A stretch of DNA of 33,178 nt from Prolixibacteraceae bacterium. GTDB taxonomy: Bacteria > Bacteroidota > Bacteroidia > Bacteroidales > Prolixibacteraceae. Position 1 is the first letter of the stretch, and each line of letters opens with the position of its first letter. The notes under the pieces were generated by a model, which did no database searches, was not told where the DNA came from, and was given only the letters and a program-made list of their open reading frames with translations. The stretch lies in assembly GCA_016931385.1 (NCBI GenBank), contig JAFGEV010000199.1, positions 1 to 33,178 of the forward strand, given 5' to 3'. The translations under genes and the position numbers were made by a program. Shown here piece after piece: positions 1 through 33,178 of the stretch.

Positions 1-144
1 GCGATCACGATTAAGAATTTGCACAAACATAACCGTTTTATTGTTCCCGGCCTTATGAACAAATTCAACTGGATTGTGATGCGGATATTGCCCATACAAT
101 TACAACTTTCGTTGGGTTATAAAATTACTTCAAAGGAGATATAA
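1..144 (+). CDS. 3' end of a short-chain dehydrogenase/reductase (SDR family), partial
   Basis: Frame 1 is open from the window edge to TAA at 142-144 and gives 47 residues. They include the stretch RFIVPGLMNK followed by a hydrophobic/basic tail (IVMRILPIQLQLSLGYK). A KxxxVPGxxNK motif followed by such a tail is typical of the C-terminus of a group of classical SDR oxidoreductases (the DltE/YqjQ-like kind). The catalytic Tyr-Lys and the Rossmann Gly motif lie outside the window, so neither activity nor substrate can be judged. The next gene starts 65 nt downstream on the same strand, but the A/T-rich gap probably carries its own promoter. Confidence 0.6.
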   Translation, partial: AITIKNLHKHNRFIVPGLMNKFNWIVMRILPIQLQLSLGYKITSKEI

Positions 145-209
145 AAAAAATGTATTTTTGTTTTTTAAAATTTATAGAACGAATTCAATAAACTATAAAA
201 AAATATACA

Positions 210-1019
210 ATGAAAAAAATTGCTTCTTTTCTTCTGATCATGTTTTTTGCCGTAGGTTTTGCGTTTTCACAAAACTCATCGGGTGGATCAAATTATTACA
301 GTTCGCTGTTTGGCGACGAAATTGCCCCACTTTCAGCCAGTGGCGGCTCTGCTTTGGTTTGGGTTGATATGGCTTTCGAGGCTGATGGTGTTGTATCAGG
401 GTTAACAAACCTTGGTTATGTTGTTACTGTAGCAACAGGTGCTGGTGATTTTAATACGAAGATACAGTCAGGCCTGTATAATATGGTGGTTCTTTTTTCT
501 CAAGACTGGTCTAGTTCTGGTCAAGGGATAAGCCTGTCAGCAGTTTCAAATTATATTTCTGGCGGTGGTGCCATGATTTATGCAACCTGGACTACAAGTG
601 ATCAATCGTTCGCAAATTTATTTGAAGCAAATATTACTGTAAATACCAACATGACAACAGTAACAATTTCCGATCCTGGTTTGGCAAGCGGTATTTCAAA
701 TCCCTTTACGGTTTCAAATGCTGGAACGTGGGGAATTTTCTCTGTTGGTTTATCTGCAATAGGCAGCGGTGAAGTACTGGCTACTTTCGAAAACAGCGAT
801 GCAGCTATTATCCGTGGAAATGGCGGGCAAACAATCATGCTTGGGTATTTGTCCGATGCACCACCATCGGCACAGCGCCAAGCAATTTTCGAAAATGTTG
901 TGAATGCGACTACACCTAATGTTGTACCTATTCCTTATTACTGGATTATTATCCTGTTTGTAATGATTGCAGCAACGATTCTTTTTACTCAAAGGAAAAG
1001 AATTTTTCATCACGCATAA
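210..1019 (+). CDS. Secreted protein with exosortase-type C-terminal sorting tail (candidate substrate)
   Basis: 269 residues. A clear Sec signal peptide (MKKIASFLLIMFFAVGFAFS, cut before QNSSGG) leads into a globular region of about 215 residues. Its alternating hydrophobic strands (ALVWVDMA, MVVLFSQDW, MIYATW) suggest a flavodoxin/class I amidotransferase-like alpha/beta fold; I do not recognise the family. The end is the notable part: Pro-rich VVPIPYYW at about 238-245, a hydrophobic helix (IIILFVMIAATILF) and then a basic cluster QRKRIFHH. That three-part tail is the architecture of PEP-CTERM-like exosortase signals, and the Pro plus Trp recalls the IPTL-CTERM kind. An exosortase gene lies 3.2 kb away on the other strand. 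A perfect terminator follows the stop. The alternative is a simple C-terminally anchored periplasmic protein. Confidence 0.8.
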   Translation: MKKIASFLLIMFFAVGFAFSQNSSGGSNYYSSLFGDEIAPLSASGGSALVWVDMAFEADGVVSGLTNLGYVVTVATGAGDFNTKIQSGLYNMVVLFSQDWSSSGQGISLSAVSNYISGGGAMIYATWTTSDQSFANLFEANITVNTNMTTVTISDPGLASGISNPFTVSNAGTWGIFSVGLSAIGSGEVLATFENSDAAIIRGNGGQTIMLGYLSDAPPSAQRQAIFENVVNATTPNVVPIPYYWIIILFVMIAATILFTQRKRIFHHA

Positions 1020-1028
1020 AAACAAAAA

Positions 1029-1053
1029 GGGAGGCAAACACCTCCCTTTTTTT
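1029..1053. terminator. Bidirectional intrinsic terminator between two convergent genes
   Basis: GGGAGG (1029-1034), six-base loop, CCTCCC (1041-1046), then seven T on the plus strand. Five A precede the stem, so the minus-strand transcript also ends in a U tract. It sits 10 nt after the secreted-protein stop and 14 nt from the dnaJ stop and can serve both. Confidence 0.85.
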
Positions 1054-1066
1054 ATGTTTTTTGATA

Positions 1067-2215
1067 TTAGTCAAACATCCCTTTCATCTTCTCGAAGAAA
1101 TCTTTCTTATTTGGGCCGGTTTGAGGCGATCCCTGGAAATTGGGCGACTGTGCCAGTTTTTCAAGCAGCCGCTTCTCATCAGGTGTTAAACGGCTTGGCA
1201 CCCATGCATGTACCCTTACAAGAATATCTCCTTTTCCATACCCGTTTACATCAGGAAGGCCTTTACCTCTTAATCGTAATATTTTTTCGGGCTGCGTGCC
1301 GGAATCAATCTTTACTTTTACTTTTCCGTCAACCGTGGGGATTTCTGCTGTTGTTCCCAGGGCAAGGTCGGGGATATTTAAGAAAAGGTTATAAATAAGG
1401 TCGTTTTCATCGCGGATCAGTTCCTGGTGTTCTTCTTCTTCAATAAGCACGATCAGGTCGCCATTGATACCTCCCCTGCGTGCAGCATTCCCTTTGCCGC
1501 TCATCGAGAGTTGCATGCCCTCGGCAACACCTGCCGGTATTTTCAGGCTTATTACCTCTTCGCCCTGCACAATACCTTCGCCGTAGCATACCGGGCATTT
1601 ATTGGCTATGGTTTTACCTTCGCCTCCACAACTGGGGCAGGCCGATGTGGTTTGCATTTGCCCGAGGAAAGTATTCGAAACCCTTGTTACCTGCCCGCTT
1701 CCGTGGCAGGTTGAACAAGTTGAATAGGAGCCATCTTTTGCGCCTGACCCTTGGCAGGCCGAACATGAGACATATTTTTTAACTTTTATTTTCTTCTCGG
1801 CCCCGTTGGCAATTTCTTTGAGGTTAAGTTTTACCTTTACCCTTAAGTTCTGGCCACGGTTGACGCGTTGCCGCCCTCTCGAACCTCCTCCAAAACCTCC
1901 AAAACCTCCAAAATGCCCGCCAAAAATATCTCCAAACATAGAGAATATATCGTCCATGTTCATGTTTTGGCCACTGAAACCTGAAGCGCCTCCCAGCCCG
2001 GCATGGCCAAACTGGTCGTAACGTTGTCTTTTTTCCTGGTTGCTTAAAACTTCATAGGCTTCGGCTGCTTCTTTGAATTTTTCTTCAGCCGCTTTGTCAC
2101 CCGGATTTTTATCAGGATGAAACTGAATTGCTTTCTTCCGGTAGGCTTTTTTAATTTCTTCGGCCGAAGCATTTTTGGAAACTTCCAGTATTTCGTAATA
2201 GTCTCGTTTACTCAT
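1067..2215 (-). CDS. dnaJ: Chaperone protein DnaJ (Hsp40)
   Basis: 382 residues, full family length. The N-terminal J domain carries the HPD motif ([11 protein letters not shown]) that stimulates DnaK ATPase. A Gly/Phe-rich linker follows ([13 protein letters not shown]). The zinc-binding region has four CxxCxGxG modules: [24 protein letters not shown] and CPVCYGEG. The C-terminal substrate-binding domains come last. It is a cytoplasmic co-chaperone that delivers unfolded clients to DnaK. It lies 15 nt after grpE in the same direction, the usual grpE-dnaJ unit; dnaK is not in the window. Nothing is missing or altered. Confidence 0.98.
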
Positions 2216-2230
2216 TCCATTCAGGTATCA

Positions 2231-2875
2231 TTATTCACCAATAACTACTTTGGCAAAGCGTATAACTTTGTCGTTCAGTTTGTAGCCTTTTTGTATCACG
2301 TCAACAACCTTTCCCTTCAACTCTTCTGCAGGTGCTGGGATTTTTGTTATGGCCTCGTGCAGGTCGGTGTCAAATTCCTGCTCCCTGGCTTCAATTTCTT
2401 TTACGCCATTGTTAGCTAAAAAATCGCTGAACCTCTTGTGTATTAGTTCAACTCCCTCTTTCAGGCCGCCAATATCGCTTGCTGAAGATATCGACTGGAG
2501 CGCCCGTTCAAAATCATCAATAACAGGTAATATGTTTATAAGTAAGCCTTCACCTGCCGACTTTGTCAGTTCCATCTTCTCTTTGAGGGTACGTTTGCGG
2601 TAGTTGTCAAATTCGGCATGTAAGCGCAACAACTGGTCGTTTTTTTCAGCCAGCTTTTGTTCAAGCTCATTTATTTTTTCAGAAGAATTGTCCTTTTTTA
2701 ACGAGCGCGTTGGCTTTTTCTTTTCTTCTTTTTTCGATTCTGTTTGCTTGTTTTTTACTTTTTCAGCCTCTTCATGTTTCCCGCCGGTTTCTTTATTGTT
2801 TTTTTCAGAGGCCTTGGCTTCGTTTTCCAGAATTACTTTTTCGTCTTCCATATTCTTTGAATCCTTTTTAACCAT
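2231..2875 (-). CDS. grpE: Nucleotide exchange factor GrpE
   Basis: From ATG at 2875 (MVKKDSK) the product is 214 residues. A Lys/Glu-rich disordered N-terminus is followed by the long dimerising coiled coil (ELEQKLAEKNDQLLRLHAEF, then DNYRKR), the central helices (LPVIDDFERAL) and the beta domain (VVDVIQKGYKLNDKVIRFAKV), all standard GrpE. It releases ADP from DnaK. The frame can be extended to an ATG at 2918, but a candidate -7 element lies inside that extension (2898-2905), so I prefer 2875; 2851 (MEDEK) is also possible. No CIRCE operator is visible upstream, so heat-shock control must be of another kind. Confidence 0.96.
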   Translation of the reverse strand: MVKKDSKNMEDEKVILENEAKASEKNNKETGGKHEEAEKVKNKQTESKKEEKKKPTRSLKKDNSSEKINELEQKLAEKNDQLLRLHAEFDNYRKRTLKEKMELTKSAGEGLLINILPVIDDFERALQSISSASDIGGLKEGVELIHKRFSDFLANNGVKEIEAREQEFDTDLHEAITKIPAPAEELKGKVVDVIQKGYKLNDKVIRFAKVVIGE

Positions 2876-2897
2876 TGTTCTTTGTTTTTCGAAGGCA

Positions 2898-2905
2898 CGA
2901 AAATA
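2898..2905 (-). promoter_or_regulatory. Candidate Bacteroidota -7 promoter element for grpE-dnaJ
   Basis: On the minus strand TATTTTCG is one base from the phylum consensus TAnnTTTG and lies 23 nt upstream of the preferred grpE ATG. A clear -33 TTTG at the usual spacing is not obvious, so the call is weak. The remainder of the gap up to 3131 shows nothing else I can support. Confidence 0.3.
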
Positions 2906-3131
2906 CAAATTTTCTGCCAAAACGTTTTTACCGACATAATGGCACGAAGAAATTAAAGTGAAACAGAAAATGGCATTTCTTTATTTATGATAGCAAATGA
3001 AAACCGAATGAAACATTAGAATGCATTAGCTTTCGGCAGCATTCAATCGCGTTCTGTACCTTCCCTTTTAATCTGCAAACTACAAGAGAAAAATTTGGGT
3101 AATCATAAATTGAACTTTTGAATTGTTGAAG

Positions 3132-3671
3132 TTATTTTAAAAGTTGTTCCAAAACCTGCTCGAGTAAAGGCCCGCTAAGGTTTTTTGCAATGATTATCCC
3201 ATTGCCATCGATAAGAAAGTTTGAAGGAATACTGTTTACACGGTACACCATGGCATATTTGGAACTCCAAAAATTCAGGTCACTCACGTGATATGGCCAT
3301 TCAAGTTTATCATATTCGATACCTGCAATCCAGTTTTCTTTGTTCTTGTCAAGTGACACACTGAATACGGTAAATCCCTTGCCGTTTTTAAATTCTTTAT
3401 TTTTAAATTTTTGATAGGCTGCAACAATTGTTGGATTTTCCCTGCGGCATGGCCCGCACCACGATGCCCAAAAATCGATCAATACCAGCTTGCCCGTAAG
3501 TTGTGAAAGGTCGATTGTTGTACCATCAACCCCTTGTTCAATAATATTTGGCGCTTTATTGCCAACATTTAAACCAATTTCTGATTGACTTTCAAGGCCT
3601 TTGGCTGTTAGTGTATAAGGAATAGCCAATATGCCTGTAATAATCAACAACAAAAAAATATTTTTCATCAT
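3132..3671 (-). CDS. TlpA-like thioredoxin-fold thiol-disulfide oxidoreductase
   Basis: 179 residues from the ATG at 3671 (MMKN); the frame extends to 3698, but only the inner start gives a good signal peptide (KNIFLLLIITGILAIPYTLTA). The AhpC/TSA-TlpA core follows: GNKAPNI, LVLIDFWASWCGPCRREN with the redox pair Cys72-Cys75, and the cis-Pro loop (NSIPSNFLID). The insert between strand and helix (FSVSLDKNKENWIAGI) is typical of Bacteroidota TlpA/ResA proteins. It should act in the periplasm, anchored or soluble, as a thiol reductant or disulfide exchanger. It is third in a run of three minus-strand genes behind the exosortase and its membrane partner (36 nt gap). The position suggests, but does not prove, that it services the exosortase Cys or its substrates. 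Confidence 0.88.
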   Translation of the reverse strand: MMKNIFLLLIITGILAIPYTLTAKGLESQSEIGLNVGNKAPNIIEQGVDGTTIDLSQLTGKLVLIDFWASWCGPCRRENPTIVAAYQKFKNKEFKNGKGFTVFSVSLDKNKENWIAGIEYDKLEWPYHVSDLNFWSSKYAMVYRVNSIPSNFLIDGNGIIIAKNLSGPLLEQVLEQLLK

Positions 3672-3707
3672 AATCCGAATTTTAAAAATAATAAACAATT
3701 ACTGGCC

Positions 3708-4223
3708 TTATTTGGTTTCAGAATATTTGTATTTTATGATCAAAGAATCTTTTATGATCAGGAAAAACACGATAAAGCCGAAAACCTGCAAACCGATGAA
3801 GAGCCCCATCGATTTGGCTTTCGACTGGCTGATATTGAACATGAGAAGGGGAAAGATGATTTGCAGAAAGTATACGATTCCCCAGTTTATTCCCAGGAAA
3901 CGTAAGGCAATTTTCCAGTTTAACCTTTTATCAAAAAAAAGGGACAACTGCCATGCCAGAAGCAGTACAACCGGTAGGCAGTATTCAATGGTAATTTTTG
4001 TGCGGCGGTCGGGATAATAGCAATACATCATTGTTTTTTCTTCTTTCTCGAAATGTTCAATTTCTGTTGTTTCGATAGATGAAAACCTTGAGGTAATTTT
4101 TTCGACACCACCGGCTACAAATTTTCCATATACGGTTTCACCGCCATTTGCCCATACAAAATAAAACAGAATGCTGGCCACGATGAAAATGATATTCCTT
4201 ACGATCCTGTTCATTTTATTCAT
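3708..4223 (-). CDS. Four-helix inner-membrane protein, putative exosortase partner
   Basis: 171 residues with no family I recognise. Predicted membrane segments are about 8-25, 78-97, 106-128 and 139-162, with a charged loop of about 50 residues (26-77) after the first helix; by the positive-inside rule the loop probably faces the periplasm. The ATG overlaps the exosortase stop by 8 nt (ATGAATAA), a signature of translational coupling. XrtF systems of flavobacteria also carry a small membrane protein directly after the sortase, so an accessory role is a fair inference. The loop contains YCYYPDRR and the second helix a further Cys (IEYCLP), which the neighbouring thioredoxin could act on. Function unproven. 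Confidence 0.8.
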   Translation of the reverse strand: MNKMNRIVRNIIFIVASILFYFVWANGGETVYGKFVAGGVEKITSRFSSIETTEIEHFEKEEKTMMYCYYPDRRTKITIEYCLPVVLLLAWQLSLFFDKRLNWKIALRFLGINWGIVYFLQIIFPLLMFNISQSKAKSMGLFIGLQVFGFIVFFLIIKDSLIIKYKYSETK

Positions 4224-4839
4224 TTTTTGGTGTTTCTTCGGTTTTTACAAGTTTCTTCCGCATCATGAACCTGTTTGCAAGTTCCCATAATCCCCAAATT
4301 ATTATTACCAGGAGAATGTTCCAGATATAATCGTGCATGATGTTGAAAACCTCAGGGTATTTTCGCCCAATTACACCCAACATGACTATGCGCAGTGAAT
4401 TGATAATGGCAAGTGTAACAAATAAGGTTCCACCAATAGCCAGTTTTTGTTTAACGGACCATTTTGAGAAAATTACAAGGGCGATCATTGCAAGGTATGC
4501 ATGGTAGGCCGAACATTCAATCTCGATGATCATCGGGTAATTGCTGATGGTAATCGATTTGTAGTTAACGACCAATGTTGTAACCACGCCAGTGCCATCC
4601 CCGATAATTTTTGCAGGTATGAACATTACCTTCGCAAGGGCATACGAAAGATAGGTGGTAAGATCGACAAACAGCATCGAAAACCATTGACGATTTGTAT
4701 AATCCCAGGCTACAATAATTACCAATATCACCCATAAACCAAAAGCTTTGATCAGGGGCAATAGCTCTTTAAAAAGTTCTTTACGCTTTTGTGCTTTTAT
4801 CTCTTTTTCCGAAGGTTTCTTTTTGCGGCTTTTGTTCAT
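4216..4839 (-). CDS. Exosortase/archaeosortase family transpeptidase
   Basis: 207 residues, the size of the short single-domain exosortases. A very basic N-terminus (KSRKKKPSEKEIKAQKRK) precedes about five to six membrane segments. The family triad is in order: Cys109 in IEIECSAYHAYLAM, Arg150 in NSLRIVMLGVIG, His169 in NIMHDYIWN. Exosortases cleave a C-terminal sorting tail at the outer face of the inner membrane and are thought to pass the protein to a surface glycan or lipid. No EpsI domain is fused. It heads a three-gene run with an overlapping partner and a TlpA-like protein; 152 nt separate it from murA upstream. Subfamily (XrtF-like, XrtN-like or new) cannot be settled by eye. No exopolysaccharide genes are nearby. 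Confidence 0.9.
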   Translation of the reverse strand: MNKSRKKKPSEKEIKAQKRKELFKELLPLIKAFGLWVILVIIVAWDYTNRQWFSMLFVDLTTYLSYALAKVMFIPAKIIGDGTGVVTTLVVNYKSITISNYPMIIEIECSAYHAYLAMIALVIFSKWSVKQKLAIGGTLFVTLAIINSLRIVMLGVIGRKYPEVFNIMHDYIWNILLVIIIWGLWELANRFMMRKKLVKTEETPKNE

Positions 4840-4943
4840 AATTTATTATCGTTGTGGTTTTAAAAATAGGATTATTTTTTAACCGGATAAAATTTTAGAA
4901 AAATTTGTTTGGGAAAGGCCATTTGTATTCGTTAAAATTTGTG

Positions 4944-4966
4944 ACTTCGACTTTGAAAATCGAAGT
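4944..4966 (-). terminator. Weak inverted repeat after murA, possible terminator
   Basis: ACTTCGA and TCGAAGT form a 7-bp stem with a 9-nt loop, 26 nt after the murA stop. On the minus strand the stem is followed by CACAAATTTT, not a clean U tract. It would separate murA from the exosortase operon. Confidence 0.3.
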
Positions 4967-4991
4967 GTTGGATTTGAAAAGTCTAACTCCT

Positions 4992-6299
4992 TTATTCAAT
5001 CCGTTCGATGTTAGCACCAATACTGTTTAACCGTTCAGCAATATTTTCATACCCCCGGTCGATTTGTTCGATGTTGTGAATTTTGCTTTTGCCCTCGGCC
5101 GAGAGGGCTGCAATTAGCAAAGCAACGCCTGCCCTGATGTCGGGTGAAACCATATTTGTTGGCCGAAGAGGGTGGTTGTGATCGAGCCCTATGACTGTTG
5201 CCCTGTGTGGGTCACATAATATGATCTGAGCGCCCATGTCAATCAGTTTGTCGACAAAGAAAAGGCGGCTTTCAAACATTTTCTGGTGAATAAGCACACT
5301 GCCTTTTGCCTGTGTGGCTACAACCAGGAAAACACTCAAAAGGTCGGGGGTAAGCCCTGGCCAGGGAGCATCGGCAATGGTCATGATCGAGCCATCGATG
5401 AAACTCTCGATTTCGTAGTGTTCCTGTGCCGGAAGGTAAATGTCATCGTTGCGGTATTCCATTTTAATGCCTAACCTGTTGAACGATGAAGGGATTATAC
5501 CCAGGTTTTCGATACCTGCGTTTTTAATAGTGATTTCTGATTTTGTCATGGCTGCAAGGCCAATAAAACTGCCAACCTCAATCATGTCGGGCAGAATGGT
5601 GTGTGTACAGCCATTTAAATTTGTTGTGCCTTCGATGGTAAGCAGGTTTGAACCAATTCCCGAAATGCATGCGCCCATCGATACCAGCATTCTGCAAAGT
5701 TGTTGTACGTATGGTTCGCAGGCTGCATTGTAAAGAGTAGTTGTCCCTTTGGCATAAACAGCTGCCATTATTAAGTTTGCCGTTCCGGTAACCGATGCTT
5801 CATCAAGGAGCATGTAAGTACCCTGTAAGTTCCGGGCAGAAATTTCATAGCATTTTTCAGCAGCATTAAATACGAAAGATGCTCCAAGTTTTTGAAACCC
5901 GATAAAGTGTGTGTCGAGCCTTCGGCGGCCAATTTTATCGCCCCCGGGCTGGGGCAGAAAGCCTGTCCCAAAACGGGCAAGCATTGGGCCAAGTATCATC
6001 ACCGACCCCCGGAGGCTGGTGGCCAGTTTTGCATACCTTTCGGTTTTCAGAAAGTTCGGATCGACGTTTTTTGCACAAAACCCATATTCCCCTTTTTTAA
6101 CACGGGTTACTTCAACACCCAGTTCTTGAACAATGTCAATCAGTTTCAGAACGTCCCTTATTTCAGGTATGTTTTTTATTGTTACTTTTTCTTCGGTTAA
6201 AAGTGTTGCACATATCACCTGAAGCGCTTCGTTTTTGGCGCCCTGTGGGAAAAGGTTGCCTTTAAGTGATTTGCCTCCTTGAATGATAAATGTGGCCAT
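4992..6299 (-). CDS. murA: UDP-N-acetylglucosamine 1-carboxyvinyltransferase MurA (Asp-type active site)
   Basis: 435 residues, full length. It transfers enolpyruvate from PEP to UDP-GlcNAc, the first committed step of peptidoglycan synthesis, in the cytoplasm. Lys22-Asn23 (QGAKNEAL) match the substrate-binding pair. The catalytic loop reads FLPQPGGDKIGRRRLD: the residue that is Cys115 in E. coli (PGGC) is Asp121 here. Cys-to-Asp at this position is known from naturally fosfomycin-resistant enzymes (mycobacteria, chlamydiae), so intrinsic resistance is expected. The C-terminus (IDRGYENIAERLNSIGA) is standard. Stop-to-start gap from the DUF4290 gene is 24 nt, so they are likely co-transcribed. 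Confidence 0.97.
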   Translation of the reverse strand: MATFIIQGGKSLKGNLFPQGAKNEALQVICATLLTEEKVTIKNIPEIRDVLKLIDIVQELGVEVTRVKKGEYGFCAKNVDPNFLKTERYAKLATSLRGSVMILGPMLARFGTGFLPQPGGDKIGRRRLDTHFIGFQKLGASFVFNAAEKCYEISARNLQGTYMLLDEASVTGTANLIMAAVYAKGTTTLYNAACEPYVQQLCRMLVSMGACISGIGSNLLTIEGTTNLNGCTHTILPDMIEVGSFIGLAAMTKSEITIKNAGIENLGIIPSSFNRLGIKMEYRNDDIYLPAQEHYEIESFIDGSIMTIADAPWPGLTPDLLSVFLVVATQAKGSVLIHQKMFESRLFFVDKLIDMGAQIILCDPHRATVIGLDHNHPLRPTNMVSPDIRAGVALLIAALSAEGKSKIHNIEQIDRGYENIAERLNSIGANIERIE

Positions 6300-6323
6300 A
6301 ATTCAGGTAGAGTGAAAGGATGG

Positions 6324-6944
6324 TTAATTTTTACGGTAGTCGTTTTTATGCCCCTGTGTGCGTTTACCACTGTGTTGTTTCTTTTTAGGTTTATAAAGAA
6401 GATCTTTCATGTCCTTTAATTGAAAATCTTCCGGCACATCAATTTTACCCTTCGATAATTCGTGAAAATCTCCCATGACTTTTTCATCGTCAACCGATTC
6501 CTTGTTCCAGGTGAGGTAGCATTTTTTCATGTGGTCGGCAATCATCTGAATAAGCGATTCCTTTTCAGGCCCTTCAGGGTAATCAGCTGTTTTCTTGATC
6601 ATCATATCGAGTACCCTGCCGTAATGCTTGTATTTAATGTTTCCTGTGCTGTAAGGTATCTTATTGGGTTTGCTTGTTAATATGGTAGGGGAGGGCGGAT
6701 CGTATGGATAATCGATATCGAGTTTAAAATCGGACATGATTGCCAGGTGGTCCCATAGCTTGTGCTTAAAATCAGGCACATCACGCAGGAAAGGATTTAA
6801 ATTTCCCATTACATCAATAATGCTTCTTGCACCCCTGTTCCTTTCGTCCCTATCCTCAATCGAAACTACGTAATCGACCATGTTCTGGATGTTTCTACCA
6901 TATTCAGGCATTACCATTTTTTTTCTGTTTGAATTGTAATCCAT
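6324..6944 (-). CDS. DUF4290 family protein
   Basis: 206 residues. The opening (MDYNSNRKKMVMPEYGRNIQ) and the core (YPYDPPSPTILTSKPNKIPY) are what I recognise as the Bacteroidota DUF4290 family, which is commonly found just upstream of murA. No signal peptide or membrane helix; mostly helical and charged, ending in a Lys/Arg-rich tail (KPKKKQHSGKRTQGHKNDYR) that could bind nucleic acid. Function unknown in the family. Conserved linkage with murA hints at a role around cell-wall synthesis or its coordination with growth. Confidence 0.9.
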   Translation of the reverse strand: MDYNSNRKKMVMPEYGRNIQNMVDYVVSIEDRDERNRGARSIIDVMGNLNPFLRDVPDFKHKLWDHLAIMSDFKLDIDYPYDPPSPTILTSKPNKIPYSTGNIKYKHYGRVLDMMIKKTADYPEGPEKESLIQMIADHMKKCYLTWNKESVDDEKVMGDFHELSKGKIDVPEDFQLKDMKDLLYKPKKKQHSGKRTQGHKNDYRKN

Positions 6945-7116
6945 CTGATTATTTATTTTCTAATGTGGTTATCATTTTGAAGGCTTTAAGCCTGTTAAAA
7001 TAGTCGTAAGCATTTTGTATCACTAACGAAGATGTTGCAAATTTAGCAAACTATTCATTAGAACAACAATCAAGTTACAAAATTGCTTGATTTGGTCAAA
7101 AAAATTGAAGCAAGGC

Positions 7117-9441
7117 TTACTGATTGACTACTTTAAGTTTAGCAAACTTAAGTAAAAGTTGTTTTCTTCCTGCTGTTTCAAAGAGTACTGTAGCTTTTTT
7201 GTTTGAAGCTTCTCCTTCAATGCCGGTTACCTTTCCTTTTCCAAAACGCTGATGTTCAACAATTGATCCGACAGATATTTTTTCGGGGCTGTCGGCCTCA
7301 AATGCCGGACGGGCCTGGGCTTGTTTTATGCTTGTAAACCTTGATGTGTGTGCTGGTGCTGTTTTCTGTACAGGCCTTCCCTGGTTAAAAATACCCGGTT
7401 TATTGAACTGGCTTCTTTGAGAAAACTGTTTTTCTTCAGGTTTCTGAAATAGAAAAGAAGGCATACTGTCGGTAAGGGGTGAAACAACATATTGATTATC
7501 CAGTTCGTCGATAAAACGGCTGGGTTCGCAAAAATTCAGCTGCCCCATGCTGTAACGCTGACGGGCATACGATAGCCACACGTTTTTCATGGCGCGGGTA
7601 AGGGCAACATAAAACAGCCTGCGTTCTTCCTCGAGGCTTTCGGGGGTTATCATTCCCGAAAAGTTCGACGGGAAAAGGTTTTCTTCAAGCCCAACCACGA
7701 AAACGTTTTTAAATTCGAGCCCTTTGGCCGAATGGACGGTCATTAAGGTAACACGGTTGCGGTCTTCTTTTTTATCGGTATCCTGGTCGGTTATCAGGGC
7801 AACTTCTTCCAGATAGTTTTCAAGTTTATCAGGCCGGCCTTCCTCACGTGCGCTTATCGAAAAATCCTGAATGGCATTGAGCAGCTCCTGCACATTCTCG
7901 TATTTGCTAAGGTTTTCAGGGGTTTTGTCTTTATACAATTCCTCAATTATTCCGGTTTGGCGTGCTGCTAACAAAGCAATTTCGTATGCCGAAGAATCGA
8001 TCAGTTGTTTTTTAAACTGGTTGATTAGTTGTATAAAACTGTCAATTTTGCCCAGGGTGCCTTTATTCAGGCCAGTAGGATAAGTGCCCGGGTTGCAGGC
8101 TACATCCCAAATGCCCACATAATGGGTATAAGCCTTTTGTTCGAGTTTTGTAAGGGTTGTTTGCCCGATTCCCCTGGCAGGGTAGTTGATGATCCTTTTC
8201 AGGGCTTCATTGTCGTTCGAATTTACAATAAGGCGCAGATAGGCCAACAGGTCTTTGATCTCTTTACGTTCGTAAAACGATAACCCGCCATATATACGGT
8301 AGGGTAGGTTTAATTTACGGAGTTGTTCTTCAAAAATCCTCGATTGTGAATTGGTACGGTACAATATGGCATAATCGGAAAACTGATCATGCAGGCTTAA
8401 GCGGTGTTGGTTCAGTTCATTTACAACAACTACCCCCTCTTCGTTATCGGTAAGGGCTTGAAGTATTTTAATTTTTGTGCCGGTTTCGTTTTCCGAGAAA
8501 ACTTCCTTGTGCAGCTGCCGTTTGTTTTTTCTGATCACACTGTTGGCGGCATTTACAATGTTTTGTGTCGAACGGTAATTTTGTTCAAGTTTGAAGGTCT
8601 GGAAATCCGGATAATCGTTACGGAAGGTGAGGATATTTTCAATCCTTGCTCCCCTGAATGAATAAATGCTTTGGGCATCGTCGCCTACCACACAGATGTT
8701 TTTATGTTTATCGGCAAGTTTTTTAATGATCAGGTATTGCGAGAAATTTGTGTCCTGGTACTCGTCAACGAGTATATGGGAAAACCTATCCTGGTATTTG
8801 TTTAAAATTGTGGGGTTGTTATGAAACAAAAGGTTGGTGTTCATCAGCAGGTCATCGAAATCCATAGCCCCCGACACTTTGCACCTACGGCAATATTCTT
8901 TATAAACCTCAGCAATTTTGGGCATTCTTATTGACCGGTCAAAGTCGCGTGCCTGGCTGTTTTCGGCGTAGGCATTGGCCGTTACCAGGTTGTTCTTTGC
9001 AGCCGATATCCGGTTCAGTATTACGCCCGGTTTATAGGTTTTGCTGTCGAGCTGCATATCCTTAATGATGCTTCGGACAAGGCTTTTCGAATCGGATGTG
9101 TCGTAAATGGTGTACGATGATGGGTAGCCGATTGCCTCTGATTCGGAACGGAGTATACGTGCAAAAATTGAGTGAAAAGTTCCCATCCACAAGTGACGGG
9201 CAATGTCGTTGCCAGCAATTGATGCAATACGTTCTTTCATTTCACGTGCAGCTTTGTTGGTAAACGTTAGCGCCAGTATTCGTGAAGGGGGATTACCCAA
9301 TCGTAATAGATGGGCAATACGGTAAGTGAGCACACGGGTTTTTCCCGAGCCTGCCCCTGCAATTACCAGACTGGGGCCGTTAACATTTTCAACAGCCTCG
9401 CGCTGTGCCTTGTTCAGTTCCTTCAGATAAGGATATTCCAT
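7117..9441 (-). CDS. uvrD: UvrD/PcrA-type ATP-dependent DNA helicase (SF1A, 3'-5')
   Basis: 774 residues. All superfamily 1A motifs are readable: Q motif LNKAQREAV, Walker A AGAGSGKTRV (about 28-37), Ia ALTFTNKAA, II DEYQDTN, III GDDAQSIYSFRGA, IV QNYRST, V TVHSAKGLEF, VI FYVALTRA. The C-terminal 60 residues form a Tudor-like domain (VGSIVEHQRFGKGKVTGIEG), which in PcrA contacts RNA polymerase. It unwinds DNA in nucleotide excision and mismatch repair and removes RecA or stalled transcription complexes. No AddA/RecB nuclease domain is fused. Single gene, with gaps of about 170 and 230 nt to its neighbours. Confidence 0.96.
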   Translation of the reverse strand: MEYPYLKELNKAQREAVENVNGPSLVIAGAGSGKTRVLTYRIAHLLRLGNPPSRILALTFTNKAAREMKERIASIAGNDIARHLWMGTFHSIFARILRSESEAIGYPSSYTIYDTSDSKSLVRSIIKDMQLDSKTYKPGVILNRISAAKNNLVTANAYAENSQARDFDRSIRMPKIAEVYKEYCRRCKVSGAMDFDDLLMNTNLLFHNNPTILNKYQDRFSHILVDEYQDTNFSQYLIIKKLADKHKNICVVGDDAQSIYSFRGARIENILTFRNDYPDFQTFKLEQNYRSTQNIVNAANSVIRKNKRQLHKEVFSENETGTKIKILQALTDNEEGVVVVNELNQHRLSLHDQFSDYAILYRTNSQSRIFEEQLRKLNLPYRIYGGLSFYERKEIKDLLAYLRLIVNSNDNEALKRIINYPARGIGQTTLTKLEQKAYTHYVGIWDVACNPGTYPTGLNKGTLGKIDSFIQLINQFKKQLIDSSAYEIALLAARQTGIIEELYKDKTPENLSKYENVQELLNAIQDFSISAREEGRPDKLENYLEEVALITDQDTDKKEDRNRVTLMTVHSAKGLEFKNVFVVGLEENLFPSNFSGMITPESLEEERRLFYVALTRAMKNVWLSYARQRYSMGQLNFCEPSRFIDELDNQYVVSPLTDSMPSFLFQKPEEKQFSQRSQFNKPGIFNQGRPVQKTAPAHTSRFTSIKQAQARPAFEADSPEKISVGSIVEHQRFGKGKVTGIEGEASNKKATVLFETAGRKQLLLKFAKLKVVNQ

Positions 9442-9671
9442 AATCTTTAAAAAAGAAGTTAAAATTTAGCATTATTTCGGGGAACGTAAAAACCTGAAAT
9501 AACAATTTGAATCCAAAAATAACAGATGTTGAATGAAACGCTGTCGAATACCGATAAAATTTTAAATTTGTACACAACTTGTCATTTTTGTTGTCCCAAT
9601 GAAAATTCTGTGAATTTTCAGGGATAATATCATTCAGGCTGGTACAATTTTTTGAGTTTTGTTTAGTTTAT

Positions 9672-11054
9672 TTGAATAGAAAAAAATACAATATGGCCTT
9701 TTGGAAGTTTTCTCTTTTTATAACTGCATTTCTTTTGGGTATGCTTTTTCACCTGAATGGCAGGGGACAGGCAATTGATGCGCCAAATGCCGATTATTCC
9801 AAAGCAACTAATTACTTCAGCACAATCGACAACGATTCAGTGTATGTTTTTTGCATATATCCCGACGACGATCCTAACGGTTCGTTAAGGGCATTATCAG
9901 TTTCAGGGTACAATTCAACGTTCACATGGGAAGTTTACGATACCCTAAGCGCTGGTTTTGTTCCATACACGGGCAGTCTGTCAGAAGATACACTTAAGTC
10001 AAGCATAAGCAGGCTTTCCGATGGTTTGTACCGTGTAACGATTGACGACGGCAACACTGTCTTTGAAGAACAGGCCTGGGTTATCAACAGCTGGGTTAGA
10101 ATTACCAAAACCGAAATCCCCGACACCCTCTCAACCTGCGAAGGTTTCCAGATTTATGCCGATTATGAAATGAAAGACCTGAATTATTACGACCCCAACA
10201 CAAATGAACGCATCACGTTACGAAATCCTGAAAAGAAAGATTATGTTTCAATCAGGTGGTACCAGGAAAACAACTGGGTGTATTCACAACTGAACCCTTA
10301 TGTAACGCCTGCTATTCCAAGCGACAACCTGATAGATTTCAGGCTCGAGATTACTGATGAATTTGGGTGCATGGCCGAGCAAACGGTTCAGTACGATTCG
10401 AAAGTAACCGATGCCGTTTTTGAAGACCCCGATCCCATGGAAGGTGAAGCTGTTTTGGAAGTTACTTTTACAAACAGTTCCATAAACTGGGATTCGACAA
10501 TATGGTTCTTTTATAAAGATGATAACATTATCAAAAAAGAAATTGAAGAGAAAGCCGAAAAAGGCGATGATGAACCTGTAGATAGTATTGATTTTATTTT
10601 GTACGATGAATCACCGGTTTATGAGTATGAACGAACGGGCGATTATCGGATAAAACTGGTTACTGTTAAGGTGAATCCCACAACAGGAAACTGTTACGAT
10701 ACCATGTACATGGCTGCCGGTGAGTTTATTAAAGTAGATACTTCGCTGGTACAGGCACCTAATTTTTTCACCCCTAACGGCGATGGGGTAAACGATGTAT
10801 TTGTTGTGAAATCGCAGTCGCTAAAAAGTATGACCATTAAGATATACAACCGCTGGGGCGGGCTTGTACATTCGTGGAAATATGACAATATACGCTCGAA
10901 GGATTATACCTATGAGCATTCGGTATGGGATGGAAGAATTAATGGCGGGGGAATGGCTACACCCGGGGTATATTTCTATATTGTCAATGCCGTGGGTAGG
11001 GATGACAAGCGTAGGAATCAAAAAGGTTTTATTCATCTTTTTCGAAATAAATAA
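9672..11054 (+). CDS. T9SS-exported protein with type B (gliding-motility-associated) C-terminal domain
   Basis: 460 residues; a start at 9693 (MAFWKF) is equally possible. The signal peptide ends about ...HLNGRGQ. The middle region has Ig/PKD-like beta structure: WYQENNWVYSQ, and LEVTFTNSSINWDSTIWFF, which resembles the start of a PKD domain. From residue 362 it carries the T9SS type B signature: APNFFTPNGDGVNDVF, then IYNRWGGLVHSW, VWDG, PGVYFYIVNA and GFIHLF. The protein should cross the outer membrane by T9SS and stay at the surface or in the medium. It is alone in orientation: divergent from uvrD, convergent with the small Cys-rich ORF. No enzymatic domain is visible. Confidence 0.92.
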   Translation: MNRKKYNMAFWKFSLFITAFLLGMLFHLNGRGQAIDAPNADYSKATNYFSTIDNDSVYVFCIYPDDDPNGSLRALSVSGYNSTFTWEVYDTLSAGFVPYTGSLSEDTLKSSISRLSDGLYRVTIDDGNTVFEEQAWVINSWVRITKTEIPDTLSTCEGFQIYADYEMKDLNYYDPNTNERITLRNPEKKDYVSIRWYQENNWVYSQLNPYVTPAIPSDNLIDFRLEITDEFGCMAEQTVQYDSKVTDAVFEDPDPMEGEAVLEVTFTNSSINWDSTIWFFYKDDNIIKKEIEEKAEKGDDEPVDSIDFILYDESPVYEYERTGDYRIKLVTVKVNPTTGNCYDTMYMAAGEFIKVDTSLVQAPNFFTPNGDGVNDVFVVKSQSLKSMTIKIYNRWGGLVHSWKYDNIRSKDYTYEHSVWDGRINGGGMATPGVYFYIVNAVGRDDKRRNQKGFIHLFRNK

Positions 11055-11134
11055 TTCAGTTATTCAAATCATTCCAGCCTTTGTTTGATCCCGAAATATT
11101 CAGGCACAAGAGGCTGGCTGTTAACTCAGCTCAT

Positions 11135-11356
11135 TCAAAATTCAACCGGGCTTTCAACCTCAGGAAACCTTTTTTTCAAAAGCTCAGAAAAATCTTTATG
11201 AATATTGAAACGTTCGTGGTTATGTGCAATAAGAGAAGCATGTTTGCTGTTTATTTCCAGAAAACAATCTTCACCACTTAATGCAACACAACCGTTAATG
11301 TAATAAAAGAAACATTTGTTGCATTTACCGTAACAGGCTGGCAACACTTTTTTCAT
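11135..11356 (-). CDS. Small cysteine-rich protein, hypothetical
   Basis: 73 residues from ATG at 11356 (MKKVLPACYGKCNKC); the frame is open to an ATG at 11410. Cys pattern is C-x3-C-x2-C-x7-C-x7-C in the first 31 residues, suited to a metal site or Fe-S cluster, followed by a helical charged tail (HERFNIHKDFSELLKKRF). The residue mix looks coding, and a stop-free frame with five ordered Cys is unlikely by chance, but I do not recognise a family. Upstream on the same strand lies a strong terminator (11438-11470), so transcription from further right would have to read through it. Confidence 0.45.
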   Translation of the reverse strand: MKKVLPACYGKCNKCFFYYINGCVALSGEDCFLEINSKHASLIAHNHERFNIHKDFSELLKKRFPEVESPVEF

Positions 11357-11437
11357 TTGATCAATAATTACAAGAGGAAAGAGCCTTTTCAGACCCGCTC
11401 CCCTTTTCATTGTTTTTATATAAAATCCCTAAAAGCC

Positions 11438-11470
11438 AAAAAAAAAGGTGCAGTTTAAGTTACTGCACCT
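11438..11470 (-). terminator. Strong minus-strand intrinsic terminator
   Basis: AGGTGCAGT (11446-11454) pairs with ACTGCACCT (11462-11470) around a 7-nt loop; on the minus strand the stem runs into nine U (11438-11446). A second 7-bp hairpin, ACAGTTA/TAACTGT at 11481-11496, lies just upstream. No protein gene ends here on the minus strand, so it implies a short non-coding transcript coming from the right, or an attenuator 80 nt before the small Cys-rich gene. Confidence 0.7.
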
Positions 11471-11499
11471 AAACAAAAACACAGTTATTTAACTGTCTC

Positions 11500-11690
11500 C
11501 CTATTATGAACCTTTCCCCTTAAATACTCTGATCGTATGTATGGAAATAAAAAACGAACTCAACCAATCAACAAACAATAAAAAAAAACCTAACCTAAAC
11601 CAAACTAAACCTATGAAAAACAAATGATCAGGGAAAGATTCAACAAAATATTAAAGAACTTGCTTAATCTTAAAAAGAAAACCAATTTTT
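11500..11690 (+). other. Leader-like A/C-rich sequence with a four-codon ORF; no gene seen
   Basis: Reading rightwards, repeated AACC/AAAC words (CCTAACCTAAACCAAACTAA at 11589-11608) run straight into ATGAAAAACAAATGA at 11613-11627. Such A/C-rich leaders ending at ATGAAAAA resemble the 5' regions of exported-protein genes in this phylum, but the frame stops after four codons. It may be the stub of a lost gene or an RNA leader. Nothing else coding is visible in this stretch on either strand. Confidence 0.3.
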
Positions 11691-11718
11691 AAAAAGTGCA
11701 GCCAAAAGGCTGCACTTT
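11691..11718 (-). terminator. Intrinsic terminator closing the putative sigma-54 small RNA
   Basis: AAAGTGCAGCC (11693-11703) and GGCTGCACTTT (11708-11718) form an 11-bp stem with a 4-nt loop. On the minus strand the GC part is followed by five T; on the plus strand only TTT then ACCCCCC. The orientation is therefore leftward. Confidence 0.7.
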
Positions 11719-11952
11719 ACCCCCCAAACGTAGTAAAGTTAAACTTCCCTTCGAATCTCTCGCTACGTATTAACTTTACTAACTCTTCTCTACTTTCTGA
11801 CCTAAAAACAATCTAACTTCAACCTAATTTAATGAGTGAAAAGAGCTTTTTCACTACATATGAAAATTCACTATCCCCTTTTGTAGCCGAAGGCTAAATA
11901 TTTTCAAACTTGAAATGAACGTTGTCTTTTTTTTAACCTTTATCTGGTTTCG
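11691..11952 (-). ncRNA. Putative sigma-54-dependent small RNA beside its activator gene
   Basis: From the predicted start (about 11952, 12 nt past the -12 element) to the terminator is about 260 nt on the minus strand. It contains a 5-bp TAGCC/GGCTA hairpin (11884-11896), an 8-bp AGTGAAAA/TTTTCACT hairpin (11835-11855), a perfect 12-bp stem TAGTAAAGTTAA/TTAACTTTACTA (11731-11742 with 11770-11781) with an alternative ACGTAG/CTACGT pairing, a G6 run (11720-11725) and then the terminator. The only ATG is followed at once by TAG, so it is not a protein gene. The family is unknown to me. The evidence is promoter plus structure plus terminator; expression is inferred. Confidence 0.45.
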
Positions 11953-11962
11953 ACAGATACAT

Positions 11963-11978
11963 TACAATGCTTGTGCCA
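11963..11978 (-). promoter_or_regulatory. Candidate sigma-54 (-24/-12) promoter, leftward
   Basis: Minus strand reads TGGCAC, five bases, TTGTA. The -24 element matches the sigma-54 consensus TGGCAC exactly and the spacing is exact; the -12 element is TTGT in place of TTGC. It faces away from the sigma-54 activator gene, whose start is 167 nt to the right. Confidence 0.5.
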
Positions 11979-12032
11979 TTTTTTTAATCCACAATAAATT
12001 AGTAGTTTATGTAATTTTTTATGACTCTAATA

Positions 12033-12049
12033 TGTCTCATTTTGGGACA
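12033..12049. promoter_or_regulatory. Inverted repeat, candidate activator-binding site (UAS)
   Basis: TGTCTC and GGGACA flank 5 bases, a palindrome with one mismatch. A further TTGGGAC half-site lies at 12062-12068. The sites lie about 80-115 nt upstream of the predicted small-RNA start, a usual range for NtrC-family enhancer sites, and about 95 nt before the regulator ATG, so they could also autoregulate that gene. Confidence 0.4.
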
Positions 12050-12144
12050 ATCTACTCAGAATTGGGACGTCATTGTATGGAAATTCCAAAAAAACTGCTT
12101 ACCTTGTTTTAACAATTGCTGAACACATTTATAATCAAGCAGAG

Positions 12145-13500
12145 ATGGCCAGGAAGAAGTACAAGATTTTTATTGTTGACGATAACAACATGTTTTTAAA
12201 AGTGTTGTATAAGTTTATATCAATGGATGAGACGTACGATGTCCATTCATTTTCAACTGCCCGCGAATTTCTGGAACACCTCAGCGAGAAGCCTGACATT
12301 GTTTCACTTGATTATACATTACCTGACGGAAACGGGAAAGACATTCTTTTAAAGATAAAGGAAATATCGCCTTTGACCCAGGTCGTTATTGTTTCGGGTC
12401 AGAACGATATAAATACGGCAATCGATTTGTTAAAGATCGGCGCTTACGATTACATTGTTAAAGGTGTTGATACACGTGAAAAAATTTTGATAGCAATCAA
12501 CAAGATCATCGAAAAAATTGAGTTGTCGGACGAAAATGCCATTTTGCGCCAGGCCATTAAGAAAGAGTACGATTTTAAAAACCTCATAAAGGGCAGCAGC
12601 AAGGCCATCGATAATGTATTTTCATTGATGGCCAGGGCAGCGCAAACCAATATTAATGTATCGGTGATTGGCGAAACGGGCACCGGAAAAGAATTGGTTG
12701 CCAAAGGCATTCATTACAATTCGAAAAGAAGCAACAAACCATTTGTTCCGGTTAACATTAGCTCAATTCCCGATACGCTTATCGAAAGCGAGCTTTTTGG
12801 TTATGAAAAAGGGGCTTTTACCGGCGCCGACGGGAGCAAGGCCGGAAAAATTGAGACTGCCGAAGGAGGTACACTTTTCCTTGACGAAATTGCCGAAATG
12901 AACCTTGCAACACAGGCAAAACTTTTACGTGTGCTTCAGGAAAGAGAGCTTACCCGCCTTGGGAGTAACAAAACCATAAAGTTCGATGTGCGTGTTATTA
13001 TTGCAACCCATCGTAACCTTACTGAACAAATTCAGAAAGGGCTGTTCCGCGAAGATTTATATTTCAGGCTTATGGGGCTGACCATCGATTTGCCGCCTTT
13101 GCGTGAAAGGGGGAATGATTGCCTGTTGCTTGCACAACACTTCGTCAATGAATTTTGCGACGACAATAAAATGCCCCGGAAAAAAATATCGGAGGAAGCC
13201 CAAAACAAACTGAAAACCTATTCTTATCCCGGAAATGTCCGCGAACTGAAGGCCCTGATGGAACTTGCCTGCGTACTGGCCGACGGGAATATCATTGACC
13301 CCGTTCATTTAAACATCAACCCGCTGAATGTGAAACAAAACCTGCTGGCACAGGAAAAAACGCTTCAGGAATACAACGAAGAGATCATATTCTATTTTGT
13401 CAATAAATATAAAAACGTACGTGAGGCTGCCCGCAGGCTTGGCGTGGGCAAATCGACCATATACCGTTATATGAACGAGAAGGAAAATGGTGAAAGCTAG
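12145..13500 (+). CDS. NtrC-family sigma-54-dependent response regulator
   Basis: 451 residues from ATG at 12145 (MARKKYKIFIVDDN); 24 more upstream codons are open but do not resemble the family. The receiver domain (about 1-120) keeps acidic Asp12-Asp13, phospho-acceptor Asp56 (SLDYTLPDG), Ser84 and Lys106. The AAA+ domain has Walker A GETGTGKE, the sigma-54 contact loop GAFTGA (GYEKGAFTGADG) intact, and Walker B GGTLFLDEIAEM. The C-terminal Fis-type helix-turn-helix is VREAARRLGVGKSTIYRYM. It should bind enhancer DNA and activate sigma-54 RNA polymerase when phosphorylated. No sensor kinase is adjacent, so its partner lies elsewhere. Confidence 0.95.
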   Translation: MARKKYKIFIVDDNNMFLKVLYKFISMDETYDVHSFSTAREFLEHLSEKPDIVSLDYTLPDGNGKDILLKIKEISPLTQVVIVSGQNDINTAIDLLKIGAYDYIVKGVDTREKILIAINKIIEKIELSDENAILRQAIKKEYDFKNLIKGSSKAIDNVFSLMARAAQTNINVSVIGETGTGKELVAKGIHYNSKRSNKPFVPVNISSIPDTLIESELFGYEKGAFTGADGSKAGKIETAEGGTLFLDEIAEMNLATQAKLLRVLQERELTRLGSNKTIKFDVRVIIATHRNLTEQIQKGLFREDLYFRLMGLTIDLPPLRERGNDCLLLAQHFVNEFCDDNKMPRKKISEEAQNKLKTYSYPGNVRELKALMELACVLADGNIIDPVHLNINPLNVKQNLLAQEKTLQEYNEEIIFYFVNKYKNVREAARRLGVGKSTIYRYMNEKENGES

Positions 13501-13536
13501 ATAATCTAATCCGCAGAATGTTTTCAGATTGATATA

Positions 13537-15503
13537 CTATCTTTCAATTATAAATTCTGTTTGACCGATATTTTCCCCACTCGTTATAATGACATAGTAA
13601 ATTCCTTCTTTCCAGCTACTGACATTGATCTTTATACTTTTATCAATTTTTATTTCTTTCTGGTAAAAAGGGTTACCGTTCAAATCAACAATTAAAACAG
13701 TGTATCTGTCTTTTTCCGGTTTCTCTTTAGATTGATTATTGATTGATTCATTTACTGAAAAATTTGCATCATTTGTTATAGAGCTCTCTTCGCTTTTCGA
13801 TAATATACTTATCTCAACCTCTGAACTGGCTGGATTTGGCCTTACAACAGCAGGTATATTGTTGCTTCCGCAATCTTTTACCCATAGATATTTTGAATAT
13901 TCAGCGGATTCGCCGCAAACATTTGTCCCCTTTACATAAATGTATGTGCCATAGGGTAACGGCCCGTCAATTGTTTGAAAATGGACTTCAGAACCTGAAC
14001 TGTTATAGTCAATGTAATTGTGTGTACCCCTCCATTCATAATGCACACCGGACAAACTGGAATTTGCTGCATAAACTGTTGCAATTACCTCCTGGTTTAA
14101 ACAGGGGAATAAGGATAGAAGTATATGTTGTAAGGTTTCTTTGGGCTGCCCACCCAAACCGTTTTCTTTCCCAAAGGTATTGGCGTTCCTCCCGATACAG
14201 AAACGGAAGCTTCCACCCAGCCACTGCCTGAACTGTTGGCTCTGAATACGCAAGGATTGGCATAGGAAGAGCTTACCCGGGTAAGGTTAGAACTAGACTT
14301 CCACGAAACAGTTGAACCCGATGGAAGGTTGCTGACCCGAAAAGAACTCCCGGAATAACAAACCAGTGAGGGGCCTGACAACTCAGGTACATTGGTAACC
14401 GTTATTTCTTTTGAACGGCTGATTTGTTGCCCATCAACAAAGGTTAATGTGGCGGTTATTGTGCCACCGTTTGCTCCGTTTGGATGTACAGTAATCTCGT
14501 TTGTTGAACTATTTCCTGACCAACCATTAGGTATGCTCCAGGAGTAGCTTGCCCCTTCAATAAAAGGAACAGAAAATATTTTTGAAGAAGTATTCCCAAA
14601 TGGTAATGTTTCAGCCCCGCTAATCTCAAAATCGGGAACACGTTGCCATACTTTTACATAATCAACTTCAAAACAATTAGGGAGATATGGATCTGGAAAA
14701 CCCGGACAATCAACATTATTTAATGCAAAATTTAATATGATATTGGTAGGGACAGGGTAAAGCCAATTATTCTCGTTTGCAACAGTTGCAGAGTTACCTG
14801 AACAATTTGTAATATTGCTCCCGTTTATATTGTAATGATATACGGTATTTACTAAAATATTGTTTAAATAAAATTCAATTTTATATGGTGTCCAGATCAT
14901 TGTATAAACATAGGAAGTTTCATAAAAGAAAGGAAAGTAATTAGCTGGCCTTAACGTCCACTCTCCGGGAATCCTATCTTTATAATGAACAGAATATCTG
15001 GCGTCATCAGAAAAAACTTCCAGCATATCAATTTCACATACCTGAGCATTTCCTCCTCCATTTCCATATAACCAGAAAGCCGGCCAGAATTGCCCGCCAT
15101 AATGATATGTAGCTTTTGCTTCAAATTTCCCATAAAGAAACGATCTGTTTGATTCAATCGATCCGGAAGAATAACTCATGAGAATTTCAGTGCCACGTGG
15201 GATTCAATAATCTTCACCAGAATAACATGGACCGTAAACAGAATCTTTTTTGGCCCACAATTTTAATTTACCGTCTTCAACAACCACATTTTCCGGCAGG
15301 TAAATCTGAATTTCTTTGTTATAATTTCGTATATGGCCATATTTTATTTCCCATTTTGTATCATCCAGAAAATTAAAATCATCCAGGAAAACAAGATAAA
15401 AGGGGCCTTCATCATAACTGCAATCAGGGAGAGGTACTTGTTGTGAAAAACACTTTAAAATTGAAAACACGATCACGAACACAATAAGGATATTTTTTTT
15501 CAT
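13537..15503 (-). pseudogene. GH16 family glucanase with T9SS type A tail, broken by TGA and a frameshift
   Basis: Three pieces read as one 655-residue enzyme. 15503-15204: signal peptide (MKKNILIVFVIVFSILKCFS) and start of the GH16 fold, ending GEDY then TGA. The same frame continues eight codons later and runs to 14097 with SGSIESNRSFLYGKFEAK, the WPAFWLYG strand and the catalytic motif EIDMLE (15035-15018), then Ig/PKD-like domains. At the GGGG run 14104-14107 the frame shifts by one base, and the third piece (to 13537) supplies the rest, ending in a T9SS type A domain (LIVDLNGNPFYQKEI, GIYYVIITSG, TEFIIER). GH16 enzymes cut beta-glucans such as laminarin or related galactans. TGA most simply replaces a Trp TGG. 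Total length is one base short of a multiple of three, as expected for one deletion. Decay or sequencing error are both possible. Confidence 0.85.
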
Positions 15504-15514
15504 AGTAACAGGGT

Positions 15515-16069
15515 TTAAAATTTATAGTTAATTGATAAATTTAGGCTATATAATAAATAAAAAAAATCTGATTTGTATTCCCCTCCACTTAATATAGGGT
15601 AATATCCAACCTGTTTTGTAATTCCATCATAGACCGAAAAAGATAAAACTACAGACATCTTTCCAAACAAATGATAAGTTTGATTAAGGTTTATCCCCAA
15701 AAATAATTCATCTAAAGGATAAGCCTTAGATAACAAACCATTACAGTTTCTTTGTACATAATTTAGTCCAAGCCCTGCTGAAAATCCTTTGATAGCAGGC
15801 ACATTATAGTTTAACTCTAAAGGTACTGAAAGGGCATGTTCCGGCCCATAATAACATCCAATTTTATATTGTAAAATGCTTGAATCGGTTTTAGAATAGC
15901 TAAGTTGTATGCCATAAGTATTAAAAGCCAATCCAAACCAATGGTACAAGTAATCATAGTAATAACTTGATAAAAAATGTAACCTGTCACCAACACCCAG
16001 TTCAAACTGTTGCCCCCGGGTGTTCAGGGAAATGATAAAGAAAAGAGTTATTATAAGCCATTTTTTCAT
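15515..16069 (-). CDS. Secreted outer-membrane-like protein, paralogue B
   Basis: 184 residues. Signal peptide MKKWLIITLFFIISLNTRGQ, then alternating aromatic/hydrophobic strands with glycines (AGLGLNYVQRN, LGINLNQTYHLFG, LSLNLSINYKF) ending in Phe, the look of a small outer-membrane beta-barrel. It shares with its upstream neighbour the pattern LG-x2-D-x-L, YG-x2-L-x-Y-x3-DSSI-x2-Y and SVP-x-E, so the two arose by tandem duplication. It lies 10 nt after that neighbour and 11 nt before the broken GH16 gene, so they are probably one transcript. Family not recognised; a role in glucan binding or uptake is only a guess from context. Confidence 0.8.
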   Translation of the reverse strand: MKKWLIITLFFIISLNTRGQQFELGVGDRLHFLSSYYYDYLYHWFGLAFNTYGIQLSYSKTDSSILQYKIGCYYGPEHALSVPLELNYNVPAIKGFSAGLGLNYVQRNCNGLLSKAYPLDELFLGINLNQTYHLFGKMSVVLSFSVYDGITKQVGYYPILSGGEYKSDFFYLLYSLNLSINYKF

Positions 16070-16079
16070 TTTGGTATCA

Positions 16080-16670
16080 TTAAAGTTTTAAGTACAGAAT
16101 TACATTTAAATTAACCAGGCAATTGTAGTAATCAAAATTCTCGCTTCTTCTTTCATCATAAAATGAATACATGATCAGTCCATGATAGAAAGAAACGGAT
16201 AGTTTCGATTCAAGTTTGTCGGTAACGAAAAACAAACGGTTAAAGCTGCAACCGGCAAGAAAGTCGTTTACCTGATCGCCAAAAAGATAGAAATTCCAGG
16301 CATACCGGGTAAAATACTGAACACCCAGACCTGCTGACCATTTGCTATGTTTCCCTAAATTGAAACTGACCTCGAAGGGAACTGAAATGGTTTTGGCATA
16401 TCCGGTATATATTCCCAGTGAGTAGTTTACTATGCTTGAATCTGATTGGGTATACTTCAGATTCAAACCATATAAGTTCATTAACGTTTCATAATCATTT
16501 GTATACCTGAATCTATTGTTCAGCGTAGTGAAATACGTTAACTGATCACTGATCCCCAGACTGAGTTTTTGGGCATTGGCACAAACTGTAGTGAAGAGAA
16601 GAAGAAGTGCAAAAAGTGTTAGCTTTTGCAACCTGAGTTTTAGCCTGAGTGTCGGTTTAAGGCGTTTCAT
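16080..16670 (-). CDS. Secreted outer-membrane-like protein, paralogue A
   Basis: 196 residues. A basic N-terminus (MKRLKPTLRLKLRLQK) precedes the signal peptide core and an ANAQ cleavage site. The mature part matches paralogue B: LGISDQLTYF, YGLNLKYTQSDSSI, YSLGIYTGYAKTISVPFEV, SAGLGVQYFTR. It has the same beta-rich, aromatic composition and ends in LYLKL. It is first of three closely spaced minus-strand genes (this, paralogue B, GH16). An inverted repeat lies 27-52 nt before its ATG and may be an operator. Function unknown. Confidence 0.8.
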   Translation of the reverse strand: MKRLKPTLRLKLRLQKLTLFALLLLFTTVCANAQKLSLGISDQLTYFTTLNNRFRYTNDYETLMNLYGLNLKYTQSDSSIVNYSLGIYTGYAKTISVPFEVSFNLGKHSKWSAGLGVQYFTRYAWNFYLFGDQVNDFLAGCSFNRLFFVTDKLESKLSVSFYHGLIMYSFYDERRSENFDYYNCLVNLNVILYLKL

Positions 16671-16696
16671 TGTTTAGTTCAATTAAATTTCAAACA

Positions 16697-16722
16697 TTTA
16701 CCTTGTTATACCACGAGGTAAA
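16697..16722. promoter_or_regulatory. Inverted repeat upstream of the paralogue-GH16 gene run
   Basis: TTTACCT and AGGTAAA form a perfect 7-bp inverted repeat with 12-base spacer, immediately upstream of the first gene of the run. Position and size suit a repressor or activator site; no protein can be named. Confidence 0.3.
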
Positions 16723-16830
16723 ACACCTTAACCCTTTTCTGAATCGCAATTAAATACAGTAACAAATATATGAAAAAATGATTTCAAGTAGTTATTTGAA
16801 ATTTTTTTAAAATCAAAATTTATTTGATTT

Positions 16831-16854
16831 CTCAACCTCAACCTCAACCTCAAC
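16831..16854. repeat. Hexanucleotide tandem repeat (CTCAAC)x4
   Basis: Four exact CTCAAC units, followed by a decayed fifth (CTTAAT). It lies in the 324-nt gap between the PorP/SprF-like gene and paralogue A, about 160 nt upstream of paralogue A. The same gap holds a second small repeat at 16931-16968, built from ATATCCAA and GAATATTCAATG words of the kind often dispersed in this phylum. The gap shows no gene. Confidence 0.8.
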
Positions 16855-16994
16855 CTTAATTTTAGCCTGGATTCTATGCATCACAGTACTATACACGCTT
16901 TTTATTTATTCGTCTGTTTTGCGTTGAAAAAATATCCAATACTGAATATTCAATGACCAATATCCAACAGGAGAATGTGGAATGTAACCAACTG

Positions 16995-17969
16995 TTAAAA
17001 AGCCGGGAACGGGAAGGTTTGATTTTCTTTAACCTTGAAATCGTAACGCAGCAGTATCTCAAACGTACCTCCCTGGAATTCCCTGAGGCGGGTGTGGGAA
17101 TAATCGTAACTGAAACCAATCTTCATGTTTTTATACTGAAACTGTGCATAAGCGCCCAAAGCATCGCTGATACGGTACATCAATCCAAACCAAACTTTTT
17201 CATAGAACAGGAACGAGAAATCGAAATCGGCTGTAATTGGCGCACCAGGTGTCATTATGGTGGTTAACCCCGGTTTAAATGCTATGTTCTCAGATAGTGG
17301 CAATATATATGCGCCATGCAAAAAGTAGTGCTGTTTTTCGCTGCTGAGTGCTTCAACAGTTTCTCCATTTAAAGTGTATGTTGAATCAACTTTGTTGATG
17401 TACCTGTTTTCGAGCAACCGTGGAACGGAGAATCCCAGGTAGAAATTGTCGGAGTACCAGAATACCCCTACGCCGGCATTGAAAAATACCTTGTTATCCT
17501 CACCGTAACGTATGATGTATTCATCATCGTAATGATAGCGGTACAGATCGGTAAGGTTCCACTGGAAATAATTGATGCCCGCTTTAAGCCCGAAACTGAT
17601 CTGCGTCTTTTCGCTTGCCCTTATCCGGTAGGAATAGTTTGCAAAGAACCCTGTTGTTGAAAACGGGGTGGTGTAATCGTACATAAAATCGAAGCCCAGG
17701 CCCATGTGCAAACTGTCGATGGGCATGCTCATGGTCAGCGATGATGTGGATGGCGCCCCTTTCAGATTCACCCACTGGTTGCGAAATACCCCGGTTACGT
17801 TACCCACGCCCCTTAGCCCGGTGTAGGCCGGGTTAACCGACATCAGGTTGTTCATGTATTGCGAATATACGGGATCCTGCTGCGCCATTGCCGGGCAGCT
17901 GAACAAAAGCGCCAATCCTACTGCAAGCAGGCCGGCTCCTTTCATCAATATGTTTCTGATCCCTTTCAT
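16995..17969 (-). CDS. PorP/SprF family type IX secretion membrane protein
   Basis: 324 residues. Signal peptide ends ...CPAMAQ, followed by the family hallmark QDPVYSQYMNNLMSVNPAYTG and VFRNQW. The remainder is an outer-membrane beta-barrel pattern ending with FEILLRYDF. SprF-like proteins are needed for export or surface attachment of their partner giant type B cargo (SprB in Flavobacterium johnsoniae). It starts 9 nt after the stop of the 4281-residue protein, so it is surely co-transcribed and most likely dedicated to it. Everything expected of the family is present. Confidence 0.95.
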   Translation of the reverse strand: MKGIRNILMKGAGLLAVGLALLFSCPAMAQQDPVYSQYMNNLMSVNPAYTGLRGVGNVTGVFRNQWVNLKGAPSTSSLTMSMPIDSLHMGLGFDFMYDYTTPFSTTGFFANYSYRIRASEKTQISFGLKAGINYFQWNLTDLYRYHYDDEYIIRYGEDNKVFFNAGVGVFWYSDNFYLGFSVPRLLENRYINKVDSTYTLNGETVEALSSEKQHYFLHGAYILPLSENIAFKPGLTTIMTPGAPITADFDFSFLFYEKVWFGLMYRISDALGAYAQFQYKNMKIGFSYDYSHTRLREFQGGTFEILLRYDFKVKENQTFPFPAF

Positions 17970-17978
17970 TCGTTCATC

Positions 17979-20900
17979 TTACCAGAACAGGTATATAAAG
18001 CCTGCCTGGCGGTTCTTTCCTTCGTTATAAATTAATGTATAGTAATATGTTCCGGCCGGCAGCGGTTTATTGCCGAACAAACTTCCCCGGTTCGAATAGC
18101 CACCCCAGTCGTTTTTGTAATCCCGTTGTTCATAAACCACGTGCCCGTACCTGTTAAAAATCTGGAGCATGTTTCCCGGGAAGTAATGAATGCCGTCGAT
18201 GATAAGCACATCGTTTTTCCCGTCGCCGTTGGGCGAGATAATCTCGGGTACCTTCAACTCTTCAATAAGGAATATGATGTAGGCATTTCCGGTATTTCCG
18301 CAGGGGGAAACAAGTGTATAAATCATGCTGTCGCGTCCCATGAAATCGGTGTTTGGGTAATAGGTTACCATGGTGTTGTCTTCAAAAAATGAAACATAAC
18401 CGTTCCCGGGATTGGTGTGATCGGCGATGTAAGGCATGAAATACCCCGAGTCGTTTGCAAGGGGATAGAATTCGACCGGAATGCCCGGGTAGGTTCGCAC
18501 GGTATCGGCAACAGCGTACAGGGCTGCTTCATCTGGCAGGTCGATTCTGACAGTGGCAGTGGCCGAATCTCCTTCATTGTCGAAAATGGTGTATTGGAAC
18601 TCATCATCGGAACAGGTTTCAAAATAGTGGTGGTAGATGAATTCGCCTGTTTCAGGATTGAATTCAACTGTACCGTATTCTGGCCCTGAACCGGGTACCA
18701 GGTGAGTCCGGGCTATATCAATGTATGCGTTCGGATCGTCAATGGTATCGGGGTCGTAGTCATTATCGAGTACCGGCAGGGCAAGTATGCCGCCAAATTC
18801 AACCAGAAGGGTATCGTCGTCGTTAGCCACGGGCGGCATGTTGCGCTGAATTACATCGATGTATGCCCAGGCATTGGCAGTTTGTCCCCAGATGTCGATG
18901 ATTTCATATTCCAGTGAATCGGGCCCGTAGTAATGCGGATAGGGCACATAGTTTATGTAATTGTCAGATGTTCCTGCAGCTTCACCATGTTCCGGCGGAG
19001 TGACCACAACAATCGAATCAATCGTACAACGCTGGTTGTCTTTAAACAGGTCGTTGGCCAGAACATCCAGCAGGTTCTGCTTCGAGTTTTCATCAAGCGA
19101 AACGGTATCGTCCAGGGCTTCAATGCCGTTAAGTACGGGCATAATATATACGCGTCCCGTGTCGGATAGCCCGTCCGGGTCTTTTATTTCGTACCTGAAA
19201 TAATTGTCGCACCACAGGATGGTGTCGGCAGAAACAATGATCAGGCTGTCGATTCCATTGAAACTTATACTGAGTGATTGCCCCTGTTCTACAGAATTGG
19301 TTGTAAGCAGTATTGGGTCATTGTCGACATCGTAATCATTTTGCAGAATATCGGAGAAATTTATTTGGAGTGGATTTGCTTCATCAACCCATGTTATGGT
19401 ATCGTTCACGGCAACCGGGCCATCGTTCACCGGGATAATGGTAACGGCTACATTCAGCGAAGCACACTGCCAGGCATCAGAGCACAGGTTGAGGCTGTAA
19501 CGGTCGTGCCCGTTTATATCCTGATCGGGTGTGAATACCAGCAGGGTGTTGTTTTCAATGAACTCATAGCTGCCAAGCACAGGTGCAAGTTCTTCGGCAA
19601 AGGTTTCAACGTCGAAGAAGAAGTTGTAACGGGCCAGGGCGGCCACAATGTCAAGGGTGTCGGGGGTATCCTCATACATGGTTTGCTGCACGTAAATGGC
19701 CGTATCGAGTTCAACCGTAATGTTTACAGTGGCCGTAGCGCATGCCCCTTCAATATCACAAATCGTGTAGTTGAAACTTTCTTCACCTTCGTTCACCCAG
19801 GGTTTATAGCGTAAAGTACCGGTGTTCCGGTCAATTTCAACATCTCCAATCTGAGCACCTTCGCCTGAAATATCAAGTGTTTGCCAGTCGAGTTCGCTAT
19901 CCACATCAAAATCGTTTTTCAAAACGTACAGCCTACTGAAGGTATTTTCAGTAACAAGGTAGCTGTCGTCAGCGGCTACGGGCGGGTCGTTTACCGGCTC
20001 AACCCAGATGTTGATTTCGGCCACATCCCAATTTTCTGCAGTATCGGATATCGTATAACGAACCCAGTCGGGACCGTTATAATTTATTCCAGGGTAATAT
20101 TTCACGTCTAACTTGTAATCAATCCTGGTTGTTCCATACCTGGTATCTTCCAATACCTCAAATGTGGTTATGTCGGTTTCAATATCAGGATCAGAATTAT
20201 GATCATTGTTTGTTGGGTGGGGGTTCAGGACAAAGGCCGAATCTTCCTTCGTTTCATAATAATCGTTCATTGCCACAAACTCGCTGCCCAGGGGTTTTAC
20301 CACTACGGTTACTGTTGCTTCATCGCAACTTTGCTCAACTGCATCAAGGTTGCAAACCTGGTAACGGAATTCATATGTGTCTGTAAAGCCGTTTTCAGGT
20401 GTGTATTTAATCTTCCCGTTTACCGTTACTGCATCTCCATGTTCGGGCTGGCTTGTTACTGTGAGAGTCGCGGGATTAATCCCGTTATCGTTATCGTCAA
20501 CATAGTCGTTTTTCAGAACATCGATGATAACAGGCTGCCCGGAAAAAGTTTTTGCCAGATCATCGAAAACCATAATCTCACCTTTAACAGGAGTTACATT
20601 AATAAATACCCAGGCATAATCCCAGGCGCCAAGCCCCGATGAAACAATGTATTCAAGCGAGTCAGTCCCGTTAAAGCCTTCTGCCGGTTCGTAAATGATG
20701 CTTTGCTTGTAGAAGTCGTAAATGGCCGTGCCGTTTACGGGGTGTACTTTTATTTCAACGGTTCGTGGGTCGGGCGAATCGCCGCCAATGGTGTCGTTCA
20801 GCAAAATATCAATATTGATTTCAGTTTCCTCAGGTGTCGAAACGTTATCGTTCTGAGCACGGAAGGCAGAGAGGGTGTCGCGAACAATGACCGTTACAAC

Positions 20901-23900
20901 AACGTAAGCCGGGTATTCGCCATCGCTTAAGGAATAGGTAAATTCATCGATTCCTGAAAAACCATTTGCCGGTGTATATTCAAGCTCAGTACCCGATTGA
21001 GCTATTGTGCCATTTTCCGATTCAGCCGGATATTCCAGTGTGCCAGAATTAATCGTATTGTCAACATCGCTTACCTGTGGCATGAATTCGAACTGAACCG
21101 GGGTTTCCCATGGGGTTAGCAAAACCAAAGGTGTAGCTACAGGTGGGTCGTTTACCGGGATTACATTTATCAGCATCCATGCGCTGTCCCTGTATACCGG
21201 GCTGCCCATGTCACTTATCCTGTATTTCAGGCTGTCGCTTCCGGTAAAATCTTTTTCGGGATAATAATAAATCACACCGGTAACACTGTTTACAAAAGCT
21301 TTGCCGTGCTTGGGCGCTGTGAGTATGGTAAGCGATGAATAATCAAAATTACCTTCGCCATCGTAATCTGGATCTTCATCGTTTTCAACTACGTTAAAGG
21401 CAATGTACTTATCTTCTTCAACCGTTACTTGGTCATCATTCGCGGTTAGTGCATCGTTCCGGCCCATGATCTCAACAATTAACTGGGCATCGGCAGTCAG
21501 ACCTTCTCCATCGGCCACCGTATAGGTAAAGGCTTCGGTGATATACTGGTCGGGGCCAAGGCGGAAAATTTCAGGCCTGTTTGGTGTATATATAGCCTGG
21601 CCGGTTGTGTCCCAGAAAAGCTCACCGTTGGCTCCCGATACAACGGGATTTGTAATACCCTGCATCCGGATAAGCTTTAGCGTGTCCCTGTCAGGATCGT
21701 GCACACTTTTGGGGATCAGCGATGGCGACAATGCTTTGCTGATCATGTTCTGATCAAGTCTTAAAGTATCATTCCATGCCAGCGGAGCGTTGTTAATCCC
21801 GATGATGTTGATTAAAAACAGCGAAGTATCGCTTGCAAGCCATTCGTCTTCTATGATATAGCTGAACGAATCGATTGCCGTTTCACCCGGGCGCAATGCC
21901 ACGGCCTGTGCCGAGTCGGGTACATAGTTAAACGTACCGTCATCGTTCCAGGTAAGCGTTCCGTATTTACCGACAATTACATTATCAGGCCTGTCGTCCA
22001 CTTTAATCAGCGTCCTTACATCACCGTCAACATCGTAGTCGTTAAAGAGAATATGTTCATCGGCTGCGGTGAGGCTTACCGATTTCATATCTTCAGTATA
22101 ATAAAAGTCTTCAACGGCCACGGGCGGGTCATTCACCCCGATGATCTCAACTACAAGCTCAGCCGTATCGGTCCCGCCAAAAATATCGGAGGCTACGTAG
22201 GGATACACCGCGTAAACGACTTCCCCATAACGCAGTTTATCGGTTTCTTCACGGTTAGTGTTGAAAATATAGGTTCCCAGGGAATCCCAGTCCAGTTCAC
22301 CGTAAATGGTTAAGGTTTCAGCTTCCGATACAAAAAGGGTATCTCCGTCAATATCGGTATCGTTTGAAAGCAGCCCGTTGCCGAATTCCGGCAAACCGGT
22401 TATGCTTTCGGTATCTTCATCAATGCTTACCGAGTCGTTTACGGCAACCGGATTGTCGTTGTTGCCGGTAATAATAATGACAACTTTTGCTGTATCGAAG
22501 CTGTTGAACGAATCCCTGATGATGTAATCGAACTGTTCGCTCACAACTTCACCCGATCGCAGGGTGTCGTTTTCTTCATTCAGGGTATAGGTAAACGAGC
22601 CGTCGCTTCCCCATTCAAGGTTTCCAAATAGAGTTTTAATTTCAGTTGACAAATGGTTGTGGAAAGTGCGTATGATTATGTTATCACCATCTACATCAAC
22701 ATCATTGTCAAGCAATCCGTCAATGCCAGGGGTGAGCGTGATTTGCCGGTAGTCTTCCTCAATTTCTATGGTATCGTTTATGGCAACCGGTTTATCGTTG
22801 GTTCCGGTAATTTTTATCCACAGGGTGTCGGTGCCGGTTGCGCCTACACGGTCTTCAATGGTGTAGGGGAAGAAGTCCCATACGATTTCGCCATTGTACA
22901 GCGAATCGGTGGCTTCGGAAACCAGTTCATAAGTGTATTCACTCAGGTCATTCCAGGTAAGGCTGCCATATCTTCCTGTAGTTTCATAACCGGTTTCCCC
23001 GTTTACTGAAACCATCATGATGGTATCGTTTATATCGATATCCCAGTCATTTTCCAGCAGGTGGTTATTCTGTACCTCAGTTCCAGAAACGTTTTCGTCC
23101 GATTCAGTAAGGCTGTTGTCGTCACGCACAGCCACGGGGGCATCGTTTTCACCTTCAATATAAATGTATAAGTATGCCGAAGCCAGCGAGTCGTGGTCGT
23201 CGATGATGGTGTACAGGATTGAATCGGTAACGGTCAGGCCAAGGGGCAGGGTGTCGAGGCCTGCGTTGCGGTAGTAAGTAAACGCACCGGTGCTGTCCCA
23301 TTTCAGGGCACAGTATTCCGAAAGGGTGCTGTCATTCGGACTCCCTTCAACCTGGTATAAAGTGAATGCATCGCCGTCCCTGTCAGAGTCGTTGAACAGC
23401 AATGATTCCTCCGGATTGTTAAACGCTTTTTTAAGGGTATCTTCCGAAATAAATACAGAGTCGTTCAGGGCTGTTGGTGGGTCGTTTTCACCGAAAATGC
23501 TGATGACAAGCCAGGCAGTATCGGTGGCATCGTGGACATCGCTGATCACGTACCTGAACGAATCAATAACAGCCGCACCGGCAGCCAGGCTGTCGACAAA
23601 GGGGAACAGGGTGTAAACAAAAATCCCGTTAGAACCCCAGTCGAGACGGCCAAACTCGCCGTCAATATGTTTGTTTGCTGTGCCGTTTATTAAATCGATG
23701 CCAATGTTATCCCTGTCAATGTCCCAGTCTTCTGCCAATATTCCCTTTTCAGGGATATCCCTGATCAGTTGCCCCTGGTTTTCATAAATTGTATCGTAGT
23801 GGTTATTGGCAAAGGGGGCGTCGTTTTGGCCGGTAATTCTTACGAAAAGGTAAGCTCCTGTTGTTTCATCTGATTGCCTGTCTGATACCCGGTATTCAAA

Positions 23901-26900
23901 TACATCCGTGTAAATTACTCCTTCAGGGAAAGGATCAACAGCTTCTTCACTGGAAGTGTAGGTAAAAGCTCCCGTTGAGTCCCATGCAAGCTTGCCGAAA
24001 TTCCCCTGAATCGTGTCAATGGTTACCCCGTCAATCTGCACAATAATCAGATTCCGGTCGGGATCACTGTCGTTTGCCAATAATCCATCTTCTTCCGGCA
24101 CAAAAGTTTCACGGGTATCTTCATAAATGCTTAGGGTGTCGTTGTTTGCTATAGGCAGGTCATTTGCGCCAATAATGTAGATAAACAACATGGCGATATC
24201 GGTCAGGGCTTCCTCTGGCCTGTCGTGGATAACATAGGTAAAAGTGTCGATGATTGTTTCCCCGGCAGCCAGATGGTTGATTGAATCAGGGAAAGGATAG
24301 TAAGTGTACGAACCGTCAATGTTCCAATCGAGTATTCCATACTTTCCATCGGCAATTTCAAAACTGCTTCCGTTTATCTCGTTTACCCTTAATTCATCAC
24401 CATCAACATCCGTATCGTTAGAGAGTAAAGCTTCAGGTTCACCAAAATTTATGGTCATAGAAGCGGAATCTTCAGGGTAAATCAGTATGTCGTCGTTAGC
24501 AACAGGCGGGTCGTTTACCGGGTTGATTATGATGGTGACCGTTGCCTCGGAACATGCACTGTCATCGTCACATAAAGTGTATATAAATGAAACTTCACCA
24601 TTGACATCGGGATCAGGCTGATATCTTAGAATACCGTTTGGTGAAAGGGTGATTAATCCGTTTTCATCGGCTGTTCCTTCGTTTCCGGGATCAATCCTGA
24701 CCGCAAGTGTTGCTTCTGTGTCATCAACATCTTCATCGTTATCAATTACGGAAACATTTTGCAGGATGTTATCTTCTTCAATATAGAATGTATCGTTAAC
24801 AGCAACCGGCGGATCATTCACAGGCAAAATCCTGAAGTATACGGTTGAGTCGTTCAATGCCCAATCAGTGCCGTCCGAAGCATTGTAGAGGAAATGATCG
24901 GTACCGTTCCAATCGGTATCGGGTACAAAATTCAATCTGGATATCTGGCTGTAATTTACAATCTGTCCAATAACAACAGGGGCTACATTGTAATTCAAGA
25001 TACCGTGTTCAGGAAGAGATGTAATTTCGATTTGCTGCAGTTCGTCATTCGGGTCAGCATCTTCAAAAGCGTTTCTGAAATTGATTACTGAAGTTGTAAA
25101 GTAAATTGTATTGTCTTCGGTTCCGTCGTTCAGCCATAAATCGTGCGCAACAGGAGGGGTATTGACATAAACGAAACGAATAGTATCGAACGATACATCC
25201 TGCCCGTCAGAGGCTCCCCATTCCACTTCAACGGTTCCGTTGAAACCTGCCGGGGGAGAATATCTAACTTCGTTAAATGAAATAAATGGGATGCTGTATG
25301 AGCCTGTAATAACTGCATTGTTAATGCGGAAAAAACCTGGTGTACCTGGTGGGATATTCAGGTAGAATGTTGTTGCGTTATCGTGGGCATCTGCATCGGA
25401 ATAGTGGCTAAGGATTTCTGTTTTATCAATGGTTTGGATTTCATCTTCGGGCAGGCCTTCCCTTATGATTGCTGTTAAAACAGGCGCTTCGTTTATATAG
25501 TTTACGATTACCTCTGCCGGTGAATCACCCCAGTTGTAACCATCGTAAGCATTCCACCGGAACGTTTCAGTGCCTTCGTGGTAGGTATAGCCGCTGGTAA
25601 ATATGACAGCAAAATTGCCGCTTTGCAACTGACCTCGGGAAAATTTTTGATTCAAAGAAACCGGTATCCCGTTAAATACGAGCCTTACCCCTCCCGAAAG
25701 GATGCTCAGCACCTGGAGGGTGTCAAGGTCGTATTCACCTTCGGGTATGGTTGTATTGGAAAGGTTGTTGCTGAAATCGTCAAAGGTGATGGCAACTTCA
25801 GTCGTTTCGGAAACATCGAAAATAACATCGCTCAGGGTTGGCGGGTCGGGTTCTTCCATTACCTCGATGTTCACGGTGGCCGGAAATGTTGCCCAGCCGG
25901 CTCCGTCATACGCATTCCATTCAAATGAAGTATTGCCGAACCATCCCGGGGTTGGCGTAAACCGTAATGAACCGATCTGTCCTGTTGGAATTTCCATGCC
26001 GGCAGTATTAACAGGATTATCTGCAAAGCTTAACACCCCGTTGGCCGGAAGTGATTCTATCCTGATGGCTTCTATGAATTGCCCCGGATCATTGGGCTCG
26101 TCAAAGTGTGCTTCGAACGAATCGGGCCTAAAGGTATAGGTACTATTTTGCCACATTCGCACCATGAAATCCTCAATAATGGGCGGGTTATTCAGTACAT
26201 CCAGGTAAAAAGTTGAATCATCAGAACAGCCGTTGTCGTTTTCAACCCAAAGGCTTATGACATTATTGGCTGAAATATTTTCATATAAAATGTCATCAGG
26301 ATCGGGTTCATCGGAACTGCCCGGGCTACCTCCGCCAAAGGTCCATTGCCAGTTGTTTATAGCTGTTCCGGGACTGGTAACTGAATTGTTGTCGTTAAAA
26401 TCAACAGGGGCGCCCCGGTATACAGGTTGCGGACTGTAACCGGGGACGGCCTGAAGATTGTCGATTGCTACTGTGCGGGTTGTCGTAGCAGTACAAAGTT
26501 TATCGTCGGTGGCAACAAGCGTAACGTTAAGCGTGTTGCCCTTTTGATTCTCGTTAAATGCATGGGTTGGGTATTGATTATCGGAGCTTTCCCCATCCAT
26601 GAAATCCCAGTCCCATCCATTCACATCTCCGTTATCTGAATAAGAGAGATCTGTGAATTGAACTTCCTGTCCGGCGCAGACAAGTGCATCGTCAACATCA
26701 AAAACCGCATGCATGTTTGCCGGGTTGTAAATCTTTACCTGATGGTCGAAGGTGGCCGTGTCGCTGCAACCAATGCTGTTCGATACGATCATCATCGGCC
26801 TGTATAGGCCGTAAACAGGATAGGCATAGCTTGGATCTCGTACATTGGACGTGTCACTATCGCCACTATCCGGGTCGAAAATCCATTTCCACCGGCTTTT

Positions 26901-29900
26901 GGGGTATAACAGGTCGTTGTTTGTGCTGGTATCGGTAAACTGTATTTCCACGCCCTGGCATATGGAATCGTTGTCGATTTTAAATCCGGCCGATGGAGCC
27001 AGGCTTGAGTAAATTTCTTCATTGTTTCCGTAGGAATAATCACCGCATTCCTGACTTGTGAGCACTACACCCGGCAGGGTTACTCCCTGGTCGTAGTAGG
27101 TGTAGCTTGTTGAATATTCCGGGATGGGCGGTCCCGGTGGAATGGTATCGTTGTGACCGTCACCGTTCCCGAAGTCCCATCGTATATAATCGACCTCCCT
27201 CATATCCGAAACGGTAAATTCCACTTCATTAGGGACGCAGCCAAGTAAATTGTCGAAGGCCAGTACACCATAAGCGCCTTTTACATAAATGTCTTCATCA
27301 AGGGTATAGGAGTCGTCGCATCCCCCCCTGAAAACAACCCTAAGTGAAACGGTGTAGTAACCCGGCATAAAGTAACGGTGACGGGGTGCGCGCTCGGTTG
27401 AGGTACTGCCGTCGCCAAAATCCCATAAATAACTGATCACCTCATTTTCATTGGCAACAGGCTGGAAGAAAGCATTTGCCGGTGCGCAGCCAATGTTTGT
27501 TGAAAGCGCCGAGAACCGGGCAGTGGCATTTACTACATGCAAAGCGGCCGTGTCCTGTTTTGTGCAGCCGTTGGGCGAAACCAGGGTCAGGACGGGATGG
27601 AACATTCCCCCGGTCGGATAATTTCGTGTTACGGGGTCAAGGTTGTATGTAGTCAGGTCGGTGCTGCCATTGCCATCGAAATCCCACTGGAACTGTGTGT
27701 ATTCCCCCTCCGAGACATTGGTAAAGGTAACGGTTGACCCGCTGCAAACCAGGGTGTCCCCAATTTCAAAGGCAGGGGTAAAGGGCAGGATGTTGATGAA
27801 ACTATCTTTCACGAGGGTGGCGCTGCACCCAAACTGGTCGGTTACGGTAAGGCTTACATCAAATATCGTATCACGGGTATAGGTGTGGAATGGGTGTTCA
27901 TCGGTACTTGTTCCGCCGTCGCCAAAATCCCAGGAAAAAACATCAAGTGCCGGATCGGCCGGGTCATCAGGGCCTTTGGTCGATTCATTGGTAAACTGCA
28001 CTTCGCTGTTAATACAAACAATGGCAGGAGTTACCGAAAAGTTTACAATTGGCCCGCTTACCTGTATAAGGCCTGCTTCAGTAAAATTATAATCACAACT
28101 GTTGTCGTTGCTTCGTACATACAGGCTCACCGAGTACGTTCCCGGGGTATCATAGGTATAAGTAGGATTGGCTCCTTTTATAGAGTCAATGGATCCGTCG
28201 CCGTCAAAATCCCAGTCGTACAACGATACCACGTAGTTGTCTGAAAGGTGGTCGGTAAGTGTTTGCGAAAAGTTAACCGTGAGCGGTGCACAGCCTGTAA
28301 CCACATCGGCTTCAATCATGCCTGTTGCCGTTTCGTCAAAGGAGTATATGTTTATGGTATCCCTGTAAGTATGGGAACACCCATTGTTCGGGTTGTCGAC
28401 TGTGAGTGTCACAATGTAATCGCCAGTTCCTCCATAGGTATGGTCAGGTTCAAATTCGTTACTGACCGGAGATCCGTCACCAAAGTTCCATTCAAAAGTT
28501 GTGGCCGAGTCAGTGAACTGTGTATTGTTGTCGAAAGAAACGTCATAGGGCGGATCTTCACAAAAGGTATTCTGCGACGGGGAGAACAATGCCCGGGGTT
28601 CGGTAATTTCAATATCGTTAATCCAGGCAATATCCGAAGCACACCCGTTGTTAATGGCCACCACGCCAATGTCGAAATGGCCGGTATCCCTGAATGTGTA
28701 TTCAAATTCATAGGCCGGACTGCCGGGGCTGTCTTCATAGATCGTTTCATACGGTGTGATAAACCGCAGTGAATCGGTTCCCGGGTAATAATAATCAACA
28801 TCGATAGTAATGCCCGTTGAAAAACAGGTATTGGATTGGTCCAGTACAGGGGTAAGCCAGGGTTGATCGGCCAGGCTTACAACATTTGCACGGGTTCGGG
28901 TATATGTACAACCTTTTGTTGTAACAACGATTAGTTCAACAGAATAATTACCTTCATCGGTATAATTGTGGCTTACAGCTGTCCCTGAGCCGGCAGGTGA
29001 GCCGTCGCCAAAGTCCCAGGTGTACGTTTGGGGCGAATCGTTCGGGAACTCACAATCGGCTGCAAAATTGGTCGGGCCTGCGGGGAGGCAGCCAAGTGTT
29101 GCACCCGAAACTTTAAAATCTATCGAAGGCAGTTCGAGGTTAATGCTTTTTTCAATCATTGCCGTGCAGCCGTCTTCACTTGTCACGGTCAGCCGTATGT
29201 TTTGGTTGCCTTCATCGAGGAAATTTCGGGTAAAAGTTGAGGCTGTTGAAATCTGCACCCAGTTTGCGCCCGACTGTTCCCATTCCCAGAGCCAGGAAAC
29301 AATGGCATTTCCAATGGCCGATTCACTATCATCGGTGAACAAAACATCAAATCCGCCATGGCAGATGGGGGTGATGTTGTATGAAAAATCGGCGTTGATT
29401 TGTTCAACTCCAGTCGTTTGGGTTATTACTTCGGAGCAGCCATCGTTGAATATTGCCCTGAGGGTTATGGTTTTGTTCCCTGCCGTTGCAAATACCCACG
29501 AAGGATTGGCTACGGTGGCATCGGTAATTCCATCGTTATTGAAGTCCCATTCATACCATTCAATTGTGGCAGATACTAATGATGTAAACCGTGTGGTGTC
29601 ACCCAGGCAGGTTGTTTCGGGCGAAATGGTGAAATCGGCCGAGTTGTCGTTATTGAATTTAATGGTATCGCTGAACAGTTCTGAAATGCAGCCCCATTCC
29701 GAGGTATCCCTGAGTGAAACTGCGTAGGAACCGTAACCATCATCAGTGAAATCGTAGCTGAAATCTTCATCTGTTCCCAGTAATTCGCCTTCAACATACC
29801 AGGCATAGCTGGTGATTTCGCTCCCTTCAATTTCGGATGTGTTGATGAAATCAGTTTGCGACGGTGCGCAGTTGTCGTCTTTGAGGTAAGTGAACGATGC

Positions 29901-30824
29901 CTCGGGCCTGTCGTACACTTCAAGCAGGTTGAATTCTGTTTTTGAGGCCGAGCAACCGTTTTCATCGCTTACAACAAGGGTAATATTGTAGTTGCCACCT
30001 TCAATATCCGAAACACTTGTTGGATTAGATGGAGTTATTGCAGCTTCTTTTCCGTTTAGATACCATTCGTAATATTTTTCGCTGCCACCTGAAATGCCGG
30101 CAACGGGGTAATCATTGTTGTAAAGGAATGGCGCCACATTCACCGGCGACCCGGTTGAGGTAAAGGTAAGTTCGTGGGGTTCGCAGCCTGGCAGCAGGTT
30201 TTTATCCATAGCAGGTTGTGGCTTGGGATAAACCGATATGGTTTCAGTAAAAGTGGCTTCACCTCCATTAATTGTAAGCCGAACGCTATATGTGCCGGGC
30301 TGTCCGTAAATGGTATTTACAGGGTTGGCCAGTGAAGAAACGTTGCTGTTCCCCAGGTCCCAGGTATAGGTGGTGGCCCCTTTCGATTTATTTGTGTAGT
30401 CAACTATCAGGGAGTTACAGCCCTGCTGCACGTCCATTGTAAAAGCGGCATAGGTTGCGCCTGAAGGATGGACATATATTTTAAAGGTTCGGGATGTTGA
30501 TAAACTGCCGTCGCTGGCAGTAACGTTTAATGTATATGTATTGGCAGTGGTGGGAGTCCCTGAAATTGTTTCATCGCTGATAGTGAGTCCGGGAATACTT
30601 CCGGTTATGGTAATGGTCAGGTCATCGTAGTCATCGTCCTTAAAAGCATTGGCGGGAATGGTATATGTAAAAACTTCCCCTACTTCGGCATGTTGGTTGG
30701 GTATACCCTTATCCATTACCGGAGGCAGGTTTTGAGAATAGGAAAGATATGGAAAGACAATCAGGTTGAAAAATACAACCAGCCACCCGATCCTACACCA
30801 GTTTAAGCTCCCGCACAGTTTCAT
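17979..30824 (-). CDS. Giant T9SS-secreted adhesin, PKD and cadherin-like repeats, type B tail (SprB-like)
   Basis: 4281 residues in one uninterrupted frame. After a signal peptide (to about 31) comes one dystroglycan-type cadherin domain (about 33-118). About 16 PKD-like domains follow to about 1540 (FSWDFGDGG, YLWDFGDGSTS), most with a conserved Cys before the first strands. About 25 cadherin/VCBS-like repeats of about 105 residues follow to about 4185, opening NDPPVAVND and carrying acidic calcium motifs (NDTDVDGDEL). The last 92 residues are a type B sorting domain: ISPNGDGKNDVL, IFNRYGHVVYE, PAGTYYYTLIY, AGFIYLFW. It should form a long calcium-stiffened surface filament for adhesion or gliding. 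The downstream PorP/SprF gene supports T9SS export. No enzymatic domain seen. Start: ATG at 30824 gives a good signal peptide. Confidence 0.95.
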   Translation of the reverse strand: MKLCGSLNWCRIGWLVVFFNLIVFPYLSYSQNLPPVMDKGIPNQHAEVGEVFTYTIPANAFKDDDYDDLTITITGSIPGLTISDETISGTPTTANTYTLNVTASDGSLSTSRTFKIYVHPSGATYAAFTMDVQQGCNSLIVDYTNKSKGATTYTWDLGNSNVSSLANPVNTIYGQPGTYSVRLTINGGEATFTETISVYPKPQPAMDKNLLPGCEPHELTFTSTGSPVNVAPFLYNNDYPVAGISGGSEKYYEWYLNGKEAAITPSNPTSVSDIEGGNYNITLVVSDENGCSASKTEFNLLEVYDRPEASFTYLKDDNCAPSQTDFINTSEIEGSEITSYAWYVEGELLGTDEDFSYDFTDDGYGSYAVSLRDTSEWGCISELFSDTIKFNNDNSADFTISPETTCLGDTTRFTSLVSATIEWYEWDFNNDGITDATVANPSWVFATAGNKTITLRAIFNDGCSEVITQTTGVEQINADFSYNITPICHGGFDVLFTDDSESAIGNAIVSWLWEWEQSGANWVQISTASTFTRNFLDEGNQNIRLTVTSEDGCTAMIEKSINLELPSIDFKVSGATLGCLPAGPTNFAADCEFPNDSPQTYTWDFGDGSPAGSGTAVSHNYTDEGNYSVELIVVTTKGCTYTRTRANVVSLADQPWLTPVLDQSNTCFSTGITIDVDYYYPGTDSLRFITPYETIYEDSPGSPAYEFEYTFRDTGHFDIGVVAINNGCASDIAWINDIEITEPRALFSPSQNTFCEDPPYDVSFDNNTQFTDSATTFEWNFGDGSPVSNEFEPDHTYGGTGDYIVTLTVDNPNNGCSHTYRDTINIYSFDETATGMIEADVVTGCAPLTVNFSQTLTDHLSDNYVVSLYDWDFDGDGSIDSIKGANPTYTYDTPGTYSVSLYVRSNDNSCDYNFTEAGLIQVSGPIVNFSVTPAIVCINSEVQFTNESTKGPDDPADPALDVFSWDFGDGGTSTDEHPFHTYTRDTIFDVSLTVTDQFGCSATLVKDSFINILPFTPAFEIGDTLVCSGSTVTFTNVSEGEYTQFQWDFDGNGSTDLTTYNLDPVTRNYPTGGMFHPVLTLVSPNGCTKQDTAALHVVNATARFSALSTNIGCAPANAFFQPVANENEVISYLWDFGDGSTSTERAPRHRYFMPGYYTVSLRVVFRGGCDDSYTLDEDIYVKGAYGVLAFDNLLGCVPNEVEFTVSDMREVDYIRWDFGNGDGHNDTIPPGPPIPEYSTSYTYYDQGVTLPGVVLTSQECGDYSYGNNEEIYSSLAPSAGFKIDNDSICQGVEIQFTDTSTNNDLLYPKSRWKWIFDPDSGDSDTSNVRDPSYAYPVYGLYRPMMIVSNSIGCSDTATFDHQVKIYNPANMHAVFDVDDALVCAGQEVQFTDLSYSDNGDVNGWDWDFMDGESSDNQYPTHAFNENQKGNTLNVTLVATDDKLCTATTTRTVAIDNLQAVPGYSPQPVYRGAPVDFNDNNSVTSPGTAINNWQWTFGGGSPGSSDEPDPDDILYENISANNVISLWVENDNGCSDDSTFYLDVLNNPPIIEDFMVRMWQNSTYTFRPDSFEAHFDEPNDPGQFIEAIRIESLPANGVLSFADNPVNTAGMEIPTGQIGSLRFTPTPGWFGNTSFEWNAYDGAGWATFPATVNIEVMEEPDPPTLSDVIFDVSETTEVAITFDDFSNNLSNTTIPEGEYDLDTLQVLSILSGGVRLVFNGIPVSLNQKFSRGQLQSGNFAVIFTSGYTYHEGTETFRWNAYDGYNWGDSPAEVIVNYINEAPVLTAIIREGLPEDEIQTIDKTEILSHYSDADAHDNATTFYLNIPPGTPGFFRINNAVITGSYSIPFISFNEVRYSPPAGFNGTVEVEWGASDGQDVSFDTIRFVYVNTPPVAHDLWLNDGTEDNTIYFTTSVINFRNAFEDADPNDELQQIEITSLPEHGILNYNVAPVVIGQIVNYSQISRLNFVPDTDWNGTDHFLYNASDGTDWALNDSTVYFRILPVNDPPVAVNDTFYIEEDNILQNVSVIDNDEDVDDTEATLAVRIDPGNEGTADENGLITLSPNGILRYQPDPDVNGEVSFIYTLCDDDSACSEATVTIIINPVNDPPVANDDILIYPEDSASMTINFGEPEALLSNDTDVDGDELRVNEINGSSFEIADGKYGILDWNIDGSYTYYPFPDSINHLAAGETIIDTFTYVIHDRPEEALTDIAMLFIYIIGANDLPIANNDTLSIYEDTRETFVPEEDGLLANDSDPDRNLIIVQIDGVTIDTIQGNFGKLAWDSTGAFTYTSSEEAVDPFPEGVIYTDVFEYRVSDRQSDETTGAYLFVRITGQNDAPFANNHYDTIYENQGQLIRDIPEKGILAEDWDIDRDNIGIDLINGTANKHIDGEFGRLDWGSNGIFVYTLFPFVDSLAAGAAVIDSFRYVISDVHDATDTAWLVISIFGENDPPTALNDSVFISEDTLKKAFNNPEESLLFNDSDRDGDAFTLYQVEGSPNDSTLSEYCALKWDSTGAFTYYRNAGLDTLPLGLTVTDSILYTIIDDHDSLASAYLYIYIEGENDAPVAVRDDNSLTESDENVSGTEVQNNHLLENDWDIDINDTIMMVSVNGETGYETTGRYGSLTWNDLSEYTYELVSEATDSLYNGEIVWDFFPYTIEDRVGATGTDTLWIKITGTNDKPVAINDTIEIEEDYRQITLTPGIDGLLDNDVDVDGDNIIIRTFHNHLSTEIKTLFGNLEWGSDGSFTYTLNEENDTLRSGEVVSEQFDYIIRDSFNSFDTAKVVIIITGNNDNPVAVNDSVSIDEDTESITGLPEFGNGLLSNDTDIDGDTLFVSEAETLTIYGELDWDSLGTYIFNTNREETDKLRYGEVVYAVYPYVASDIFGGTDTAELVVEIIGVNDPPVAVEDFYYTEDMKSVSLTAADEHILFNDYDVDGDVRTLIKVDDRPDNVIVGKYGTLTWNDDGTFNYVPDSAQAVALRPGETAIDSFSYIIEDEWLASDTSLFLINIIGINNAPLAWNDTLRLDQNMISKALSPSLIPKSVHDPDRDTLKLIRMQGITNPVVSGANGELFWDTTGQAIYTPNRPEIFRLGPDQYITEAFTYTVADGEGLTADAQLIVEIMGRNDALTANDDQVTVEEDKYIAFNVVENDEDPDYDGEGNFDYSSLTILTAPKHGKAFVNSVTGVIYYYPEKDFTGSDSLKYRISDMGSPVYRDSAWMLINVIPVNDPPVATPLVLLTPWETPVQFEFMPQVSDVDNTINSGTLEYPAESENGTIAQSGTELEYTPANGFSGIDEFTYSLSDGEYPAYVVVTVIVRDTLSAFRAQNDNVSTPEETEINIDILLNDTIGGDSPDPRTVEIKVHPVNGTAIYDFYKQSIIYEPAEGFNGTDSLEYIVSSGLGAWDYAWVFINVTPVKGEIMVFDDLAKTFSGQPVIIDVLKNDYVDDNDNGINPATLTVTSQPEHGDAVTVNGKIKYTPENGFTDTYEFRYQVCNLDAVEQSCDEATVTVVVKPLGSEFVAMNDYYETKEDSAFVLNPHPTNNDHNSDPDIETDITTFEVLEDTRYGTTRIDYKLDVKYYPGINYNGPDWVRYTISDTAENWDVAEINIWVEPVNDPPVAADDSYLVTENTFSRLYVLKNDFDVDSELDWQTLDISGEGAQIGDVEIDRNTGTLRYKPWVNEGEESFNYTICDIEGACATATVNITVELDTAIYVQQTMYEDTPDTLDIVAALARYNFFFDVETFAEELAPVLGSYEFIENNTLLVFTPDQDINGHDRYSLNLCSDAWQCASLNVAVTIIPVNDGPVAVNDTITWVDEANPLQINFSDILQNDYDVDNDPILLTTNSVEQGQSLSISFNGIDSLIIVSADTILWCDNYFRYEIKDPDGLSDTGRVYIMPVLNGIEALDDTVSLDENSKQNLLDVLANDLFKDNQRCTIDSIVVVTPPEHGEAAGTSDNYINYVPYPHYYGPDSLEYEIIDIWGQTANAWAYIDVIQRNMPPVANDDDTLLVEFGGILALPVLDNDYDPDTIDDPNAYIDIARTHLVPGSGPEYGTVEFNPETGEFIYHHYFETCSDDEFQYTIFDNEGDSATATVRIDLPDEAALYAVADTVRTYPGIPVEFYPLANDSGYFMPYIADHTNPGNGYVSFFEDNTMVTYYPNTDFMGRDSMIYTLVSPCGNTGNAYIIFLIEELKVPEIISPNGDGKNDVLIIDGIHYFPGNMLQIFNRYGHVVYEQRDYKNDWGGYSNRGSLFGNKPLPAGTYYYTLIYNEGKNRQAGFIYLFW

Positions 30825-30975
30825 TCGTCTAAAACTTTTATTTTCAATGGAGACTCATGGAACTCGCTTTGTTAGTCATCCCCAATAAAGACTGACAGAA
30901 TCATGCTCGTTTCATTTTTCTCTTTTTACCGGGGCAACCGCAATTCCGCAACAAGCAGTATTCCCGGGTTTCTTT

Positions 30976-31054
30976 GTGTCATTTCGATCCGCCGGCTGGC
31001 GGAGAGAAATCCGTCCGCATTCGCTGAGATACTTCACTACGTTCAGTATGACAC
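30976..31054. repeat. Dispersed palindromic repeat, 79 bp
   Basis: GTGTCAT (30976-30982) and ATGACAC (31048-31054) form inverted ends around TTTCGATCC, the hairpin TCCGCC-GGCT-GGCGGA (30988-31003) and CTTCACTACGTTCAGT. Elements of this type, running from TGTCATTTCGA to a TTCACTACGTTCAGTATGACA end, recur between genes in many Bacteroidota. It lies 152 nt upstream of the giant gene. Confidence 0.7.
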
Positions 31055-31215
31055 CTCTGTTAACAGCCACCTTCCACCAGTTTTTTTCAGTTTCCGGTGA
31101 CAATCAAAAGCTAAAGTATAAAAATATTGTGAAGTGCGGTAATTTTCGGGGTACGAATTGCAGGAAAAGGTACGAATGAAGCATAAAGCCACGAATGCAC
31201 GAATGAAATATAGGA

Positions 31216-31285
31216 ACCACCTTGCGGTGGTTGATGGCCACGAATCCGCCATTTGTCGGACACGTTGCACAGATTGGCACGAATG
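31216..31285. repeat. Dispersed repeat type 1, copy 1 (second copy at 33007-33077)
   Basis: Begins with the hairpin ACCACC-TTGC-GGTGGT, then CACGAATCCGCCATTTGTCG, GACACGTT and GGCACGAATG. The copy at 33007-33077 is identical over most of its length, including 28 consecutive bases around CACGAATCC...GACACGTT. Confidence 0.85.
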
Positions 31286-31289
31286 CTGG

Positions 31290-31510
31290 ATCAGTTCAAA
31301 AAAAGGTGGACCATTATTCCCAATTGCCGATCTTTTTTGTTTTGTCTTGCCTTGCCAGGCAGGCCTTCATTTTTGGCTTGATCCAAAAACGAAGCAAAAA
31401 AATCATCCCGATGTACATCGGGACAAAAACTTTTGCTGACGGGTTCCCGTAATTTATGCCCTCCCCCGGAAAGGAACTCGTTCGCAGGCGTAGGTATATC
31501 ATTTATAAGA
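31290..31510. repeat. Probable repeat-derived segment, no gene
   Basis: Carries the perfect 18-base palindrome TCCCGATGTACATCGGGA (31406-31423) and a minus-strand frame reading FCPDVHRDDFFASFLDQAK. I have a recollection of similar peptide strings turning up as spurious ORFs in several Bacteroidota genomes, which fits an interspersed repeat rather than a gene. From 31510 to 31690 nothing recognisable is present. Together with the flanking repeats this covers the gene-free stretch 30825-32147. Confidence 0.4.
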
Positions 31511-31730
31511 AGAGAACCACTCTGCTCACTCAAACAGCCTTTCCTTTCGCTTAAAAAACCAACGCACGGCCTAAATCACGACCCGACTTGCAAAAGTTTT
31601 AAGGCCAATCGGTATTCAAATATCAGGGGCAATTAAATAACATTCTATACTATAAAAATTTGCTCAATAAATTCAAACTACCCCCAATCTTAAAGTGAGC
31701 CCGAATGCATCACCTTGCGGTGATATTTTG

Positions 31731-31805
31731 ATCCACAGATGTACACGGATAGGCACGGATGAGATTTTCCGAAGGAAAAACACGTAACAGCACAGGGTGA
31801 AGCAA
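31731..31805. repeat. Dispersed repeat type 2, copy 1 (second copy at 33104-33178)
   Basis: 75 bases running from ATCCACAGATG through ATTTTCCGAAGGAAAAACAC to CACAGGGTGAAG. The copy at 33104-33178 differs at about five positions and is cut by the window edge. A short ACCTTGCGGTGAT hairpin precedes both copies. Confidence 0.9.
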
Positions 31806-31975
31806 CGCGTAACCCTGTGGCTTGATGCCCCGGCATTGTAATAAAGGCTGTAGGCCTGTTACGTAACCATGTTTCATCCTTTCAGGATTTTGTTTGCCGG
31901 AATATTATAACACAGGGTTGCACCCGATAAAAAATCGGGACTGTGCTAATACGCATAAGGGCTTTGCCCTTTATG
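31791..31975. repeat. REP-like cluster of hairpins
   Basis: Consecutive stems: CACAGGGT/ACCCTGTG (31791-31819), a TCCTTTCAGGA hairpin near 31877, CCCGAT/ATCGGG (31923-31939) and AAGGGC/GCCCTT (31957-31971). This looks like a composite extragenic palindromic element; it begins within repeat type 2, whose second copy ends at the window edge at the same place. Confidence 0.55.
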
Positions 31976-32147
31976 CTCAGGATAAAGATGCACAATTTTG
32001 AAATTTCGAAGGCAGCAGCAATATGGATTGACTATACTCTCCCTGTATAAATCCAGGAAACCTTTATTTAAACCTTTAAAAATGATGCATGATATTCAGG
32101 GCAGGATTTGTAAATAAATTGTTGTTGGAGCGTGTGGTGTGGTTCAG

Positions 32148-32529
32148 CTAGTAAAGTGTTAATCCGGGAATAAACCGAAAGTCTTTAACATTATATGTAA
32201 AAAGTTTGAGGTTATATGTAAGTGCCGTTGCCGCTATTATTGCATCAGGAATTAGTAATCCATGGCTTAGGTGATATTTTTCAGTTAATTCGACAGCAAT
32301 CTTTGAGCTTCTGTCGTTATAGTGGATAATATTATAAGATTTTAGTTTGTTTTGAAGTCTGGTAAATTCAGACTTGTTACGAACTCCCTGATAAAGCTCC
32401 ATAATTGTGATTGAAGGAATAAGTAAATTTTCCAGACCAATCTTTTTTTAATTTTGAGATTGTACTTTCTTCTCCTTTGAACCAGGATATTAAAACATTG
32501 GTATCACAAAGTATTAATTCCTTTTCCAT
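32148..32529 (-). pseudogene. VapC-like PIN-domain toxin, +1 frameshift at an A7 run
   Basis: ATG at 32529 opens MEKELILCDTNVLISWFKGE, the PIN start with the first catalytic Asp. The frame is lost at seven T on the plus strand (32443-32449). Removing one base continues as KKIGLENLLIPSITIMELYQG and then the downstream open frame, with the other acidic residues in MELYQG, PDAIIAATA and NVKDFRF. Total length is 382 bases, 127 codons plus one. VapC toxins are Mg-dependent RNases that cut tRNA or rRNA. The ATG overlaps the antitoxin gene by 16 nt, the usual coupled layout. Either a decayed toxin, a slippage-switched gene or an assembly error. Confidence 0.8.
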
Positions 32530-32759
32530 CCTTTTTTGCGGATTTCTTCAATGGTTATTGGATTATTTTGCCATATACCGGCAAAGTCATCAATAGAAGG
32601 TTTTTCCTTAGCCCATTCAATAGGTATATGAACATTGTCAATCTTTTGATTTTTATCTGAGATGACAGTATATTCTTTAATGAATTTGAATTTTTCAATG
32701 AGATTAATAAAAAAAGACATATTCTGTTTACCGTCAATTTTTATTTTAATTGTATCCAT
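32514..32759 (-). CDS. VapB-like antitoxin
   Basis: 81 residues. N-terminal beta-rich start (MDTIKIKIDGKQNMSFFINL) and C-terminal acidic-then-basic segment IDDFAGIWQNNPITIEEIRK followed by KGWKR. An xFxGIW-x4-IT-x-EEIR-x3-W ending is typical of small antitoxins paired with PIN toxins in Bacteroidota; the tail wraps the toxin active site. The stop overlaps the toxin start by 16 nt. The gene is intact while its toxin is broken. Confidence 0.82.
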   Translation of the reverse strand: MDTIKIKIDGKQNMSFFINLIEKFKFIKEYTVISDKNQKIDNVHIPIEWAKEKPSIDDFAGIWQNNPITIEEIRKKGWKRN

Positions 32760-32802
32760 TGTGACTGATTTTTAGGTAAAGATAAATAAAAATATAAATT
32801 CA

Positions 32803-32982
32803 TCATAAATCCACATGAGAACTGGCGAGAATATTACTGACAATATTATCAATCATTCGATCAATATAATCTATTGCTGAATCAATAAATCCGAAGTAGT
32901 CATTTTCATATAAAGTATAGGATAACTGATCAAGGTGGTCTAAAACCGGAGCATAGAATGCTATTTCTACTTTTTGTCCCAT
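32803..32982 (-). pseudogene. N-terminal fragment of a RelE/ParE-like toxin
   Basis: 60 residues (MGQKVEIAFYAPVLDHLDQL, YTLYENDYFGFIDSAIDYID). The pattern L-x-L-x3-LYE-x2-YFGF-x2-SAIDYI matches my recollection of the N-terminal half of a RelE/ParE-family group from Bacteroidota, which normally goes on to about 100 residues with a YG-x4-Y-x3-F-x3-TTW ending. Here a stop comes early (SSHVDL) and the second half is absent downstream. An upstream in-frame GTG at 32994 lies beside repeat DNA, so ATG at 32982 is preferred. Its antitoxin is not visible. Confidence 0.45.
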
Positions 32983-33006
32983 TTTCGAATGCACGAATTA
33001 GAATGA

Positions 33007-33077
33007 ACCACCTTACGGTGGTTTTGTATTCACGAATCCGCCATTTGTCGGACACGTTACACCGATGGGCACGAATG
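33007..33077. repeat. Dispersed repeat type 1, copy 2
   Basis: Starts with hairpin ACCACC-TTAC-GGTGGT and continues CACGAATCCGCCATTTGTCG, GACACGTTACACCGATGGGC, ACGAATG. See the copy at 31216-31285. The two copies bracket the toxin-antitoxin genes. Confidence 0.85.
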
Positions 33078-33103
33078 AGAATTACCTTACGGTGATTTTG
33101 TAA

Positions 33104-33178
33104 ATCCACAGATGGACACGGACAGGCACAGATGAAATTTTCCGAAGGAAAAACACGTAACAGCACAGGGTGAAGTAA
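33104..33178. repeat. Dispersed repeat type 2, copy 2 (runs off the window)
   Basis: 75 bases nearly identical to 31731-31805. It directly follows repeat type 1, whereas at the left locus the two are about 450 nt apart, so the composite order is the same but the spacing differs. Confidence 0.9.

Follow-up and report, generated by a model that had tools for sequence, protein, structure and literature searches.

The window that we analysed, 33,178 nucleotides of contig JAFGEV010000199.1 from a Prolixibacteraceae bacterium (genome in 448 contigs, 86% complete), carries at positions 4839 to 3708 a pair of genes that very probably encodes an exosortase-type sorting machine of two parts, acting on proteins that bear a common C-terminal tail (Table 1). 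Judging from their sequences, the exosortase and its relatives appear to constitute a new subfamily, distinguished by a sorting signal of its own and by a constant partner, and the enzyme probably trims and anchors surface proteins that carry this short C-terminal tag. The subfamily is not named in the literature that we found, as judged by titles and abstract openings in a search that left most subscription journals outside. The exosortase definitions used here reportedly go back to Haft in 2012.

Table 1. Coordinates of the exosortase locus and its candidate substrate in the window, and of AraC-type proteins near related loci of other families.
Feature	Location	Strand	Description
Exosortase	window, 4216..4839	-	207 aa; cysteine transpeptidase-type enzyme; Cys109, Arg150, His169-Asp170; TIGR04178 match
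Membrane partner	window, 3708..4223	-	171 aa; four hydrophobic segments, beta-strand loop between the first and the second
TlpA/ResA-like periplasmic thioredoxin	window, 3132..3698	-	Pfam Redoxin/AhpC-TSA
Candidate substrate	window, 210..1019	+	signal-peptide-like start, Cys-free body, C-terminal VPIPYYW, hydrophobic helix, RKR
AraC-type HTH protein	L238:5836-7062		
AraC-type HTH protein	L240:5304-6515		
AraC-type HTH protein	L244:3496-4698		
AraC-type HTH protein	L246:9210-10412		
AraC-type HTH protein	L247:2965-4194		
AraC-type HTH protein	L248:4459-5718		

The genes for exosortase, partner and thioredoxin (tlpA) lie in tandem on the minus strand as a first-pass annotation of this DNA had placed them, and the overlap that it described between the first two amounts to 8 nt if the first ATG of the partner is taken. 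The tlpA frame as listed (3698-3132) has a TTG start; one of the ATGs near 3671/3668 is more likely the real one. The same annotation had seen no exopolysaccharide genes nearby, and indeed none of the 15 window ORFs that were run against Pfam is an exopolysaccharide-synthesis gene (the remaining ORFs were read in the lists). The candidate substrate was absent from its coordinates.

The window exosortase matches TIGR04178 well above the cut-off of 23 (38.4 bits, E 1.2e-9), and this model matches all 24 aligned members of the subfamily at E<=0.001. The three residues on which the enzyme had been identified, Cys109, Arg150 and His169, are invariant in the 24 proteins (that of the window included), as are Glu108 and Asp170, which flank the first and the last of them, and Cys, Arg and His stand in all 24 in the order expected of the exosortase/archaeosortase superfamily. 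The motif Cys is preceded by Glu (EC) in this subfamily and found as GC, SC or AC in the other exosortases caught by the motif pattern. Six of the 100 genomes searched (60 of them in the family) are carriers, i.e., the genome of the window and five others with orthologues 66-86% identical, among them one of the same genus (G001), and a profile search found the subfamily in 19 of the 393 genomes of the order, own included, from nine families; these genomes share ancestry and are not independent, and such counts overstate their independence. A tree built from 55 exosortases of the order and the class places the 24 members on one side of a 99/99 branch, apart from XrtF and the others, with long branches flagged, including the join of the 24-member group with two far rows. 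The set of 24 loci leaves out L022-L026, which hold other exosortase types.

No named NCBIfam subfamily takes in the window exosortase over its cut-off. Membership was rejected for XrtF (TIGR04128; 19.3 bits versus a cut-off of 90, and a separate clade), XrtX (NF046081; 26.7 bits versus 170) and XrtH (TIGR04177; 29.4 bits versus 86). For XrtN, the window protein has no row at E<=1 in the NCBIfam scan, whose library may lack an XrtN model, and the tree holds no XrtN sequence. The phylogeny against named subfamilies that had been proposed earlier thus leaves the exosortase outside every named subfamily tested, by profile cut-offs as well as by tree. The protein has no Exosortase_EpsH Pfam match either, and PDB sequence searches with the exosortase and partner profiles gave a best E of 0.32.

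That the exosortase has a dedicated membrane partner is strongly supported. The partner gene lies directly downstream of the exosortase gene, on the same strand, in all 24 loci and nine families of the order, which answers in the affirmative the earlier question of whether the 171-residue protein co-occurs with this exosortase clade. A profile built from seven partners finds a match in all 24 loci (E 5.4e-11 or better), 17 of which were not in its training set, and the spacing between the two genes, with first-ATG starts, ranges from an 86-nt overlap to 53 nt. The description of the partner as a four-helix protein agrees with a simple hydropathy scan, which yields four hydrophobic segments, and an AlphaFold (AF2) model (pLDDT 78) shows a long first helix, three strands and three helices. 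The most conserved columns are W24, W91 and F148, followed by G27, P84, L95, Q121, L128, S134 and D159, and no Cys is found among the invariant or nearly invariant ones. For the window partner, Pfam gave nothing at E<=1 and NCBIfam no family above its cut-off; TIGR04127 matches none of the 24 partners at E<=1, and hhalign against the TIGR04127 profile (5 of 9 loci) reached at best P 0.047 over 22 columns, i.e., no similarity. At the level of structure, the best Foldseek match in the PDB has E 0.51, and the best VIA-align match has Z 6.1 (5x5y_F), with LptB2FGC-type rows at 4.3-4.8, a range that the tool calls common. An HgcAB-like match (E 0.0008, 19.1 bits versus a cut-off of 285; five of the 24 members) was set aside as a match of membrane composition.

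The candidate substrates, which have signal-peptide-like starts, share a tail that opens with V-P-x-x-x-W or V-P-[VI]-P-[LF]-I-A-S and continues with a hydrophobic helix and a basic end; in the other families it reads VP[LVI]xNWA, helix, RFRR. The candidate in the window, whose signal-peptide-like start was recognized by eye, has homologues (40-47% identical) directly upstream of the exosortase in two loci from two other families (L249 and L250), and in the carrier G022 a homologue sits at the same place, converging on dnaJ as in the window. A second tail-bearing protein of G022 (L018:17437-18273) lies about 4 kb from this one and seems to be divided over two reading frames. When the 25 tail-bearing proteins of the first collection are compared outside their two ends, they separate into 14 groups, the largest of eight, with no similarity at E<=1e-3, and the tail is therefore a feature shared by otherwise dissimilar proteins.

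Profiles built from tails of our own choice (A1, A4 and A5) all reproduce the co-occurrence of exosortase with motif-helix-basic tails that is typical of the superfamily, with a single miss, G236 (99% complete), where the exosortase pair is present and no A5 tail match was found at E<=0.01. A1, built from three tails, finds matches at E<=0.01 in all six family carriers, of which four had no part in building it, and in none of six non-carriers (best 0.126). A4 was searched in 51 genomes, made up of the six carriers, G091 and 44 non-carriers, and gave, at a level of E<=0.002 that was chosen after the result was known, 38 matches spread over all six family carriers (G000, the genome of the window, 13; G001, 9; G016, 1; G022, 5; G033, 3; G056, 7) and none in the 44 non-carriers (best 0.0041). 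Twenty-two of the 38 were in the training set; the 16 untrained ones, from G000 (7), G001 (4), G056 (4) and G033 (1), all sit at frame ends, although one frame (G056:C380) has only 57 aa. L137 had been excluded from A4 although its tail fits, and was then recovered as an untrained match (E 0.00127). The one match in G091 falls in a 71-aa frame that makes no convincing gene and may be due to chance, and G045 (87% complete), which is of the same genus as three carriers and lacks the exosortase, has no A4 match at E<=0.002. A5, built from tails in seven genomes and searched in 47 at a preset E<=0.01, matches in 17 of the 18 carriers outside the family versus none of 29 non-carriers; among carriers outside its training, 10 of 11 match (Fisher p 1.3e-8). 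Five carriers (G091, G133, G204, G256, G373) have weak best A5 matches only (E 2.5e-6 to 0.006). Another exosortase is present in 15 of the 29 non-carriers (a sixteenth, G083, has a broken frame), and therefore the tail follows this subfamily and not exosortases in general.

As the tail is short, and a hydrophobic helix with a basic end is a generic shape, its bearers could be ordinary C-terminally anchored proteins, the exosortase acting on something else; at E 0.004-0.5, A4 indeed has matches in carriers and numerous non-carriers alike, which its short length would lead one to expect. Yet, such an explanation seems quite improbable given the absence of matches from the 44 (A4) and 29 (A5) non-carriers at the levels used, the invariance or near invariance of V and P, and in A5 also of W, and the presence, in 7 of the 17 other-family loci, of a tail-bearing gene that adjoins the pair or is separated from it by one gene. 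Our preferred reading thus remains that of tails recognized by this exosortase, and both tail types fit it because no other exosortase was found in G022 (99% complete) and G033 (88%). The genome of the window has a second, XrtX-like exosortase (L022:1313-1867, contig G000:C178; 114.6 bits versus a cut-off of 170), and single tails there can therefore not be assigned with certainty. This second exosortase adjoins genes that look ExbD/TonB-like by eye, and has relatives in G001 and G016. We also noticed proteins ending like VPLLPIASAAGLGLVGLMAALKKRKK in the genome of the window (L201:2842-6179, G000:C246), in G001 (L203, G001:C16) and in G022 (L211, L212), which stand in tandem in C246 and C16; those of C246 adjoin a protein with matches to phosphodiesterase, TPR and sulfotransferase families. 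Such ends may represent a third kind of tail within this system.

Enzyme, partner and tails are read directly from the genes, and we infer the chemical steps, for which exosortase/archaeosortase systems offer a template, namely export, retention by the tail, Cys-thioester cleavage near the motif and transfer to an acceptor (PMC3237569, PMC7157517, PMC9263693 and PMC12188702). The substrates would cross out of the cytoplasm by Sec and would be held in the inner membrane by their tail; Cys109 would then attack near the VP motif to form a thioester, and the new C-terminus would be handed to an acceptor, leaving the protein free to reach the cell surface. The partner would most likely bind the substrate or the acceptor, or stabilize the enzyme. 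Some candidates lie beside the enzyme and some carriers have a single exosortase, and therefore cleavage, acceptor and the role of the partner are directly testable.

A more tentative idea, which we regard as possible but less than probable, is that the partner is itself a catalytically dead relative of exosortases, so that the pair would consist of one active exosortase and one pseudo-exosortase, with the dead half gripping either the tail of the substrate or the acceptor. When the partner profile is compared with one of 29 other exosortases, the alignment takes in nearly the whole length of the partner (P 0.00088 over 143 columns; P 0.00031 over 152 when core columns are compared). Of 150 block-shuffled controls, a single one reached such a score, over 58 columns; block shuffles were used because circular permutation keeps the local match and makes a poor null. 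The two models moreover follow the same succession of helix, beta-strands and three helices, except for an extra helix ahead of the strands in the exosortase. In the XrtH locus at L025 (described below), too, the gene next to XrtH encodes a protein with a weak match to the XrtH model. However, the 29-exosortase profile was tried after the comparison with the pair's own exosortase had failed (hhalign P 0.18 over 20 columns; with 24 sequences on each side, P 0.054-0.26 and a local match of 91 columns at P 0.095, not significant), and a scan of the 24 partners found no exosortase family at E<=1, which counts against the idea. As read from the alignments, the partners do not conserve the positions that correspond to the catalytic residues; the window partner has Cys82 at the place of the catalytic Cys, kept in its own family only. 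The partner of XrtF (5 of 9 loci) gave P 0.31 against the same 29 exosortases.

The third gene of the tandem encodes, as had been noted, a TlpA-like thioredoxin with WCGPC (Pfam Redoxin/AhpC-TSA, 59-60 bits), but its proposed role as a dedicated redox partner found no support, and it is probably a general periplasmic redox protein that does not belong to the sorting system. Where the genome lacks this exosortase, murA is nevertheless followed by tlpA in 16 of 19 loci, which were our choice from the search matches and not all of them (in the family, 14 of 15 have tlpA directly after murA and one contig ends just past tlpA; in other families of the order, two of four have murA-tlpA). In these genomes 24-192 nt separate murA from tlpA; in G001, G022 and G056, which have exosortase and partner in this gap, the distance is 1189-1236 nt. 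The simplest reading of this gene order is that the exosortase-partner pair was inserted into an old murA-tlpA-grpE-dnaJ block, and that the thioredoxin would adjoin the pair for this reason. The first-pass annotation had held that tlpA being unlinked in relatives would speak against its proposal. The linkage stands in the three close relatives where it can be followed, two other contigs ending before (that of G016 inside the partner, that of G033 just past it, with tlpA starting another contig), and does not extend to the distant ones, as no tlpA-like sequence was found in any of the 18 exosortase loci outside the family (tblastn E<=1e-5, 7-19 kb each).

A three-gene system, with TlpA as the dedicated reductant of the exosortase Cys, would accommodate the position of tlpA after the partner in the window, G001, G022 and G056, the 4-nt overlap of partner and tlpA in G022, which may reflect co-transcription, and a catalytic Cys that should face the periplasm. 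We nevertheless hold it to be very improbable: besides the gene order without exosortase and the other-family loci without tlpA, the tlpA of G056 (L020:1656-2234) has one internal in-frame stop, possibly an assembly error, while exosortase and partner are open, the partner lacks a conserved Cys, and Cys is absent from 7 of the 25 substrate ORFs collected, partial ones among them. It is somewhat less improbable, though still unlikely, that TlpA was drawn into the operon in this family only and keeps the exosortase Cys reduced among other jobs, other lineages working without a linked tlpA; the close spacing of partner and tlpA in the same four genomes fits this, but is explained by the old gene order alone.

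Among described systems, XrtF and the exosortase F system-associated protein (TIGR04128, TIGR04127; Fjoh_1448-1449) also combine a small Bacteroidota exosortase with an adjoining gene for a small membrane protein, and deleting xrtF or its neighbor in F. johnsoniae leads to the same row of surface phenotypes (PMC10936215). They differ by the low XrtF score, the separate clades and the dissimilar partners reported above. The targets of XrtF are called not yet known in PMC12188702, whereas here enzyme, constant partner and tail-bearing candidate substrates can be named together. The same article mentions a CrtB-associated protein encoded downstream of crtB. As XrtF and CrtB show, a neighboring protein beside the sorting enzyme is a recurring theme.

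XrtH with its IPTL-CTERM proteins (TIGR04177, TIGR04174) likewise has a tail in which P is followed after a few residues by W, and a membrane neighbor; yet, apart from the score of the window exosortase, the tail motif associated with XrtH is IPTLxxWG and that of the window type is VPxxxW. Such an XrtH locus was observed at L025:5425-8547 (G098:C15), with an XrtH of 99.8 bits (cut-off 86), two IPTL-type tail proteins, of which the one scanned scores 18.2 bits with IPTL-CTERM, just below the cut-off of 20.5, and a 250-aa membrane neighbor; the neighbor of the XrtH gene matches the XrtH model weakly (E 0.0003). Exosortase/EpsH with PEP-CTERM shares the tripartite tail (motif, helix, basic end) and the N-terminal signal peptide (PMC3237569), but the window system has no PEP motif, and four hydrophobic segments versus the eight helices described for the former in the same article, besides lacking the Exosortase_EpsH match and an exopolysaccharide gene among the window ORFs searched. 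Archaeosortase A of Haloferax is also a Cys-centred sorting enzyme for a tripartite tail, in which Cys173, Arg214 and Arg253 were shown to be critical (PMC9263693), but it is archaeal, acts on a PGF tail and has Arg where the window subfamily has His. The ArtA model matches 7 of the 24 subfamily members at E<=0.001, and the window protein is not matched at E<=1.

An AraC-type HTH protein of 400-419 aa is found near the exosortase pair in 6 of the 17 other-family loci (Table 1; the other 11 were inspected by eye only), and is a possible regulator. Further along the window, a 4281-aa repeat protein (17979-30824) with, by eye, a gliding/T9SS-like C-terminal end adjoins a PorP/SprF protein (16995-17969), a separate surface-export theme. 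In a genome whose window has type IX secretion genes, the exosortase pair would provide a second way of sorting proteins to the surface.
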